Positions 1 through 64,000 of a stretch of 64,000 bases of DNA are shown one piece after another. Where the stretch lies: NCBI RefSeq assembly GCF_002214545.1, contig NZ_CP015105.1, positions 1,612,001 to 1,676,000 on the forward strand, read 5' to 3'. The position numbers and the translations under genes were made by a program. This DNA is from Thermococcus thioreducens (GTDB lineage Archaea > Methanobacteriota_B > Thermococci > Thermococcales > Thermococcaceae). Every line of letters starts with the position of its first letter. Within the stretch, counting starts at the first letter, position 1. Below the pieces are notes generated by a model. The model worked only from the letters and a program-made list of their open reading frames with translations. It was not told the DNA's origin and did no database searches.

Positions 1-52
1 TTACAAATTACTTTTTTTTTCTGAGTGATTTTACGCATATAAGATAGAAACC

Positions 53-63
53 TTTAAATAATC
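53..63 (+). promoter_or_regulatory. TATA box for the protease locus
   Basis: The sequence TTTAAATAATC sits about 40 bases before the ATG at 101, which puts a start of transcription near base 80. The surrounding DNA is AT-rich. The call rests on motif and spacing alone. Confidence 0.5.
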
Positions 64-100
64 TGAACGCACACAATATTATGAAAAAACCTCTCTGGCG

Positions 101-391
101 ATGTCAATGCGACGGAAATTATTAAGTGTTTTGTTGCTTGGTGTATTGGTTTTGGGCTCTTTTGGGAGTGCAAGTATTGTTAAGGACAGCAATGACAAAG
201 CTTGCCAGCCCGTGAATTACTGGGTTTTTGAGAATGGACAGTGGGTTCAGAAGAGCGAGCCCAGAGTCTGGCGGTACTGCCAAGAGCCTGAGAAAGCCAG
301 AGGTTTTGAAGGGTTTGCATTCAAAGAAATGCCCTATGGCTTGTTCAAGAAACGGACCCAATGGCTTTGCACCAAGCTGCAAGGGATTTAA
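101..391 (+). CDS. Signal-peptide fragment of the disrupted protease
   Basis: This short frame begins with a good secretion signal: MSMRRK followed by a hydrophobic run (LLSVLLLGVLVLGSFGSAS) and then a polar mature part containing NYWVFENGQWVQ. It has no domain of its own and stops at 391. The protease frame opens at 361 in another phase and has no signal peptide. The simplest reading is one secreted preproprotease whose frame is broken between about 290 and 390. A true small secreted protein overlapping the protease by 31 bases is possible but less likely. Confidence 0.5.
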   Translation: MSMRRKLLSVLLLGVLVLGSFGSASIVKDSNDKACQPVNYWVFENGQWVQKSEPRVWRYCQEPEKARGFEGFAFKEMPYGLFKKRTQWLCTKLQGI

Positions 392-2106
392 TGGAGTTGG
401 TAGGAATTAATGAACTCAAGGGGAAATTCTCAACAAGTTTGCCTTCTTACGGTGGGATGTTTATTAACGAGGAGAAAGGATTAATCTTCGTGTATGTGAA
501 GGATGAGAAAGATAAGGAGGAACTCAAACAGGCATTAGGAAAATACAGAGGAAAAGTGAACGTAGTATTCCTAAGAGGAAAATATAGCTTTGAACAGTTA
601 GTAAAGTGGAAGAACTTGGCTTTAAATCTTGACATTGAAAAACTCGGTATTTCAGGCATTGACGCTGATGAGGCCCACAATATGCTAACAATAGAACTTA
701 CAAAGGTAACACAAGAAAAGCTAAAGACTCTTGAACATGAATTGGACAGACTGAGGATACCCAAAACAGCCATACGAATAGAAGAAGTTGGAAGAATGTC
801 ACTTGATAGTTCCCCTACTGAAGTGTTTGATCCCCTCATTGGGGGAATTGGCATTCGGATAAGCCCAGGGGATTCTTCAACATGTACTCTTGGATTCACC
901 GCGAAAATCAGTGGTGAGGATTACTTTGTAACTGCGGGCCACTGTGCCGGATTTGGAAATACAGGAGATTCGGTATATCAACCCTGGGGTAATGGTTCAT
1001 GGCGCAAAGTTGGTATAGTATTCAAAAATCCTCCCCTCAGGTATGAAAACGGGAACCATGTTAGAGAGAGTGACAGTTTGTTAGTAAAAGTTTCTGGAAG
1101 AGGGATAGCTCCGCAAATTTATTCCGGATGGGAAGTTGAAGGAACCACAATAAGTGTAGTTGGGTTATATGTGTGCAAATTCGGAATAGGGACAAGAGAA
1201 ACAAATTGTGGTCATGTTATGAAAACAAATAAGGTCTCAGTGCTAAAAGGGAACATTTTAATTACAGATACTTCCGAAGTCGTAGGGATGGAGCATGCAG
1301 GAGGGGATAGTGGGGCACCGGTGTTCGTGAAGCCGTACTATACTCCGAGTACAAGGATAGTGGGAATTCACTTCGGCGGAGTGGAAGGGACAACAATCAC
1401 AGGTTTCAGTGAAATTGACGGAATATTCCGTGAGCTGGGAAATATGAGGTTGCATACAATGGGTAAGCGCTCGATAATAGCCGTTTCCATTCTTCTTTTG
1501 CTATTTTTCGGAGCTTTTGTATTTTCCCGAGCAATGAAAACGGCCGAGATTTATGTGACCGTCTATTATCCTGGAGAACTCGAGGCTGATGGCTACTACG
1601 TAAAAGATGATCAAATAACTCTGAAGTTCCACGTCCTCAAGGGTTCTGAGGGCCTCAAAGGGCACTTCGAAAAGTTCAAAATTCGGTGCTTTCTCTGCAA
1701 CCTCGACCTTGAGAACGCAACCGTTGTGGTTGATATTGATGGAACACCTTTGTATCCAACCTGCAGAGATTACATCATGAGTTTCGACAAAGGGGGTAAC
1801 ATCAAGGGAATGCACTATGTCGTTAGTCCTTACAACTTGACCGAGATTGCGAAGATTAGGATTTTGGAAGGATACGGATTCAGAGAGCTAAAATTTGAAA
1901 ATAATACTCTGATCGTTTTATTATCCCCTGGAAATGGTGAAGAAGTTGAGATTATTCGGTCAAATATCATAGCAGAACACCAGAAAGGGCTTGAGAGGGG
2001 ATGGATAAAGGTTGTTTATACTGATGGAAGTAAAAAATGGGAGGGTAGAGTGTACAGCATGGGAAAAGGGGAGTGTCCGGTGCTCATCGAGGCAGGTGAC
2101 TCCTAA
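361..2106 (+). CDS. Streptogrisin-like serine protease fused in frame to a membrane-anchored protein
   Basis: Residues 1-150 resemble a charged propeptide. Residues 165-360 form an S1 chymotrypsin/streptogrisin-type protease: TAGHC gives His194, ESDSLL gives Asp238 and GGDSGAP gives Ser317. Cysteines in STCTLGF with GHC, and in LYVCKFG with TNCG, match the two disulfides usual in streptogrisins. From residue 367 the frame continues into a second protein that starts MGKRS plus a transmembrane segment (see the entry at 1459). No signal peptide lies in this frame; one lies upstream in another frame (101-391). Family assignment is secure. The natural gene ends are not, because the locus looks frame-shifted at the 5' end and has lost the stop between two genes. 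Confidence 0.75.
   Translation: MALHQAARDLMELVGINELKGKFSTSLPSYGGMFINEEKGLIFVYVKDEKDKEELKQALGKYRGKVNVVFLRGKYSFEQLVKWKNLALNLDIEKLGISGIDADEAHNMLTIELTKVTQEKLKTLEHELDRLRIPKTAIRIEEVGRMSLDSSPTEVFDPLIGGIGIRISPGDSSTCTLGFTAKISGEDYFVTAGHCAGFGNTGDSVYQPWGNGSWRKVGIVFKNPPLRYENGNHVRESDSLLVKVSGRGIAPQIYSGWEVEGTTISVVGLYVCKFGIGTRETNCGHVMKTNKVSVLKGNILITDTSEVVGMEHAGGDSGAPVFVKPYYTPSTRIVGIHFGGVEGTTITGFSEIDGIFRELGNMRLHTMGKRSIIAVSILLLLFFGAFVFSRAMKTAEIYVTVYYPGELEADGYYVKDDQITLKFHVLKGSEGLKGHFEKFKIRCFLCNLDLENATVVVDIDGTPLYPTCRDYIMSFDKGGNIKGMHYVVSPYNLTEIAKIRILEGYGFRELKFENNTLIVLLSPGNGEEVEIIRSNIIAEHQKGLERGWIKVVYTDGSKKWEGRVYSMGKGECPVLIEAGDS
1459..2106 (+). CDS. Membrane-anchored extracellular protein, probable independent start inside the fusion frame
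   Basis: An ATG at 1459 is preceded by GAGGT at 1446-1450, an ideal Shine-Dalgarno site with 8-base spacing. The product of 215 residues starts MGKRSIIAVSILLLLFFGAF, a classic N-terminal membrane anchor, followed by a beta-rich extracellular region with four cysteines. I do not recognise the family. It is in frame with the protease upstream, so it may be made both alone and as a C-terminal extension of the protease. A transmembrane anchor in the middle of a secreted protease is unlikely by design, which supports two original genes. Confidence 0.55.
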   Translation: MGKRSIIAVSILLLLFFGAFVFSRAMKTAEIYVTVYYPGELEADGYYVKDDQITLKFHVLKGSEGLKGHFEKFKIRCFLCNLDLENATVVVDIDGTPLYPTCRDYIMSFDKGGNIKGMHYVVSPYNLTEIAKIRILEGYGFRELKFENNTLIVLLSPGNGEEVEIIRSNIIAEHQKGLERGWIKVVYTDGSKKWEGRVYSMGKGECPVLIEAGDS

Positions 2107-2199
2107 ACCAAGGCGTGAGTCCAAAATTTACTTTCGTCATAGAGGTCTCTGGCTGTTACTACATCTCTGTTCATCCAGGAAGTACCCAGAGAGACAAAA

Positions 2200-2209
2200 G
2201 CATAAAATC
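2200..2209 (+). promoter_or_regulatory. TATA box for the acetyltransferase pair
   Basis: GCATAAAATC lies about 35-40 bases before the ATG at 2243 and is followed by the Shine-Dalgarno site CAGGTGA. The 136 bases between the protease locus and this gene hold nothing else I can name. Confidence 0.45.
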
Positions 2210-2242
2210 TAAGGCATTAACATATTTATCAGGTGAAGCCTT

Positions 2243-3052
2243 ATGAAACCCATCATCCGCGAGGCCAAGCTTGAGGATAAACCCTTCATAGAGGAGATAG
2301 CGAGCCTGACGTGGGGTGGTGAGGACTACCTGGCGAGGGTTTTCGATGAGTGGCTCGGCGATAACTTCTACGTCCTTGAGGTCGATGGAAAGGTTATAGG
2401 CACGGCTAAGCTGACGCTTCTCCCGGGAAAGGTCGGCTGGCTGGAGGGACTGAGGGTTCATCCGGACTACAGGGGCAGGGGCTACGGGAGGAAGCTCCAC
2501 AGCTTCATGCTCGAACTGGGCGAAAGGCTCGCCCGTGAGGGGGAGATTGAGGCCCTTGAGTTCTCCACGTACTTCCTGAACAGGGAGAGCATAGCAATGG
2601 CAAAGAGGGACGGATTCTCGATAACCGCGAAGTTCTTCAACCTGGGGGCGAGTGTGGAGACCTTTGAGCCGGAGAGGGCGGGGAGGACGGAGCTGAGTAT
2701 GGAGGACCTTGCCTTTGGCATCATCCCTCTTGGCTGGAAGTTCGTCCACAGAAGCGGGGAAGCCCTCGACTGGCTGAGGGAAAAGGGTGAGGTGTACGAG
2801 ATCAACGGCTTCAAGTTCCTTGCCCCGAAGGGCGAGGTTACCTTCACTCCGCTTTCCACCGGTCTGGCGTGCTTAAAGGCTATGCTTCCCGGAATGGCGT
2901 GGGTTGCACGAGAGAAGGGACGGGGAGAGTTCGACATCATGATCCCCAGCGGCATGAAACCAGTCCTGCCGGGACTGAAGAGGCTCGGCCTCTTCCTCTG
3001 GGACGAAACCGAGGAACCGAACGTGCTGGTATTCAGGAAAAAGCTGGTTTAA
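2243..3052 (+). CDS. GNAT family N-acetyltransferase
   Basis: Residues 1-150 carry a GCN5-related acetyltransferase domain. The acetyl-CoA binding loop is VHPDYRGRGYGRKL, with R-G-R-G-Y-G at 77-82, after the beta strand GWLEGLRV. Residues 150-269 form a second domain with no clear family, common in archaeal 270-residue GNATs. The substrate cannot be read from sequence. It is followed 24 bases later by a second, shorter GNAT gene in the same direction, so the two probably share a transcript. Confidence 0.85.
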   Translation: MKPIIREAKLEDKPFIEEIASLTWGGEDYLARVFDEWLGDNFYVLEVDGKVIGTAKLTLLPGKVGWLEGLRVHPDYRGRGYGRKLHSFMLELGERLAREGEIEALEFSTYFLNRESIAMAKRDGFSITAKFFNLGASVETFEPERAGRTELSMEDLAFGIIPLGWKFVHRSGEALDWLREKGEVYEINGFKFLAPKGEVTFTPLSTGLACLKAMLPGMAWVAREKGRGEFDIMIPSGMKPVLPGLKRLGLFLWDETEEPNVLVFRKKLV

Positions 3053-3075
3053 ACGTGGAAGCGAGGAGAAGCTAA

Positions 3076-3543
3076 ATGAGGATCAAACTCCTTGAAACCG
3101 ATACTGAGCTAAGAAAATGCCTTGAGATTGCCAAGGACCTGCCGGAGTGGTTCAACGAGGCCGGGCTTAGGACGATGAAGCGCGACCTGAGAAGTGAAAA
3201 GACGTTCATAGCCGTTAATGACAGGGAGCAGGAAGTCCTCGGTTTCATAATCCTCAAGCCCCTCAACGAAAAAGCCCTTGAAATCCTCTGGATGGCCGTT
3301 AGGCGGGAGCTGAGGGGTAAGGGGATAGGTACGAAACTGCTTCGCTTCGTGGAAAACTGGGCAAAAGGGGAGGGTTTCGAGCTCCTCGTCGTCAAGACCT
3401 CGGGCGACCTCTCGTATAAGCCCTACGACGAGACGAGGCGCTTCTACGAGCGGAGGGGCTTCGTCAGGATAGCGCTGATTGACCCCTACCCCGAGTGGGG
3501 CGAGCCGGCGCTGATTTACGCCAAATGCCTGAGAAACGTTTAA
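3076..3543 (+). CDS. GNAT family N-acetyltransferase
   Basis: This is a single-domain GNAT of 155 residues. The CoA loop RGKGIGTKLL is at 80-89, after a WMAVRRELR strand, and the C-terminal FYERRGF motif is typical of the fold. GGAGAAG precedes the ATG. It is in tandem with the larger GNAT upstream but is not a duplicate of it. The acceptor substrate is unknown. Confidence 0.85.
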   Translation: MRIKLLETDTELRKCLEIAKDLPEWFNEAGLRTMKRDLRSEKTFIAVNDREQEVLGFIILKPLNEKALEILWMAVRRELRGKGIGTKLLRFVENWAKGEGFELLVVKTSGDLSYKPYDETRRFYERRGFVRIALIDPYPEWGEPALIYAKCLRNV

Positions 3544-3575
3544 AAACTCCAATCGTAACATGAACGGGGCTTCAG

Positions 3576-4757
3576 ATGCGCTGGAGCGAAGTTCCGCGAG
3601 ATGCTAAGGCGTACATGCTCTACCACACGCTCATCGCTCCCGGTTTAATAGTCTGGATACTCTTCCCGCTCTACCTAATGGAGACCGGCTACTCCGTTCT
3701 TGAGGTCGGGGCGTTCTTTACCGCCATAAACATCGTCGCGGTTCCCCTAACTTATCTCTTCGGCCGGCTCTTCAACCGCTGGGATATCAAGAAGGGCCTT
3801 ATAGTTATAGACCTCCTCGACGGCATCGCCTACGTTTTGTATGGCCTCGCCAAGGGCGCCGTCGCCCCGCTAATACTCTTCGCCGGAAGAACCGTGGAGA
3901 AGCTATCAACCGTGCTTTACCCCCTCTACAGGGCCTACGAGCAGATAATCTACCCCGAGGACAAGTACGAGGAGATATTCGCATGGCACCTCCGTCTGCC
4001 GGAGATAGCGAGGCTGATAACCTTCCCGGTTCTCGGCTATATCTTCGGCTACCTCTATCCCGGCGCGGAGAACTACCGCTGGGCGTTCGTCTTCTTCGGC
4101 CTCTTTTCAGCCGTAACTGTTGCCTACATCTGGTTCTTCCTGCCCCCGGTCGGCAGGGAGGAGAGAATAACGCCGGAGGGCTTCACGTTTAAGGCCGGCG
4201 AGTTCAAGCTCCTGCTGGCGTTCGAGGCTTTGCTGACCCTCGCCTGGGCTTTAGCTCCAGAGCTGGTGCTCATCAACTACGTCGTCTTCGTGCTTCACAA
4301 GACAGTGTTTGAGGTAACGCTGATAGCCTGCGCGAGCAGTCTGGCCTCAATAATCGGCACCTACGCAAGCGAGAGGGTTCCGAAGGGGAAGGGATTCCAG
4401 GTCATAGGCCTCGGGATGTTCATCAACGCCCTCTATGCCCTCGTGATGGCTCTAGCACCGCCCTTCTGGCTTGTGTTGGTCATCTACACGCTGGGAGACT
4501 TCGGAAACACCCTCTGGTTCCCCTTCTACCGCTCCTGGCAGTTCTCATTGATTCCAAAGGAGCGCACCAGCGAGTTTCATGCGGCGATATCGAGCTACAA
4601 CAGGCTTATCGGCCTCTTCACGCCCTTCGTTGCCGGAGCACTGGCAAGCCTTCACGCGACGCTCCCGTACGCGGCGAGTCTGGTGCTGTTTTTGGCGGCT
4701 GGAGCTATGTTCTGGTGGCTGGCTGGGAAAGGTATCTATTCAAAAACCGCGAGTTAG
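3576..4757 (+). CDS. MFS family transporter
   Basis: The protein has 393 residues and about eleven to twelve hydrophobic segments. A short basic loop (FNRWDIKKG) between early helices resembles the MFS loop 2-3 motif, and a longer polar loop near residue 200 divides the halves. The substrate is unknown. A TATA-like TTTAAAAA lies about 35 bases upstream, inside the end of the preceding gene. The antitoxin frame downstream starts four bases after its stop. Confidence 0.8.
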   Translation: MRWSEVPRDAKAYMLYHTLIAPGLIVWILFPLYLMETGYSVLEVGAFFTAINIVAVPLTYLFGRLFNRWDIKKGLIVIDLLDGIAYVLYGLAKGAVAPLILFAGRTVEKLSTVLYPLYRAYEQIIYPEDKYEEIFAWHLRLPEIARLITFPVLGYIFGYLYPGAENYRWAFVFFGLFSAVTVAYIWFFLPPVGREERITPEGFTFKAGEFKLLLAFEALLTLAWALAPELVLINYVVFVLHKTVFEVTLIACASSLASIIGTYASERVPKGKGFQVIGLGMFINALYALVMALAPPFWLVLVIYTLGDFGNTLWFPFYRSWQFSLIPKERTSEFHAAISSYNRLIGLFTPFVAGALASLHATLPYAASLVLFLAAGAMFWWLAGKGIYSKTAS

Positions 4758-4761
4758 GGAC

Positions 4762-5015
4762 GTGATAGAAACGAGCGAGGTCGTGATTTCGAAGAGGGAC
4801 GTGCTGGCCCACGAGAGGCTGAGGGTAATCTCCGAGCTTGCCCTGATACGCGAGAAAATCAAGCTATTTGAGGAGAAATACGGGATGAGGTTTGAAGAGT
4901 TCGAGAAAAAATCAAAAGCTCGGAGGAGTCCTTTGAGGCATGGGACGACTACATTGAGTGGAAAGCCTACGTAAAGAGACTGGAAGAGCTTAAAAGCAGG
5001 CTCAGAGAGAGTTAG
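4762..5015 (+). pseudogene. Antitoxin of a TumE-type toxin-antitoxin pair, frameshifted
   Basis: Starting at GTG 4762 the frame gives a coiled-coil protein (VISKRDVLAHERLRVIS, then KIKLFEEKYGMRFEEFE), a type often encoded before DUF6516/TumE toxins in archaea. After FEEFEKK at about 4911-4916 the frame turns to nonsense. Shifting by one base after that A run restores SSEESFEAWDDYIEWKAYV and ends at 5015, three bases before the toxin. Six A residues are present where seven would keep the frame. It may be a true inactivating deletion, slippage at a homopolymer, or a sequencing error. Start choice is uncertain; GTG 4783 is an alternative. Confidence 0.65.
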
Positions 5016-5017
5016 AG

Positions 5018-5347
5018 TTGCTTGAGAAGAGCTTAGCAGTCAAAAGCTACGAGATTCTAGACTACAAGCAGGGGGACAGTTTTTACTTTCTGAAAATCAG
5101 GGTAGAACTGATAGATAGAAGCGTTCTTTACATCAGGGAATTTGTATCGGAAGAAGATTACAACTACTCTTTCCAATGGCAGAAAAACGGAAAACTTATA
5201 GTCCGCTGGGACAACGCGCCCCATCACAAAAACGTAGAAACATTTCCACATCATAAGCACGTCGGTTCCAAGGATAACGTTCGGCCTTCCAAGGAGGTTT
5301 CACTGGAGGACGTTCTGAGGATCATTGAAGAAAAATTGAAGAGGTAG
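5018..5347 (+). CDS. TumE family (DUF6516) toxin-like protein
   Basis: This 109-residue protein has the DUF6516/TumE pattern: an N-terminal beta region (GDSFYFLKIRVELIDRSVLYIREF), the YNYSFQWQ motif, then RWDNAPHHKNVETFPHHKHV with histidines at 69-70, 78-79 and 81. Known members are toxins of type II-like pairs with an upstream small antitoxin. Here the start TTG at 5018 follows the end of the frameshifted antitoxin by two bases. If the antitoxin is really broken, this toxin must be tolerated or neutralised some other way. Confidence 0.75.
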   Translation: MLEKSLAVKSYEILDYKQGDSFYFLKIRVELIDRSVLYIREFVSEEDYNYSFQWQKNGKLIVRWDNAPHHKNVETFPHHKHVGSKDNVRPSKEVSLEDVLRIIEEKLKR

Positions 5348-5352
5348 AGAGC

Positions 5353-5916
5353 TCAAAACTCCGGAATCCTTATCGGCGCCTGGAGCTCCTTCTCGTTCTT
5401 CTCAAGGTTCGTGGCGAGCATTTTTATCCTCTCGCAGCCCTTTATCTCCCTGATGAACTCGGCCACGCTCTTTGGAACCAGCTCCTCCCAGGGTTTTCCT
5501 TCAACCATGCGCTTCCTTATCTCTGTGGCAGAGAGGATGTCCTTCCTGAACATGGGCTGGACGATGACCTCATAGCCCTTCTCGCGGAAGAGCTGTGCAA
5601 CCAAGGAGTTGCCGGTGAAGACGACGTCGAAGCGGGGAACCATGCTCACCACGTAGGCCGCCCAGATGGCGTTGAAGTTGATGTCCGGGAGCGGAATCAG
5701 GTAGTAGCGTTTGTCCATGCCGGCCTCGTTCAGGGCCCTGATAAGCATCTCCATCCTCTCGCTCGTCGTGAAGGGGTTTTTCAGCGTATGGCTCGCCTGG
5801 GCGCTTCCGATGCCTATGATGACCTCATCGACCTGTGAAAAAACGAATTCGAGAGCCTTTATATGGCCGTTGTGGACCGGCTGAAACCGGCCGACGAAGA
5901 GGCCGCGCTTGACCAT
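5353..5916 (-). CDS. nadM: Nicotinamide-mononucleotide adenylyltransferase, archaeal NadM type
   Basis: The enzyme joins NMN and ATP to make NAD+. The nucleotidyltransferase motif GRFQPVHNGH is at residues 9-18 and the second motif ILSATEIRKRM is near the C-terminus. The length of 187 residues fits archaeal NMNATs. I chose the ATG at 5916 because GAGGTGG lies five bases before it; a TTG at 5934 would overlap the stop of the VapC gene but has no such site. It is the last gene of a minus-strand run after SAM hydrolase, VapB and VapC. Confidence 0.92.
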   Translation of the reverse strand: MVKRGLFVGRFQPVHNGHIKALEFVFSQVDEVIIGIGSAQASHTLKNPFTTSERMEMLIRALNEAGMDKRYYLIPLPDINFNAIWAAYVVSMVPRFDVVFTGNSLVAQLFREKGYEVIVQPMFRKDILSATEIRKRMVEGKPWEELVPKSVAEFIREIKGCERIKMLATNLEKNEKELQAPIRIPEF

Positions 5917-5930
5917 GATAACCACCTCGT

Positions 5931-6407
5931 TCAATCTTTCTGAACGACTCGTTCAGTTTCGCCGAACGAATCGCCCGTGATAAGGGCTATCCCCTCCGAG
6001 CTGGCAGGGAAGGAAAAGTCCACATCAGGGGTCACGAGTGCCAGCCCATAGAACTTCGCGGTGGAAAGTATTAGGGCATCGTTGGGGAGCAGGCCGTAAT
6101 TTAGAATAAACTCAAAGGCTTTTTCCTCGATTTCCTCCGTAAGGGGAAGCTCCGAGAAATTGTCCCTGAGATAAAGATACACCTTCTCAAGTTTGTCACG
6201 GTGTTTTTCAATCGCCTCAGGATTGCCCCTCAGTGTAAGGTAGCTCTTACCAGTAACGAGTTTCAGAAAAACAAAGGGGACTTCACTGAAAATTATTGGG
6301 TTTATGAACTTCGGGTCGTTCTCAATTGACTGAAGCAGTCGCTTGGCAACGGGATTACCCTTTAGAGCCTCAATGATAACCGATGAATCAACCAAAGAGC
6401 TCCTCAT
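5931..6407 (-). CDS. PIN domain ribonuclease toxin, VapC-like
   Basis: The PIN fold's acidic residues are visible: Asp7 in LVDSSVIIE, Glu42 in IFSEVPF, Asp110 in LPNDALI and Asp128/130 in VTPDVDF. VapC toxins are Mg-dependent RNases that cut tRNA or other RNA. The gene overlaps the upstream antitoxin by 20 bases, which suggests translational coupling, and it ends 14 bases before the nadM start. The protein has 158 residues, slightly long for the family because of a C-terminal tail after the last aspartate. Confidence 0.87.
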   Translation of the reverse strand: MRSSLVDSSVIIEALKGNPVAKRLLQSIENDPKFINPIIFSEVPFVFLKLVTGKSYLTLRGNPEAIEKHRDKLEKVYLYLRDNFSELPLTEEIEEKAFEFILNYGLLPNDALILSTAKFYGLALVTPDVDFSFPASSEGIALITGDSFGETERVVQKD

Positions 6408-6624
6408 AGGCCTCCAACCTCAACTCCTTAGCACTCTTTTCGCTCCTGACGATGCCGAACACCTCATCGAGTGTAACCCTCGGTCCCTTTCTTTCCCCTT
6501 CGAACGCTTTAACCAGTGCCTTTACTTCCCGCTCAAACAGTCGCTCCATGCCATCTGGAACACGAACCCGAATTGTTATTTCCCCATTCCTTTCACCCAA
6601 ATCAATTACCACTATTCTCCTCAA
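6388..6624 (-). CDS. VapB-like antitoxin
   Basis: This 78-residue acidic protein has an N-terminal beta strand region (IVVIDLGERNGEITIRVRV) and a C-terminal helical segment with a basic/acidic mix, as in archaeal antitoxins next to PIN toxins. Its position directly before and overlapping vapC is the main evidence. The N-terminus does not look like a standard AbrB or ribbon-helix-helix domain, so the DNA-binding class is uncertain. It begins eight bases after the stop of the SAM hydrolase gene. Confidence 0.75.
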   Translation of the reverse strand: MRRIVVIDLGERNGEITIRVRVPDGMERLFEREVKALVKAFEGERKGPRVTLDEVFGIVRSEKSAKELRLEAYEELFG

Positions 6625-6632
6625 AACGCTTT

Positions 6633-7412
<780 letters not shown>

Positions 7413-7453
7413 CTAAAGCTTATTAACGGTTGGGGCTTTAAAGGGTTTGGAAG
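7413..7453. promoter_or_regulatory. Divergent promoter region between SAM hydrolase and lipoprotein genes
   Basis: On the minus strand CCTTTAAAGCC (7432-7442) is a TATA box about 25 bases before base 7412, giving a very short leader for the SAM hydrolase. On the plus strand GCTTATTAACG (7417-7427) is the best TATA candidate for the lipoprotein gene. Both are judged by motif and spacing only. Confidence 0.45.
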
Positions 7454-9055
7454 ATGGTCATGAGAAGGCTGATCCCCCTCCTGCTGATTCTCATCGTGGT
7501 GGTTTCGGGCTGCCTCTTCAAACCACCGGCCGAGGTGAGGTTCTCCGTTGACAGAACTCTTGTACGGCCGGGCGGAACGATTCACGTGATGATCCTTGTC
7601 AACAACACCGGCAAAGTTGGCCTTACCGGTGCGACGCTTGTCCTGGGCGATGACAGCTTCCAGATACTCCAAGAGCCAAAGTTCCCGGAGATACTCCCTG
7701 TAGGAGATGCAGTGCAGCTTGTCTGGATTCTGAGGGCGCCTATGAAGCCCGGAGTTTACAACCTGAAGCTGTCCCTTGAGCTTACAGACGAGCTCAAACG
7801 CTCCTGGACGGGCTTTTACGGACAGTTCAGGATAACGGTATCGAGCGAGGCCGGGCCATCAGACGAGGTCGAGGTCAGCGTGGAGGCGCCCAGGATGATC
7901 GGCGGTGGAGAAACCGCAAACCTAACGGTGGTAATCAAAAACAAGCTCGATGTCCCGGTGGAGCTCCGTGACCTCAGCTTCAACCTGTTCAACGGCATGA
8001 AGGTCGTAAGCGCCACAGCCCTCCCCGCAACGGTTGACGGAAAGGGGGAGGTCAGGGTAAGCTACACGGTAAAGGCTCCCTACGCCTACCGCGAGGGGTA
8101 CATCTCGGCGATCCTCAAGTACGCGATAAGCGGCGCCGAGGGCAGCACCGTTAAAAGCTTTCCAATGAAGGTGGTGTGGAGGCCATGGAACCAGAGCAGT
8201 GAAATCCTCAAAGAGGCCTACGGTCTGAAGTACCACTGGGTAACCGACGGATACATAGTTGACGGCTACTGGACGGAGCGCTACAACTCAACGTCGGAGT
8301 TCAACAGGATCGAGTTCAGGAACATCACCCTTAAGATAATAGGGAACTCCGAATCCGAGTTCCAGGCCGCGGAGGCAATATACGAATGGATGATGAGAAC
8401 ATATTCCCTGGGCGATACAACTTCCAGCCTCGAACCTTCAAAGATACTCCAGCAGGACAGGATAAGCTACGCCGAGGCACAGATACTGATCACTGCTATG
8501 CTCCGCTCGGTGGATGTTCCGGCGAGGATAATAACGCTCTCGAACGGAACAGACTGTACAGCGAGGCCCATGACGGAGTTCTACACCGCCGACGGCTGGT
8601 ACATAGTGGACGTGAGGCACGGGTTCGTCGGCTCGATTGACGAGTACATCGCCAGCCCGTACTTCCCGAAGGTTTACCAGCTTGTGACTAGGGATGGATA
8701 CCGGATAGTCGCCCAGGCACCGGCCACTCTGAAAGGACACGAACACGTCGACGTCACCGGCGATTTCCTCGCGAACTTGGAGGACAGGCTCCTCAAGATA
8801 GTGAATGAGAGGCTGAACCCCGAGCTCCGCTCAAAGCTCATGATAGTCATGAACAACCTCGATGAGAACGAGAGGCTATACGCCCTCTTCATCTTTGCCT
8901 CAGCACCCAGCGAGGATGACCTGAACAGGGTGTTGAGCGAGTACAGCACGGACAAGATAGAGCAAGACGTAAAAACCATGTACGAGTTCTATAAGGACAT
9001 GAGCTGGAGGGACGACTTTACCAGATACTGGAAGATATTTGCGGGGGAGGTGTGA
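7454..9055 (+). CDS. Lipoprotein with CARDB-like repeats and a degenerate transglutaminase-like domain
   Basis: A signal peptide with lipobox VVSGC (Cys20) anchors the protein outside the cell. Residues 25-240 contain two beta-sandwich repeats of the CARDB/APHP kind ([16 protein letters not shown] and [15 protein letters not shown]). Residues 290-430 align with the transglutaminase-like core through [15 protein letters not shown] and [10 protein letters not shown]. The catalytic Cys, expected near residue 339, is Tyr/Ala, and the His expected near 373 is Met/Thr; only Asp386 remains. I infer a non-catalytic binding or scaffold role. It overlaps trm56 at its stop. ATG 7460 is an equally good start. 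Confidence 0.75.
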
Positions 9056-9588
9056 TGATAGCCGTTCTAAGGCTCGGACACAGGCCCGAGAGGGACAAGC
9101 GGATAACCACCCACGTGGCACTGACGGCGAGGGCCTTCGGGGCCGATAAAATAATCATTGCAGCCGAAGAAGACGAGCACGTCAGGGAGAGCGTCGAGGA
9201 CGTTGTCAGGAGGTGGGGAGGGCCCTTTGAGATAGAGTTCAATCCAAGCTGGAAGAGAATTATGAGAGAATGGAAGGAAAAAGGCATAATAGTCCACCTC
9301 ACGATGTATGGGGTTCACATCGACGACGCCGTGCCAAGAATCAAGAGCGAGCTGAAGGATGACCGGGACGTTCTCATCGTGGTCGGTGCCGAGAAGGTGC
9401 CCAGGGAGGTCTACGATATCTCCGACTACAACGTCGGCGTTGGGAACCAGCCCCACAGCGAGGTTGCAGCCCTGGCGGTCTTCCTGGACAGGCTTCTGGA
9501 GGGCGAAGGCCTGAGGAAGAGCTTTGAGAACGCTAAGCTGAGGATAATCCCCCAGGAGAAAGGCAAGAAGGTAATCGAGCTGGAGTGA
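9055..9588 (+). CDS. trm56: tRNA (cytidine(56)-2'-O)-methyltransferase
   Basis: The 177-residue protein begins [30 protein letters not shown], the hallmark of archaeal aTrm56, and ends with the knotted SPOUT core ([40 protein letters not shown], shown here as one run of key motifs: [21 protein letters not shown]). It 2'-O-methylates C56 in the T loop of tRNA. ATG 9055 overlaps the stop of the preceding gene as ATGA and is preferred to GTG 9052. The following gene starts nine bases after its stop. Confidence 0.93.
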
Positions 9589-9597
9589 GGGTTAGGG

Positions 9598-10164
9598 ATG
9601 GTGCTCAATAACTACCGCGAAAACGTCAGGGGTTACCTTGAAGCCATCGTCCGACCCCTCGCGAGGGCCGGAGTTACGCCAAATCAGATAACCGTCCTCG
9701 GCCTGCTGATAAGCCTCACCGGTGCTTACTTCTTCTACCGCGGCGAACAGGTCATCGCGGCACTCGTTCTGCTCTTCGGCTCGCTCATAGATGCCCTCGA
9801 CGGAACGCTCGCAAGATTAACAGGGAAGACGAGCCGCTTTGGGGCCTTCCTTGACTCCACCTTCGACAGGATAAGCGACGGTGCTGTGCTCTTCGGAATA
9901 GCCCTTGGCAACCTCGCCGACTGGCGCGTTGCATTCATCGCCTTCATGGGAAGCTACCTGGTGAGCTACGAGAGGTGCAGGGCCGAGCTGGCCGGCTCAG
10001 GAAGGCTGGCCGTTGGGATAGCCGAGAGGGCCGAGAGATTGCTTATAATAATCATCACCGCGCTCTTCGGCTACGTTGAGTACGGTGTCTACGCCGTCGC
10101 AATCCTTTCGTGGATAACCGTTCTCCAGAGGCTCTACGCGGCCTACCAGAGGCTCAGGGAGTGA
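9598..10164 (+). CDS. Archaetidylinositol phosphate synthase (CDP-alcohol phosphatidyltransferase)
   Basis: The CDP-alcohol phosphotransferase motif is complete: D65-A-L-D68-G-x2-A-R, then Gly82, Asp86 and Asp90 (FGAFLDSTFDRISDG). Five to six membrane segments surround it. The length of 188 residues and the start NYRENVRGYLEAIVRPLARAGVTPN match archaeal AIP synthases, which join CDP-archaeol and inositol 1-phosphate in ether-lipid synthesis. The guide RNA downstream starts eight bases after its stop and may be cut from the same transcript. Confidence 0.88.
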   Translation: MVLNNYRENVRGYLEAIVRPLARAGVTPNQITVLGLLISLTGAYFFYRGEQVIAALVLLFGSLIDALDGTLARLTGKTSRFGAFLDSTFDRISDGAVLFGIALGNLADWRVAFIAFMGSYLVSYERCRAELAGSGRLAVGIAERAERLLIIIITALFGYVEYGVYAVAILSWITVLQRLYAAYQRLRE

Positions 10165-10171
10165 AAATAAA

Positions 10172-10235
10172 GGGGATGACGAGAATTTCGCTAGGTGAGG
10201 CTCCGCCGATGAAGAGCCCTGCCGTTGCCGACCCT
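10172..10235 (+). ncRNA. Box C/D guide RNA with predicted 23S rRNA target
   Basis: Box C ATGACGA is at 10176-10182, D' GTGA at 10195-10198, C' GATGAAG at 10208-10214 and D CCGA at 10228-10231; GGG and CCC flank it as a short closing stem. The D' guide GAATTTCGCTAG is exactly 12 bases, and eleven of them pair with UAGCGAAAUUC in the universally conserved 23S rRNA stretch GGUAGCGAAAUUCC (around E. coli 1930-1941, from memory). The fifth-base rule points to the C of UAGC. D' and D are slightly off consensus, which limits certainty. Confidence 0.75.
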
Positions 10236-10240
10236 TGCTG

Positions 10241-10252
10241 TCCTTCTTTTTA
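10241..10252 (+). terminator. Poly-T terminator after the C/D guide RNA
   Basis: TCCTTCTTTTTATT directly follows the guide RNA. Archaeal polymerase stops on such T runs without needing a hairpin. It also covers the last codons of the convergent HAD gene. Confidence 0.55.
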
Positions 10253-10972
10253 TTGTCTGGATGACCTACTTTCCATCAGGCTCCTTACGATTTCGACTAC
10301 CTCGTCCAGCTTTGAAACCACAAAGTCACATTCCCTCCACAGCCCCCGCTTTTCTCCATTCAGGTCGAGGAGGACACTCATCATGCCGACCTTCTTGGCC
10401 CCAACGCAGTCCTTTGACGGGTTGTCGCCGACGTAGATGGCCTCACCTGCTTCAACGCCCGCCCTCTCAAGCGCCAGAAGGAAAGGCCCCTCATGGGGCT
10501 TGTAGAAGCCCGCATCCTCGCTGGTCGTTATCGAGTCAAAGAGGCCGTAGATGCCGAGTGCCTTCAGGTGGGCCTCGATGTAGTCGTTGTCCGAGTCGGT
10601 TATGATTCCGACGTGGAGGCCGAGGTCTTTGAGGGCCTTAACCGTCTCAACGGCGTCGGGAAAGAGGCCCCCATAGCGCTCGTGCATGGCAATGCTTATC
10701 TCCCAGAAGTCCTCCGGAACTGTAAAACCGTAGCGCTCGGCCACCTTCCGCATGGCCCGGGTGTCAACGTCCCGGATTTTGACGTAGGGCTTGCCGGCCA
10801 GCTCCTTGAACATCGCGGAGCTTTCAGCCTCGTACTCCTCCCAGAGCCTCATGTAATCGAGGTCTTCCCTCCCGGCCTTTTTGAGTACCTCCCTCACGAT
10901 GTTCTGATGGGTAACGTTTTCGCCCTCCTTCGTTATGAGCGTGCCCACGAAGTCAAAGAAGACGGCCTTCAT
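10250..10972 (-). CDS. HAD family hydrolase
   Basis: The protein starts MKAVFFDFVGTLITKEG, which is HAD motif I with nucleophile Asp8. Motif II is VGIITDSD near residue 125, and motif III plus IV are KPHEGPF and IYVGDNPSKDCVGAK. An alpha-helical cap lies between motifs I and II, as in phosphoglycolate phosphatase and haloacid dehalogenase relatives. The substrate is not readable. I chose ATG 10972 because CGGTGGTC precedes it and a TATA box (GTTTTAACG, 11003-11011) gives a start near 10982. A longer N-terminus would not resemble the family. Confidence 0.85.
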   Translation of the reverse strand: MKAVFFDFVGTLITKEGENVTHQNIVREVLKKAGREDLDYMRLWEEYEAESSAMFKELAGKPYVKIRDVDTRAMRKVAERYGFTVPEDFWEISIAMHERYGGLFPDAVETVKALKDLGLHVGIITDSDNDYIEAHLKALGIYGLFDSITTSEDAGFYKPHEGPFLLALERAGVEAGEAIYVGDNPSKDCVGAKKVGMMSVLLDLNGEKRGLWRECDFVVSKLDEVVEIVRSLMESRSSRQ

Positions 10973-11118
10973 CGAGACCACCGGAGGGTATTGGGTGCGG
11001 ACGTTAAAACACTTGCCCGGCAGAACGACAAGTTGAACTCTAAAATCCTTCAAAAAGTTGCATCCATGACAGAAAAACCTTAGAAAGACTTTTATCCGCT
11101 CCCGGGGACGAAGCAGGG

Positions 11119-11388
11119 GTGGTGGAGATCGAGGCGATACTCCTCGTCTGGGGCGTTCGGGACGAGGTTCTGGAAAAGCTCCCCGTCGAAGGGTACTGGC
11201 TCTACGGGGAGTACGACTTCATAGCGAAGGTGGAATTTCGAGACGAGTTCGAGATGGAGGAGTTTATGAGGGGTCTCAAGCGGATAATCCACGGTGGGAC
11301 CTTTAAGCTCATTCCGGTTGTTATTTCAGCCGTTAAAAACGGTGGAGAAACAAGCGTTCTTGAGGGGCTCAAACCTTTGGCCCCATAA
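11119..11388 (+). CDS. Stand-alone Lrp/AsnC-type ligand-binding (RAM) domain protein
   Basis: The 89 residues show the beta-alpha-beta-beta-alpha-beta order of the RAM domain (AILLVWGVRDEVLEKL, GYWLYGEYDFIAKVEF, FKLIPVVISAVK) without the DNA-binding half. Such proteins bind amino acids or partner with full Lrp regulators. Start is GTG 11119 or GTG 11122 behind GGGGTG. A TATA box GACTTTTATCC is at 11086-11096. The 3' end overlaps the convergent ASCH gene by 20 bases. Confidence 0.6.
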   Translation: MVEIEAILLVWGVRDEVLEKLPVEGYWLYGEYDFIAKVEFRDEFEMEEFMRGLKRIIHGGTFKLIPVVISAVKNGGETSVLEGLKPLAP

Positions 11389-11938
11389 TCCCCCTCCTTT
11401 TCAGCTCCTCGTAGGCCCTCCTGAGGGCGTCCCTAATCAAGTACCTCTTGTTCATACCACCAAGCCTGTAAGCTGCTTTTCTCAGACTTCCCGCCTGGAG
11501 GAAAAGTTCGAGGAGTTTTCTGTCCTCCTCCGACAGGTTGAGGTACTTCAGGGCCTTCTCGGCAATCTCCACCGGCAGGTTCCCTTCATAGGCGTAGTCC
11601 GAACTCATAACAGGCTTCTCGAACCGCTCCACGATGCGAAAGATTATAATGTGGGCCTTTGAGTCATCGTTAACGTACTTGTAGTGGCTTTTGAGGGCCA
11701 TTACCAGCTCTTCCCTGCTGGAAAACCCGTCCAGAAAGGCGTCCTCATCGGTAAGCTCGCCGACGGTCTTGCTATCGACCCTCTCGATAACCGCCCTCGC
11801 TATAACGCGGCCTCCCGAATGTATGAGAACCTCGTCGCCGGGTTTGAGGTTCGGCTTTCTTCCAAGCCTTACCGTTGCCCTTTTCCTTCCGCTCAGTATG
11901 GCCTCAGCGTAGCGTCCATCGAACTCTAAGTGCCTCAT
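11369..11938 (-). CDS. ASCH domain protein with C-terminal helix-turn-helix-like segment
   Basis: Residues 1-110 form an ASCH (PUA-like, RNA-binding) domain: [30 protein letters not shown] and the final strand [10 protein letters not shown]. Residues 140-185 ([29 protein letters not shown]) look like a helix-turn-helix. The domain suggests RNA binding or a small amidohydrolase activity; the exact role is unknown. It overlaps the second ASCH gene upstream by four bases, so the two are translationally coupled. Confidence 0.75.
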
Positions 11939-12273
11939 CTCCCCTCACCGAGGAGCTTGAACTTTATCGCTATAACCCCGTAGCGGTTCTCCTTCCACTT
12001 CGGATACATGCCGTGAAATCTCTTAACTGCCCTTTCAAAGCTCGGTTCGTCCGGGAAGATTTTCTTTATCGGCTCTTCCCTCAGAACCTGCCGGAAGGTC
12101 TCGTAGCGTTTGACTTCGGTGACAACTGCCGGGATCGAGTCGTTGAAGATTAGCTTGTCGCCGGGCTTGATGCCCCTAAGCTGGGGGTAGGCCACGCGAA
12201 CCTCTATCCTTTTCTCTCCGGACTTTATGTATTCCAGGTATTCCTCGCGAACCCTCAGGTGATAGACCCTCAT
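11935..12273 (-). CDS. ASCH domain protein (short form)
   Basis: This 112-residue protein is nearly all ASCH domain: [40 protein letters not shown] and the end strand [11 protein letters not shown]. The IEVR form is that of the YqfB/ASC-1-like short family, some of which hydrolyse N4-acetylcytidine; function here is not proven. ATG 12273 follows GGTGGTGA. A TATA-like AGCTTTTAAGG on the minus strand lies at about 12301-12311. Confidence 0.75.
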
Positions 12274-12321
12274 TTTCACCACATACCGCCTTCCCCTTTT
12301 CCTTAAAAGCTTACCCTATGG

Positions 12322-12336
12322 AAACTTTTAAATCCT
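12322..12336 (+). promoter_or_regulatory. TATA box for the pilin-peptidase operon
   Basis: The stretch AACTTTTAAATCC, about 35 bases before the ATG at 12367, matches an archaeal TATA box with an upstream purine-rich BRE. A leader of about ten bases with GAGGTGTGAGAG supplies the ribosome site. Confidence 0.5.
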
Positions 12337-12366
12337 TTAGCACCTTAGATGGTTGAGGTGTGAGAG

Positions 12367-12531
12367 ATGAGACGAGCCCAGGGAGCCCTTGAGTACCTTT
12401 TCATGCTGGCGGCGGTTCTCATCCTGGTGACCATAGCGGCCAGGGTCGTCCTCAACAGCACGAGAAACCTCAACGAGGCGATATCAAACTACACGGCCCA
12501 GGTAAGGAAACAGATTCTCGAAGACCTATGA
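12367..12531 (+). CDS. Class III signal peptide pilin-like protein
   Basis: The 54-residue product begins MRRAQGALEYLFMLAAVLIL. QGALEYLF is the diagnostic class III (DUF361) signal, cut after the A or before the Q by an EppA-type peptidase so that the hydrophobic helix can assemble into a type IV-like pilus. The rest is a short polar tail (STRNLNEAISNYTAQVRKQILEDL), so this is a minimal or adaptor pilin. The prepilin peptidase gene starts ten bases after its stop. Confidence 0.85.
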   Translation: MRRAQGALEYLFMLAAVLILVTIAARVVLNSTRNLNEAISNYTAQVRKQILEDL

Positions 12532-12540
12532 GGTGGAATC

Positions 12541-13761
12541 ATGGATTACGTCCCCCTGATTCTGGGGCTGGTTATGGGAGTCGTTACTTCCTATACCGAC
12601 ATGAAGACCGGATTCGTTTTTGACAACCACATCTTCCCGACGCTCACGCTGATAGGAAGGCTCCTCGGATGGGAGGAGGGGGAGGAAGAAGAACAGGGCC
12701 TCCCAAGATGGATTCCCAGGCTCATAATACCCGCCGTCGAGGTGGGGATAATATACTATCTCTACCTTGGAATCAGCCGAGGGGATGCACTCCTAGCAGC
12801 CTCGGGCCTCATCGGGCTTGTACTGGGCTTCGTCTTGGGGTTGCTCCTCTACTACATCGGGGCATGGGCGAGCGGCGACGCGGTGATACTCGCCGGCTTT
12901 TCCGCGCTCCTGCCATATGCACCGGCAACGGCTTCCATCGTCGCCCCCTACACCGTTGGATATCCCCTCTACCCCCTGACTATACTGCTCAACAGCATCA
13001 TAGCTATATTCCCCTTCATATTCGTATACTCCCTCGGGGTGCTCATCGCCAGGAGGAAGTTCGCCGAGCTGAGGGAGATATTCATAGACAAGGCCGGGCT
13101 CACCCTTGAGGTATCCCTCTGGATAATGGCCGCCCTGGGCCTCAGGCTGATAATCTACGAGGTCACGGGGGCCTCAATCGTTGGACTGTGGTCGTGGGTA
13201 TTCACAATCGCCGTGATATACGTCCTCGGAAAGTTCAGGAGAGTTGGGGATGTTATAGGGATCGGCGTCCTGACATACCTGGTCTATCAGGAACCTGCAA
13301 CTGCTGTGGGGGCGTTTCTGAAGCTCCTCGTCGTGCTGTACCTCTTCAAGGCCTTCCTATCCCTCGTGAAGTTCATGCGCACCGAAGTTCTGATGGAAGA
13401 GGTCACTGTGGAGGATCTCAGGGAGTGGGACATCCTGGGCGAGACTGTCTTTGAGAGGGACGGAAAAATCCTCAGGGACAGAACCGACCCGTTCACAAGG
13501 ATAAAGAACTCCATCCTGAACGCCGATCTAGGCGCACTCCACCCGGATTACGGCAGGGTCATAGCCTCCCCGACCGCCGAGGGGCTGACGGGGGAACAGA
13601 TCGAGGAGCTGAAGCGCCTCGTTGATGAGGGAAGGCTTGAAAACAGCTTCCTAAGAAAGAAGTCGATGCCCTTCGCCCCGGCGCTCTTCCTCGGCTTCCT
13701 GATAAGCTACTTCTGGGGCGACATGTTCTGGTGGATACAGCTCAAAATAGCCGGACTTTGA
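12541..13761 (+). CDS. Prepilin/preflagellin peptidase, A24 aspartyl family
   Basis: This membrane protease removes the signal from pilins. The paired aspartates of the family are Asp20 (SYTDMKTG) and Asp113 (ASGDAV), each at a membrane border. The 406 residues make it larger than bacterial enzymes: a cytoplasmic domain of about 100 residues (290-390) precedes a last membrane helix, as in other Thermococcales. Linkage to a class III pilin gene ten bases upstream supports an EppA-like substrate preference. Confidence 0.87.
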   Translation: MDYVPLILGLVMGVVTSYTDMKTGFVFDNHIFPTLTLIGRLLGWEEGEEEEQGLPRWIPRLIIPAVEVGIIYYLYLGISRGDALLAASGLIGLVLGFVLGLLLYYIGAWASGDAVILAGFSALLPYAPATASIVAPYTVGYPLYPLTILLNSIIAIFPFIFVYSLGVLIARRKFAELREIFIDKAGLTLEVSLWIMAALGLRLIIYEVTGASIVGLWSWVFTIAVIYVLGKFRRVGDVIGIGVLTYLVYQEPATAVGAFLKLLVVLYLFKAFLSLVKFMRTEVLMEEVTVEDLREWDILGETVFERDGKILRDRTDPFTRIKNSILNADLGALHPDYGRVIASPTAEGLTGEQIEELKRLVDEGRLENSFLRKKSMPFAPALFLGFLISYFWGDMFWWIQLKIAGL

Positions 13762-13765
13762 GAAA

Positions 13766-13777
13766 AGGATTTAAAAC
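13766..13777 (+). promoter_or_regulatory. Promoter for the tandem guide RNAs
   Basis: AAAGGATTTAAAACC is a strong BRE plus TATA box. Its centre near 13773 places the transcription start at about 13797, exactly where the H/ACA stem begins. It lies in the 34 bases after the peptidase gene. Confidence 0.65.
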
Positions 13778-13795
13778 CGTCGCCGAACCTTTATC

Positions 13796-13854
13796 CGGCC
13801 CGGCACCCGCCCACCCCGCGGAGGAGTGAGGCGGGGGTTCCGGTCGGGCCGACA
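13796..13854 (+). ncRNA. H/ACA guide RNA, single hairpin
   Basis: A 9-bp basal stem (13796-13804 with 13843-13851, CGGCCCGGC against GUCGGGCCG with one G-U) is followed at once by ACA at 13852-13854. Above an internal loop (ACCCGCCCA on the 5' side, GUUCCG on the 3' side) an upper stem CCCCGC/GCGGGG closes a loop GGAGGAGUGAG that could act as the L7Ae kink-loop. Nine base pairs and an adjacent ACA are the archaeal H/ACA layout. The pseudouridine target was not identified. Confidence 0.65.
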
Positions 13855-13855
13855 G

Positions 13856-13910
13856 GGGGATGACGAGCTTTTGCTTTGCTGACTGTGATGAGCACGCCCT
13901 TCACTGACCC
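13856..13910 (+). ncRNA. Box C/D guide RNA in tandem with the H/ACA RNA
   Basis: Box C ATGACGA 13860-13866, D' CTGA 13879-13882, C' GTGATGA 13885-13891, D CTGA 13904-13907. Both guides are 12 bases (GCTTTTGCTTTG and GCACGCCCTTCA), the archaeal standard, and GGGG/CCCC flank the whole. It starts two bases after the ACA of the H/ACA RNA and so probably shares its promoter. Its last bases overlap the stop codon of the convergent phosphatase gene. Targets would be CAAAGCAAAAGC and TGAAGGGCGTGC; I could not place them. Confidence 0.85.
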
Positions 13911-14533
13911 CGCTCTTCTATGAGCCCCCTGACGATCTCCATGACCTCATAGAGGCTCTCGACGTTGTGGTCTCCTTCCACTCCCTCGTGTGGGTTTATC
14001 GCTATGCTGACGTCGGCCTCTTTAAACATGCTCAGGTCGTTGTATCCGTCGCCGACCGCTACCGTCAGCTCGGGCCTGAGTTCATCTTTAAGCTCCCGGA
14101 GTAAGGTCCCCTTGCTCTTGAAGTCAACGAGGGGATTAACTTTCCCGGTAACGACACCGTTTTCAAAGATCAGCTCGTTGGAAAAGACGTAGTCACCCCC
14201 GAGCTCCCTAGCCACTCTTCCAGCGAGGCACATCAATCCACTGCTGAGTATCGCTATTCTGAAGTCGTTCTCCTTCAGAAACTCGATGAGCTCCTTTGCT
14301 CCATCCATGTACTCGACCGAGTTCGCCCATTCCATGATCTCCTCCCTCGTGTGGCCCTTCCAGAGGGAAGCATCCAGCTCGGCCCACTTTACGTAATCTA
14401 TCTCGCCCGAGAAGAAGAGTTCAGCATATTCCTTTCCCTTCTCCCAGGTTCCGAACTTCTTGTGGAGCTCCACCCAGCTGGATACGGATTTAACCAGAGT
14501 TCCTTCGAGATCAAAGGCTATGAGTCTTACCAT
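13901..14533 (-). CDS. HAD phosphatase, phosphoserine phosphatase-like
   Basis: HAD motif I is FDLEGTL (Asp8, Glu10), motif II ILSSG, and motif III/IV VDFKSKG with VGDGYNDLSMFKEAD. This order and the 210-residue length are those of SerB-type phosphatases. A true phosphoserine phosphatase, another small phosphate ester or a phosphonate substrate would all be compatible. A TATA-like TCTTAAAAGC lies about 30 bases upstream of the ATG (14561-14570 region). Confidence 0.8.
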   Translation of the reverse strand: MVRLIAFDLEGTLVKSVSSWVELHKKFGTWEKGKEYAELFFSGEIDYVKWAELDASLWKGHTREEIMEWANSVEYMDGAKELIEFLKENDFRIAILSSGLMCLAGRVARELGGDYVFSNELIFENGVVTGKVNPLVDFKSKGTLLRELKDELRPELTVAVGDGYNDLSMFKEADVSIAINPHEGVEGDHNVESLYEVMEIVRGLIEERGQ

Positions 14534-14573
14534 CTTACCACCTTAAAGGAGAGCCGGTTTTGGTCTTAAAAGC

Positions 14574-15409
<836 letters not shown>

Positions 15410-15412
15410 GTG

Positions 15413-16921
15413 ATGGAGGAGTTAGTTGAACTGCTGAGGCTGGAAAGAACACGAGAGCCCCTCAGTCCCGGGAAAAGACTGAGAGAGTTCCAGATGAAGA
15501 TCCAGCGGCTCAAGAACGGAGATGAAATCGAGATAGCCGGTTTTCTGCTGGGCAGGAAGCCGCCCCACGCGCCGGCGGATGCCCTCTACTACATGCTCTC
15601 TCCCCTGTCGCCATCCGAACTGTCTTACATTGACAAAAACGCCTTCCGCACGTATCTGGTTATTCGGGCAACGGAGGGGACAAAATTCTCCGGAGAGGTA
15701 AAACCCGGTAGCTACGTTCTCGTGAGGGGAATCATTGATGCCTACCGCTGGGGAAACCTGAGGATGATCCACGCGTCCAGAATTGAAGGGCGGGACTACT
15801 CGGAGTACTGGAAGGACCACCGTGAGTTTGCGCTCAGCAGGCAGGAAGTGCTGGATCTGTTTGAAAGAACGGTTTATCTGCGTGATGACATGCGAAAGGC
15901 CCTCATCTACTCGATATACGGCGTCCCCTACATACCAGGGGAGGGGTGGGGTGAAGGATTTGAGTTCACCGTGTTTAAATACCGGGAGGATTCAGGGCTT
16001 CTCGCGCTCTGGAAGGCCCTCAAGTATTTCCACTCAAGCCTTCCCTGGGAGGTTCGCCTCACCAGAAAAAGGGTTCTTGAAATAGACGACCCGTTTCTTG
16101 GCATAGACTTCAGGCTCGGAAACCCCAACGAAAGCGACATGAGGTACTACGTGCCTCCAACTAAGAAAGGAACCCTCAGCCTGCCCAAATGGGCCGCGGA
16201 TAGAATACTGAGCAAGCGCGCCATTGGTCTGCTCCCCAAGAATGTCGACGCTAATCCCCTCGACAGGATGGCGAGGGTCTCGGAGACTCCCTTTGTCCTC
16301 CTGCCTTCCGAGGAAAAACCCTACTTCGAAGAGAACAGGGAGTTCCTTCAGCTCATACCAAACCTTCTCGTTACCGTTTTCACCCAGAGAGAAAAGCTGG
16401 GGGCCCTTGACAGAAAAAAGACCCGTGTCGTTGAGGAAGAATTCCTGAGGTGGCTCAGAGAATCACGGGACGACTACGGGGACCCGTTCAGGGCTTTAAC
16501 TGCTCCCAGCGGCCCGATGAACATTAGACTCAGGGTGGAGCTCGGCAAGAGGCTCTTCGGGTCAATCGTCAGGTTCAACGGCAGGATCACCAAAAAGGCC
16601 GCCAGAGACGTCAAACTAATAAATGAAGCCATCGTAAACGACTGGATGGTCGTTCTCAGGGATCACCCCTCGGAGATGATAAAGCTCCTGAGGGAATACC
16701 GTATGTACGTCCCGGGAACACTCAAAGCTCAGAGGGCGCTGGAGATACTCCACGACCTGGCCTCTGTGAGCCCCTCAAACGAGGTAACGAGGGAGGTCTT
16801 CCTCCGTGAACTGGTCAGGGACGGCTTCTCCGAGAGTGACGCCTCCGAACTCCTTGAAAGGTTTATAGCCACCGGCTACGTATACGAGCCGTTCCCGGGA
16901 AAGCTCAGGCTGATAGGGTGA
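15413..16921 (+). CDS. MCM-like protein lacking the ATPase motifs (hypothetical)
   Basis: I do not recognise a named family. Residues 35-135 look like an OB fold (DEIEIAGFLLG, YVLVRGIIDAYRWGNLRMIHAS). Next comes YLRDDMRKALIYSIYGVP, which resembles the start of the MCM AAA+ module. The C-terminal 70 residues (ALEILHDLASVSP, then ATGYVYEPFPGKLRLI) resemble the MCM winged helix. No Walker A or B motif is present. I infer a DNA-binding MCM relative without ATPase. The start lies at the edge of the 5S fragment; GTG 15410 is also possible. The Rpp21 gene follows five bases after the stop. Confidence 0.6.
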   Translation: MEELVELLRLERTREPLSPGKRLREFQMKIQRLKNGDEIEIAGFLLGRKPPHAPADALYYMLSPLSPSELSYIDKNAFRTYLVIRATEGTKFSGEVKPGSYVLVRGIIDAYRWGNLRMIHASRIEGRDYSEYWKDHREFALSRQEVLDLFERTVYLRDDMRKALIYSIYGVPYIPGEGWGEGFEFTVFKYREDSGLLALWKALKYFHSSLPWEVRLTRKRVLEIDDPFLGIDFRLGNPNESDMRYYVPPTKKGTLSLPKWAADRILSKRAIGLLPKNVDANPLDRMARVSETPFVLLPSEEKPYFEENREFLQLIPNLLVTVFTQREKLGALDRKKTRVVEEEFLRWLRESRDDYGDPFRALTAPSGPMNIRLRVELGKRLFGSIVRFNGRITKKAARDVKLINEAIVNDWMVVLRDHPSEMIKLLREYRMYVPGTLKAQRALEILHDLASVSPSNEVTREVFLRELVRDGFSESDASELLERFIATGYVYEPFPGKLRLIG

Positions 16922-16925
16922 TGAT

Positions 16926-17297
16926 ATGTCCAAGAAATTCATTCGCCAGAGGGAGCAGAGGGAAAAGCGCAGGATCGCCCGAGAGAGGATAAACGTTCTC
17001 TTTACCCTCGCGGAAAGGGCCTTTCCCTACGAGCCAGAATTAGCCAACCGCTACGTTGAGATAGCCCTCGCGGTACAGCAGAAGGCCAGAATCAGAATGC
17101 CGAGAAAGTGGAAGCGCCGTTACTGCAAGCGCTGTCATTCCTTCCTTGTCCCGGGCGTCAACGCCAGAGTAAGGCTCAGAAACGGCCACGTTGTCATCAA
17201 GTGCCTCAACTGCGGCCACATCATGAGGTATCCGTACACCAGGGAGCAGAAAGAGAGAAGAAGAGCGCGGCAAAAAGAAATTGATTCAAGCCCCTGA
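16926..17297 (+). CDS. rnp4: Ribonuclease P protein component 4 (Rpp21)
   Basis: This RNase P subunit helps the RNA subunit to mature tRNA 5' ends, in a pair with Rpp29. The 123 residues start with the basic helical part (KKFIRQREQREKRRIARERINVLF) and carry a zinc ribbon: CKRC at about 67-70 and CLNC at about 93-96. The VIKCLNCGHIMRYPY segment is characteristic. It follows the MCM-like gene by five bases. Confidence 0.93.
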   Translation: MSKKFIRQREQREKRRIARERINVLFTLAERAFPYEPELANRYVEIALAVQQKARIRMPRKWKRRYCKRCHSFLVPGVNARVRLRNGHVVIKCLNCGHIMRYPYTREQKERRRARQKEIDSSP

Positions 17298-17347
17298 TTT
17301 TACCGCCCATACCGGGGGTTGGTGGTGCTCAACGTGTGTTGGCCTGT

Positions 17348-18505
17348 TCAGGGACGCGAGGAGCCCATTCCAGGGGTTCTCTGGGCGCTCTCCCTGATGC
17401 TCCGCCTCCCGTTCTGATAGGCCTCCCTTATCATCGCCTTAATCTGGTTCATGAGCTGCCTCGCCTGCTCGTACTGGCCGTTTTGAATTGCAACCCTGAG
17501 CTGCTCCATGAGGGAGTTTATCTCGGTAACGTTGATGCCCGCCCTTTCCATCACCGATACCTGCGCCTGGAGCTTGGCCATTTCCCTTTCAAGGGCGATC
17601 TTCTCGCTGTTCTTCATGGCGATCCTCATCTCACTGTTCGCGACTTTGAGGCTGAACTGCGTCTTTACCTGGAGTTCAAGCATGAGCTGGTACGCGTAGG
17701 TGCAGTTGCCCGCCTGGAGGGCCTGGTTGGCCTTCTCCATCGTCATTTCCATGACCCTGACCTGCTGCATGAGCTGGGTGGAGTTGGTTTCGTTGGCTAT
17801 TTCCTCTATCGCTCTGACCCTCTCCCTAACCTGAACCATCAGCTGAAGAACCGTCTCCTTGGTGATGTTAACCTGAACCTCCTCGGCGGTGCAGTTGCAC
17901 TCGCGGAGCTGCTCCTTAACGTGCTCCATGACCCTCTCTGATGCCGGTGTCCCGACCATAGTGGCCGTTTTCACCTGGAACCTCCCCATGACCCCCGTGA
18001 CGTTGGTGCTCTTGTTAACGTAGACAATCACTGCCCCGTTCTGAACCGCGATCTGAAGGGCGTTCCTTATAGCCAGGCTGTCGTTTCCAGCAACGATAAC
18101 ACTCCCGCTGAACTGGAGCCGGAACTTTATCCTCGCCTGTTCCATTACAATGAAGTTTGTTTCGTATCTGTTCTGGCCGCCCCAGCGCTCAACGGTTATG
18201 CCGAGCTCTTCAAGGTCAGCCACATACTGCTCAACCACAGCATCTGGTCCCCCGATTATGATGACCTCGTCCGGAGCGTAGCTCATAATCTCCGCCGTAA
18301 CGTTAGGATCATAAACACCCCAGGTAGTGGTAACCACCACGGCCCCAGTAACGTTCGCCAGGTACTCGGCAACTGCTTTATCTGCCGCGTTGTCACTCAC
18401 TAAGATCACCGTCACACTCGTGCTCGCACTTACATTGCTGAACGTTACTGACGTCGCTACCATCAGCAACCCGAGGAGGATTGCCAGCACTTTCTCCCCC
18501 ATCAT
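17348..18505 (-). CDS. Secreted CWB2 (cell wall-binding repeat 2) protein with coiled-coil tail
   Basis: After a signal peptide (MMGEKVLAILLGLLMVATSV and on to about residue 28) residues 30-175 form a CWB2-type domain: APDEVIIIGGPDAVVEQYV and the motif ERWGGQNRYETN. Residues 190-385 are helical and rich in Met, Gln and Glu (several ...MEKANQAL..., MQQVRVMEMTM stretches), fitting a coiled coil. About ten NxT/S sequons suggest glycosylation outside the cell. It probably sits in or on the S-layer. The minus-strand TATA box GCTTAAATATTGC lies near 18543-18555. Confidence 0.75.
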   Translation of the reverse strand: MMGEKVLAILLGLLMVATSVTFSNVSASTSVTVILVSDNAADKAVAEYLANVTGAVVVTTTWGVYDPNVTAEIMSYAPDEVIIIGGPDAVVEQYVADLEELGITVERWGGQNRYETNFIVMEQARIKFRLQFSGSVIVAGNDSLAIRNALQIAVQNGAVIVYVNKSTNVTGVMGRFQVKTATMVGTPASERVMEHVKEQLRECNCTAEEVQVNITKETVLQLMVQVRERVRAIEEIANETNSTQLMQQVRVMEMTMEKANQALQAGNCTYAYQLMLELQVKTQFSLKVANSEMRIAMKNSEKIALEREMAKLQAQVSVMERAGINVTEINSLMEQLRVAIQNGQYEQARQLMNQIKAMIREAYQNGRRSIRESAQRTPGMGSSRP

Positions 18506-18542
18506 TAGCCCTCACCTCGGATATCTTTATGAAAAAAGCAAT

Positions 18543-18734
18543 ATTTAAGCTTTTTTCACGAAATCGTCTACTTACATTGTCGATTGTTTAGAAAAAAGCC
18601 CTGGGAGGAGACTTTTCATCTTTAACTGTTAAAGAAGGTTTTACAACGTTTAACTGCGTTTAATCTCCGCTAAATCAGGAATAATAGTCCCACAAAGGAT
18701 CAATGACACTTGGATTGAAAAACAAGCGTTAGCA
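18543..18734 (-). promoter_or_regulatory. Promoter of the CWB2 gene and otherwise empty spacer
   Basis: GCTTAAATATTGC (about 18543-18555, minus strand) is a good TATA box for the CWB2 gene. The remaining AT-rich 180 bases up to the cyclase gene contain short tandem AACnGTTTAAC-like words around 18620-18660 but no gene, tRNA or guide RNA that I can support. Confidence 0.45.
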
Positions 18735-19304
18735 TCACTCCACAAAGGCCACAGCCCTCACGGGACTCCCGGAACCACCTTCGATCTTAAGTGGGAATGC
18801 CATGAATGTGAACTCCCTGCCCACGAGAAGTTCCAGGTTGGCCAGGTTCTCGAACACGGGCACCTCCGCGCTTAGGAGTATTCTGTGAACGGCGTCGTCG
18901 CCGATGCTCATCGCGTCGGTTCCGACGGCTTTTGCCCCCTCGGCCACCAGGAACAGCGCAACCTCCGGCGAGAGCTCCCTCCCTCCAGTTAAGAACAGCA
19001 CCACCCTGTCAAAATATCCTTCATCTGGAATCTCGTCGAGCTTTACCGGCCCGTCCCCGGCGCGAACGTCCAGGACAAGGCCGCGGCCGATGAACTTCTC
19101 AAGAGGCATCTCATCAACGGTCTTCCCACCGGGAATGAAGTGCGCAGGGGCGTCAACGTGGGTTCCGGTGTGCTCACCGAGCTTAAGGGCGTTCATGTAG
19201 TAGCCATCCCTATCGATAACCGCCCAGAGCCTAACGCTCACCGGGGGGTCATCGGGATATACCGGGGTCTCATCTGAGAGAGGCACCGAGAGGTCAACTA
19301 TCAT
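18735..19304 (-). CDS. Cyclase family protein (kynurenine formamidase-like)
   Basis: The metal-binding signature HTGTHVDAPAHF is at about residues 45-56 and GTDAMSIGDD near 130, with MIVDLSVPLSDETPVYPDDP at the start. The family (PF04199) holds metal-dependent hydrolases such as arylformamidase; many archaeal members are uncharacterised. ATG 19304 is preferred because the family begins at MIVDLS. It is divergent from the SAH hydrolase gene. Confidence 0.85.
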   Translation of the reverse strand: MIVDLSVPLSDETPVYPDDPPVSVRLWAVIDRDGYYMNALKLGEHTGTHVDAPAHFIPGGKTVDEMPLEKFIGRGLVLDVRAGDGPVKLDEIPDEGYFDRVVLFLTGGRELSPEVALFLVAEGAKAVGTDAMSIGDDAVHRILLSAEVPVFENLANLELLVGREFTFMAFPLKIEGGSGSPVRAVAFVE

Positions 19305-19361
19305 GGGAACACCAAAAGGTGTATCCATATCAGCCTAAAAACCTTTCCGGAATAGGATGAA

Positions 19362-19374
19362 GCACTTTAAATAT
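19362..19374 (+). promoter_or_regulatory. TATA box for the SAH hydrolase gene
   Basis: CACTTTAAATATG is a strong TATA element and would start transcription near 19393, giving a leader of about 45 bases. The leader contains a small GGGGTGCCCC hairpin at about 19414-19423 whose role, if any, is unknown. Confidence 0.5.
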
Positions 19375-19439
19375 GAAATCAAATACACAAAAATGGTAGC
19401 CCAAGTGTTTTAAGGGGTGCCCCAAAGTTTTCACCGGTG

Positions 19440-20711
19440 ATGAAAGTGGAGTGCACGAAGGATTACTGCATTAAGAACCTCAATCTTGCTCCGGAAGGCG
19501 AGAGAAAAATAGACTGGGTCTCCCGGTTTATGCCGGTTCTTCAGGCGATAAGGAAGGAGTTTGAGGAGAAGAAACCCTTCAAGGGAGTCAGAATCGCGAC
19601 AACGCTGCACCTTGAGATGAAAACGGCTTTCCTGCTCCTTACTCTGAAGGCAGGGGGGGCAGAGGTTTCCGCCGCCGCGAGCAACCCCCTCTCAACCCAG
19701 GACGACGTCGTCGCGGCACTGGCAAAGGCAGGCGTCAAGGTCTATGCCATTAGAGGAGAGGATCGGGAGCAGTACTACGAGTTCATGCACAAAGCTCTGG
19801 ACATAGAGCCCAACATAATCATAGACGACGGGGCCGACATGATAAGCACCCTGATGAGGGAGAGGCAGGAGCTCGTTGATAACGTATGGGGCGCGAGCGA
19901 GGAAACCACCACAGGAGTGATAAGGCTCCGTGCGATGGAGAATGACGGCGTTCTGAAGTTCCCCATTATAGCCGTGAACGACAGCTATACCAAGTACCTC
20001 TTTGACAACCGCTACGGCACCGGCCAGTCAACGTGGGACGGAATCCTTAGGACGACGAACCTCCTCATAGCGGGCAAGAACGTCGTCGTTGTCGGCTACG
20101 GCTGGTGCGGAAGGGGCATAGCGATGAGGGCTAAAGGCCTCGGGGCTACCGTCATAGTCGTCGAGGTTGACCCGATTAGAGCGTTAGAGGCGAGGATGGA
20201 CGGCTTCCTCGTCATGGACATGAAGGAAGCCGCCAAGGTCGGAGACATCTTCGTCACCTCGACGGGCGACATCAAGTGCATCCGGGGAGAGCACTTCAGG
20301 GTCATGAAGGACGGTGTAATCCTCGCCAACGCCGGCCACTTCGACGTTGAGATATGGAAGCCGGACCTTGAGGCACTTGCAGTTGAAATAAACCAGCCCA
20401 GGCCGAACATAACCGAGTACAAGCTCAAAGATGGAAGGAGGCTCTATCTCCTCGCGGAGGGCAGGCTTGTAAATCTCGCCGCGGCAGACGGGCACCCAGC
20501 GGAAATAATGGATATGAGCTTCGCTCTGCAGGCGAAGGCGGCCGAATACATACTGAACAACCACGAGAGGCTTGAGCCAAAGGTCTACGTCCTTCCAAGG
20601 GAGATAGACGAGATGGTGGCAAGGATCAAGCTGAACGCCATGGGAATAAAAATCGAGGAGCTCACGGAGGAGCAGAGGAAATACCTGGAGAGCTGGGAGC
20701 ACGGGACTTAA
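19440..20711 (+). CDS. ahcY: Adenosylhomocysteinase (SAH hydrolase)
   Basis: The enzyme splits S-adenosylhomocysteine, the product of all SAM methylations, into adenosine and homocysteine. Visible are the substrate-site motifs [13 protein letters not shown] and [14 protein letters not shown], the NAD-binding loop [14 protein letters not shown] and the C-terminal [24 protein letters not shown]. The length of 423 residues is normal for archaea. ATG 19440 follows GTG 19437 directly; the ATG is preferred. It is followed after 30 bases by the TrmO gene. Confidence 0.95.
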
Positions 20712-20740
20712 GCCCCTCCTTTTCTTTTCGGGTGATGATT

Positions 20741-21394
20741 ATGGACTTCGAACCCTTCAAACTCGTTCCCGTCGGCTACGTGAGGAAGAACGGGGAGACC
20801 CTCATCGAAATTGCCCCGGAGTTCAGAGAAGCCCTCGATGGCCTCCACGAGGGCGACTGGATAAAGCTGATCCTATGGTTCCACGCCAGCGACACCCCGG
20901 AAAGGAGGAACGTCCTGAAGGTTCACCCCTACAACAACCCGGAAAATCCGCTCAGAGGAGTTTTTGCCACGCGCTCACCGGTCAGGCCAAACCCTCTGGC
21001 GATTTACGCGGTGAGAATAAACCGCATCGAGGAGAACAGGCTCTACATCGACTGGATAGACGCGATGGAGGGGACGCCTGTCCTTGACATCAAGATTCTC
21101 GTGGAGAGGCTTGACTGCCCGGGAGAGACTCCTGTTCCGGAGGAGGAGCTTGATATACCCTCATCGAGGCAGATAGGAGAGGTCAACCTGATACCCCGGA
21201 AGAGCGAGCACCTCGACGAGCTGGAGGAGGTCTCGCCCGAGGAGTACGAGGCGCTGGTCCTTGAGCTGGGGCCAAAGACATCCGTGCTTACGGCGAAAGA
21301 GCTGGTGGAACTCATCGAGGCGCTGATGGAGATATATGGGAATCTGCCGGTTGAGATAAAGGATCGGCTGAGGTGGCACCGCGATCCAAGGTGA
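20741..21394 (+). CDS. TrmO/TsaA-like tRNA methyltransferase
   Basis: Residues 1-145 form the TsaA (UPF0066) domain: LVPVGYVRKNG, GLHEGDWIKLILWFH, GVFATRSPVRPNPLAIYAVR and DAMEGTPVLDIK. The bacterial enzyme makes N6-methyl-t6A37 in tRNA with SAM. Residues 150-217 are an acidic tail not found in all members. ATG 20741 is preferred because GGGTGATG lies just before it. Its position after SAH hydrolase suits a SAM-dependent methyltransferase. Confidence 0.85.
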   Translation: MDFEPFKLVPVGYVRKNGETLIEIAPEFREALDGLHEGDWIKLILWFHASDTPERRNVLKVHPYNNPENPLRGVFATRSPVRPNPLAIYAVRINRIEENRLYIDWIDAMEGTPVLDIKILVERLDCPGETPVPEEELDIPSSRQIGEVNLIPRKSEHLDELEEVSPEEYEALVLELGPKTSVLTAKELVELIEALMEIYGNLPVEIKDRLRWHRDPR

Positions 21395-21397
21395 GGC

Positions 21398-21961
21398 CTA
21401 CCGTTCCTCTTTTCTCCCTTCAGCCAGCTCCTCAACAATCTCCCGGAAGTGCCCGTAGAACTCGCTCTTCCGGAGGGAATCCACGGCCTTCCAGAACTCG
21501 CCGAGATTGGAAAAGCCGGCCCTTTCGTATTCGAGCGCCTGAATCAGCATCTCCAGCCTGTCGGCGAACTTCACGAGCCTGCCCTCCAAGCTAAGCCCCT
21601 CCTCGTACTCCCTCCACAGCCTGAAGTACTCCCTCGGAGTCGATGTTTTGATGAAGAGCTCCATCACGGCCTTCTTCTCGGCCTTGCCCTTGTCGAGGTA
21701 GTACTGCGCCGTCAGGGGTATGTCTGTGACCCTCGCCTCCGCCAGGTCGTGGAGAAGGGCTATCTTGAGGGCCCGCTCAACGTCTATCTCAACGCCATTA
21801 GCCTTCAGCTCGTCGGCCAGAAAGAGGGTTATCAACGCCACTCGGTAGCTGTGGTCTGCTATGCTCTCGGGGTTAGAAACACCCCGCAGGAGCCAGCCAG
21901 TCCTGGGAAGCCTCTTCAGGTTTCCGGCTTCCAGGAAAAGGTCAAGAAGGGACATTTTCAC
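21398..21961 (-). CDS. HD domain phosphohydrolase, 5'-deoxynucleotidase YfbR-like
   Basis: The HD signature is complete: ESIADHSYRVALI gives the first His, ALLHDLAEARVTDIP the HD pair and VKFADRLEML the last Asp. The 187-residue size and the NLKRLPRTGWLLRGVSNPES start match archaeal YfbR/COG1896 proteins, which remove phosphate from (deoxy)nucleoside monophosphates. It overlaps the small gene upstream by four bases. Confidence 0.87.
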   Translation of the reverse strand: MKMSLLDLFLEAGNLKRLPRTGWLLRGVSNPESIADHSYRVALITLFLADELKANGVEIDVERALKIALLHDLAEARVTDIPLTAQYYLDKGKAEKKAVMELFIKTSTPREYFRLWREYEEGLSLEGRLVKFADRLEMLIQALEYERAGFSNLGEFWKAVDSLRKSEFYGHFREIVEELAEGRKEER

Positions 21962-22272
21962 TCCTCCGTCGTGTAGAGAGTTCTTTCAGTTTCAATGGCG
22001 CTGGCCATTATGCAGTCGCCGAGAAAGCGGCCGTAGACCTTCACCCACTCGCCCTTTCCGAGGCACGGACTTCCAGAGAACTCCACCCTGAGCCCGGAAA
22101 CTTTAAAGGTGGTTCTGTATCCAGGCAACTCCATGGGGAGGAACTCCACCAGGGGTTTGTCCTCGATGGTGCCCTCGATGACGACGTTCTTACCGCGAAA
22201 ACCGCCGGAATTCAGCTCATCAACCGTAACGATGTAATAGTAATGATGACCCAGTTTGACCCGCTTGGGCAT
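21958..22272 (-). CDS. Small hypothetical protein, probable OB fold
   Basis: The 104-residue product (MPKRVKLGHHYYYIVTVDEL...) alternates strands in an OB-like way: KNVVIEGTIEDKPLVEF, YRTTFKVSGLRVEFS and GEWVKVYGRFLGDCIMAS. I know no function. AGGTGATG lies upstream; ATG 22272 gives the better spacing, ATG 22278 is also possible. It is divergent from the GTPase gene and coupled to the HD hydrolase by an ATGA overlap. Confidence 0.7.
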   Translation of the reverse strand: MPKRVKLGHHYYYIVTVDELNSGGFRGKNVVIEGTIEDKPLVEFLPMELPGYRTTFKVSGLRVEFSGSPCLGKGEWVKVYGRFLGDCIMASAIETERTLYTTEE

Positions 22273-22321
22273 GCTCATCACCTTTATAGGCCAGCCTTGT
22301 AAATATCTGTGGGGTGAGGGT

Positions 22322-22879
22322 ATGATAAAGGTTGCGATTATCGGTGCCGAGAACGTCGGCAAGTCAACGCTCATGAACGCCCTCATAGGAGGTAAAATAT
22401 CGGAGGTGGAGGACCTCCCCGGGACGACCAAGGGGACGATACGGAGACGCTTCGGAAAGCTCAAGATACCGAAGAGCATGAAGAACCCCCTCGGAGGAGC
22501 CGACGAGTTCGTCCTCATAGACACCGCCGGACTCTTTGACCCCCAGAAGGAGCTGAGGGGCAAAGTTCTGAGCGAGGAGAAGTTCAGGGAGATAATCAAC
22601 GAGATAGTCTCGTCTGACATAATCATCCACATGGTCGATGCCACGGTCGGCCTGCACAGGGGCATGGAGAAGCTTCACCACATGCTCAAGTTCCGCTACG
22701 AGAAGCCGATAATCGTTGTCATCAACAAGATAGATCTCGTTCCACAGGAGAAGGTGGAGGAGATAAGGCAGATAATAAAGAAGCGCCTTGAGCAGGATGC
22801 AATACCCCTGTCACTGGTCACCTACGAGGGGTTCAACGAGCTAATCAGGAGGCTGGCGTATTACGCACAGTACGTCTAG
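22322..22879 (+). CDS. Small Era/Der-like GTPase
   Basis: All G motifs are visible: G1 GAENVGKST, G2 around PGTTKGT, G3 DTAGLF and G4 NKID. The 185 residues comprise the G domain only, with an insertion DPQKELRGKVLSEEKFREI after switch II. It belongs to the TrmE/Era superfamily; the archaeal role is unknown. GGGTGAGGGT precedes the ATG at 22322. The four last bases overlap the convergent YjbQ gene. Confidence 0.87.
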   Translation: MIKVAIIGAENVGKSTLMNALIGGKISEVEDLPGTTKGTIRRRFGKLKIPKSMKNPLGGADEFVLIDTAGLFDPQKELRGKVLSEEKFREIINEIVSSDIIIHMVDATVGLHRGMEKLHHMLKFRYEKPIIVVINKIDLVPQEKVEEIRQIIKKRLEQDAIPLSLVTYEGFNELIRRLAYYAQYV

Positions 22880-23280
22880 CACCTGCAGATTTTCACCAGA
22901 ACCTTTCGGTGTCTCGGGCCGTCCAGCTCAATGAACAGGATTCTCTGCCAGGTTCCGAGGAGCAGTTCGCCGTTATCTATCGGGACGACGACCTCTGGAT
23001 TCAGAAAGAGGGTCGCCCTCAGGTGTGAGTGGGCGTTGCTGTCTATGCGGTCGTGGGAATATCCTGCCCCTCTAGGAACGAGCTCTTTCATCTTTGCCTT
23101 AATGTCCTCAAGCAATCCACTTTCGTTTTCGTTTATTACCAGTCCCGTCGTGGTGTGGGTGGTGAAGACAACGGCTATACCAGAGGTCACGTCGCTCTTC
23201 CACACGAGGTGCTGAATCTCGTCGGTTATGTCAACCACCTGGAACTTCTTCTCCGTGGGAACCTTAACCTCAAACAGCAT
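22876..23280 (-). CDS. YjbQ family protein (UPF0047)
   Basis: The 134 residues contain the family marks: VVFTTHTTTGLVINENESGLLEDI, GYSHDRIDSNAHSHLRATL and LLLGTWQRILFIELDGPR, with the conserved histidines that bind metal. Bacterial members have weak thiamine phosphate synthase activity; the physiological role in archaea is open. The ATG at 23280 overlaps the stop of the next gene upstream (ATGA). Confidence 0.9.
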   Translation of the reverse strand: MLFEVKVPTEKKFQVVDITDEIQHLVWKSDVTSGIAVVFTTHTTTGLVINENESGLLEDIKAKMKELVPRGAGYSHDRIDSNAHSHLRATLFLNPEVVVPIDNGELLLGTWQRILFIELDGPRHRKVLVKICRC

Positions 23281-23573
23281 CAGCCCCACCGGGCGAGGTT
23301 TTTCTTGAGCTCCAGGAGAAGCTTATCCGGGGAATCCAGGGGGCCAGAAACAGCCGCCCTGAGGAGAACGGCGGTTTCATACGCATCTATAAGATCCTTC
23401 CGGCCCCCTTCCACGACCTCCGAGCGGAGGGTTCTGTATATCTCCTCAACAGCGTCTCTGAATAGCACCTCGTCGGAGTACAGTTCCTTGTTCGTCAGGA
23501 GAATTGTTATGAGGTAGCTGACGAAATCAACCCTGTCCTCTTTTCTGCCTATCAGTGCCTTGAGCCGTTCCAT
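23280..23573 (-). CDS. Hypothetical small helical protein
   Basis: This 97-residue protein (MERLKALIGRKEDRVDFVSYL...) is predicted all-helical, with a conserved-looking RTLRSEVVEGGRKDLIDAYETAVLLRAA segment. I do not recognise it. It overlaps the repeat protein upstream by 22 bases and YjbQ downstream by one base, so the three are probably one operon. Confidence 0.65.
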   Translation of the reverse strand: MERLKALIGRKEDRVDFVSYLITILLTNKELYSDEVLFRDAVEEIYRTLRSEVVEGGRKDLIDAYETAVLLRAAVSGPLDSPDKLLLELKKNLARWG

Positions 23574-24835
23574 GACCTAACCCTCCCCGGAAGCTCTTGC
23601 TCCAGAGCCTTAATGAGTATCTCCGAGATGAGAATCGAGGAGAACCTCGGGTTTCTGACCTCAAGCGCGGCATCTATTGCCTTCTCAACATCCCCCCTCT
23701 TAACGAGGTGGTGGGCGACATCGGCCATTATTATCGAACGTAACCGCTCGTCCCGAATCAGGTTTCCTATCTTCACTGCACCTTCCAGCTCGCCCTTGAT
23801 AACGTAGTAGCGAGCTATCTTGGCCCACACCTCCTCACTGGTTGTGCCGTTCCCTATCGCCTTTACAATGGCCAAGCTACCCCTCTCGGGCTTTTCAAGG
23901 ATTCTGTTCATCACGGCCTTTCCTGCAAGGGCTACCTCCTCCTCGTTCATGGCGGAGATGAAGTTCGGGAGAACGTCATGGTCCCTCTCAAGGAGCTCCA
24001 GGGCCATCTCGACCAGTATGGCTTCCCTGTTGTCGAGGCCCCTGATAAGGTCGAGGGCAGGAGTGCCTTCACCGCTGAGGGCGAAAACAAAGGCAAGCTC
24101 TACCGTGAAGTCATCCCCGAACTTCTCTATGAGGTCGTTGGCCACGGCCTCCAGCGTGTCTATATAGTGCCCGAGAACCTCCTTTTCCTTCAGGTAGAAG
24201 GCAACTTCCTTGAAGGCCTGCCTGGCCCAGTCTTTGACGCCTATTTCCCTGAGGAGAGAGATAGCGTTCTCGTAGCTTTCGAGGAAAAGATAGGCCTTTA
24301 TGAGCTCCAGCATTGCCTTGGAGCGGTGGGGTTCGGAATCTATGTAATCCACAATGAGCTTGCTCTTTCTGAGCCGGTAGGCCACCTTCAGACGTTCTTT
24401 TTCTATCATGCGCGTGTTGGTGCGGAGGATTTCGAGGAGCATCTCGTTTCTAACCCTGCGGTTTTCTATCTCCATGGCATAGGTTATGGCCTCGTTCACC
24501 TCCCCAAGGGCCAGCATGTAGGCCGCGGCGCTCTGCATGAGCATGTCCCTCTGGGGCGCCGGGAGCATTTTGGAATCCTCTAGAACCCTCAGGTATATCC
24601 TTTTGGCCGACTTAAGCCCCGCTTTCCCCATAGAGTAGCCAACGGACAGCAGGGCGCGGAACATCGCCACTGGATCGTCTATCTCCTTGGCGGTCTCAAC
24701 GGCACGTAGAAAAGCGGTTCTGTACAGGTTGTTCTTGGCTTTGGCTAATCTCTCACCGATTTTAGCATACGTTGCAGATTTTATATAGGGGTCTGGAATT
24801 ACCTCAACAGATGCCAGCACTTCTTTGGCAATCAT
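23552..24835 (-). CDS. Alpha-helical (TPR/HEAT-like) repeat protein
   Basis: The 427 residues consist of about twelve degenerate helix-turn-helix repeats of 30-35 residues (for example RAVETAKEIDDPVAMFRALLSV, YAMEIENRRVRNEMLLEI, AALEVRNPRFSSILISEIL). Such solenoids bind proteins. No catalytic motif is seen. ATG 24835 (MIAKEVLAS) is preferred because GGGGGATAT lies seven bases before it and the extra 15 residues of the longer frame do not fit the repeat pattern. Confidence 0.65.
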   Translation of the reverse strand: MIAKEVLASVEVIPDPYIKSATYAKIGERLAKAKNNLYRTAFLRAVETAKEIDDPVAMFRALLSVGYSMGKAGLKSAKRIYLRVLEDSKMLPAPQRDMLMQSAAAYMLALGEVNEAITYAMEIENRRVRNEMLLEILRTNTRMIEKERLKVAYRLRKSKLIVDYIDSEPHRSKAMLELIKAYLFLESYENAISLLREIGVKDWARQAFKEVAFYLKEKEVLGHYIDTLEAVANDLIEKFGDDFTVELAFVFALSGEGTPALDLIRGLDNREAILVEMALELLERDHDVLPNFISAMNEEEVALAGKAVMNRILEKPERGSLAIVKAIGNGTTSEEVWAKIARYYVIKGELEGAVKIGNLIRDERLRSIIMADVAHHLVKRGDVEKAIDAALEVRNPRFSSILISEILIKALEQELPGRVRSWNGSRH

Positions 24836-24955
24836 ACGACATATCCCCCGCATGATTGTAGATTTTACCCAAACTATCATTTAACATATTACGCGCTTCT
24901 TCTTATTAATCTAACCCTCGGAATGTTTTTAAGAACCGGCGTGGAGTGAACGACT

Positions 24956-26056
24956 ATGTACGCCGCGATATTTGGAAAAAATCCCCGCCTGAGTGAGGCA
25001 GAGTTTCACGCGTTCACGAAAAGGTTTAACCTAAAGGTGAATATTATCGAGGCAGACCGTGACTGGATGGTATTTGACTCAAGCTCAAAGATCGAGAGGT
25101 ACTTCCACTGGCTCGGTGGCTCTCTCAAGTTGGTGAAGATCCTTGGTGAAGGCGAAGATGCCATAAAAGACCTGGAATACGCGAAGCTCTTCACCGTGAG
25201 CCTCTACGGCAGGAACGACTGGAAGCTCTGGAGGAAGCTGGGGAGCGCGGTAAAGAGGGAGTTCAGAGTGGAAGGCCCCTCAAAGTTCTTCAAGCCGGCT
25301 AAAGTTTACGCGATGCCAGCAGAGCTAATCCTGAAAGGCTTCCCCGAAGTTAAGGACTTCGTATTCCTCTTTAGGGAAGACGGAAGCTTTCTCGTAGGCG
25401 AGACAGTAAAGGTCACCGACCCGTTTGAGCTGAAGAAGCTCGACGTTGAGAGGCCCATCCAGAGACCGATACTCTCAATCCCTCCCAGGCTCGCGAGGAT
25501 AATGGTGAACCTGACGGAGGTGAGGAAGGGCGCCTTCCTCGACCCATTCTGCGGCATAGGGACAATCGTCCAGGAGTTCGTCCTGCAAGGGTTAAACGCC
25601 TATGGAAGCGACCGCGACCCGGAGAGAATAAGCGAAGCCAAGAAGAACCTTGCATGGCTCAGAAAGGAGTTCCGGATCAAAAACTCGGCACACCTTGAGG
25701 TCTGCGACGCGAGGAAGCTGAGGCGGTGCTTCCGCCAGCGGTTCGACGCGGTAGTCACCGAGCCATACCTCGGGAAGCCCCTCAAAAGGAACCCGGGCAG
25801 GGGGGAGGCGATAAAGCTCGCCAACGAGCTGGACAGGTTCTATTATTCCGTCTTCGAGAGCTTCGGAGATGTTCTCAAGAGAAACGGGAGGGTGGTCTTC
25901 GTCTTCCCTGCCTACAGGCTGAGCGGAGGGGGAATATACAGGAAGGAGAGGAAGTGGCTGACCAAGCTCGGCTTTGAAGTCCTTGGAAAGTACACCGACT
26001 ATGAGGAGAGGCACCGCCTGGTTAGGGACATCCACGTGCTGAGGTACCGGGGCTAA
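24956..26056 (+). CDS. TRM11/Trm-G10-like RNA methyltransferase
   Basis: Residues 1-160 form an N-terminal THUMP-like domain (MYAAIFGKNPRLSEAEFHAF). Residues 165-366 carry a Rossmann methyltransferase: FLDPFCGIGTIVQEF (motif I), YGSDRDPERISEAK (II) and AVVTEPYLGKPL (IV). Trm-G10 enzymes, which methylate G10 of tRNA at N2, usually have DPPYG at motif IV; here it is TEPYLG, which suggests a different base or substrate. A TATA-like GTTTTTAAGAACC is at 24924-24936. Confidence 0.8.
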   Translation: MYAAIFGKNPRLSEAEFHAFTKRFNLKVNIIEADRDWMVFDSSSKIERYFHWLGGSLKLVKILGEGEDAIKDLEYAKLFTVSLYGRNDWKLWRKLGSAVKREFRVEGPSKFFKPAKVYAMPAELILKGFPEVKDFVFLFREDGSFLVGETVKVTDPFELKKLDVERPIQRPILSIPPRLARIMVNLTEVRKGAFLDPFCGIGTIVQEFVLQGLNAYGSDRDPERISEAKKNLAWLRKEFRIKNSAHLEVCDARKLRRCFRQRFDAVVTEPYLGKPLKRNPGRGEAIKLANELDRFYYSVFESFGDVLKRNGRVVFVFPAYRLSGGGIYRKERKWLTKLGFEVLGKYTDYEERHRLVRDIHVLRYRG

Positions 26057-26478
26057 AGGAGCCTCGCGTGCTCCTGCTTTATGCATCTATGTGCCACAAC
26101 TATTAAACCGGCCTCCTTGGCCTTTTTGAACGCCTCCCTGTTGTAGGTGTTGAACTGGAACCAGACGACCTTTGCGCCCTTCTTTACCGCCTGCTCGACG
26201 TAGTCCATCGTGAACTCCGGCCTTATGAAGAGGTCGACTATCTCGACGTCATCAGGGATATCGAGAACACTCGGGTAGCACTTCCTTCCGAGGACTTCGG
26301 AATAGCGGGGGTTGACTGGATAGACCTCATAGCCGTGTTCGAGGAGGTAGCGCATCACGTCGTTTGCGTCGCGTTGGGGCTTCGGTGAAGCGCCCACGAG
26401 GGCGATCTTTCTGTACTTTGTCAAAATCTCCCTAATCTCATCGTCGCTCAGCCTGTCAACGGGCATTATCCTGACCAT
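26053..26478 (-). CDS. CoA-binding domain protein (YccU-like)
   Basis: The 141-residue Rossmann domain shows IALVGASPKPQRDANDVMRYL, YEVYPVNPRYSEVLGRKCYPSV and the C-terminal CIKQEH. This is the CoA_binding_2 family, related to the N-terminal part of succinyl-CoA synthetase alpha; the physiological role is unknown. GGTGATAGC precedes the ATG. The 3' end overlaps the convergent methyltransferase gene by four bases. Confidence 0.88.
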   Translation of the reverse strand: MVRIMPVDRLSDDEIREILTKYRKIALVGASPKPQRDANDVMRYLLEHGYEVYPVNPRYSEVLGRKCYPSVLDIPDDVEIVDLFIRPEFTMDYVEQAVKKGAKVVWFQFNTYNREAFKKAKEAGLIVVAHRCIKQEHARLL

Positions 26479-26537
26479 GCTATCACCGGAAGCGTCTCGA
26501 CCTCAACCTTTAAAGCACTAACCGAAAACTCTCTGCG

Positions 26538-26978
26538 GTGAGGGCTTTGCTCTACGAGGAGAGGTTTTCAGTAAGATGGATTTTCCTGTTGCTCATCCCT
26601 GCCTTTGTGGCGCTTGGCGTTGGCCTCTACTTCGCGTATCAAGAAGGCCAAGGCCTCTGGGGAGTGGGGACAGGCCTAATAATTACCCTACTTTTGGCCT
26701 TTGAGGTCTCGAACTTCAGGTTGACCATAGACGAAAGGGCGGTAAAAATCCGGGGAGGCCTTGGCTTAATCAGGATAACGGTTCCGATAGATGAAATCAA
26801 GAGCTTTTACGTAGCGCACGACTGGAAGGCCTGCAGTGGTTTCGTTCACTTCAACTTGCCCGCCAAGGGTTGCGTCCTCATAAGAAAGAGGAACGGAAAA
26901 ACTGTATCCTTCTCAACCAACAACCCGGAGGAGGTCGCGAGGGTTTTAGTCACCCTCGGCGTTCCACGAGCACCTTAG
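26538..26978 (+). CDS. Membrane protein with bacterial PH-like domain
   Basis: Two membrane helices (residues 12-33 and 40-58) precede a beta-rich domain: FRLTIDERAVKIRGGLGLIRITVPIDEIKSFYVA and CVLIRKRNGKTVSFSTNNPEEVARVL, as in the bPH family. The function is unknown. The start is a GTG behind CTCTGCGGTG, so the start is less certain. The 3' end overlaps the NfeD gene on the other strand by 29 bases. Confidence 0.65.
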   Translation: MRALLYEERFSVRWIFLLLIPAFVALGVGLYFAYQEGQGLWGVGTGLIITLLLAFEVSNFRLTIDERAVKIRGGLGLIRITVPIDEIKSFYVAHDWKACSGFVHFNLPAKGCVLIRKRNGKTVSFSTNNPEEVARVLVTLGVPRAP

Positions 26979-27345
26979 TGCCCCGAACTGATACCACCCT
27001 GACCCCCTCGCCGGCCTTTGCGGTTCCGTTTAAGCATCTCGCCTTCCAGAGCTCCCCGTCAATTTTGACGACTCCCTCAGGTGAAAGGTCTTCAACAACG
27101 AGGGCAGTCCTCCCCATCAGACTCTCGGGGCCGGTTTCGGGCCTTTTGTCCGCTCCACCGCCGAGAACGAAGGGGGCTATTAGAAAGTCCTTGGCCAGAA
27201 GAAGTAGCATCAGGGGCAATCCCGCCCAGAGGGGGATCTCTATCCCCACCCCTGGGAGTATCAGAAAGATAAAAATGCCGACTATTACCTCGTCGGCCAT
27301 CAGCGCGAGGAGCTTGAGAAGATTCCCAGCTTTTATACGCTTCAT
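26950..27345 (-). CDS. NfeD-like membrane protein
   Basis: Residues 10-55 contain two membrane helices (VIVGIFIFLILPGVGIEIPLWAGL, MLLLLAKDFLIAPFVL). Residues 70-131 form the NfeD OB domain: MGRTALVVEDLSPEGVVKIDGELWKARC and GEGVRVVSVRGTKVLVERR. The family works with stomatin or membrane proteases in membrane quality control. ATG 27345 has GAGGT seven bases upstream, inside the end of the metallopeptidase gene, so the two are coupled. Confidence 0.85.
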   Translation of the reverse strand: MKRIKAGNLLKLLALMADEVIVGIFIFLILPGVGIEIPLWAGLPLMLLLLAKDFLIAPFVLGGGADKRPETGPESLMGRTALVVEDLSPEGVVKIDGELWKARCLNGTAKAGEGVRVVSVRGTKVLVERRG

Positions 27346-27347
27346 TT

Positions 27348-27995
27348 TTAAACCTCGCCCCTGGCCAGCCACTTCCAGTACGGGTTCAGCTCGACTATCG
27401 TCCACCACTTCTTGAGCTCCTTCCTCGCGGTTTTGTAGTCGGGGTAGAACCTTTCGACGAGCTGCCAGAAGGCCTTCGAGTGGTTCATGTGCTTCAGATG
27501 GGCAAGCTCATGGACTACAACGTACTCCCTAAGCTCCCTAGGAAGGGCTATAAGACGGACGTTGAAGTTCAGGTTCCCCCTGGGGGAACAGCTCCCCCAC
27601 CGGCTCTTTTGATGGCGAATATAGACCTTTCCATATTTAACTCCCATCCTGTGGGCGTAGGAATCCACAAGGGGCAGGAGTTCCCTTCGGAGGATTTTCT
27701 TCAGGCAGTCAAGGACATCGCTGGGATTGGGTGAGAGGACGACGGTCTTGAACCGCTCGTGAACCTTGGGCTTTCTCCCGTGGATGACCCCGTAGAACTC
27801 GCCGTTGATGGGAAAGCCCGACTCAGCTATCTCGCGAAGGCCCTCTATCTCGGCCAGCTTGCCCTCAAGCCAGCCGCGGTGCCTCTCGATCAGGGCATCG
27901 ACGTCGAAGCCATCCGGAGCCGTGACCACGACCGTCCCGTCCGGCCTCACCTCAAGCCTCGCGTACTTAACCGGCCGACGGCGAACCCTCAGCAT
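27348..27995 (-). CDS. YgjP/WLM-type zinc metallopeptidase (DUF45)
   Basis: The zinc motif VVHELAHLKHMNHS lies in the C-terminal third, with KSRWGSCSPRGNLNFNVRLIALP directly before it; both are diagnostic for the DUF45/YgjP family. The N-terminal 100 residues are beta-rich. It may be a cytoplasmic minigluzincin-like protease. The 215 residues are normal length. AGGTGAG precedes the ATG. Confidence 0.88.
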   Translation of the reverse strand: MLRVRRRPVKYARLEVRPDGTVVVTAPDGFDVDALIERHRGWLEGKLAEIEGLREIAESGFPINGEFYGVIHGRKPKVHERFKTVVLSPNPSDVLDCLKKILRRELLPLVDSYAHRMGVKYGKVYIRHQKSRWGSCSPRGNLNFNVRLIALPRELREYVVVHELAHLKHMNHSKAFWQLVERFYPDYKTARKELKKWWTIVELNPYWKWLARGEV

Positions 27996-28034
27996 TGCCG
28001 CTCACCTTTTAAGAAGAATGGATAAAAAGTCCTT

Positions 28035-28835
28035 ATGAAGGTTCGGGTCATAGAGAGGCGCGCCAAGAGCATCTACACCAGATCCAAAATTCCTGGCGTA
28101 GAGTGGGCGGTCAACCAGTACGTCGGCTGTGCCTTCGCCTGTGAGTACTGCTACGCCAAGTTTCTAACGAGGTGGAAGGACTACGGGAGATGGGGGAGCT
28201 GGGTCGAGGTCAAGACCAACGCGCCCGACCTAGCTAGAAAGCACGTTTCCGGGAGCATCGTCATGTCAACGGTGAGCGACCCGTATCAGCCGATAGAGGC
28301 CGAGTTAAAGCTCACCCGGAAGGTTCTGAGGTACATGGACAAGAGGAACGAACTCTCGGTGCTCACCAAGTCCCCCCTGGCAACCCGGGACATCGACCTT
28401 TTCAAGGAGTTCCGAACGATAGAGGTCGGCCTCACGATAAACGGCTTTAGGGGTAGAGAAAAGAGGCTCTTCGAACCTCTAACGCCGGTTCACGAGGCGA
28501 GGGTTAATGCCCTTAAGGAACTCCGCGAGGCGGGCCTGAAGACGTACGTCTTCGTCAGCCCCATAATTCCAGAGATAACTGACGTCTCCGCCATAGTAGA
28601 GGACACGAGGGGCTTTGCGGACTACTACTTCTTCGAGGTGCTCAACCTCCGCGCCTCCGGAAGGGAATTCCAGGAGCTCCTCCGCGATGAGTACCCGGAA
28701 AGCTACGAGGTTCTGACCGATGGCAGTGCCTTTGAAGAGTTTCTGTGGGAGCTGAAGAAGGAGATAAGAGGCCTACACGTGAAGGCGGGGGGAATAGAGA
28801 CCCACAGGGGAGGCTGGGAGTTCATAGAGCCCTGA
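28035..28835 (+). CDS. Radical SAM protein, SPL-like
   Basis: The iron-sulfur cluster motif is C32-x3-C36-x2-C39 (GCAFACEYCYAKF). Downstream motifs SIVMSTVSDPYQPIE, LSVLTKSPLATRDI and VFVSPIIPEITD are those of COG1533 proteins, relatives of spore photoproduct lyase. The substrate in archaea is unknown. It starts 39 bases after the divergent metallopeptidase gene. Confidence 0.85.
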   Translation: MKVRVIERRAKSIYTRSKIPGVEWAVNQYVGCAFACEYCYAKFLTRWKDYGRWGSWVEVKTNAPDLARKHVSGSIVMSTVSDPYQPIEAELKLTRKVLRYMDKRNELSVLTKSPLATRDIDLFKEFRTIEVGLTINGFRGREKRLFEPLTPVHEARVNALKELREAGLKTYVFVSPIIPEITDVSAIVEDTRGFADYYFFEVLNLRASGREFQELLRDEYPESYEVLTDGSAFEEFLWELKKEIRGLHVKAGGIETHRGGWEFIEP

Positions 28836-28836
28836 C

Positions 28837-29469
28837 TTACCACGTCGGAGAGAGCAGAGCCCCTCCGTAGGCCAGCCAGACAAGGAACGCGGTTGAGAAT
28901 GGAACGGTGAACTCATCGTAGGCGGATTGGAGAGGGAGGCTTTCAAGGAGGGTTGCGACCATCGCAACCCCCATTATGATAGCGGGAGATGGGTCAAGCT
29001 CAAGAACCCTGTGACTGGCCCAGAGTGCCAGGATTGAAACCGCCAGCATCACGGTGCTCCCGATGAGGGTTTTTCTCCGGTTCCAGGGAATTCTCGGCCC
29101 TCCGAGGAGCTGGCCGGCTATGGCGTTGCAGCAGTCGCCGAAGGTCGAAACCCACAGGGCCGAGAGGGCGGCTATTTTAGGAAAGACCGTGCAGATTATG
29201 GCCATTGTGACCCACAGCAGAAAGCTCCCTAGAAAGTTGTCCCTCTCGTCCTCTCTCGCCATCGTCCTGTAGCTCAGGTCTGCTATGGGCACGGTAAAGC
29301 TCCAGCCGCGGAGGAGCTTGAGGTGCTGGAGCGTGTAGAGAAAGGCGAAGAACCAGACGACCACCAAGGTAACCCACTTCGGGGTGAAGACGATTATAGG
29401 GGCACCGAGGATCCCGGGGAGGACGTGCCAGCCCTTTCTCACGAGCTCCCTTCGTGGAATGCGGTTCAT
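28837..29469 (-). CDS. Polyprenol/diacylglycerol kinase family membrane protein (SEC59/DGK1-type)
   Basis: Six to seven membrane helices carry the motifs RRELVRKGWHVLPG, VSTFGDCCNAIAGQLLG and NRRKTLIGS, which mark the CTP-dependent dolichol kinase, phytol kinase and DGK1 family. In archaea it may phosphorylate dolichol, geranylgeraniol or archaeol. ATG 29469 is preferred because GGGTGA lies before it; it starts inside a longer frame beginning at 29481. Confidence 0.82.
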   Translation of the reverse strand: MNRIPRRELVRKGWHVLPGILGAPIIVFTPKWVTLVVVWFFAFLYTLQHLKLLRGWSFTVPIADLSYRTMAREDERDNFLGSFLLWVTMAIICTVFPKIAALSALWVSTFGDCCNAIAGQLLGGPRIPWNRRKTLIGSTVMLAVSILALWASHRVLELDPSPAIIMGVAMVATLLESLPLQSAYDEFTVPFSTAFLVWLAYGGALLSPTW

Positions 29470-29520
29470 GATTTCACCCATACTGATTCCACGAGGTCAT
29501 TTATCACTTTTTCTCCGACA

Positions 29521-29531
29521 ACTATAAAAAG
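29521..29531 (+). promoter_or_regulatory. TATA box upstream of 29552
   Basis: CTATAAAAAGAC lies about 27 bases before the ATG at 29552, so the mRNA is probably leaderless or has a leader of a few bases. Confidence 0.55.
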
Positions 29532-29551
29532 ACATAATCCCAGGGACACTC

Positions 29552-30259
29552 ATGCAAGTAAGGTTTGAGAGGCTCATTCCCTTCGAGGATGACGATGTCA
29601 AAACGGTAGAGAGAGTTGTGCTCGGACTGAGATTTATACACTACGTCCAAGGCGCGAACGAGGAAATCTGGAACTACGCTCCGAGATACATCAAAGAACG
29701 TTACGAAACCTACTTTTATCTGATCGACTTCCCAGAAAAGAGCTTCCTGATAGCCTCAACGGTGCCCCTTAAAATATCCGTCCCCTGCCGGAAAGTTCTA
29801 ATGCTCGAGGGGAGCAGGAATTCCATCGCCAAGAGGCTAAAACTCCACTTCCTCGACCCCCTGAACCGGAGGGTGAACCTGCAGAGAACAGCCGGGCTGA
29901 ATATCACATCGCTTCTGGCTCTCGCTGCCCTTGGAGGAGTTCTCCTGTGGTTAAATCCATACCTCTTTGCCCTAACCCTTTTGATATTAGTCCTCGGACT
30001 AACGCCTGGAAATGCCAAAATCGCCGTCAGACACGGGAAGGAAATCGCAATCTTCAAAAGAAACGAGAGGACTTATAAAGCGGCCTCTTTGCTCGCCGGA
30101 ATGATCTACCTTGTTCCCCTCATAAAGACCATCCAAGATATGTACAGGGACACCAGGGACATTAGGGTTTTGGTGGCAATCCTCCTAGTGAGCACTCCAA
30201 TGATAATCCTCGCACTCATGATTTTGTATTTCCAGAGGGAGTGGCAGGACTTGGTATGA
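29552..30259 (+). CDS. Hypothetical membrane protein
   Basis: I do not recognise a family. Residues 1-105 are soluble (RFERLIPFEDDDVKTVERVV...), then four hydrophobic segments follow near 115-130, 133-150, 180-195 and 205-228. The last 44 bases overlap the 3' end of the convergent glycerate kinase gene. Confidence 0.65.
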   Translation: MQVRFERLIPFEDDDVKTVERVVLGLRFIHYVQGANEEIWNYAPRYIKERYETYFYLIDFPEKSFLIASTVPLKISVPCRKVLMLEGSRNSIAKRLKLHFLDPLNRRVNLQRTAGLNITSLLALAALGGVLLWLNPYLFALTLLILVLGLTPGNAKIAVRHGKEIAIFKRNERTYKAASLLAGMIYLVPLIKTIQDMYRDTRDIRVLVAILLVSTPMIILALMILYFQREWQDLV

Positions 30260-31559
30260 CCGCTATAACCAGAGAGTTCACGTTCGTTCCGGTCGGTCCT
30301 GTTTTGAGGAGCGCGCCGGCCTTTTCCAGCGCATTATATGCGTCGTGCCCCCTGAGGACTTCCTCGACGTCGATTCCCGCTTCCCTTAGAAGCCCAAGCG
30401 TTTTCCCGTCCACTATCCCGCCGGCGGCGTCGGTCGGCCCGTCCGTCCCGTCGGTGTCAACCGCCAGGACGACGGCGTTCAGCCCCTCTATCTTCCGGGC
30501 AATGCTCAGGGCAAACTCCTGGTTCGGTCCGCCGAGGCCGGCCTTCTCCCCGATGGTCACTGTCCACTCTCCGCCGGCTATCAGGACGGCGGGCTTTGGA
30601 ACCGGGCGGTCGTATCTGGCTACCTCCTGGACTATAGAGCCTATCGCTAAAGCTACCTCCCTGGCCTCCCCTTCGAGGGTCGTTGTGAGTATCGCCGCGT
30701 TGTAGCCGAGTTCCTCCGCCTTCTCCAGGGCAGATTCACAGGCGAGGGTGTTGCCTCCAACTATGAAGTTGTGGACGTTGGGCAGATCTTCCTTGAGGGT
30801 TTCCTCGGCTTTTCCCTCAAGTCCCAGCTCGATGTGCCTCTTAACACTCTCTGGAAGCTTCTCCCAGACGCCGTAGAGCTTCAGTATCCTGAAGGCGTCC
30901 TGGAATGTGGTGGGGTCCTTTACGGTCGGACCAGAGGCTATCGCCTCAAGCGGGTCGCCAACGACGTCCGAGAGGATGAGACTTATCACGGTACCTTTTA
31001 CACGTTTTGCCAGCTTACCGCCTTTAACCGCAGAGATGTGCTTCCTCACTGTGTTTATCTCGTATATCTTTGCCCCGCTCTCCAGAAGGAGCTCGTTCGT
31101 TCTAATTTTGTCCTCCAGGGTTATCCCCCTCTCCGGGAGGAGGAAGAGCGCACTTCCGCCACCGGAGATAAGGACGAGGAGGACGTCATCCTCCCCAACC
31201 TTCTCGGCCAGTTCGAGGCCGAGCCTTCCACCCAGGAGGGAGTTCCCGTCCGGAACGGGATGTCCGGCCTCAATGACCCTCAGCCTTCCCAGCTTGGGGC
31301 AGTTTCCGGCGTAGCCGTGCTTGGTGACTATTACTCCTTCCTCAATCCTCTCTCCGAGGAGGTCAACCACCGCTCGCGCCATTGAACAGGCGGCCTTGCC
31401 GAAGGCCAGAAGATAGATTTTTCCCCGTACTGGAAGTTCCTTTCCAAAAACCATCAGGCGGTTTCCATCGACGCTGATGCTCCTACGCACTGCCCTGTAG
31501 GGGTCGGCACTCTTGATAGCCGCGTTCATAATCTCCAACGCGGCGGTTTCGGCGTCCAT
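30216..31559 (-). CDS. Glycerate 2-kinase (MOFRL family)
   Basis: The enzyme phosphorylates D-glycerate with ATP to 2-phosphoglycerate, feeding glycolysis. Motifs: LLAFGKAACSMARAV, VTKHGYAG, EAGHPVPDGNS, LVLISGGGSALF, INTVRKHISAVKGGKLA, and in the C-terminal MOFRL domain LIAGGEWTVTI, LGGPNQEFALSIA and AVDTDGTDGPTDAAGGIVDG. ATG 31559 has GGAGG eight bases before it. It is the last gene of the ABC transporter-TrmB operon, so glycerate is probably released from the imported compound. Confidence 0.9.
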   Translation of the reverse strand: MDAETAALEIMNAAIKSADPYRAVRRSISVDGNRLMVFGKELPVRGKIYLLAFGKAACSMARAVVDLLGERIEEGVIVTKHGYAGNCPKLGRLRVIEAGHPVPDGNSLLGGRLGLELAEKVGEDDVLLVLISGGGSALFLLPERGITLEDKIRTNELLLESGAKIYEINTVRKHISAVKGGKLAKRVKGTVISLILSDVVGDPLEAIASGPTVKDPTTFQDAFRILKLYGVWEKLPESVKRHIELGLEGKAEETLKEDLPNVHNFIVGGNTLACESALEKAEELGYNAAILTTTLEGEAREVALAIGSIVQEVARYDRPVPKPAVLIAGGEWTVTIGEKAGLGGPNQEFALSIARKIEGLNAVVLAVDTDGTDGPTDAAGGIVDGKTLGLLREAGIDVEEVLRGHDAYNALEKAGALLKTGPTGTNVNSLVIAVIPSPATPSGNTKS

Positions 31560-31584
31560 CTCACTTGCCTCCAGCAGGAAGAAC

Positions 31585-32598
31585 TTACTCAAAGAGTATT
31601 ATCCTCTCGGCCTCTATGTCCTCCAGGGAAGCGTTCCAGCCGCCCACCACGTGCCTCTCACCGTCTTCAGTCTCCACAGTTATGTTCGAGATAACTTTGC
31701 CCTCGTCCTCGTAGAACTCAACAATCCTCCCCACGAGATGAACCGGCTCTCCCGAACGGACGAAGCGGCCGAAAACCTCCACCTTGGCGTTCTGAATGCT
31801 GAACCGCCGCAGATCCGAAACAAGCTCCCTTATGTGTATGTACTCCCTCGGAAGCCGGAGCGCCCGCTCTTCCCTGTAAACGACCCTCCCTGTCGGCCAG
31901 AGGGCATGGTAAAAGTAGCGGTCGAGCATGAATAGGAGGTTGTTGTCGTGTATGACCAGCCCGTAGCCGTGGAGGGAACTGCCGGCAGTTAACGCCTCGT
32001 AGGGCAGGTATATGCCCATGTCCCTGTCCTGAATTATGATTATGGGGTCTGGAACTTCACGCATGCGGATCTCTGTAGCGATGGGAGGCACTTCCCCCTC
32101 ACCGTAGACGAAGAGGTTTATCCTGACGGAGTCTCTCTTCACGCCGAGGTCGTCCTTAAGCCTGTCGAGGAGTTCCCTGGGTACCGCGATGCTGAGATGG
32201 AACCGGCTGTTCCGTATCGCCCGCCTGATGTACTCCTCCAGGGTTATTCTGCTCTTAACGACCGTAACGCTTCCGATCTCTCCCCGGGGAGTGTAGAGCT
32301 TCTCCAGGGCGGCCTTGAGGGTCTCTATCTTTTCGTCGTAGCGCCTCTTTATGGCGTCCATGACGCTGTCCGGGCTGAGGGGAATGACCTGCTTCGGCCG
32401 TCCCTGGCTCGTCGTCACGAAGCCCTTGGCCATGAGGGTTCTTATAACGTCGTATATCCTGGGCTGGGGCACCTTTGAGAGCGTCGCGAGCTCTCCAGCG
32501 GTCAACGGGCCGTTCCTGATGAGGGTAAGGTACGCCCTAACCTCGTACTCGTTCAGGCCGAGCTCCTTGAGCAGGGACTTTATCTCCTTCTCCTCCAT
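31585..32598 (-). CDS. TrmB family sugar-sensing transcription regulator
   Basis: Residues 1-75 form the TrmB winged helix (LGLNEYEVRAYLTLIRNGPLTAGELATLSKVPQPRIYDVIRTL, here cut to its marks NEYEVRAYL and PQPRIYDVI). A coiled coil (80-115) and the sugar-binding domain follow, with GIYLPYEAL and the late beta domain VHLVGRIVEFYEDEGKVISNITVETEDG. TrmB proteins bind sugars and repress or activate transporter operons. It lies inside the operon it presumably controls, between the ATPase and glycerate kinase genes, and is the likely reader of the AACCA-N7-TGGTT sites. Confidence 0.9.
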   Translation of the reverse strand: MEEKEIKSLLKELGLNEYEVRAYLTLIRNGPLTAGELATLSKVPQPRIYDVIRTLMAKGFVTTSQGRPKQVIPLSPDSVMDAIKRRYDEKIETLKAALEKLYTPRGEIGSVTVVKSRITLEEYIRRAIRNSRFHLSIAVPRELLDRLKDDLGVKRDSVRINLFVYGEGEVPPIATEIRMREVPDPIIIIQDRDMGIYLPYEALTAGSSLHGYGLVIHDNNLLFMLDRYFYHALWPTGRVVYREERALRLPREYIHIRELVSDLRRFSIQNAKVEVFGRFVRSGEPVHLVGRIVEFYEDEGKVISNITVETEDGERHVVGGWNASLEDIEAERIILFE

Positions 32599-32607
32599 AG
32601 GCAGGCC

Positions 32608-33711
32608 TCAGATTATCGCTTTTTCGGTGGTCTTGTCAAAGATATGGAGGTTATCAAGGTCGACCTCTATTTTAATCTTTTCTCCGATGGGTAAGGGTAT
32701 GTGTCCGGGCAGCTTTATCTTGATGATGCTCCCACCGACCTTGGCATGCACTATAGTGTCCGTTCCAAGGGCCTCGATGAAATCGACGACCCCATCTATC
32801 TCAACGCTTCTGGTCACATGTTCCAGCGTGGATACTCCCTTCACAGTCATGTGCTCCGGCCTTATGCCGACCAGAACATCCTTCCCGAGGTAGTCGAGGA
32901 GAATATCCCTGAAGTCCTCGGGTAGGGGTATCCTGAAGCCGTCACCCTCAAGGGCTATCCCCTCATTCTCAACGAGGCTGGCATCCAGAATGTTCATCTC
33001 GGGGGCACCTATGAAAGTCGCCACGAAAAGGGAGTTCGGCTTGAGGTAAACCTCCGTCGGAGGGCCCACCTGGAGGAGTCTCCCCTGGTTCATGACCGCT
33101 ATCCTGTCGCCCATGGTCATTGCCTCGACCTGGTCGTGGGTGACGTATATCGTCGTGACCTTGAGCTTAGTCTGGAGCTTCTTTATCTCGGCACGCATCG
33201 CGACCCTCAGCTTGGCGTCGAGATTGCTGAGAGGCTCGTCCATCAGCAGAACGTCCGGTTCGACCACTATCGCCCTTGCAACGGCCACACGCTGCCTCTG
33301 GCCGCCGCTCAGCTGTCCTGGATAGCGGTCAAGGAGCTCCTCTATCTGGAGCAGTTCAGCCGCCCATTTGACGCGCCGTCTTATCTCGTCCTCGGGGTAC
33401 TTCTTTACCTTGAGCGGGAAGGCTATGTTATCGAAGACCTTCATGTGGGGCCACACTGCATAGCTCTGGAAGACCATCGAAATGTTCCTGTCCTTGGGGG
33501 GTAGGTAGGTAACATCCCTGTCCCCGAAGTATATCCTCCCCTCGGTGGGTGTCTCAAGGCCGGAAATCATCCTCAGCGTCGTCGTCTTCCCGCAGCCGCT
33601 TGGCCCGAGGAGCACAAGGAATTCACCGTTATCTATTTTCAGGCTTAATTCTTTAACCGCTTCAAAGCTCCCAAACCTTTTGGTTATCCTATCGAGCTTA
33701 ACCTCGACCAT
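32608..33711 (-). CDS. Sugar ABC transporter ATPase, MalK/UgpC type
   Basis: Walker A GPSGCGKTT, Q loop, signature LSGGQRQRVAVARAIV and Walker B VLLMDEPLSNLD are all intact. Residues 240-367 carry the TOBE regulatory domain (LVGIRPEHMTV) typical of the MalK group. It energises the two permeases encoded upstream in the same operon. Confidence 0.93.
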   Translation of the reverse strand: MVEVKLDRITKRFGSFEAVKELSLKIDNGEFLVLLGPSGCGKTTTLRMISGLETPTEGRIYFGDRDVTYLPPKDRNISMVFQSYAVWPHMKVFDNIAFPLKVKKYPEDEIRRRVKWAAELLQIEELLDRYPGQLSGGQRQRVAVARAIVVEPDVLLMDEPLSNLDAKLRVAMRAEIKKLQTKLKVTTIYVTHDQVEAMTMGDRIAVMNQGRLLQVGPPTEVYLKPNSLFVATFIGAPEMNILDASLVENEGIALEGDGFRIPLPEDFRDILLDYLGKDVLVGIRPEHMTVKGVSTLEHVTRSVEIDGVVDFIEALGTDTIVHAKVGGSIIKIKLPGHIPLPIGEKIKIEVDLDNLHIFDKTTEKAII

Positions 33712-33720
33712 GTTAACACC

Positions 33721-34554
33721 TCACTTGAGCGTTATACCCCACATCGTGACCAGATATTTTCTTGTGAAGAACACGAACACCATCGCGGGAAGCGTCATTA
33801 TGAACGCCGCGGCAAACTTGTAGTAGTCCGGTGCCGCTCCACCCCCCGCCCCCGCCACTATGGAGAGTATGAGAGCCGGCAACGTCCTGTTGTTGAGGGT
33901 GAGTATTGACGCCATGAACACCTCGTTCCAGCTCATGACAAAGGTAAACATGGCTGCCGCCGCCAGTCCTGGAAGGGCTAGAGGCAGAGTAATCTTTCGG
34001 AAGGATCCAAACCTCGTGAGGCCAAATACCAGTGCGGCCTCCTCAAGCTCCTTTGAAACCCCCGCAAAGATGCTGGAGGTTATAAGTATCACAAAGGGCA
34101 ACGCCATCGCTGTGTGGGCGAGCGCAACCCCAAGGAGTGTGTCTATAAGGCGCAGGTTTATATAGAGGACGACAAGGGGAATTGCCATCACTATCACGGG
34201 GAACATCCTGATTCCGACTATGGATAGCTTTATGGTGTCCTTGCCCGGAAAGATGAACCTCGCCATGGCATACCCCGCGGGAATTCCCAGAAGAAAGCTG
34301 ATCCCTATGGTCATCAGAGCCACTATGATGCTGTTCTTGATGCCGTTCCATGCTCCGAGGGTGAACAGTATCGTCTCGATGTATTTAGTGGTAAAGTTCG
34401 TTGGAATTATTTTGGTTGGGTTGTAGTAGTCCTCAGCCGTGGTGAAACCGTACAAAAACGCAATGACCAGAGGGAGCAGTATCCAGAGGACTATAGTGAA
34501 GACCACAGCGTAAGTTGCTATCCTTTTCAGCAGGTATCTGGTCTCGTCGTTCAT
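33721..34554 (-). CDS. Sugar ABC transporter permease, MalG type
   Basis: Six membrane segments and the ATPase-contact loop EEAALVFGLTRFGSFRKITLPLALPGL identify a binding-protein-dependent permease of the carbohydrate type. The 277-residue length and FLYGFTTAEDYYNP periplasmic loop fit MalG-like subunits. Its start overlaps the stop of the MalF-type gene by four bases. Confidence 0.92.
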   Translation of the reverse strand: MNDETRYLLKRIATYAVVFTIVLWILLPLVIAFLYGFTTAEDYYNPTKIIPTNFTTKYIETILFTLGAWNGIKNSIIVALMTIGISFLLGIPAGYAMARFIFPGKDTIKLSIVGIRMFPVIVMAIPLVVLYINLRLIDTLLGVALAHTAMALPFVILITSSIFAGVSKELEEAALVFGLTRFGSFRKITLPLALPGLAAAAMFTFVMSWNEVFMASILTLNNRTLPALILSIVAGAGGGAAPDYYKFAAAFIMTLPAMVFVFFTRKYLVTMWGITLK

Positions 34555-35405
34555 CGCTCTCCCACCTCCAGATACTCAGCCTTAAGGAACTTTACGTAGA
34601 GACCAGCCAGTACAAGGGAGATTGCGGCGATTATCAGGGCGTATATGGAGGCCACGCCTGGATCTTTCAGATCAACCATCTGCCGGAATCCTTCGGCTGC
34701 CAAAACAGGTATGTCCCTTCCGGCCAGGATTAGGACTATACCGAAGATCTGCATCGCGAAGAGGGTTCTTATTATGAGGGCGCTCTGTATGCTCGGTTTC
34801 AGCATTGGGAGGACGATATGCCTGAGCCTTGTCCAGTAGCCCGCCCCAAACACCTCCGCCGCCTCGATGTACTCCTTGCTTATCATCTGGAGGCCCGCCA
34901 GAATTATGACGAAGACTATAGAGGTCGCCCTCCAGATCTCAGCAAGTACTATCACAAAGAACTCCCTGGCTCTGAACTGGTACCCAAAGAAATATATCGG
35001 GGCATCAGTTATGCCGAGGTTTATCAGGATCTTATTAACAAACCCGTAGGGCGAGAGCATGGAAAACCATATCAAACCTGCGGCGACATCGCTAATAGTG
35101 AGAGGTATTATAAGGGCGTAGATACCCAGGTCACGCCCTTTAAACGTCCTGTTCATAAACAGCGCCAGCAAAACGGCCAGCGCCAGCTGGATTGGGACTA
35201 TAACCGCCCCAAAGAGGAGCGTATTTTTAAGGGCATCCCAAAAGTAGTAATCGCTAATGGCCCGTCTAAATGTCTCAAGAGAGAGGGCACCATCCTTCGT
35301 GAAGGCCAGATAAAACGCCTGGATTAGAGGGTAGCCAATAAAACCCAGCAGATACAGGATTGCAGGCAAAAGTAAAAGATAAGGGAGAAAGTCTCTTCTC
35401 TCCAT
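34551..35405 (-). CDS. Sugar ABC transporter permease, MalF type
   Basis: Six membrane segments with the EAA loop IEAAEVFGAGYWTRLRHIVLPMLKP. The start MERRDFLPYLLLLPAILYLLGF is usual for UgpA/MalF-like subunits without the large MalF insertion. ATG 35405 is preferred because GAGGG lies six bases before it. It forms the channel together with the MalG-type subunit. Confidence 0.92.
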   Translation of the reverse strand: MERRDFLPYLLLLPAILYLLGFIGYPLIQAFYLAFTKDGALSLETFRRAISDYYFWDALKNTLLFGAVIVPIQLALAVLLALFMNRTFKGRDLGIYALIIPLTISDVAAGLIWFSMLSPYGFVNKILINLGITDAPIYFFGYQFRAREFFVIVLAEIWRATSIVFVIILAGLQMISKEYIEAAEVFGAGYWTRLRHIVLPMLKPSIQSALIIRTLFAMQIFGIVLILAGRDIPVLAAEGFRQMVDLKDPGVASIYALIIAAISLVLAGLYVKFLKAEYLEVGER

Positions 35406-35414
35406 CACCATCCC

Positions 35415-36701
35415 TCACGGCATTGGAATGCCTACCTCCTGGAATATCTGCTCCATTTGCGGCCCAAGCTCGTTGAGAACCGCCTGTGGATCCTCATTCT
35501 TAAGGACAATCCTCTCAAAGGCTTCCCTGTAGAGGCTTGTGAACTGTCCTCCTTTCTCGCCAAGGTTTGGAATTATGGCTATTAGGGCATCTTCCGTGCT
35601 TGCCTGCGCCTGAACACCCTCAGCAAGTATCTTGAGCGGTCCTTCAGGTAGCTTTCCGCTTGCTTCCTCGACCGTCGGGAAGAACCCGACCTTCTCCAGA
35701 ACCTTAACCTGAGTCTCCGGCCTGGTGAGGTAGTCTATCAGCTTCCAGGCCTCCTCCTTGTTGGGGGCGTTCTTAGGTATGGCAAGGCCAGCGATGACAA
35801 CAATGAAGCCCCTTCCCTTGGGTCCCCTTGGAACCGGGACGACGACGAACTGGTCGGGCTTGGTCTCTATGGCGTTCTTAATCCTCGCTGTGTGATCCCA
35901 GGCTATCATAACCTCCCCCTTGAGGAGCGGGTCTGCCATTGCGTCCCAGACGGTGCTCGAGGGGTGAACGTAGGGCCAGAGCCCCTTCATGTAGTTCCAC
36001 ATCTCAACTGCCTCGGGACTGTTGAACTTCTTGGCCTGGTAACCCGTGTAGCTTGGGTAGATGTATCCATGGAGGAACCTGTGCCACAGGCCCTTTGGTC
36101 CTGCAGGGAAGCCAAGCTGCGGCTGTCCTGTTGCCTCTTTCAGGTTCTTGGCCCACTGGAGAAGGGCATCGTAAGTCCACTTCTCCGTGCCCTTCATAAC
36201 GTCCTCTTCTGTGAGACCCTCCGGGAGGTACTTGAAGGCATCCTTGTTGACGACCATCACATAGGTAGCGCTCATCCATGGAACGTAGACCTTCTGACCA
36301 CGGATGTAGGAGTACTTCTCAAGTGTGTTGATGAACGTCCTTCCCTCAAGTTTTGGCATTCCTCCCAAATCTTCAAGCCATCCTTTGGCGGCCATGTAAT
36401 CAAGACCGCCGTGGAGGTCGCCTATAACGTCTATGGTAACCTTTCCGGTCTGCTGCTCGCCTTCCAGCCTTGTAATCAGGTCTGTATATGCTATGGGGAC
36501 GAAGTTTACGTCAATTCCCGTCTCGTCAGTGAAGCCCTTCAAAAGTTCCTCCTGAACGAAGGCCCTCTCTTCGGGCGGGTTCAGCTGGGTCGATAGAAAC
36601 GTCACTGTTACCTTGGTCTCCCCTCCGGGAGAGATACAGCCGCTGGCCACCACTGCAAAAACCACAATACCGGCCAACAAAAGTCCAAACAACCTCTTCA
36701 T
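35415..36701 (-). CDS. Sugar ABC transporter solute-binding lipoprotein
   Basis: The lipobox VVASGC (Cys22) follows a typical signal. The mature part is an extracellular solute-binding protein of family 1 (VTVTFLSTQLNPPEE, FTDETGIDVNFVPIAYTDL, late FIVVIAGLAIPKNAPNKEEAWKLIDYLTRP). Length 428 is normal. The ligand is unknown; operon partners suggest a glycoside containing glycerate or mannose. First gene of the operon, downstream of two palindromes (36716-36731 and 36777-36793). Confidence 0.93.
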   Translation of the reverse strand: MKRLFGLLLAGIVVFAVVASGCISPGGETKVTVTFLSTQLNPPEERAFVQEELLKGFTDETGIDVNFVPIAYTDLITRLEGEQQTGKVTIDVIGDLHGGLDYMAAKGWLEDLGGMPKLEGRTFINTLEKYSYIRGQKVYVPWMSATYVMVVNKDAFKYLPEGLTEEDVMKGTEKWTYDALLQWAKNLKEATGQPQLGFPAGPKGLWHRFLHGYIYPSYTGYQAKKFNSPEAVEMWNYMKGLWPYVHPSSTVWDAMADPLLKGEVMIAWDHTARIKNAIETKPDQFVVVPVPRGPKGRGFIVVIAGLAIPKNAPNKEEAWKLIDYLTRPETQVKVLEKVGFFPTVEEASGKLPEGPLKILAEGVQAQASTEDALIAIIPNLGEKGGQFTSLYREAFERIVLKNEDPQAVLNELGPQMEQIFQEVGIPMP

Positions 36702-36715
36702 GGGGCATCACCCGA

Positions 36716-36731
36716 TACCTTAAGTAAGGTA
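36716..36731. promoter_or_regulatory. Leader palindrome TACCTTA-AG-TAAGGTA
   Basis: A perfect 7-bp inverted repeat with a two-base centre lies 15 bases before the start codon of the solute-binding protein, near the predicted transcription start. A second overlapping palindrome AAGTA-AGG-TACTT begins inside it. The position suits a roadblock or autoregulatory operator. It does not recur at the other promoters of the cluster. Confidence 0.5.
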
Positions 36732-36776
36732 CTTCAACGAACTTATGTGGACAACATATATAAGATTTGTGTTTAA

Positions 36777-36793
36777 AACCACTGAAAGTGGTT
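36777..36793. promoter_or_regulatory. Shared operator AACCA-N7-TGGTT, site 1
   Basis: AACCACTGAAAGTGGTT is a perfect 7-bp inverted repeat around GAA. On the minus strand it abuts TTTTAAAC, the TATA box of the transporter operon, and covers the BRE position. It is one of three such 17-base sites, all in promoter regions of this sugar cluster. Confidence 0.7.
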
Positions 36794-36821
36794 GTATTTA
36801 CACAAAAGTAAAAGTTTGAGA

Positions 36822-37835
36822 TTAAAGCCTGAGCTTCACTGTCCTCCCCGTCCTGGAGGATTCGTACGCCGCCAGGATTATGGCGAGGTTCTTCTTGGCG
36901 TCCTCTCCAGTTATGGGGATCTCCCGGCCCTTGAGCACGGCCTCGGTGAAGGAGTTCACTATCCCCCTAACGTCCGGCCTGTCCCAGTATATCTTTTCTG
37001 CCCTGTCCTGATACACCGTGAAGTCCGGGTAGGCGGTTCTGACGTCGAGGAAGCCCTCCCTGCCAACGAGGTAGTACTTTATCTCAATACCGTAGGAGTA
37101 GCCCTTGGGGTTGCCCCAGCCCGCGGTAAGAACCGCCAGGACGCCTTTCCTGAACTCAAGGACGGCCGTCCCTATGTCATCCACCGGAAAACCGTATATC
37201 TTGCTCCCTATGTCGGCGTAGACCTTCCTGGGCACATCGCCGGTGAGCCAGAGGAGGGAGTCAACGCCGTGGGGTGCGGTGTCCATGAACCCCCCGCCGC
37301 CGGACTTTTTGGCATCCAGAAACCAGCTCATATCGAGTCCCTGAAGGAATATGGGCGGCTTGACGTTTTCAGAAATCGTTTGTATGTACTCCAGAGCACC
37401 TATCTCGCCGGCGTCTATCATCTCCTTGGCTTTTCTCAGAGGATCCGTAAAGCGCGGGTTGAAGGGCAGCATGAGCTTAACCCCTGCCTTTTTAGCGGCC
37501 TTTATCACCTCATCAGCGTCCCTGAGGTTCAGGGCGATGGGCTTCTCAAGGAGTATGTGCTTGCCCTCCTCCGCGGCCCTGACGGCTACTTCCTTGTGTC
37601 TATATGTTTCTATGGCAATGTAAACGGCCTCCACGTTTTTGTCCCCCAGGAGGGCCTCGTAGTCCCTATAGAACTTCGCCCCGTACTTCCTCGCCTCGGT
37701 CTTGGCCACGTCGGAGTTCGAGCCGTCCCCGGATATAGCAACGAGCTTTGTCCTCTTGCCCCCCGCAATTACCGAGGCAAAACGAAGGGCATGCGGATGG
37801 GCGTAGCTGATTACTCCGAAGTTGAGCTTCCTCAT
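36822..37835 (-). CDS. Gfo/Idh/MocA family oxidoreductase A
   Basis: N-terminal Rossmann fold binds NAD(P) (NFGVISYAHPHALRFASVIAGG, then KHILLEKPIALNL with the catalytic-site EKP motif near residue 95). The C-terminal half is the alpha/beta substrate domain. Members oxidise sugars, inositols or N-acetyl sugars. Its first motif is VISYAHPH rather than GxGxxG, an unusual nucleotide loop. It overlaps the paralogous gene upstream by four bases; they share about the same length but are clearly different in sequence. Confidence 0.85.
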   Translation of the reverse strand: MRKLNFGVISYAHPHALRFASVIAGGKRTKLVAISGDGSNSDVAKTEARKYGAKFYRDYEALLGDKNVEAVYIAIETYRHKEVAVRAAEEGKHILLEKPIALNLRDADEVIKAAKKAGVKLMLPFNPRFTDPLRKAKEMIDAGEIGALEYIQTISENVKPPIFLQGLDMSWFLDAKKSGGGGFMDTAPHGVDSLLWLTGDVPRKVYADIGSKIYGFPVDDIGTAVLEFRKGVLAVLTAGWGNPKGYSYGIEIKYYLVGREGFLDVRTAYPDFTVYQDRAEKIYWDRPDVRGIVNSFTEAVLKGREIPITGEDAKKNLAIILAAYESSRTGRTVKLRL

Positions 37836-38845
37836 ACCTCAACCACCTCCCCCTTCCGGGCGCTTTCCTTGGCCTTTTCTGCAATCTTCAGCGCAATAAG
37901 AGCGTCCTCCGCTGTAACCATTGGCTCCTCCCTGCCCCTGATGCAGTTGAAGAAGTGCCTCAGCTCCCTCTCGAAGGCATCTGGAAACGTCGACAGGAGC
38001 GGTGAGAAACGGGGCATCTCGAAGTTGGCCTTGGCAACACCGACGACCGGAGTATCCAGCGGGGTATAGCGTATCCTGCCGTTCTTGCCTATGATGTCAA
38101 CGTGGTGGTAAAACACACCGTAGCGAGAGGGATAGGGGTACGCCCAGCTGACCTCGGCTATGCCCGTCTTTCCCCCCTCGAACGCTATCATCATCATGAA
38201 GTGGTCGAACGTTTCGTTTGCCCTTGCCTCCTCCTTGATGGACTTTCCAACTGCGTAGACCCTCAGGGGCTCGCTCTCAAAGAACCAGCGCAGGAAGTCC
38301 GTGACGTGGACTCCAAGGTCAACGGCAACACCGCCGCTCCTGTTCTCGTCCCAGTACCAGTAGTCCTTCGGGAAGGGGAGGTTCTGGACTTCGGCCTTCC
38401 TGATGTGCATGGGGAGGATGTTGCGCTTCTTTATAACCTCCTTCATCTGAATCCATCTGAGGTCAAAGCGCCTCACGTGGCCAACGAAGAGGTGCAGGCC
38501 TTCTTTCTCCGCGGTCCTTATCATCCTCTCGCCCTCTTCGACGGTGAGGGCTATTGGCTTCTCCACTACCACGTGCTTTCCAGCCTTAAGGGCCGCGAGG
38601 GCCAGCTCGGCATGGGTATAAGTCGGCGTCAGTATTTCCACAACGTCGAGGTCAAGGTCAAGGAACTCATCGAGGCCCGTGAACGCCTTCGCTCCAAAAG
38701 CTTTGGCACCTTCCTCCGCTCTGGCATCGTCTATGTCCATGCAGGCAACGACCTTAATCCCCTCTATTCCCCTCAGCGCCTTTTTGTGGGCGAGGTTGAA
38801 TATGTTTCCACAGCCTATCACTCCCACCCTCAGCTCCATGGACAT
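37832..38845 (-). CDS. Gfo/Idh/MocA family oxidoreductase B
   Basis: The start MELRVGVIGCGNIFNLAHKK carries the standard GxGxxG nucleotide loop; the EKP motif is in KHVVVEKPIALTVEEGERM. The C-terminal domain has GGVAVDLGVHVTDFLRWFF, which holds the usual Asp/His catalytic pair. The minus-strand TATA box GTTATATACC (38871-38880) would start transcription near 38850, so I place the start at ATG 38845 or 38839; a frame reaching to 39121 crosses the divergent promoter and is not used. Confidence 0.88.
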   Translation of the reverse strand: MSMELRVGVIGCGNIFNLAHKKALRGIEGIKVVACMDIDDARAEEGAKAFGAKAFTGLDEFLDLDLDVVEILTPTYTHAELALAALKAGKHVVVEKPIALTVEEGERMIRTAEKEGLHLFVGHVRRFDLRWIQMKEVIKKRNILPMHIRKAEVQNLPFPKDYWYWDENRSGGVAVDLGVHVTDFLRWFFESEPLRVYAVGKSIKEEARANETFDHFMMMIAFEGGKTGIAEVSWAYPYPSRYGVFYHHVDIIGKNGRIRYTPLDTPVVGVAKANFEMPRFSPLLSTFPDAFERELRHFFNCIRGREEPMVTAEDALIALKIAEKAKESARKGEVVEV

Positions 38846-38893
38846 CGCCTGCTTCCAGATACGGTCGAAAGGTATATAACCCTTTTCAAAATA

Positions 38894-38910
38894 AACCACT
38901 TTAAATGGTT
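38894..38910. promoter_or_regulatory. Shared operator AACCA-N7-TGGTT, site 2
   Basis: AACCACTTTAAATGGTT lies between the divergent oxidoreductase B and glycosyltransferase genes. Its centre CTTTAAA is itself the best TATA box for the glycosyltransferase, about 25 bases before the likely start, so binding there should repress. It lies upstream of the oxidoreductase TATA box. Confidence 0.7.
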
Positions 38911-38932
38911 GTAACTTACGAGGGTGGAGAAA

Positions 38933-40075
38933 ATGAGGGTTGTCGTTGGGATTCCCAGTTACAACAATGAAGAAACGATTTCCTTTGTCGTTAAACAGGC
39001 TGCAAAAGGGCTGAAAAGATATTTCGGAGGCGGAATAGTCGTCAACGCCGACGGGGGGAGCAGCGACGGGACGAGGGACGCAGTGCTGGGGACAGATGTC
39101 CCAGACGGTGTCGAGGTTCACAGCTTCGTTTACAGATGGCCCATCCCGGGAAAGGGCAGTGCCATGAAGGAGCTCATGGAGTTCGCCCTCGGGAGAGACG
39201 CCGATGCCATAGTCTTCGTCGACAGTGATTTAAGGAGCATAACCCCCGAGTGGATATACCGCTTTGCCAGGCCCATCGAGGAAGGCTACGACTTCGTGGC
39301 GCCGCTCTACATAAGGCACAAATGGGACGGAACCATAACCAACAACATAGCCTACCCGATGACGGCCTCGCTCTACGGGAAGAACGTCAGGCAGCCGATA
39401 GGAGGAGACTTCGGAGTAAGCAGGAAGCTCATGGAGGCCTACCTCGAAGACGAGGAGGTCTGGAAGACACACGTGGCGCGCTTCGGCGTGGATATTTTCC
39501 TGACGACGACTGCCATAGCTAGGGGCTTCAAAATCACTCAGACTGCCCTGGGAATGAAGATACACGACCCCAAGGATCCGGCAGCTTCCCTCGGCCCCAT
39601 GTTTAACCAGGTCGTCGGGACGCTGTTCATGCTGATGAAGAAATACGAGGACATCTGGAAGCACGTGAGAACGATAGAGCCCGTCCCGGTATTCGGGGAG
39701 CTCGAGAAGGGCGAACCTGAGCCCGTAAAGGTGACCCTGGAGCTCCTGGAGATAAGGGCGAAGGAGCTATTCGCCCAGCACGAACCTGTGCTGAGGAGGG
39801 CGCTTAGTGAAGAGACGCTCAAGGGGGTGGTGAGTGCACTCAAGACCTTCGAGTTCGACGACAGGCTCTGGAGCCACGTCCTCTACGACGGAGCCGTGGC
39901 GTACAGGAACGGAATTCTAACCGAGGCGGAACCCCTTGTGCCGCTCTACTTCGCGAAGACGGCGGACTTCGTCAAAAGAACGATGGACATGAGCACCCTT
40001 GAGGCTGAAAAACTGATAGAGGAGAGGGCTAAGGTATTCCTTGAGGAGAAAGACTACCTCTTGGAGCGGTGGTAG
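38933..40075 (+). CDS. GT2-fold glycosyltransferase related to glucosyl/mannosylglycerate synthases
   Basis: The GT-A fold shows VGIPSYNNEETISFVV, the nucleotide-sugar site NADGGSSDGTRDAV, PGKGSAMKEL, the metal motif FVDSDLRSI and QPIGGDFGVSRKL. The PGKG and QPxGG motifs and the long helical C-terminus are shared with glucosyl-3-phosphoglycerate synthase (GT81) and mannosylglycerate synthase (GT78). I infer a glycerate or related acceptor, in line with the glycerate kinase in the regulon. ATG 38933 follows GAGGGTGGAG. It overlaps the convergent kinase gene by 22 bases. Confidence 0.78.
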   Translation: MRVVVGIPSYNNEETISFVVKQAAKGLKRYFGGGIVVNADGGSSDGTRDAVLGTDVPDGVEVHSFVYRWPIPGKGSAMKELMEFALGRDADAIVFVDSDLRSITPEWIYRFARPIEEGYDFVAPLYIRHKWDGTITNNIAYPMTASLYGKNVRQPIGGDFGVSRKLMEAYLEDEEVWKTHVARFGVDIFLTTTAIARGFKITQTALGMKIHDPKDPAASLGPMFNQVVGTLFMLMKKYEDIWKHVRTIEPVPVFGELEKGEPEPVKVTLELLEIRAKELFAQHEPVLRRALSEETLKGVVSALKTFEFDDRLWSHVLYDGAVAYRNGILTEAEPLVPLYFAKTADFVKRTMDMSTLEAEKLIEERAKVFLEEKDYLLERW

Positions 40076-41004
40076 AGCTCCCTCACCTCTTTCATCAGGA
40101 CTATTTCCTCCATTTTTGGAACGCTCCAGGCCCCCCGTAGGGTCGTCGAGAGGGCCGCTACGAGGTTTGCGAAGCGGCCGATTTTTCTGAGCTGTTCCCC
40201 ATCGATGGCTTCTTGCCCAACCATGTTCGAGTAGTGAAGGCCAGCAAGGAGGGCGGCCATAAAGGCATCTCCAGCCCCGGTGGTGTCAACCGGTTCGACA
40301 CTGTAAGCAGGGACATGAACCTCAGCGCCTCCGCTCCTCAGCTCGCTTCCCTCTGCACCCAGAGTCACCGCGAATAGTTTGAAGTCGAAGTCTTCGGGGC
40401 TTATTCCGTTGTCTCTAAGGTACGCCAGCTCCCCATCACCGAGCTTGACTATATCGGCAAGTTTCAGGGCCCTCTCAATATCTTGGAGCATCTCATCTTC
40501 CCTTCCGCGCCAGAGGTCGAGCCTTATGTTGACGTCGTAGCTCAGCGGAACCTTTCCCTTAAGTTCCTCCAGAATCCCGAAGAGCGTCGAACGCGAAGGC
40601 TCCCTGGCGAAGAGAACGCTCCCGAAGTGGACAACTTCCGCCCTCTCAAGAAGGGCAGTCTCCACGTCCTCAGGCTTCAGGTTGAAGTAGGCAACGCCGT
40701 CGTAGAGTATGAACTCCGGCCTAGCACCGATGAGCTGGACGAAAACGACGCCGGTGTGCCTCTCAAGGTCTCTCGGGATGAATGTCTTAACACCTTCATC
40801 TGTGAGCCTTTCGATCAGGAAGTCCCCGAAAGGGTCGTCTCCGACCTTGCTCACCAGGGCGCTCTCAACTCCGAGCCTGGAAAGGCCGACGGCAACGTTC
40901 GCAGGAGCGCCGCCGGGGTGCTTCTCGAAGGACTTTACCTCCTTAAGCTTCCCCTCCTGGAGGGCTATGAAGTCTATGAGCACCTCACCGATCGAGACAA
41001 TCAT
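40054..41004 (-). CDS. PfkB family sugar kinase
   Basis: Both PfkB signatures are present: HPGGAPANVAVGLSRLG near residue 33 and VDTTGAGDAFMAALLAGL near 245 with the catalytic Asp. The start MIVSIGEVLIDFI is like fructokinases and 2-keto-3-deoxygluconate kinases. GGTGGTGGGG precedes ATG 41004. The substrate may be the ketose made by the neighbouring isomerase. Its TATA box GTTATAAACC overlaps operator site 3. Confidence 0.9.
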   Translation of the reverse strand: MIVSIGEVLIDFIALQEGKLKEVKSFEKHPGGAPANVAVGLSRLGVESALVSKVGDDPFGDFLIERLTDEGVKTFIPRDLERHTGVVFVQLIGARPEFILYDGVAYFNLKPEDVETALLERAEVVHFGSVLFAREPSRSTLFGILEELKGKVPLSYDVNIRLDLWRGREDEMLQDIERALKLADIVKLGDGELAYLRDNGISPEDFDFKLFAVTLGAEGSELRSGGAEVHVPAYSVEPVDTTGAGDAFMAALLAGLHYSNMVGQEAIDGEQLRKIGRFANLVAALSTTLRGAWSVPKMEEIVLMKEVRELYHRSKR

Positions 41005-41021
41005 CCCCACCACCAAAATGC

Positions 41022-41038
41022 AACCATTGAAGGTGGTT
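41022..41038. promoter_or_regulatory. Shared operator AACCA-N7-TGGTT, site 3
   Basis: AACCATTGAAGGTGGTT lies between the divergent kinase and isomerase genes. It overlaps the kinase TATA box on the minus strand and sits about 15 bases upstream of the isomerase TATA box GGTTATATATGCC (41050-41062) on the plus strand. Confidence 0.7.
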
Positions 41039-41092
41039 TATAACACAACGGTTATATATGCCTTTTTGCCGATTTTCCCTAGGTGTTGTCCC

Positions 41093-42571
41093 ATGATAGC
41101 CATAATCACCTTCACCGACCCCCGGCCAACTGCCCTCTCGATTGAGCGCGAGAGGGCTTTGATGGAGAAGCACTCCGCCCTCATCGAGGAGCTGAGAAAG
41201 GCCGGCTTTGAAGTCCTCGACGTGAACGAGAGGCTTGGAAAATACGAGGCTTTAAAAGCCGGTAAGAACTTCGGGATAGATTCGATGGATGAGAGCTTCA
41301 GGGCCGGGGAGATTATAGCAGGAAGCTCCGCCTCAGGAATAATAGCCGGCCTCTGGCACTGGACGGAGAGCAACCTCGTCACGGCGATGGTTAGGGAGGC
41401 GAAAAAGCCCCTCCTCCTCTACGCCGACGACGACCCGGCCTGGGCAGGGACGACTTGCATCACCTCGGTGGGTGCTTCCCTCTGGGAGAGTAGGGTGAAT
41501 GAGTACGCGCTGAACCACGTCCGCCTCAAGGGAGACGTTGAAAAGGTAAAGGCCTGGGCAAGGGCCGTTGAAGCCGTCTCAAAGCTGTCTAAGAAGTCCC
41601 TCCTCCTCTGGGGAGCCCCGTACACCCTCGGAATGGAGCACCTCATGGACGACCTGCCAGGGCTTAAGAGAATCATCGGCGACTTCATAATGCTCGACCA
41701 GTACATCCTGGTGAGGAAAGCGGAGAAGATGCTCTCGGACGAGATGCTGAGGGTCCGGGTGGAGGAGTTCTACGACTGGCTGACCGAGGAGATGGAGGTG
41801 AAGTTCGACGACCTCATGCTGACACCGGAGGCTTTGAGGAGGCAGATAGCCATATATCTCGCCGCAAAGGAGAGCTGGAAAGAGCAGAAAGGCGTTTCGG
41901 CCGTCTCGGTAAAGTGTCAGCCGGAGCTGAGCGAGGTCTACGGCGTTACGGCCTGTCTGATTCCCGCACTCTTTCCGTTCAGCCTCGATGCAGAGGGCGA
42001 GAAGGAGGTAGTCCCGGCGACGTGCGAGGGCGACGTCAAGGGCACGATAAGCTCGGCGCTCCTCTTCTATCTGAGCGGAAAGCCCCCGCTCTTTGGAGAT
42101 ATAAAGTACGTGGACGACGAGGTCGTCATGATAGCCAACTGCGGCGCGGCTTCGCTCTACTACGCAAGGCTGAGCGAGAACCCAGAGGAGAACCTCAAAG
42201 CAACAACCGTCCAGGGACAGTGCCAGGGGGCGAGCGGCGGGGCGCTCACGTACAGGACTCCACCGGCTACCTTCACCGTGGCCAGGCTCATACGCCGCGG
42301 TGGAGAGTACTACCTGCTCTACTTCCTCGCGGAGGGGATTGATATAACAGAGGAAATGGAGTCAAAGCTCAGATGGGGCAGGCAGTGGCCGCATACGGCC
42401 ATAAGGAACCCGCTCGACAAGGAGGGCTTTATCTCGGTCATGGGGGCCAACCACCTCTCGCTGGTCCCCGGCGACTACACCGAGGAGCTCCGCTTTACCG
42501 CGAGGATATGGGAGGTAAAGGCGATAGACCTTGGCGATGCAGGTGAGGTAAAGTCCTTCCTTGAGGGGTAG
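41093..42571 (+). CDS. L-fucose/L-arabinose isomerase-like protein
   Basis: The 492-residue protein has the three-domain layout of the fucose/arabinose isomerase superfamily: N-terminal Rossmann-like domains (FTDPRPTAL, ASGIIAGLWHWTESNLV, AWAGTTCITSVGASLWES) and the C-terminal domain with VSVKCQPELSEVYGVTACLIPAL, CEGDVKGTISSALLFYLSG and ANCGAASLYY. Such enzymes convert aldoses and ketoses with Mn. The real substrate is open. Start at ATG 41093, about 30 bases after a clear TATA box; a longer frame to 40709 is only an antisense extension. Confidence 0.83.
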   Translation: MIAIITFTDPRPTALSIERERALMEKHSALIEELRKAGFEVLDVNERLGKYEALKAGKNFGIDSMDESFRAGEIIAGSSASGIIAGLWHWTESNLVTAMVREAKKPLLLYADDDPAWAGTTCITSVGASLWESRVNEYALNHVRLKGDVEKVKAWARAVEAVSKLSKKSLLLWGAPYTLGMEHLMDDLPGLKRIIGDFIMLDQYILVRKAEKMLSDEMLRVRVEEFYDWLTEEMEVKFDDLMLTPEALRRQIAIYLAAKESWKEQKGVSAVSVKCQPELSEVYGVTACLIPALFPFSLDAEGEKEVVPATCEGDVKGTISSALLFYLSGKPPLFGDIKYVDDEVVMIANCGAASLYYARLSENPEENLKATTVQGQCQGASGGALTYRTPPATFTVARLIRRGGEYYLLYFLAEGIDITEEMESKLRWGRQWPHTAIRNPLDKEGFISVMGANHLSLVPGDYTEELRFTARIWEVKAIDLGDAGEVKSFLEG

Positions 42572-42573
42572 CC

Positions 42574-44436
42574 ATGAGAACCATCCTAGCCGGCAACGGG
42601 GCCTTCGTCCTGAGCGACGAGAGGGGAGACATGCCCTCCCACTACGACGGCTTTTATTTTCTCGACACCAGATTCGTCAGAAAAGCCAAGCTTGAAGTTT
42701 CTCCGGAGCCGGGCTTCCTAGGAGCCTCCTCGACCTTCACCAGGGCGGTTTCACACTTCACCCTCGGCGAACGGGGAATCCTTGTGAGGCTGAGAACCCT
42801 TGACGGGGTTTACGAGGAGAAGTTCTCCTTTTACAATACATCCGAAAAACCGCTAGGTGTCAAGGTCAGATACACCTACGAGGCTCCCCTTGAGGACATA
42901 TTCCAAGTCCGGGGCTTCATGGGGCTGAAGGGCGGGGAGGCAATAGCCCCAGCCGGAGGAAGGCACCTGAGGGAAAGCCCCGCCGGAAGGAGGAGCCTTT
43001 TCATCGAGACCAACATGGAAAGGGAGGAAAGTCTCTTAAGGGCGGAACTTGAGCTACCTCCCCTCGGGAAGGCGGTCCTCTACGTCCGGTTCATTCCTAA
43101 AATCGAGGGCAGGGTCTCGGAGATACTCGCAGAGAAAAGGGAAACGATAAAAAACGTCGCCTTCACAGGCTCACCCGCCATCGACGGGATATTCGAGAGG
43201 GCGGTTGAGAACATAAACGCCCTGACGCTGTTCACGCGCTTCGGGCTGGTTCCCCTCGCGGGAATTCCCTACTTCGCATGCCCCTTCGGAAGGGACGCTA
43301 TAATAACCTCACTCTTTCTCCTGCCGTACTACCCGGAATACGCCGCCGGCACGCTGAGGCTCTTCGGGAGACTCCAGGGGAAGAAAACCGACCCGAAGAA
43401 CGAGGAGGAGCCGGGGAAGATACCGCATGAGTTCCGCCTTGGTCAGCTCGCCCAGTCTGGGAGGGTTCCCTTCGCGCCCTACTACGGCACGGTCGATGCC
43501 ACCCCACTCTACGTGGCGCTGGCGGGCGAGTACCTGCGCTGGACCAAGGATAGGAGGCTGATAGAGGAACTGAAGCCGAACCTGACCGCTGCCGTCGAGT
43601 GGATACTCGGAAAGCTCGATGATGGTTACATAACCTACGTCCCGGGGATACTCGGCAACAAGGGGTGGAAGGATTCTAGGGATGCCATAGTTGATGAAGA
43701 GGGGAAGCTTCCAAAGCCGCCGATAGCGCTCGTCGAGGTACAGGGCTACGCCTACTGGGCGCTCAAGCTCGCAGGGGAGCTTGGGCTGACCGACCTCGAT
43801 GGAGGGGCCTTAATCGGGGAGGCAGAACGGCTCAGGAAAAGGTTCAACCGCGACTTCTGGCTCGGCTCCTACTACGCCCTCGCGCTGGACGGGGATGGAA
43901 GGCCACTCAGAGTCGTCTCCTCGAACATGGGGCACCTGCTCCTGACGGGTATAGCCGATCACGAGAGGGAACTAGCGGAGAGGCTTTTCCAGCCGGACAT
44001 GCTCTCCCGGTACGGGATAAGAACCCTCAGTGCCAGAGAGAAAGCCTACAACCCCTTCAGCTACCACCGCGGAAGCGTATGGCCGCACGACAACGCGCTG
44101 ATAGCCCTCGGTCTCGCGAGGGTTGGAAGGGCCGACCTTGCGAAGGAGCTTATGGAGAGGGTTTTCACCGCCGCGAAGCTTCTGCCGGAGAGGGAGCTTC
44201 CGGAGCTGTACAGCGGCCTTAACGAGCTCGTTCCCGTCCCTAGGGCCAACTCCCCCCAGGTCTGGAGCGCGGCGAGCGTTTTTGCCTTCGTCACAGCCTC
44301 ACTGGGAATGGAGGCGGGGGATGGGCTTACCATCCAGCCGGCAGAAGGAATAAACATCGTCCTGAGAGGCCTTTCATTTGGAGGAAGGAAATATCTCGTA
44401 GTGGCCAATGGGGGTGTTAGCGTTGAGCCCCTATGA
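42574..44436 (+). CDS. Glycogen debranching enzyme-like glycoside hydrolase
   Basis: Residues 1-190 form the GDE N-terminal beta domain (GNGAFVLSDERGDM, HYDGFYFLDTRFVRKAKLEV). Residues 200-610 form an (alpha/alpha)6 barrel as in amylo-alpha-1,6-glucosidases and GH63-like mannosylglycerate hydrolases: YFACPFGRDAIITSLFLLPYYP, VEVQGYAYWALKLAG and NPFSYHRGSVWPHDNALIA. It has no signal peptide, so it acts on imported or internal glycoside. It starts two bases after the isomerase stop and overlaps the GH130 gene by 29 bases. Confidence 0.85.
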   Translation: MRTILAGNGAFVLSDERGDMPSHYDGFYFLDTRFVRKAKLEVSPEPGFLGASSTFTRAVSHFTLGERGILVRLRTLDGVYEEKFSFYNTSEKPLGVKVRYTYEAPLEDIFQVRGFMGLKGGEAIAPAGGRHLRESPAGRRSLFIETNMEREESLLRAELELPPLGKAVLYVRFIPKIEGRVSEILAEKRETIKNVAFTGSPAIDGIFERAVENINALTLFTRFGLVPLAGIPYFACPFGRDAIITSLFLLPYYPEYAAGTLRLFGRLQGKKTDPKNEEEPGKIPHEFRLGQLAQSGRVPFAPYYGTVDATPLYVALAGEYLRWTKDRRLIEELKPNLTAAVEWILGKLDDGYITYVPGILGNKGWKDSRDAIVDEEGKLPKPPIALVEVQGYAYWALKLAGELGLTDLDGGALIGEAERLRKRFNRDFWLGSYYALALDGDGRPLRVVSSNMGHLLLTGIADHERELAERLFQPDMLSRYGIRTLSAREKAYNPFSYHRGSVWPHDNALIALGLARVGRADLAKELMERVFTAAKLLPERELPELYSGLNELVPVPRANSPQVWSAASVFAFVTASLGMEAGDGLTIQPAEGINIVLRGLSFGGRKYLVVANGGVSVEPL

Positions 44437-45343
44437 GTTCAGGTTTGAAAAGCTTCCAAAACCCGTGCTTTCCCCTTCAGATGAAGGATTCGACTCAAAG
44501 AACGTCTACAACCCCGCGGTGGTCAAAAGGAGAGGAAAGGTGGTCATGCTCTACCGTGCGGAGGCTAAAAGGGAGAAGATAACCGGGAGAATCGGACTGG
44601 CACTGAGTGAGGACGGAGTCAACTTCATCAGGCACCCCGAGCCGGTCATGGAGCCGGAATACAGTTGGGAGGGCCTCGGCGTTGAGGATCCACGCGTTGT
44701 GAGAATTGGAGAGACCTACTACATGACCTACACCGGCTACGATGGAAAGACGGCACGGCTCTGCATCGCCACCTCGAAGAATCTGCTGAACTGGGAGAAA
44801 CATGGAGTGGTTTTTGAAGAGTTTCCTTGCCCCAAGAACGGAAAGCTCAACTGGACAAAGAGTGGGGCCATTCTGCCGGAGAAAATGAAGTCCGGGCCGT
44901 TTAAGGGGCACTACATCATGTACTTCGGCGACTCAAACGTCTGGCTCGCCTATTCAAAGGATTTAATCCACTGGGAGTACGAGAGGGAGCCCGTCCTGAT
45001 GCCTAGGGGTCATCTCGTTGAGCCCGGACCCCCTCCAATCCGCACGGGGGACGGAATACTCCTGATACACAGCGAAGCCTTCCACGAGGGCGAAAAGCTC
45101 GTTTATTACACGCACGCGGCTCTCTTTGATCTGGAAGACCCAAGAAAGCTCATATGGAGAACAGAGAAGTCCATCCTCAGGCCGACCTTCGACTGGGAGC
45201 TGCACGGGTGGGTTGACAACGTGGTGTTCGCGGAGGCAATGATAGAGCACGGGGGCAAATACTACCTCTACTACGGGGGAGCAGACAGGCACGTCGGGCT
45301 TGCCATAGGGACGATAGGTCCAAGCTCAGCAAGTTTTAAGTAG
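44408..45343 (+). CDS. GH130 family glycoside phosphorylase
   Basis: Five-bladed beta-propeller enzyme. Motifs are SKNVYNPAVVKRRGKVVMLYRAEAK, the catalytic-acid loop GVEDPRVVRIGETYYMTYTGYDG and EPGPPPIRTGDGILLIHSE. GH130 enzymes phosphorolyse or hydrolyse beta-mannosides. No secretion signal, consistent with a cytoplasmic phosphorylase. The start is uncertain: ATG 44408 has no ribosome site, whereas TTG 44423 has GGGGGTG six bases before it. Confidence 0.9.
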   Translation: MGVLALSPYEFRFEKLPKPVLSPSDEGFDSKNVYNPAVVKRRGKVVMLYRAEAKREKITGRIGLALSEDGVNFIRHPEPVMEPEYSWEGLGVEDPRVVRIGETYYMTYTGYDGKTARLCIATSKNLLNWEKHGVVFEEFPCPKNGKLNWTKSGAILPEKMKSGPFKGHYIMYFGDSNVWLAYSKDLIHWEYEREPVLMPRGHLVEPGPPPIRTGDGILLIHSEAFHEGEKLVYYTHAALFDLEDPRKLIWRTEKSILRPTFDWELHGWVDNVVFAEAMIEHGGKYYLYYGGADRHVGLAIGTIGPSSASFK

Positions 45344-45376
45344 GGCCGGAGACAAGGTGGCTAAGAGGGGCCCCCT

Positions 45377-46276
45377 ATGGAAATCTACAATCCTCCGGGC
45401 CTGGTCGCGGGCCTCATAATCCTCTCCGTATCAGTGGTGGCGGCGTACAGGGCGTACGGATACCTTAAGACACTTGAGACCCCAATCTCAAGGAGGTTAG
45501 CCTATCTTGCCCTCCTCTCCAGCGTCTTTTCCATCGTCGGGAGCGTGGGGACTATAATAGAATCAGGGACCGGCCTCAGGGCATGGTGGGTAATGGCGAC
45601 GTTTTTCACGCTTTCGTACGTTACTATCCTCACCGCAATATTTACCTATCTCAGGCTCCTCCATCAGATCGGCCAGGGGAAAGTCCCAGAGATCCCCGAG
45701 ATACCATCAGGAACATTCCCCGCACCAAAGGAGGAACAAGAGGGGACCCCTCTGCCCGTTGGGGGGTTTACAGTCCAGGTTTCAGAGCTTTCAAAGATAA
45801 AGCCGCTGTGCAGATTGGCCACCGCGGTACTCTACGCCGGGAGAAGCCTTGAGCCCAAGGGATGTCCTTCATTCGACAAGGTTGTATGGATAACCCGCAT
45901 AGGTGCCCCCGGCTCGGTTGACCCGTCCAAGCTCCACGTTCTGCAGGGGGAGATAATGAGATTCATATCGGAGAATGGCAGTGGGGCCCTGGTAATCATA
46001 GATGGTGTGGAGCACCTTCTGCTCTACAACGATTTCAGGAGTCTGATGAAGTTCCTCACAACTCTGAGGGACTATATGGTGCTGACGGGATCGACCCTAA
46101 TCGTCGCCATTGATGAGGGCTCATTTTCGGAGACCCAGCTGTCGATTCTACGGAGAGAGCTTCCCCGCATTGACATTGAGAGGGTGCTCACTGAGGCAGA
46201 GGAAATAACGCTCTTTGGAGCGCTCTCCCGGGATAACCTGGAGGCCAGGAAAGAGGAGAACCCGAGGGGACAGTGA
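45377..46276 (+). CDS. DUF835 membrane protein
   Basis: Three to four membrane helices in residues 8-95 are followed by a proline-rich linker (PEIPEIPSGTFPAPKEEQ) and a cytoplasmic DUF835 domain at 140-285 (VLYAGRSLEP, VVWITRIG, GALVIIDGVEHLLLYNDF, TLIVAIDEGSFSE). DUF835 resembles a RecA-like ATPase without a P-loop; signalling or pilus-related roles have been guessed. It does not belong functionally to the sugar cluster as far as I can see. Confidence 0.75.
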   Translation: MEIYNPPGLVAGLIILSVSVVAAYRAYGYLKTLETPISRRLAYLALLSSVFSIVGSVGTIIESGTGLRAWWVMATFFTLSYVTILTAIFTYLRLLHQIGQGKVPEIPEIPSGTFPAPKEEQEGTPLPVGGFTVQVSELSKIKPLCRLATAVLYAGRSLEPKGCPSFDKVVWITRIGAPGSVDPSKLHVLQGEIMRFISENGSGALVIIDGVEHLLLYNDFRSLMKFLTTLRDYMVLTGSTLIVAIDEGSFSETQLSILRRELPRIDIERVLTEAEEITLFGALSRDNLEARKEENPRGQ

Positions 46277-46288
46277 CTACAACGGCCC

Positions 46289-46708
46289 CTACTCAAAGAG
46301 GATAAGCTCGATCTCAGCCTCCGTTTTGGGGTTCTTCAGGAGCTCCACTATTTCCCTGTCTATGTCCTTAGCCGCCTTGTTTGCCCTTATTGCGAGTGTC
46401 CTGGAGTCAATGTAGGTGCTCTTTCTGACGACCATCGAGTAGTCATGGTCGAGGATCAGGTCTGGGCTTCCCTCGGCGAGAACCTCATCAACCAGATCCC
46501 CAACCTTTATTCGTATTAGGAGCTTCCTTCCGGCCTTTAGAGCGGCCTTGAACTCATCGCTAAGGTCGTTTAACCCCTTGTCGGCCTCGATGCAGAGTAT
46601 GCAGTCCCCGCGGGGTGTTAGGTAATCCTCCTTCGTGAACTCCAGCGTTGATCTGTGCGTTGCCCTGACGTTCTCGTGACCCCTGCAGCGGATTACCTCC
46701 CTCAACAT
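46289..46708 (-). CDS. DUF371 family protein
   Basis: The 139-residue archaeal protein carries the family marks IRCRGHENVRATHRSTLEFTKE, LTPRGDCILCIEADKGL and the acidic end. It is found in most euryarchaea and has no assigned function. The TATA box GATTTATAAACC on the minus strand (46727-46738) gives a short leader. Confidence 0.85.
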   Translation of the reverse strand: MLREVIRCRGHENVRATHRSTLEFTKEDYLTPRGDCILCIEADKGLNDLSDEFKAALKAGRKLLIRIKVGDLVDEVLAEGSPDLILDHDYSMVVRKSTYIDSRTLAIRANKAAKDIDREIVELLKNPKTEAEIELILFE

Positions 46709-46760
46709 GGTTCCAGCTTCGAGCGGGGGTTTATAAATCTCCGGTCAAATGAGTGAAAAA

Positions 46761-46770
46761 CTTTTTAAGT
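46761..46770 (+). promoter_or_regulatory. TATA box for the 48-residue gene
   Basis: CTTTTTAAGT lies about 35 bases before the ATG at 46802, and GGGTGATAGG supplies a ribosome site. Together they support the short frame downstream as a real gene. Confidence 0.55.
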
Positions 46771-46801
46771 GTAGCGGAGAAATACCACACAGGGTGATAG
46801 G

Positions 46802-46948
46802 ATGAACCTGGGACGCGCCGTTAAGGCCCTCCTGAGGATCAACTCGGGGTTTGCTATCGTAAGGATAAACTCCCTTGGGAAAGTCTATCCCGGAAAAACC
46901 AGCGTTGACGTGCTCGAACTCTTCCGCAGGAAGCTCAGGAAAAAGTGA
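46802..46948 (+). CDS. Small basic hypothetical protein
   Basis: A 48-residue frame, MNLGRAVKALLRINSGFAIV and on to a basic end RRKLRKK. I do not recognise it. A TATA box and a Shine-Dalgarno site in the right places, balanced codon use and its own space between two genes support it. The basic C-terminus suggests nucleic-acid or ribosome contact, which is only a guess. Confidence 0.6.
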   Translation: MNLGRAVKALLRINSGFAIVRINSLGKVYPGKTSVDVLELFRRKLRKK

Positions 46949-47046
46949 AGAACCCCTTTGTTTTCAATTGTTCTGGGAAAACTTTTAAAAGGCCTCTTAT
47001 GATGTGAGTTACGGCTGTAAGAATCAAGCTAACGGGGGGATTGATG

Positions 47047-47250
47047 ATGGGAAACATCAAGCAGACGTTCATCAAGAGGGTTGCCCGCGAGCTGTTTGAC
47101 CGCTACCCGAACGAGTTCACCGGGGACTTCGAGCACAACAAGAAGAAGGTTGAAGAGCTCACCAACGTCACCAGCAAGACCATCAGGAACAGGATAGCGG
47201 GCTACATAACCCGGCTCGTGAGGATGAAGGAAGAGGGCAAGATGCTCTGA
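47047..47250 (+). CDS. rps17e: 30S ribosomal protein S17e
   Basis: [20 protein letters not shown] and [35 protein letters not shown] (marks: [19 protein letters not shown]) identify S17e, a small-subunit protein shared by archaea and eukaryotes. The 67-residue length is normal. ATG 47047 is preferred over the TTG and ATG just before it. A TATA box CTTTTAAAAGG is at about 46981-46991. Confidence 0.95.
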
Positions 47251-47287
47251 GGTCCTTTTCTAGGATTTATTCCCTTCAAGCTCCTTC

Positions 47288-47884
47288 CTAAAAGCCCTCA
47301 AGGTCTTCAAGTATTTTCCTCGGGAGTCTTGTTCTGAACTCCTTCAGGAGCCTCTCGAATTCCATCTCGTTCTCCTGAGCGATGCGGCGGAACAGGTTTT
47401 CAATGTAGGTCTCCGTGAGGAGACGAACCTCCTCAAGCTCCTGCTTCGTTCTGATGATTTCCTCTATCCTGTCCTGTATCTCCGTCAGGAAGGTGAGGAG
47501 CTCGTCTATCTTCGCCTCCATCGGCTCGGTGGACTTTATAAGCGCCCTGGCCTGGGCGTACTCCTTGGTCTGTCTCGGGGCCTTGGGCTCGTACATCTCC
47601 GTGCCGAAAGCGTAGGGTGTGAGCAGGACCTCAAGGCGGAAGCCGCGCTTTATTGTGTAGTACTTCCTGGGCCTGCCGCGCGGTATCTTTTCAGTCCTGC
47701 CCTCGATGAGGCCGGCGCTCTCAAGTATCCTGAGGTGCTCAAGTACTGCCTTCTGGCCCACTCCAAGCTCCTGGCTGAGCTCGCTTACGAAGTACGGCCT
47801 TTTAGTGAGCAGGATGAGTATTCTTCTCCGCGTCTCGTTCCCCAGTATGTCAAGTAACTTCCCCATGTTCTTATTTGATTTCAT
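47288..47884 (-). CDS. Phr-like heat-shock regulator (ArsR-type winged helix)
   Basis: The N-terminal 75 residues (LLDILGNETRRRILILLTKRP, FVSELSQELGVGQKAVLEHLRILE and RGRPRKYY) are very close to Phr of Pyrococcus furiosus, the repressor of heat-shock genes, and the coiled-coil C-terminus (RTKQELEEVRLLTETYIENLFRRIA) follows the same plan. The 198-residue length agrees. It is either Phr itself or a close paralogue. Confidence 0.82.
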   Translation of the reverse strand: MKSNKNMGKLLDILGNETRRRILILLTKRPYFVSELSQELGVGQKAVLEHLRILESAGLIEGRTEKIPRGRPRKYYTIKRGFRLEVLLTPYAFGTEMYEPKAPRQTKEYAQARALIKSTEPMEAKIDELLTFLTEIQDRIEEIIRTKQELEEVRLLTETYIENLFRRIAQENEMEFERLLKEFRTRLPRKILEDLEGF

Positions 47885-47950
47885 GCTCTCACCCCCCTCT
47901 TTCCCTAACTTGATGTAAGAAAAGATTACTTTAAGCTTTTCGGTCGGCTT

Positions 47951-47964
47951 CAGGTTTAAAAGGC
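47951..47964 (+). promoter_or_regulatory. TATA box for threonine synthase
   Basis: CAGGTTTAAAAGGC lies about 35 bases before the ATG at 47993 and sets a start near 47983, leaving GGTGATAGGT as ribosome site. Confidence 0.5.
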
Positions 47965-47992
47965 GTCGTTGAAATCAGTACCGGTGATAGGT

Positions 47993-49162
47993 ATGTTCGC
48001 TTCAAAGCTCGTCTGCACGAAATGTGGAGAGGAGTACTCCTCCGCGTGTGGGGTTTACAAGTGCAGGAAGTGCGGCTCCCCTTTGGACGTTCGGTATCAC
48101 TACGAGGACATAGCCGAGGTTATCCAGGATAACGACCCCTGGTTCAGGGAGCACCCCCACATGTGGAAGTACTGGATGTTCCTTCCGGTTTCAAATCTGA
48201 GAAAGGTCGTCACCCTGAACGAGGGCGGCACCAGACTGTACCGGGTGAAACGGCTCGAAGAGAAGCTCGGAATTTCCATGCTGTACGTCAAGAACGAGGG
48301 CGAAAACCCAACGGGGGCCTTCAAGGACAGGGGTTCGAGCGTTGAAATAACAAAGGCCCTTGAGTTTCACGCCAGAAGGGTCATAGTGGCATCGACGGGC
48401 AACATGGCGGCCTCTATAAGCGCATACGGTGCAAAGGCGGGGCTTGATGTAACGATAGTGGTTCCCGAGGGTACGCCGGAGGGCAAGCTCCTTCAGGCCA
48501 GGATGTACGGCGCTAAGGTGGAGGTTTTCGGGAAGACCTACGACGAAGCGCTGGCCGAGGCAGAGAGGAGGGCCACGGAGGAGGGCTACTATCTGACCGG
48601 GAACTACCACTTCAGGGTTGAGGGGCAAAAAACCACTGGCTTCGAAATCATTGACCAGCTCCACTTTAAGGTTCCGGACTGGATAATCGTGCCGATAGGT
48701 GCCGGCACCCACTTGAGGGCCATATGGAAGGGGCTCAAAGAGTTCCAGAGGGTTGGCTTGATAGACGAGCTTCCCAGGATAGCGGGAGTCCAGATAGAGG
48801 GCTACGACGCAATAGTTAGAGCATGGGAGACAGGAAAACCGGTAGAGAGAATAACTGAAAAAGTGCCTACCATAGCGAGTGCAATAGCGGTCAAAAAGCC
48901 CGTGGACGGGGAGAACGTCATAAGGGCCGTTAGGGAAAGCGACGGCCATCTCGGCACCGTTACAAACGAAGAAACCCTCAAAGCTGGCATGCTCCTCGGA
49001 AGGGAGGGGCTCTTCGTCGAGCCCTCATCCGCGACTGCCCTGGCGCTCGCGAGGAAGATGAGGGAAGAAGGAATAATAGAGAGCGGGGACAGCGTCGTCG
49101 TTGTGGCAACCGGACACGGACTCAAGGACACGGACACGTGGAACAGGGTCATTCAGAGCTAG
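47993..49162 (+). CDS. thrC: Threonine synthase
   Basis: This PLP enzyme converts O-phosphohomoserine to threonine. A zinc ribbon at the N-terminus (CTKC near residue 7-10 and CRKCG near 24) precedes the PLP domain, with the lysine in NPTGAFKDRGSSVEI and the phosphate loop PIGAGTHLRAIWKG. The late motif FVEPSSATALALARKM is also typical. ATG 47993 is chosen over TTG 47969 because the promoter and ribosome site fit. It overlaps the convergent thymidine kinase gene by 14 bases. Confidence 0.92.
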   Translation: MFASKLVCTKCGEEYSSACGVYKCRKCGSPLDVRYHYEDIAEVIQDNDPWFREHPHMWKYWMFLPVSNLRKVVTLNEGGTRLYRVKRLEEKLGISMLYVKNEGENPTGAFKDRGSSVEITKALEFHARRVIVASTGNMAASISAYGAKAGLDVTIVVPEGTPEGKLLQARMYGAKVEVFGKTYDEALAEAERRATEEGYYLTGNYHFRVEGQKTTGFEIIDQLHFKVPDWIIVPIGAGTHLRAIWKGLKEFQRVGLIDELPRIAGVQIEGYDAIVRAWETGKPVERITEKVPTIASAIAVKKPVDGENVIRAVRESDGHLGTVTNEETLKAGMLLGREGLFVEPSSATALALARKMREEGIIESGDSVVVVATGHGLKDTDTWNRVIQS

Positions 49163-49739
49163 GGACCTCGTGGTGCTCCCTGCATCTGGCCTCATAGCTC
49201 TCGCTTCCGCCGACGAGGATGACGGGTGAATCTCTGGGGGCGGGCTTCCCGTCTATCAGCCTCTGGCTCCTGGTTGCGGGCCTCCCGCAGACCGTGCAGA
49301 CGGCTGTGAGGTAAACTATGTTGTCCGCCCTCACAAGGAGCTCCCTCGTAACCGGGAAGGGGTCCCCCTTGAAGTCCAGATTGAGCCCGCTGGCGATGAC
49401 GTAGACCCCCTCATCGGCGAGCCTCTCAAGGGCTTCCACAATGGACATCGGGAAGAACTGGACCTCGTCGATGCCTATGACCTCGTAGCCTTCCCTTTTC
49501 GTTATTTCCACAATCCTGCCAACCCCTTCCTCATCGGTCGGTATGACGAAGGCCTCGTAGCGGAGGCCGTTGTGGGCAACCACCTCGTCTTCGGAGTATC
49601 TGTTGTCGATGGCAGGCTTGAAGAGCGCCGCCTTTCTTTTCGCGAACATCTGCCTCTCGATGCGCTTTATCAGCTCGGTCGTTTTCCCAGCGAACATTGG
49701 TCCGGTGATCACCTCTAGGAATCCTCCCGGGTGAACCAT
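49149..49739 (-). CDS. tdk: Thymidine kinase
   Basis: Type II thymidine kinase: P-loop GPMFAGKTTELI, DEVQFF motif (VIGIDEVQFFP), lasso SGLNLDFKGDPF and the zinc site CTVCGRPATRSQR with a late Cys and His (RCREHHE). It phosphorylates thymidine with ATP in the salvage pathway. ATG 49739 follows GGTGGGAATC; the longer frame upstream is not needed. Confidence 0.93.
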   Translation of the reverse strand: MVHPGGFLEVITGPMFAGKTTELIKRIERQMFAKRKAALFKPAIDNRYSEDEVVAHNGLRYEAFVIPTDEEGVGRIVEITKREGYEVIGIDEVQFFPMSIVEALERLADEGVYVIASGLNLDFKGDPFPVTRELLVRADNIVYLTAVCTVCGRPATRSQRLIDGKPAPRDSPVILVGGSESYEARCREHHEVPSSE

Positions 49740-49837
49740 GATTCCCACCAAGAAAAGAAGGCTTCCGGCTGTTAAATCTCCTCCGGCCAAAAAGTTGAAC
49801 GGAAGACGAAAATGGAAGAAAAAAGCCGTCAGACCTG

Positions 49838-51172
49838 TCAGACAGGGGTGACGTGGCCCCACTTTTCGAGGGCCCTGGCGAGCTCCTTGTGGGTCTTGGC
49901 GTATTCCTCCAAAGGAATTCCCTGCATGTAGGCATCTATGGCCTGCCTGACGGCCCTCGCTCCAGCGGCCGGTCCGTCCGGGTGTCCAAGGGTTCCACCG
50001 CCGAGCTGTATGACGAGGTCGGTTCCGAGGGCATCGAAGACTATTGGGAGGTTTCCGGGGTGCAGTCCACCAGAGCTAGTTGGAAATCCGGCTTTTATGC
50101 CATAGAACTTCTGCTCGAGGTGGAAGACATCGTCCTCGTCCGGCTTGTAGTGGCTCTCCCTGAATATCCTCGCGTTCTGGATGACGTCCCACTTTCCTCC
50201 TTCGAGCTTGCCGGCTCCCGCCGTTCCGACGTGGAGCTGGTCGATACCTATGAGCCTGTAGAGCTTGGCCAGAACGAACATTGAGATACCGTGGTAGGGG
50301 TTCCTTGTAAAGGTCGCATGCATTGCCCTGTGGCCGTGAATAGCTAATCCATAGTCGGCTGCCAAATCACGGATGTACTGCAGTGCTCCCCAGCCCGTTA
50401 TGACAACGTCAACCATCGCGTGCTTCAGTCCAAGATCCGCTAAGATTTCAAGCCTCTCCTCCATCTCCGGGAGGTTGGCGGTTATGTTGGCGAACCAAGT
50501 CTTCTTTTCGCCGGTCTCGTTCTCGACCTTGTCGATTATTTTGGCTATTATCTCGGCCCTCTCCTCGAAGCGGTTGTACCAGGGGCTGGTAAGGTTCTCG
50601 TCGTCCTTCATGTAGTCAGCTCCGTTGAGGAGCAGCTCGGTGGCAAGTTTCTCGAACTCTTCCGGCGAGTAGCCGACCTTCGGCTTTGGAACGACACCGT
50701 AGATTGGCCTGTCCTTTATTTCAAGCATCTTTCTGACGCCCTCGATACCGAATGCAGGGCCGTCGAACTCCCTGATGAGCTTCTCCGGAAGGTACATGTC
50801 CTCAAGCCGGAGCGCTTTAGCGCGTCTCATGCCGAAGACGTTTCCGGCTATGCTGGCCAGAAGCCCGGGGAGGTTGGCCTCTTCAAAGGCATGGAAAGGG
50901 TAGGCTATTTTCACTATCCAGCTGCCGTCGCCCATGTCATGGAAGTCATAGGCCTTGGCAGAGAGATCAGCCCAGCGCTCCTCCTCGTACCAGTTGTAGA
51001 GCGTCGTCCAGGTTCCGGTTGAGCTCTCAGCGGCAACACCGCCAGCAACAGCCTCTATGCTGTATCCCTCCGCAGGGGTTATGCGGAACACGGCTATGAT
51101 GTCCCTCTTCTTGTTGGGCTCATAGCCCTTGTCCACGTAGTAGTCATATATCTTGTCGAATCTTTCGCTCAT
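49838..51172 (-). CDS. rbcL: Ribulose-bisphosphate carboxylase, form III
   Basis: The 444-residue large subunit has catalytic Lys163 (VPKPKVG) and the carbamylated Lys189 in GADYMKDDENLT, loop GTAGAGKLEGG and SGGLHPGNLP. The sequence is of the archaeal form III type, which works in AMP breakdown with AMP phosphorylase and ribose-1,5-bisphosphate isomerase, not in a Calvin cycle. The minus-strand TATA box CTTTTTATAGGG is at about 51208-51219. Confidence 0.95.
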   Translation of the reverse strand: MSERFDKIYDYYVDKGYEPNKKRDIIAVFRITPAEGYSIEAVAGGVAAESSTGTWTTLYNWYEEERWADLSAKAYDFHDMGDGSWIVKIAYPFHAFEEANLPGLLASIAGNVFGMRRAKALRLEDMYLPEKLIREFDGPAFGIEGVRKMLEIKDRPIYGVVPKPKVGYSPEEFEKLATELLLNGADYMKDDENLTSPWYNRFEERAEIIAKIIDKVENETGEKKTWFANITANLPEMEERLEILADLGLKHAMVDVVITGWGALQYIRDLAADYGLAIHGHRAMHATFTRNPYHGISMFVLAKLYRLIGIDQLHVGTAGAGKLEGGKWDVIQNARIFRESHYKPDEDDVFHLEQKFYGIKAGFPTSSGGLHPGNLPIVFDALGTDLVIQLGGGTLGHPDGPAAGARAVRQAIDAYMQGIPLEEYAKTHKELARALEKWGHVTPV

Positions 51173-51563
51173 GCTTTCACCTCCTTGGTAAATTCATGAT
51201 TGCATCAATCCCTATAAAAAGGCTACGGTGCATAATTGGGACATTCATGGCTCTATGTGGTGATTGGAGACGCTTTTCCAGCGCCAGCGCTCCAAACTCC
51301 TGCCCTCCTTTTAAAAACCAAAGCCGTATCCAGCCCATAAACTCAATTTCGGGGGCAGATAACCTTTTTCAAAACTTTGTCCTCGGGCTAGCATTAGGCT
51401 GTTTATAAGTTAACAGCCTAAGGATATCAAATTTCTCAACAACTCACCCTAAAATGGCCGATTATTGCCCCCAGAGGGCCCGGTTTCCGAAAGGTTTATA
51501 TAGACCTTTGTTCTTAGAATAGAACGCAGATACCTGCAAAACAACGTTTAGGAGGTTGGGAAA
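51173..51563. promoter_or_regulatory. 391-base intergenic region between RuBisCO and histone
   Basis: This is the longest gene-free stretch in the window. It holds the RuBisCO promoter at its left end, an inverted repeat at 51394-51421, and the histone promoter: BRE plus TATA CGAAAGGTTTATATAG at 51489-51503. GTTCT-TAGAAT-AGAAC at 51510-51525 lies near the histone start of transcription. Between 51225 and 51390 I see no gene, tRNA or guide RNA. Confidence 0.6.
51394..51421. repeat. Perfect 10-bp inverted repeat with TATA-like loop
   Basis: TTAGGCTGTT and AACAGCCTAA flank the eight bases TATAAGTT. As RNA it would be a stable hairpin; as DNA it could be an operator with a TATA-like centre. It lies 143 bases before the histone ATG and away from any coding end, so a terminator for a neighbouring gene is unlikely. 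Confidence 0.6.
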
Positions 51564-51767
51564 ATGGCTGAGTTGCCGATTGCCCCAGTTGACAGGTTGA
51601 TAAGGAAGGCCGGCGCCGCCCGCGTCAGCGAGGACGCCGCCAAGCTCCTGGCCGAGCACCTTGAGGAGAAGGCCCTTGAGATCGCCAAGAAGGCCGTCGA
51701 CCTCGCCCACCACGCCGGCAGGAAGACCGTCAAGGCCGAGGACATAAAGCTCGCCATCAAGAGCTGA
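51564..51767 (+). CDS. Archaeal histone
   Basis: The 67 residues [20 protein letters not shown] and on make a single histone fold, with the [22 protein letters not shown] helix and [15 protein letters not shown] end found in HTk/HPy histones. It wraps DNA as dimers and larger stacks. GGAGGT precedes the ATG at normal spacing and the strong TATA box fits high expression. T-rich CCTTTCTTTTCC follows the stop. Confidence 0.96.
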
Positions 51768-51815
51768 TGACCTTTCTTTTCCATCATTTTCCGCTTTTCT
51801 CTGAGTTTAGACCTT

Positions 51816-52316
51816 TCACCAGAAACGTATTCTCCTCACCCTAACGCTCTCTCCGTTAACCTCCAGAAACGCAAAACCCGGGGAGTCCATTCTTGGAAAC
51901 GTGGGCGAGCCGGGATTGAGCAGAATTACCCTTTCACCGTGAATCAAGTAGGTATCGTAGTAGAAACGGTGCGTGTGGCCGAATATGAGAATATCAACCC
52001 CCATATCGAGGGCCTTCAAGGTTAAAAACTGAGCGTTGAGCGAGAAAAACTGGTGTCCGTGGAGAACGCCAATTCTCATGTCTTCCACATCGACGATCTG
52101 CTCCTCTGGAAGACTTAGATGGTCGGCGTTGCCCCTAACGGCCACTACCGGCGCAAAATCCTCAAGCCCCTCCAGGAGATCGGGGGAAGTAATATCGCCC
52201 GTATGAAGGATTAAATCTGGCTCCCTTTTTCCGAGATGTTCGAAAAGAAGAGAAGGAAGGTTTCTCGTTTTGTCCCCGTGGTGTGTATCGCCCGTTACCG
52301 CTATCAGCAAGGGCAT
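51816..52316 (-). CDS. MJ0936/YfcE-type metallophosphoesterase
   Basis: Calcineurin-like motifs are complete: GDTHHGDKTRN, LHTGDITS, VRGNAD, GVLHGHQF and FGHTHRFYY. The 166-residue family members hydrolyse phosphodiesters in vitro; the natural substrate is unknown. It begins three bases after the TFB gene ends, so it is probably in the gar1-tfb transcript. Confidence 0.9.
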   Translation of the reverse strand: MPLLIAVTGDTHHGDKTRNLPSLLFEHLGKREPDLILHTGDITSPDLLEGLEDFAPVVAVRGNADHLSLPEEQIVDVEDMRIGVLHGHQFFSLNAQFLTLKALDMGVDILIFGHTHRFYYDTYLIHGERVILLNPGSPTFPRMDSPGFAFLEVNGESVRVRRIRFW

Positions 52317-52319
52317 CCC

Positions 52320-53231
52320 TCATATTGGAACGTTTATGCCGAGCTTCTCGACGAGTTCCTTATACCTGTTCCTCACCGTGACCTCGGTTACGTGCGCTAC
52401 CTCTGCCACCTCGCGCTGGGTCTTCTTCTCACCCTCCAAAAGCGAGGCGACATACAGTGCAGCGGCCGCCAATCCTGTTGGACCCTTTCCGCTCGTGATA
52501 CCCCTTTTGATGGCCTCCTGAAGTATCTCCTTGGCGCGCTTCTTCGTCCTCTGGCTGACGCCGAGTGCGTCTCCAAACCTGTCAACGTACTCTATCGGGC
52601 TGGTCGGCCTGAGGTTAAGACCGAGCCCCCTCGCGAGGAAGCGGTAGCTCCTGCCTATCTCTTTCTTCGTGACCTTTGAAACCGCTGCAATCTCGTCGAG
52701 AGTTCTCGGGATGCCCTCCATCCTGCAGGCGGCATACAGAGCGGCGGAAACCATGCCCTCTATGGACCTTCCACGGATGAGCTTCTTCATAACCGCCTTA
52801 CGGTAGAGCGATGCGGCAACTTCCTTGACGCGCCTCGGAAGCATCATCTGGGCGGCCATTCTGTCCAGCTCGCTGAGGGCAAAGGCCAGGTTACGCTCGG
52901 CGGCGTCGTTTATCCTCATCCTGCGCTGCCACATCCTCAAGCGGCGCATCTTCGTCCTGTACATTCCGGTTATCTGGTTGCCGTGTATGTCCCTATCGCG
53001 CCAGTCTATGTCAGTGGAGAGGCCCTTATCGTGGATCATCAGTGTCATGGGTGCGCCGGTTCTGGCGCGCTTTGCCCTCTGATCCGGATCGAAGGCGCGC
53101 CACTCGGGACCCTCATCGATGACGTTCTGCTGAACGACGTAACCGCAGACAGAACAGACAATTTCGCCCCTCCGCGGGTCATAAAACAGCTTATCGGAGC
53201 CACATATCGGACAGATATTCTTATCAGCCAA
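52320..53231 (-). CDS. tfb: Transcription initiation factor TFB
   Basis: TFB recruits RNA polymerase to TBP-bound promoters. A zinc ribbon (CPICGS, CSVCGY), the B-reader/linker region [21 protein letters not shown] ([15 protein letters not shown]) and two cyclin repeats ([20 protein letters not shown] and [20 protein letters not shown]) are present. The 303 residues are normal. It may be one of two TFBs as in other Thermococcales. It follows gar1 by six bases. Confidence 0.95.
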
Positions 53232-53237
53232 AAGCTC

Positions 53238-53549
53238 TCACCCCCTCTTTCTGGGGGCAGGGCGTCTAGCCTTTCCGCCCTTGGTGCGCTTTCTGCCGGT
53301 CTTCCCCGGCTTTGACTTCCTGCGTTTTGTATCGACGTAGAGCAGAGCCCCAGTGTAGCCCTCGGGATTTTTTACCCTGGGCTTGACCGCAACGTACGGC
53401 CTCTTGACGGGCCCGAAGACGTCCTTCACCACCCCAACCACGGTGAGCTTTTTGTCAACCACCGGGTCGTTGAGCGAAGGAACCCAGTCAGTGCGCAGAA
53501 TAAGGAACCCCTGCTTTGCATAGTGAGAAACTTTGCCCAGGCGCCTCAT
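53238..53549 (-). CDS. gar1: H/ACA ribonucleoprotein protein Gar1
   Basis: Gar1 binds Cbf5 and helps H/ACA RNPs release substrate. The small beta-barrel (RRLGKVSHYAKQGFLILR, VVGVVKDVFGPVKRPYVAVKP) and the basic C-terminal tail (KSKPGKTGRKRTKGGKARR) are typical. ATG 53549 follows GGGTGGGGCT. The gar1-tfb pair is a conserved archaeal arrangement, and the window also encodes an H/ACA RNA at 13796. Confidence 0.93.
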   Translation of the reverse strand: MRRLGKVSHYAKQGFLILRTDWVPSLNDPVVDKKLTVVGVVKDVFGPVKRPYVAVKPRVKNPEGYTGALLYVDTKRRKSKPGKTGRKRTKGGKARRPAPRKRG

Positions 53550-53560
53550 AGCCCCACCCC

Positions 53561-53578
53561 AAAAGGACATATCCTTTT
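53561..53578. promoter_or_regulatory. Palindrome AAAAGGA-CATA-TCCTTTT in the gar1-tfb promoter
   Basis: A perfect 7-bp inverted repeat lies 12 bases before the gar1 start and overlaps the end of the minus-strand TATA-like AGCTTAAAAGG. The place suits an operator that controls tfb transcription, perhaps autoregulation. No copy was seen elsewhere in the window. Confidence 0.5.
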
Positions 53579-53672
53579 AAGCTTTTCGATTTTGACTTTA
53601 TAAACTTTTCGCAAAATTTCCAAAAGGTTTTTATTTAAGTGACCTCTAGGACAAAAAATTAGGCTGGTTAAA

Positions 53673-54521
53673 ATGAAGTGCCTTCTAGTCGGACACCTCG
53701 TCATCGACACGATTGTGGGGGGCTCAAAATCCGAGACCAGGATAGGCGGGGGAGCGTACTACTCGGCAATAACCCTCTCGAATTTCTGCGACGTTGAGGT
53801 GCTGACGAGCGTCGGTGAAGACTTCCCGGACGAATGGCTCGATGAATTAAGGGCTGTAGGGATAAAGCTCAGGATAATACCCTCCGAGAAGAGCACCGCC
53901 TACGAGCTCCGCTACCTCGATGTCAACTGGAGGGAACTCAGACTTCTCTCAAAGGCAGCACCCATATCCAAAGCACCCGTAAAAAGGTACGACATGGTTC
54001 TGCTGAACCCAGTCGCTAACGAAATCCCCCCTGAGCTTGTCGAGAAGTTGAAGAAAAAGGCGGTGTTTTTAGCCGCAGACGTCCAGGGGTTTATACGGGC
54101 CCCAGTGCCAGGAAATGTAATGCTCCAGAGGACAGACGTGTCATTTCTCAAGGGGCTGAAGGCCGTCCACGCGGATATCTCAGAGATGGATTACCTGAAG
54201 AACCTAAGGCCCGGGGAAGTGGAAGTTTTCTTGGCCTCCAACGGCCCCGAGACGGGCTTTGCCTATTTCAGGGGTAGCAGGTATGCATACAGGCCCGTTA
54301 GGGTAGAAGTTAAGGAATCAACTGGGGCAGGCGATGTCTTTCTCGCCAGCTTTTCGTACTTCTACACCCGCTGTCCCTTCGTCCAGGCGCTGAAGAGGGC
54401 GAACACGTTTACTGCGCTCTTTCTGAAGCACAGAAGCTTCTCCTTCTCCATGGAAGAGGTCAATGAGCTGGCGATGAAGGTTTCGGTCAAGAAGCTTAAC
54501 GATATAAATCCACGGGGATAA
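53673..54521 (+). CDS. PfkB family carbohydrate/nucleoside kinase
   Basis: The C-terminal PfkB signature ESTGAGDVFLASFSYFY with catalytic Asp is near residue 230, and the N-terminal GGGAYYSAITLSNF replaces the usual GGxxxN motif. It is shorter (282 residues) than the ribokinase group. The substrate is unknown; nucleoside, myo-inositol or sugar are all possible. The TATA box TTTTTATTTAAG is at about 53628-53639. Confidence 0.82.
   Translation: MKCLLVGHLVIDTIVGGSKSETRIGGGAYYSAITLSNFCDVEVLTSVGEDFPDEWLDELRAVGIKLRIIPSEKSTAYELRYLDVNWRELRLLSKAAPISKAPVKRYDMVLLNPVANEIPPELVEKLKKKAVFLAADVQGFIRAPVPGNVMLQRTDVSFLKGLKAVHADISEMDYLKNLRPGEVEVFLASNGPETGFAYFRGSRYAYRPVRVEVKESTGAGDVFLASFSYFYTRCPFVQALKRANTFTALFLKHRSFSFSMEEVNELAMKVSVKKLNDINPRG
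54501..54511 (+). promoter_or_regulatory. TATA box for the C/D guide RNA
   Basis: GATATAAATCC lies inside the last codons of the PfkB kinase gene, 25 bases before the 5' end of the guide RNA at 54531. That is the ideal archaeal spacing for an own promoter. Confidence 0.55.
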
Positions 54522-54530
54522 CTATAACCA

Positions 54531-54583
54531 CCGATGATGAAACGTCAGCATGCTGAAGATGATGACAAGGGACTTCCCTGAGG
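54531..54583 (+). ncRNA. Canonical box C/D guide RNA
   Basis: All boxes match consensus: C ATGATGA 54534-54540, D' CTGA 54553-54556, C' ATGATGA 54559-54565, D CTGA 54578-54581. Both guides are 12 bases (AACGTCAGCATG and CAAGGGACTTCC) and the D'-C' spacer is two bases, the strict archaeal architecture. CC/GG flank it. Box D overlaps the Shine-Dalgarno GAGGTGG of the Nudix gene, so processing of the RNA could affect that gene. Targets would be CATGCTGACGTT and GGAAGTCCCTTG; not placed. Confidence 0.92.
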
Positions 54584-54590
54584 TGGTGTT

Positions 54591-55100
54591 ATGGACCGCT
54601 ACGTTCTGCTCGTAAAGGCCCCGAAGGGCTACGATATAACCCCCGTACGGGAGGAGCTCAGAGAGTTTCTCTCCAGAACCCATCCGGAACTCAGGGTCGA
54701 GATGCACAGGTGCATAGGCCTTACCGTTGACATCGTCATCCTCTACAACGGCGGCGTTGTCCTCATAAAACGGAAGCACGAACCGTTTAAAGGCCACTAC
54801 GCCCTGCCCGGCGGCTTCGTTGAGTACGGCGAGACCGTTGAGGATGCGGCAAAGAGAGAGGCAAAGGAAGAGACCGGCCTCGACGTGAGGCTCATCAAGC
54901 TCGTCGGCGTTTACTCCGACCCGAAGCGCGACCCGAGGGGACACACGGTGACGGTGGCCTTTCTGGCGGTTGGGTCGGGGGAACTCAAGGCAGGGGATGA
55001 TGCAAAGGACGTCCACATAGTTCCGATAGAGGATGCCCTCAAGCTGCCGCTGGCCTTCGACCACGGGAAGATTCTGAGGGACGCCCTGAGCCCGAGGTGA
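54591..55100 (+). CDS. Nudix hydrolase (ADP-ribose pyrophosphatase-like)
   Basis: The Nudix box is perfect (GGFVEYGETVEDAAKREAKEETGL region, residues about 82-104: G-x5-E-x7-R-E-x2-E-E). Residues 1-45 are an extra N-terminal segment (YVLLVKAPKGYDITPVREEL) found in Thermococcales members. Archaeal relatives cut ADP-ribose or nucleotide sugars. The ATG follows GAGGTGGTGTT, which also contains the end of the guide RNA upstream. Confidence 0.88.
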   Translation: MDRYVLLVKAPKGYDITPVREELREFLSRTHPELRVEMHRCIGLTVDIVILYNGGVVLIKRKHEPFKGHYALPGGFVEYGETVEDAAKREAKEETGLDVRLIKLVGVYSDPKRDPRGHTVTVAFLAVGSGELKAGDDAKDVHIVPIEDALKLPLAFDHGKILRDALSPR

Positions 55101-55104
55101 TATC

Positions 55105-55461
55105 ATGAGGGTAGAATTTCCGAGATTCGGCAAGATAGCCGTGGACGGGAAGGTTTACGAAGGCGACATCGTGATCTACCCCAGCGGAAAAATCGAGAGG
55201 CGCAAAAAGTGGCTGAGCAAAGAAAAGCACGGCACCAGCCATAGGCTCGACCCGGACGAGCTGAGGGAATACCTGAGCGAGGACTTCGACGTTTTGATAG
55301 TCGGAACTGGCGCCTGGGGGAGGCTGTCGCTGCTCCCGAAAAGCAGGGCCCTCGTGAGAGATAGGTAGATAATTGAGAGGCCAACCAAGGAAGCGGCGGA
55401 GCTCTTCAACGAACTCCACGGAAAAAGAAAAGTCCTTGCGATATTCCACATCACCTGCTGA
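55105..55461 (+). pseudogene. Mth938-like (DUF498/NDUFAF3-type) gene broken by an in-frame amber codon
   Basis: The first 87 codons encode VEFPRFGKIAVDGKVYEGDI and VLIVGTGAWGRLSLLP, the Mth938 core. TAG at 55366-55368 interrupts it. Read past the stop, the same frame continues IIERPTKEAAELFNELHGKR to VLAIFHITC and ends at 55461, giving the full 118-residue family length including the usual A-x-FHxTC end. One base change (for example GAG to TAG) explains it. The product is thus truncated or the stop is a sequence error. It starts four bases after the Nudix gene. Confidence 0.75.
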
Positions 55462-56914
55462 GGGATTTCTGAATTACCAGAACCCCGAGGAGCGTAAGGG
55501 CAAGCGCGTAGGAATACCCGATGAAATACCACATCCCCGCGACCACTCCCAGTGCGATCCCGTTTATCACCATGAGCGCAAGAACGTGCCCGAAGCTGGT
55601 CTCAGGAACTGACAACTCGCTCTCGCCGTGGTAGAAGAATGCCATCGCTATCGATGAAGTGAGGAAGGGGAGGAACACCGCCGCCGGTAGCAGGGCAAGA
55701 AGGCGGACATCAAAATAAGAAGCCACCAGAACCATCCCTGCCCCAGCGGTCACCGGGACTGCGTTCATGACTATGAGCTTTGCCCTGACGAACTGGTTCA
55801 CCGTTATGGGGAGACTCCGCAGGAACTCGAACTCCCGACCGTCTATTTTGAGCACCGTGTCGATTCCCACGGAGGCCACCCAGGATATCATAAGGAGAAC
55901 CGATGCAACTGCCCAACCCTCAACTTCTCCGGAAGAGAGAATGCCAATGGCACTCGGAAGGATTATGAAGAGGGGGAATATTAAACCTACGAGCAGTGCG
56001 CTCCTCCTGAACGCTATCCTCAAATCCTTTAGCGCAAGCGCCAGGACGGGATGATGGGTCTCCGCCCTGAACCTCAGGATCCTCGTGAGGGAGACGGTCA
56101 CGGCCCCCTCCATCTTGCCCCATAGTCTTCCGAGGAGGAACCGGTAGAGCGGAACGAGGATCGCGACGTAGCCCAGAATTAGGAGGAAGGAATGGAAGGG
56201 CTCGGTTATCGAGGCGACCGAGAAAGGGTATGCCAGAGAATACTTCGAAAAGAAGGGCAGAACCTCCTCGTAGTGCTCGTTGACGTACTGCTGGAGGTAG
56301 TTGATGGCATAGAACATGCTGATGAACAGGATAACCCCAAGGGTTCTGGCGAGGGTTTTGAGCTTCGAAAATCTGCCGCCGACGCTCGCCGAGCCGAAGA
56401 AGGTGAAGACGGCCAATCCAAGGACGTGGCCGAGAAAAGCCCCGGTCAGTATCCATAAGAGGCTCAGTACCCCGGGGATTCCGTATTTTGCAGTCATGGC
56501 GGCAACCGCCGGCAGGAGGGCAACGACAGCGGGGACGTTATCAATCGCCAGGAGTACGCTGAGGTAGACGGAACTGGTCTTTAGGGGAAGCGGTCTGAGG
56601 GGCTCAAAGATTCCCATGGATGTGGCGTAGGAGGCATTAACCGTTGTCGTGTAGAGCGCCATTATGAAGGGAAGCAGGGCGTATGTGGCGAATATAACCG
56701 CCGCCCGGCTCTCATCCCCGGCCGCTACCACCGCACCGGCCATCATGATTCCAAAGAACAGGAACGCAACCGACTGGAAGGCTATCCCCCTCTTTATGCC
56801 CCCAGTTTTCCGCAACTGCTCTTTGAACTTCTTCGGGTCGGCGGCTATCTGGGGGTTGCTCTTCAAACGCCGGTAGTGGAGCTCCTTGTAGAGTATCCTG
56901 ACTATCTCTAACAT
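55451..56914 (-). CDS. ABC transporter permease-like membrane protein
   Basis: The 487 residues contain about twelve membrane segments in two halves (first half 45-270, second 310-487). The cytoplasmic N-terminus ILYKELHYRRLKSNPQ and the internal ALALKDLRIAFRRSALL segment are common in ABC-2-like exporters. No ATPase motif; the ATPase is encoded directly upstream, nine bases away. The exported substrate is unknown. Confidence 0.75.
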   Translation of the reverse strand: MLEIVRILYKELHYRRLKSNPQIAADPKKFKEQLRKTGGIKRGIAFQSVAFLFFGIMMAGAVVAAGDESRAAVIFATYALLPFIMALYTTTVNASYATSMGIFEPLRPLPLKTSSVYLSVLLAIDNVPAVVALLPAVAAMTAKYGIPGVLSLLWILTGAFLGHVLGLAVFTFFGSASVGGRFSKLKTLARTLGVILFISMFYAINYLQQYVNEHYEEVLPFFSKYSLAYPFSVASITEPFHSFLLILGYVAILVPLYRFLLGRLWGKMEGAVTVSLTRILRFRAETHHPVLALALKDLRIAFRRSALLVGLIFPLFIILPSAIGILSSGEVEGWAVASVLLMISWVASVGIDTVLKIDGREFEFLRSLPITVNQFVRAKLIVMNAVPVTAGAGMVLVASYFDVRLLALLPAAVFLPFLTSSIAMAFFYHGESELSVPETSFGHVLALMVINGIALGVVAGMWYFIGYSYALALTLLGVLVIQKSLSR

Positions 56915-56923
56915 GCTCCCACC

Positions 56924-57685
56924 CTAAAGAGCATCTTTAAGCGCCCTAACTATTCCGGCCACCTCTTCCTGGCTTTCGGTGAGCTTGAGGAACACATCTT
57001 CAAGGCTCTCCTCGTGGGCGAACTCTTTGAGCTGCTCCACAGTTCCTTCAGCAATTATCTCACCGTTGTATATGACACCAACGCGGTCGCATATCGTCTC
57101 GGCCAGAGCCAGCACGTGGGTGGAGAAGACTATGCTCCTCCCCTCCTCTCGGAATTGGAGCAGAAGCTCCCTCAGGATCCTCGCGCTCTTGGGGTCGAGA
57201 CCGTTCATGGCCTCATCCAGGACAAGAACCTTCGGGTCGTGGAGCATGGCACTTATCAGGGAGATTTTCTGTCTGGTTCCAAAGCTGAGGGAACCTATCA
57301 TCTCGCCGAGGTATTTTTCTATTCCGAACGCCCTCACAAAGGTCTCCACGCGCTCCTGGAGCTCCTCCTTCGGAATCCTCCTCACGCTTCCGATGAAGTT
57401 GAAGAACTCAACCGGTGTGAGGCTCTCGTAGAGGACCGGCGTTTCCGGGACGTAGCCGGCTATCCTCTTCACCCGGAGGGGGTCCTTGGAAACGTCTATC
57501 CCGTTGACGATGGCCTTTCCTCCGCTTGGGGGAATTATTCCGGCCAGGATTTTCATCGTCGTGCTCTTTCCGCTCCCGTTGGGGCCGAGAAGGCCGTAAA
57601 TTTCGCCGTCTTTGACCGTGAAGGTTATCCCTTTGAGTGCCACGTTAGAACCGAACCTCTTGACGAGGCCTTCGACCTCTATCAT
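56924..57685 (-). CDS. ABC transporter ATPase
   Basis: Walker A GPNGSGKST, signature SLSFGTRQKISLISAML (degenerate LSGGQ), Walker B VLVLDEAMNGLDP and switch STHVLALAE are visible in this 253-residue ABC-2 type ATPase. The FG-T in place of GGQ is frequent in this exporter group. It works with the membrane protein encoded downstream. Confidence 0.9.
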   Translation of the reverse strand: MIEVEGLVKRFGSNVALKGITFTVKDGEIYGLLGPNGSGKSTTMKILAGIIPPSGGKAIVNGIDVSKDPLRVKRIAGYVPETPVLYESLTPVEFFNFIGSVRRIPKEELQERVETFVRAFGIEKYLGEMIGSLSFGTRQKISLISAMLHDPKVLVLDEAMNGLDPKSARILRELLLQFREEGRSIVFSTHVLALAETICDRVGVIYNGEIIAEGTVEQLKEFAHEESLEDVFLKLTESQEEVAGIVRALKDAL

Positions 57686-57739
57686 TCCACCACCGATGGT
57701 AATAACAGGAATGGATTAATAAAGTTATCTTAAGTCCAT

Positions 57740-57780
57740 CGTCGAGTGACTTGTCGACGTAGAAACTCTTAAATAAAATG
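57740..57780 (+). promoter_or_regulatory. Promoter of the large lipoprotein gene with upstream inverted repeat
   Basis: CTCTTAAATAAAATGG (57766-57780) is the TATA element. Directly before it CGTCGA-GTGACTTG-TCGACG (57740-57759) is a 6-bp inverted repeat at the usual place of an activator or repressor site. It is unique in the window. Confidence 0.45.
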
Positions 57781-57861
57781 GGGGGCATAATTGGGTAAAG
57801 TCCAAGCCGTTTGGAGCTATCTTTCCTTTTCTGCCCCGGGTTTGGAGCGGGAGGGAAACTC

Positions 57862-60411
57862 ATGAGAAAAACCGTTAAGCTCTTACTCCTTACATTATTG
57901 AGTGTCATGGTGCTCGTGGGCGGATGTATCGGGAACACCCCCTCCTCCACGGGCACAATGACTGGAAATTCGGAGGAAGATGACGGTGGGACAACCTCAA
58001 CGATGGAAAGCTCAACAACCGAGACGGGAACAACCGAAACTGTAACCGAGACCCAAACATCCACAGATACAGGCACTGAAGCTCCAACCGAAACACCACC
58101 CAATGAAAGCCTAAGCTACGACGAGGACGGAAACATCCTCTGCGAAGGTGAAGACCCTGACCTCGGCTGTGAAGCCGGAGAGACCAACGGGAACGGAACA
58201 GGGCCTGGGTTCTCGCTCAACTTCGACTTCAACGTGAGCCTAACTCCAGTAATAGTGCCGGTGACGATGGTTAAGGCCAACTTCAGCTACGCCGGGCCGA
58301 TAAGCTCGATGGCCTTCTCGCCGGGAGAAAGGGACGTTATCGACTGGGTGAGCGTTCTCACCTCAAGCACCGATCCAGGGAAGAACCTCGTCTTCACGAT
58401 AAAGTTCGCCGACAAAGAACTGGCGGAGACATACGTCCATCCTGCGGCCTTCTACAATATAGTGACGGGGAAAAAGATACCCCTTGAGCCAACCGTTCTG
58501 TACTTAGATGAGGGGAGCGAGTTCGGAAGGATGTGGGAGCTCCATCTTTACAGCGGTGGATTCACCCTTTACGAGATAGGAAAAAACGGTCCAGTTGAGC
58601 TTTCAAGCGGAGAGGTTAGCGTCAAGGACTCCTCCGTGAGCTTCACAATCGAGAACTTCAGGGACGTTTTCCCGAGAAGGGTCTATATGCGCATCAGGGC
58701 CGTCCCCATGGGCGACGGAGATGTCGTGCGCTACCCCGGCAACGGGGTCTTCGTCATCGAGTACGAGAGGGGGTGGATTGACTACACCAGTTTTTCCTAC
58801 TACGGGGAGCCCGGCGGGAAGCTCAGACTAAGCGCAAAGGCCCACTCCTACGACCTGAGCCTGAGCCTCTACTTCGAGAGTGAAGAGGAACTGAGGAAAC
58901 TGCCGGTGTTCTTCTACATCGACAGCACCGACAACGGAAAGGCCGACTGGATTGCATACATCTATGCTGACCACTACATCCTGGAGGACTCAAACGGAAA
59001 CGTCTACCGCAAGGGAAAAGCCTTTGCGGACGGCAACGTCCTCAACGTCACCCTGGAGAACATTTTCAGCCTGATCCCCTGGAGATACTTCAGGGGATGG
59101 TTCGGTAATTCACGGCTCAGATTCCCTGCGAAGGCAAACCTCTGGTTCAACGCGACCGAAGGGTTTTCGGTGGAGAAGGACGTTGAGAAATACTTGGTCA
59201 TTGTGGTGGAGGATGTCTACATAAAGGGCAACAAAGACCGGGCTGAGGGCGAGATACAGCTCGTCTCGTGGGCCTATGGCGTTGACTGGCCGGAGGGCAA
59301 GGTCATGCCCATCAACTACAGTCCGATATACACCTTCGGCTACCCGGTTGCCCACTGGGTTGAAGCGGAGGACAGAAGCAGGCTGCTCTACCACGACGAT
59401 AAGGCCATCAGCCTTGACTACGCCTTCATAAACGGCTACCCGGTCTTGGCGATGCCCCTTGAAGAGGCAGAGAAGTACAGGCTGATAGCGTTTAAAACGG
59501 CCGCGTGGGACAGGGACGAGCCGGGCGAATACGTGAGCATGGGTGCGGGATTCCTCATGGATACCGCCATAGGCTTCGCGACTGGAGAGCTAAGCACCGC
59601 CCTCAAATACGCCTACACAGGGGGCATGTGGACTAACCAACTCATAAGCGGAAAGAGCGCCACGGACGTCTGGGGAGAGGTTTTCAACTGGCTCGTTGGG
59701 GCCGAGCCGGACATGGTCGGGGTTTCTTCCTACGCTTTACCGCCGAACTCCGCCGAGTTCAGTAAGGGGGCCCTCGTAGAGGCCCCGTCAGAGGATGGAA
59801 ACATGCTCGTCACGTACCTCCTCTACACGGTCGAGGTGCCGAGGACGCTCAGGTACGCATCTCTAAGCTCCCAGCTCCATTCAGTGGACTTCACGAAGGA
59901 CACCGAGATAGGGCCGGACGAATACTACATCTACGCCCGCGCCTGTGCTGGTTTTGCCGAGGCGAGCGGTGTGAACGTTCCCCAGGACTTCCATAAGCTT
60001 GAGATAACGTCGATGGCACCTGTGGGAAGTGCCTACTCCTACCCCAAACTTAGAACGCAGGGCGGTGAACTGACCTATGACGTTGAGTCATGCATGCCCT
60101 CAGGAAAGCTGGAGCACGGGGCAACTTCAAAGGAATCACTCTTCCTCTACAAGGAACTCCTGAAGAGAGACAGGGCCGACGTCCCCTTCCTGTACATGGA
60201 GTACTCCGGCTGGGAGCAGGATTCAGGAAAGTGGGGCAACGACGACCCCATGGGGAACGTGGGGATAACCCTGCTCTTCGATGGCGAATACTTCGACTGG
60301 GACCAAACATCGGCGATTCCGACCAAGGCCTTTGGTCTGAGCTTCAACGTCTGCGGCGTTTCCGGAGGCTGTTCGCGGGTCAGTCTGTGGGCGGACGTCG
60401 AGGAGGGTTAG
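57862..60411 (+). CDS. Large surface lipoprotein, function unknown
   Basis: ATG 57862, behind GGGAGGGAAACTC, starts a signal with lipobox VLVGGC (Cys19). A Thr/Ser/Glu-rich linker (residues 20-90, many TT and ETGT words) precedes about 750 residues rich in Tyr, Gly and Asp, with no domain I can name. FYIDSTDNGKADWIAYIY suggests a calcium-loop-like or beta-sandwich fold. Only a few cysteines occur after the anchor, two near FNVCGVSGGCSRVSL at the end. It is probably displayed on the cell surface. T-rich TCTCTTTTATTT follows the stop. Confidence 0.7.
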   Translation: MRKTVKLLLLTLLSVMVLVGGCIGNTPSSTGTMTGNSEEDDGGTTSTMESSTTETGTTETVTETQTSTDTGTEAPTETPPNESLSYDEDGNILCEGEDPDLGCEAGETNGNGTGPGFSLNFDFNVSLTPVIVPVTMVKANFSYAGPISSMAFSPGERDVIDWVSVLTSSTDPGKNLVFTIKFADKELAETYVHPAAFYNIVTGKKIPLEPTVLYLDEGSEFGRMWELHLYSGGFTLYEIGKNGPVELSSGEVSVKDSSVSFTIENFRDVFPRRVYMRIRAVPMGDGDVVRYPGNGVFVIEYERGWIDYTSFSYYGEPGGKLRLSAKAHSYDLSLSLYFESEEELRKLPVFFYIDSTDNGKADWIAYIYADHYILEDSNGNVYRKGKAFADGNVLNVTLENIFSLIPWRYFRGWFGNSRLRFPAKANLWFNATEGFSVEKDVEKYLVIVVEDVYIKGNKDRAEGEIQLVSWAYGVDWPEGKVMPINYSPIYTFGYPVAHWVEAEDRSRLLYHDDKAISLDYAFINGYPVLAMPLEEAEKYRLIAFKTAAWDRDEPGEYVSMGAGFLMDTAIGFATGELSTALKYAYTGGMWTNQLISGKSATDVWGEVFNWLVGAEPDMVGVSSYALPPNSAEFSKGALVEAPSEDGNMLVTYLLYTVEVPRTLRYASLSSQLHSVDFTKDTEIGPDEYYIYARACAGFAEASGVNVPQDFHKLEITSMAPVGSAYSYPKLRTQGGELTYDVESCMPSGKLEHGATSKESLFLYKELLKRDRADVPFLYMEYSGWEQDSGKWGNDDPMGNVGITLLFDGEYFDWDQTSAIPTKAFGLSFNVCGVSGGCSRVSLWADVEEG

Positions 60412-60424
60412 TCTCTTTTATTTC
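60412..60424 (+). terminator. T-rich terminator after the lipoprotein gene
   Basis: GTCTCTTTTATTTCC immediately follows the stop at 60411, a plausible archaeal oligo-T stop. It lies in the six-base gap to the convergent helicase-like gene. Confidence 0.4.
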
Positions 60425-63363
60425 CTCCAGTCATGTCCCTTCCACACGTTGGGGAGGTAGAAGCGGTTTTTCCTCAGCCGTTCCTCAACCATCGCCATTC
60501 TTAACTTTTCTTGAACTGGAACGTCTCTTCTGCCCGTTGTCATTCCGAAAACCGGATGTATAGCCAGTATGCCGAAGTTTTCGACTCCCTTATCCTTTTC
60601 CACAACCTTAACGGGAATCTCTGTGTATCTTGATTCTCCAAAGAAGAGTCTCTTCAGGGGGGACTCTATTCTGTGGGGCATTTCATCGACGTGGAGGGGA
60701 TACAGGAATGGCACAAGCAGGAGTGATGAGTAGCCCGCGAGAATGTAGCTAGGACGAAGAGCTTTTTCGAGCTTTCTAGCAAGCTCGTGCTCGTTTTTCA
60801 CCGAAGACAGATACTCGTCAATCTTGGGAACTAAGTTTCGGAGGAGTTCTGCACTTCTCCTGTACTTTCGGTCCGCAAGAACCTCCTGGAAGCGTTCAAC
60901 GTGGTCAAACTGGACCCTCAGGGGTAGCACTTCGAGGGTGAAATTGTTGGCCACGTATTCTCCGGTTATCCTGTGGACCCTGAAGGGAACCGGAAGCTCC
61001 CAATCCTCACTCAGGGCAAATTCAAACTTGAAAACCGGCCTAAGGGAAAATCCAGAGGCCATAAATAGACGTTTAAGGGACGGATAGTAGTCCCTCATGA
61101 AAGCCTCGAATGAAACCTCCCTGCTCTCTCCCGGCTTCATGTTCCCTCCAGAAGGCTTGAAGAAACGCCCACCCCCCGAGAACATCGGCAGTCTGATGTG
61201 AAAGTCCCTGTTCAGAAGCAGGTTTCTGATGAACCCTACGAGTGAAAGGTAAGCCACCCCCTCTGAGTAGTTTTCGTCGTTTCCCGTCAGTCCAACAAAG
61301 ATTACGTGCTTCTTTCCTCCCTCATACCCTCTGAGTCGTTTTATCACCTGACGATACAGTTCTATCCCATATGCGTTGTTGTCGTGCCTGTAGCCGGGGT
61401 AGGGGGAGATAAACACAAGAACGTCGTGGTTTTCGAGGTTCACACCAAAGGCCAAGCTTGATGTTCCAACAACGTTGCCCCCGAGTTCCTCGTTGGAAAG
61501 ACCAATCTCTGAGTGGACTGGTGTTGTGGGGTACCCTCTTTCCACGAGGAACTCTGTTAAGTCATCGACGTAAAGACGGTTGTCCACGTAGAACACGACT
61601 TTCCCGTCTTTTAACAAGTTTTCAAGATTTACTTCCCTCTCCCCCAGAAGTTCGCTGGCACCAGCTATGACTGCGTTCCAGTCCGGAATTTGGGAATGGA
61701 CACCCAGACCCATCGCGTAGTATTCGAGGGGGAAATCGAGATGGATGCGGTAGTAAACAGCCCTTATCGAGTTCACTTTGAACTCTCTAACTGCGGGGTC
61801 TTCCTCAACCCTGGACACGAGGACCTCAAGGGGCGTGTAAACCATTCCTCTGCTCGAGAGATGTTTCTTAAAGGCATCCACGTATAGGCCTGGGTGCGTC
61901 ATGGAAGCGTCGAGAATGGCTACCTTAGTCCCGCGAGGGTTTCGGGAGAATGTTCTAAGAAAACTGAGCGTGCTCTCAACGGCCCCGGCTCCTGAGTTGG
62001 TGAACTCGTCGAATACCACTAGGTCGGTATACTTGAGCACACTTTTCCAGCTCTCTGGATTTAGATACTGGAACGCCTGGGAAGTTGCGAGGACAACCCC
62101 CGGTTCTTCAGTGCGAAGAGACCTTAGAAGTTTCCTAGATGCCTGATAAGTCCCTGTTTTAGGTGCTTCAAGGGTCTCAACATAGGTTTTTCTCTTTTTC
62201 AGCTTCCTTCGGGCACTTGATGATACAAGGAGAGTTTTTATTCCGTTTCTTTCTAGTTTTCTCTTGGTTTCGCTTAGAATGTGCAGGCGGGGGGATATAA
62301 AAATGATGAGGTCGAATTCCTCTAGATACTTCATTAGGTCCTTTTCATGCCTGAGTCTTCTCTTCATAACTCCGGTATAGAATGGCCTCGGCGTTTTAAT
62401 GTGCCCCATGTTTTGCTGTATTGGTCTTTTGTCCCACCTGAGCTGGATCCCCTTATCCTTGCTTTTCTTGTGGAAGTAAAAGGTCCCGCTTGTCTCGTCG
62501 TACTTTATGAATGCATTTCCGGTGTAGAAACCGTCGAGAATTTCCCTGGCATGCTCCATGAAAGACTCAGGCATCATCTTTTCCAGCAGTTCAAGTAGCT
62601 TGGAGTAGTATTCGCCTATGGCAGAGAAGGAGCCGAGTTCTAGTATTGAAATCCCAAGCGGGAATACAACGACGGCCTCAATTGGAAATCTGTCGAATTT
62701 CCGCGCATAGTTGAGAACCTTTGCATACTTGCCCGCGGCGTTATAGAGGGTTTTGAAACTGTATCCACTAATCCTCTTCACCCTCGTCAGAAGTTCTTCC
62801 ATTGAATACGTCTCAAAACTAACGCTCCAGGCAACGTTGGTCAAGTCTGCGTCAAAGTAGCCGAACAGCACCTTGAAGTCCCCAATGGCAACTGGGGTTC
62901 TTCCATTGAAAGCTATAAAATCTGGATACAGATAACCAAGGGAATATCCAACAGGGGCCTCTAAAAGGAACGTTTCGTACCGCTCACCTAAAATCTTTCC
63001 CGTTCTGTACCCCATCTGAAGGAGAGACAAAATGTTGGCAACATCCGTGTTTGCTAGGAGGGACCCGTCTATGGAGAACTTGAGGGCCCTCTTGACCTGT
63101 TTCTTCCTAAATACTTCAACGATTCTGGAAATTCTTGCATCCCTATCCAGACCATTTTCAAGAACGTAGTTGTACAGGGGCAGTGATTCCCCCGCAATCT
63201 CCCTCGCCATTTCTAAGAGGGTATCGTCTCCTTCAAGGAGGGCGTCTTCAAAATCCTCCACGTCGTAACCGTCGGGTAGTTGGTAGGCCTTTGAAGCAAG
63301 GCCCGCTTTTACTCCAAGCTCAAATGCCTCCCCATAAAGTACCGTTAAAGGATTCTCCTTCAT
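60418..63363 (-). CDS. Fused PD-(D/E)XK nuclease and SF2 helicase-like protein
   Basis: Residues 130-240 show a PD-(D/E)XK nuclease core: YPDFIAF with Asp148 and, 13 residues on, IGDFKV with Asp162 and Lys164. Residues 340-700 resemble an SF2 helicase: LIIFISPRLHILSE (motif Ia), VVFDEFTNSGAGA (motif II, 452-455), ILDASM (III), GTSSLAFGVNL (V, 633-643) and YRQVIKRLRG (VI). The Walker A lysine loop that should lie near 320-345 (around TPRPFYTGVMKRR) is not recognisable. Residues 700-981 are unassigned. The gene overlaps its upstream partner by four bases. It is AT-richer than the neighbouring core genes. Confidence 0.7.
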   Translation of the reverse strand: MKENPLTVLYGEAFELGVKAGLASKAYQLPDGYDVEDFEDALLEGDDTLLEMAREIAGESLPLYNYVLENGLDRDARISRIVEVFRKKQVKRALKFSIDGSLLANTDVANILSLLQMGYRTGKILGERYETFLLEAPVGYSLGYLYPDFIAFNGRTPVAIGDFKVLFGYFDADLTNVAWSVSFETYSMEELLTRVKRISGYSFKTLYNAAGKYAKVLNYARKFDRFPIEAVVVFPLGISILELGSFSAIGEYYSKLLELLEKMMPESFMEHAREILDGFYTGNAFIKYDETSGTFYFHKKSKDKGIQLRWDKRPIQQNMGHIKTPRPFYTGVMKRRLRHEKDLMKYLEEFDLIIFISPRLHILSETKRKLERNGIKTLLVSSSARRKLKKRKTYVETLEAPKTGTYQASRKLLRSLRTEEPGVVLATSQAFQYLNPESWKSVLKYTDLVVFDEFTNSGAGAVESTLSFLRTFSRNPRGTKVAILDASMTHPGLYVDAFKKHLSSRGMVYTPLEVLVSRVEEDPAVREFKVNSIRAVYYRIHLDFPLEYYAMGLGVHSQIPDWNAVIAGASELLGEREVNLENLLKDGKVVFYVDNRLYVDDLTEFLVERGYPTTPVHSEIGLSNEELGGNVVGTSSLAFGVNLENHDVLVFISPYPGYRHDNNAYGIELYRQVIKRLRGYEGGKKHVIFVGLTGNDENYSEGVAYLSLVGFIRNLLLNRDFHIRLPMFSGGGRFFKPSGGNMKPGESREVSFEAFMRDYYPSLKRLFMASGFSLRPVFKFEFALSEDWELPVPFRVHRITGEYVANNFTLEVLPLRVQFDHVERFQEVLADRKYRRSAELLRNLVPKIDEYLSSVKNEHELARKLEKALRPSYILAGYSSLLLVPFLYPLHVDEMPHRIESPLKRLFFGESRYTEIPVKVVEKDKGVENFGILAIHPVFGMTTGRRDVPVQEKLRMAMVEERLRKNRFYLPNVWKGHDWRK

Positions 63364-64000
63364 TCCACAACCCCTCCCAGGAGCAGGGACGGCCGAATGA
63401 CCTTTCTCGAAACATCAGGATAAGGAGTATAGAACAGACGCTTCGTTCCGGCCAAGCTAACCCCTCCCTTCTCATCGGCCAATCCCAATGTAAACAGCAT
63501 CTCCTCGTCTGAGAGAACGCCCTCCGAAAATAGCATCATCAGGGGATGCCTGTAGATGCGGGACTCGGAATTCTCCTGGAGGTCCTTTGTTACAAAAACC
63601 CGGGCGTTATGTCCCCCAACCTCAAGCACCGCCAGCCACGACCGGTAATGCTTTTTGATGCCCATAGCTCTGTCGAACTCCTCCTTCGATAGAACCAGCC
63701 CGTCCCAGTCCACGATTATGGCGGAAGGAGGCAATCCACTGAGGGTCTCCCCAATTTCGACGTTCCTGAGGCTCTGCACATGCACCAAGTGAACCCCATC
63801 CTCTTTAACAGCATTTTCAAGGTCTTCAAATATCCGGGGGTGACTGTCGAGGGCCTTCTTCGGATTGTCCCTCCTGTATATTATCCTTTCAGGGAGGAGT
63901 CTAACGCGCTTTCCGTCCAAAAGGCCGTATGTGGAAGTTTTCAGGAGCCTGATGTAGTAGTTTGAGCTACTCGTTGAATCTCCTGCCCTGTAAAGGGACC
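63360..64000 (-). CDS. Partner of the nuclease-helicase, partial (5' end outside window)
   Basis: The frame is open from the window edge (…SNYYIRLLKTSTYGLLDGK…) to a stop at 63360-63362, so at least 212 residues of a longer protein are seen. I do not recognise it. Visible pieces are RLLPERIIYRRDNPKKALD, PPSAIIVDWDGLVLSKEEF and RIYRHPLMMLFSEGVLSDEE. The first piece is faintly like the PERIIxxRDG strand of PIWI domains, but the other PIWI marks are not evident. The ATGA overlap with the nuclease-helicase gene indicates joint translation. Confidence 0.6.
   Translation of the reverse strand, partial: SLYRAGDSTSSSNYYIRLLKTSTYGLLDGKRVRLLPERIIYRRDNPKKALDSHPRIFEDLENAVKEDGVHLVHVQSLRNVEIGETLSGLPPSAIIVDWDGLVLSKEEFDRAMGIKKHYRSWLAVLEVGGHNARVFVTKDLQENSESRIYRHPLMMLFSEGVLSDEEMLFTLGLADEKGGVSLAGTKRLFYTPYPDVSRKVIRPSLLLGGVVE

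What the first reader, a model, noticed from the sequence alone, without database searches (positions are those of the whole stretch)
60418..64000. Nuclease-helicase fusion without Walker A, coupled to an unknown partner
The sequence shows a 981-residue protein with a PD-(D/E)XK site (D148, D162-F-K164) joined to an SF2-like module that keeps DEFT, GTSSLAFG and Q-x3-R-x-R-G but has no visible GKT/GKS loop. Its start overlaps the stop of a second gene by four bases, and both are AT-richer than the core genes around. Nuclease plus helicase in a two-gene unit is typical of defence or repair modules. I know no named system with this architecture.
Basis: partly seen in the sequence, partly recalled or inferred. 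Interest (0 to 1): 0.8.

Follow-up and report, generated by a model that had tools for sequence, protein, structure and literature searches.

The report
Argonaute-like and nuclease-helicase gene pair
A mobile two-gene cassette of heat-loving archaea pairs an unrecognised Argonaute-like protein with a DNA-cutting helicase, probably a guided anti-virus system, and the copy in this genome has lost the helicase's ATP-binding loop through one small deletion.

Summary
The genes are real. The 981-codon gene (60418-63363, minus strand) overlaps its partner by four bases (ATGA). It has a PD-(D/E)XK site and SF2 helicase motifs.

The missing Walker A is not a family trait. All seven homologues found in Thermococcales keep 'ASDQGxGK[N/T]'. 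The window gene carries an 84-bp in-frame deletion that removes exactly that loop; a relative with 99% protein identity retains it.

The partner, cut off by the window, is 808 aa. No Pfam, NCBIfam, PADLOC or PDB sequence search recognises it. Its AlphaFold2 model (pTM 0.81) matches Argonautes in all 25 best PDB hits (best E 2.4e-5, but low TM-scores). The PIWI catalytic aspartates appear to be lost.

The two genes always occur together (8 of 115 genomes searched). They sit at three different loci, and at one of these the cassette lies exactly between two stop codons that are adjacent in an empty allele.

Best reading: a horizontally mobile defence pair in which a catalytically dead Argonaute-like protein finds the target and a Cas3-like helicase-nuclease destroys it. 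It resembles bacterial pPIWI-RE operons in logic but failed the membership tests that could be run. The window's copy is probably crippled. Guide, target and defence activity are inferred, not shown.

The parts
60418..63363 (-). nuclease-helicase fusion gene, 981 codons (941-1018 aa in homologues)
62869..62925 (-). PD-(D/E)XK-type site: PDFIAF (147-152) ... DFKV (162-165); P147, D148, D162, F163 and K164 invariant in 7 homologues and kept here
62301..62302 (-). junction of the 84-bp in-frame deletion (FDLII|FISP) that removed 28 residues including the P-loop DASDQG[AV]GK[N/T]; a single-base substitution lies at the joint
61990..62010 (-). SF2 motif II, DEFTNSG (EELTNSG in G005/G007)
61897..61914 (-). 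SF2 motif III, LDASMT
61444..61467 (-). SF2 motif V, GTSSLAFG
61327..61350 (-). SF2 motif VI, QVIKRLRG
63360..64000 (-). C-terminal part of the Argonaute-like partner gene (full gene G000:C1:1675360-1677786, 808 aa; it would end at about window 65786); the window part covers the PIWI/RNase H-like region
60412..60417 (.). 3' border of the cassette: 6 bp between the stop of the nuclease-helicase gene and the stop of the convergent 866-aa-family gene (57811-60411, +); in an empty allele (G034) this stop lies next to the stop of the Dph6-like gene

Best explanation
The locus is a self-contained, horizontally mobile two-gene cassette. Gene 1 encodes an extremely divergent Argonaute/PIWI-like protein whose PIWI domain has probably lost its catalytic acids; it is inferred to bind a short nucleic-acid guide and find a complementary invader. 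Gene 2 encodes a PD-(D/E)XK nuclease fused to an SF2 helicase; it is inferred to be recruited to the bound target, to unwind or move along the DNA with ATP, and to cut it, as Cas3 does for Cascade and as the separate REase and helicase are proposed to do for pPIWI-RE. In the window's genome an 84-bp in-frame deletion removed the P-loop of gene 2, so this copy has most likely lost the ATP-driven step and is decaying, though its nuclease site is intact. Shown here: sequence, deletion, co-occurrence, mobility, predicted fold. Inferred: guide binding, recruitment, target type, defence.
For: Both genes occur together in the same 8 of 115 phylum genomes and never alone. Their pairwise identities correlate at r = 0.99. 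The cassette sits at three different loci: Dph6-like/866-aa gene, infB and proC. At the first locus an empty allele exists with the two flanking stops adjacent. Other genomes carry a PIN gene, a permease-Usp gene or a lipoprotein-like gene in the same spot. G000 and G014 share most of the cassette at 93-99.8% against about 80-88% around it. The partner model (pLDDT 79.5, pTM 0.81) matches only Argonautes in its 25 best PDB hits, including TtAgo, SPARTA, SPARDA, AGO2 and others, E from 2.4e-5; the best named viral-library hits are RNase H. The strands expected to carry the two catalytic aspartates lack them. The P-loop is intact in all 7 homologues; ResIII is matched by 7 of 7 members, best E 8.4e-8; the fold is SF2.
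Against: TM-scores to Argonautes are low (0.18-0.25 by query, at most 0.39 by target) and the model rests on 8 sequences. Profile-profile comparison with Thermococcales Argonautes is not significant. No Piwi (PF02171) or pPIWI-RE (PF13032) profile recognises the partner. No guide, target or phenotype is known. The neighbours are mostly housekeeping genes, not a defence island. The nuclease assignment rests on motif and predicted secondary structure only.
Confidence: 0.55

Rival explanations
1. The partner is Argonaute-like in fold but does not use guides; the pair is a restriction-like or R-loop-sensing system that recognises a DNA or RNA structure directly.
For: Canonical 5'-phosphate pocket residues could not be mapped with confidence; only invariant N-V-Q-N and H-D-Y-Y-Y motifs are seen. 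The helicase model's best single PDB hit is DinG, a family proposed to act on R-loops (PMC3702460).
Against: The Argonaute fold is in most known cases a guide-binding fold (general knowledge). The DinG hit is not specific: many SF2 helicases score nearly as well.
Confidence: 0.2
2. The pair acts in repair or replication (for example R-loop or decatenation processing) rather than defence.
For: Nuclease-helicase fusions serve repair. The neighbours are housekeeping genes.
Against: Present in only 8 of 115 genomes of the phylum, at three insertion sites, with recent exchange between species: the pattern of accessory mobile genes.
Confidence: 0.12
3. The window's P-loop-less protein is a working variant: an ATP-independent, partner-directed nuclease.
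For: The deletion is exactly in frame; both genes stay open with no stop codons; no excess of amino-acid changes is seen in the window's lineage; the nuclease motif is intact.
Against: The deletion removes a core beta-loop-alpha unit of the first RecA-like domain. It is seen in one genome only and lies in a tract recently shared with G014, so it is too young for purifying selection to have been tested.
Confidence: 0.1
4. The deletion is an assembly or culture artefact and the natural gene has an intact P-loop.
For: Only one assembly was seen; reads were not available.
Against: Single finished contig; no long repeat that would collapse is visible beside the 84 bp, and the joint carries a substitution.
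Confidence: 0.15

Closest known systems
pPIWI-RE three-gene operons (REase + DinG helicase + PIWI-RE; Burroughs et al. 2013, PMC3702460)
   Same: A PIWI-like protein with an overlapping or close operon partner supplying a PD-(D/E)XK/REase and an SF2 helicase; patchy, mobile distribution.
   Different: Archaeal; REase and helicase fused in one protein; PIWI gene first, not last; no PF13032 match; no DinG Fe-S cysteines and no large helical insert; no extra helix after the first three strands in the model.
Inactive (short) pAgo systems with associated nucleases, such as SPARTA and SPARDA
   Same: Predicted dead PIWI with the effector in a neighbouring gene (principle stated in PMC2743648 and PMC6279821); structural hits to SPARTA and SPARDA.
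   Different: The partner is long (727-819 aa), is not seen by Piwi profiles, and its effector carries a helicase.
pAgo operons with PD-(D/E)XK-helicase orthogroups og_6, og_34 and og_37 (Ryazansky et al. 2018, PMC6299218)
   Same: Nuclease plus helicase proteins encoded beside pAgos.
   Different: Those pAgos are recognisable by sequence. The helicases there are UvrD or DEAD-box type; identity with the present family could not be tested.
Cas3 of type I CRISPR (PADLOC CAS-I-D Cas3 profile)
   Same: SF2 helicase joined to nuclease action; weak profile match in 5 of 7 members, best E 3.9e-5.
   Different: PD-(D/E)XK instead of HD nuclease; no cas genes or Cascade recognised beside it.
Canonical long pAgo of the same genome (G000:C1:1221679, identical to PDB 8jsi)
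   Same: Argonaute superfamily; same host.
   Different: Unrelated at sequence level, with catalytic residues. The window genome is the only one of the 8 carriers that also has such a pAgo.

Membership tests
pPIWI-RE system | sequence match to the RNaseH_pPIWI_RE profile (PF13032) | tested here: not met
   no match in the 8 carrier genomes even at E 10; none in hmmscan
pPIWI-RE system | three genes in the order REase, DinG helicase, PIWI | tested here: not met
   two genes, PIWI-like first, REase fused to helicase
pPIWI-RE system | DinG-type helicase with Fe-S cysteines and large helical insert | tested here: not met
   0 or 1 cysteine per protein, not conserved; mainly beta insert in the model
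pPIWI-RE system | extra alpha-helix after the first three strands of the PIWI domain, and the R/E pair | tested here: inconclusive
   only one helix follows the three strands in the model; the R/E pair cannot be mapped
Argonaute superfamily | MID-PIWI fold | tested here: met
   25 of 25 best PDB hits are Argonautes, E from 2.4e-5, prob 1.00 for the best; low TM-scores; a prediction, not a solved structure
Argonaute superfamily | sequence-level match to Piwi (PF02171) or to known pAgos | tested here: not met
Argonaute superfamily | catalytic DEDX tetrad (active members) | tested here: not met
   strands b1 and b4 lack aspartate in all 8 sequences under my strand assignment
Argonaute superfamily | guide binding | not testable with these tools
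   needs protein and nucleic-acid isolation
SF2 helicase | motifs I, II, III, V, VI | tested here: met
   in the 7 homologues: I [ASDQGxGK], II [DE]E[FL][TI], III DAS/DGS, V GTSS, VI QxxKRxRG; motif I deleted in the window copy
PD-(D/E)XK nuclease | D-x(n)-(D/E)-x-K in an alpha-beta core | tested here: met
   invariant P147-D148 and D162-F-K164 with matching predicted secondary structure; activity not tested
Cas3 | HD nuclease and association with type I cas genes | tested here: not met
   no HD nuclease match; no cas genes recognised among the flanking genes examined
RecB/AddAB | SF1 helicase with C-terminal nuclease | tested here: not met
   SF2 motifs and fold, N-terminal nuclease
Type III restriction (Res/Mod) | Mod methyltransferase partner | tested here: not met
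   partner has no methyltransferase match and an Argonaute-like fold

The most novel reading that the evidence does not exclude
A previously undescribed archaeal branch of the Argonaute superfamily, invisible to current profile libraries, works with a dedicated PD-(D/E)XK-helicase fusion as a two-gene guided DNA-destruction system: an Argonaute equivalent of Cascade plus Cas3.
Probability: 0.45. Interest if true: 0.8.

Novelty: new variant of a known kind. Interest (0 to 1): 0.64.

Why it matters
If right, Argonaute-based immunity in hyperthermophilic archaea includes a family that every annotation library used here misses, with a processive helicase-nuclease as effector. It would link pAgo/pPIWI-RE systems with Cas3-type target destruction and provide heat-stable parts. 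The window copy adds a natural P-loop deletion that separates the ATPase from the nuclease. It also shows that a striking 'missing motif' in one genome can be a private lesion.

Tried and rejected
Walker-A-less architecture as a family trait: rejected, all homologues keep the loop. Cas3, RecB/AddAB and Res/Mod membership: rejected on defining features. DinG clade: best single fold hit, but no Fe-S cysteines. pPIWI-RE membership: profile absent, different order and fusion.

Led nowhere: scans of genome contigs and viral contigs with A1-A4 and A6 and plasmid and phage tblastn found no relatives, so the distribution outside this phylum is unknown; pattern scans confirmed only by tblastn can miss distant relatives. 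Profile-profile alignment of the partner with 7 Thermococcales Argonautes was not significant. No pPIWI-RE sequences could be obtained for direct comparison. PDB sequence searches gave nothing for the partner or the nuclease domain. Literature searches in the held library turned up no description of this pair in the titles, abstracts and passages read; absence there is not proof.

Full report
What is there. The window lies at G000:C1:1612001-1676000 in a 2.07-Mb single-contig Thermococcales genome. The finding's gene is ORF 60418-63363 on the minus strand, 981 aa, sharing ATGA with the stop of the upstream gene. The upstream gene is cut by the window end; its full length is 808 aa (G000:C1:1675360-1677786). 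Both have GC 0.49-0.50 against about 0.54-0.59 for most neighbours.

The missing Walker A is a deletion. Searching 94 genomes of the order found homologues in seven further genomes. In five of these the alignment broke into two pieces at residues 338-358. Aligned proteins show why: all seven homologues carry '[DN]ASDQG[AV/I]GK[N/T]' between FDLII and FISPRLH, and the window protein lacks 28 residues there. At DNA level G000 and G014 differ by one 84-bp in-frame gap in this gene, with a single substitution at the joint. A profile of the intact family matches the window gene in two pieces, positions 1-351 and 379-997. So the absence is real in this sequence but private to it, and it removes the loop and first helix of the first RecA-like domain. 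The gene stays open, and changes polarised with G032 show no excess of amino-acid changes in the window's lineage.

Timing. G000 and G014 are mostly 80-88% identical around the locus, but 93-99.8% identical over most of the cassette, highest in the nuclease-helicase gene. I infer a recent recombination between the lineages, and a deletion after it.

The nuclease-helicase. P147-D148 and D162-F-K164 are invariant, with a matching strand-strand-helix pattern. SF2 motifs II, III, V and VI are conserved, with D to E at the first position of motif II in two genomes. Pfam ResIII is matched by 7 of 7 members, best E 8.4e-8. The structure model is of low overall confidence (pLDDT 65.6) but its helicase part matches SF2 helicases, DinG first at 1.5e-9 with many others close behind. 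There are no conserved cysteines, so no DinG iron-sulphur cluster. A type I-D Cas3 profile matches 5 of 7 members weakly, best E 3.9e-5.

The partner. No Pfam, PADLOC, NCBIfam or PDB sequence match was found; the few weak hits were chance-level. AlphaFold2 on the 8-sequence alignment gave pLDDT 79.5 and pTM 0.81. Foldseek against the PDB returned Argonautes as all of the 25 best hits: Thermus Argonaute at 2.4e-5, SPARTA, SPARDA, human AGO1 and AGO2, plant AGO10 and Pseudooceanicola Argonaute, with SIWI further down. The viral library gives RNase H as its best named hits. The C-terminal element order (three long strands, helix, strand, helix, strand) is that of the PIWI RNase H core. Under this assignment, strand 1 has no acidic residue at a conserved position and strand 4 ends in an invariant glutamine instead of the RDG aspartate, so the domain is predicted inactive. 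Caveats: TM-scores are low (0.18-0.25 by query, at most 0.39 by target), profile-profile comparison with seven Thermococcales Argonautes is not significant, and neither PF02171 nor PF13032 recognises it. The fold assignment is well supported; homology at the sequence level is not shown.

A mobile two-gene unit. Of 115 genomes of the phylum, the same 8 carry both genes and none carries only one. Pairwise identities of the two genes correlate at r = 0.99. The pair sits at three places: between a Dph6-like gene (PF01902) and an 866-aa-family gene (G000, G014, G032), downstream of infB (G043, G041, G005, G007), and next to proC (G079) (infB and proC named by eye from their sequences). At the first place many genomes without the pair have a gap of about 0.77 kb between the flanking markers, against 6.2-6.3 kb with it. 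In G034 the stop codons of the two flanking genes are 2 bp apart. Other genomes have a PIN-domain gene, an amino-acid permease-Usp gene or a lipoprotein-like gene in the same spot, so it is an insertion hot spot. A TATA-like element lies just upstream of the partner gene in most copies (by eye).

How it probably works. Shown: two co-inherited, mobile genes; a predicted dead Argonaute-like fold; an intact nuclease site and, in relatives, an intact helicase. Inferred: the Argonaute-like protein supplies target recognition, probably through a guide, and the nuclease-helicase is the effector that opens and cuts the DNA. This follows the rule that inactive pAgos sit beside nuclease genes (PMC2743648, PMC6279821) and the model proposed for pPIWI-RE operons (PMC3702460). 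In the window's genome the effector has probably lost ATP-driven action. That genome also has a canonical pAgo, identical to PDB 8jsi; it is the only carrier with both. This might relax selection on the cassette, which is speculation.

Known or new. PD-(D/E)XK-helicase proteins beside pAgos are known as orthogroups (PMC6299218), and pPIWI-RE joins REase, helicase and PIWI in three genes. The present pair differs in domain fusion, gene order, absence from the pPIWI-RE profile, archaeal host and lack of DinG features. A 2026 survey of archaeal defence (PMC12988326) relied on existing PADLOC/DefenseFinder models; PADLOC does not recognise these proteins beyond weak helicase matches, and the passages read did not mention this pair. 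I file it as a new variant of a known kind (Argonaute-type system with a nuclease partner), with function unproven.

Noticed in passing
L036 (G000:C1:1220179-1223985), minus strand: The window's genome also encodes a canonical long Argonaute identical to PDB 8jsi/8wd8; Piwi matches occur in 7 of 94 Thermococcales genomes, and only this one also has the cassette.
   Followed up: partly
window 60412-60417; L049, L052, L055-L061: The spot between the Dph6-like gene and the 866-aa-family gene is an insertion hot spot: empty, PIN-domain gene, permease-Usp gene, lipoprotein-like gene or the present cassette, depending on genome.
   Followed up: partly
L018, L021 (G043, G007): The infB gene beside the cassette has about 1141-1145 codons; in G043 it appears to carry an intein inside its GTPase P-loop region (sequence read by eye).
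   Followed up: no
L039, L040, L041: Three divergent Argonaute-like proteins (683-795 aa) in other Thermococcales genomes share only about 18-20% identity with the PfAgo-type proteins.
   Followed up: no
window 57811-60411 (+): An 866-aa threonine-rich, probably lipid-anchored protein without Pfam match, next to an ABC ATPase gene (56924-57685); homologues in many Thermococcus genomes.
   Followed up: no
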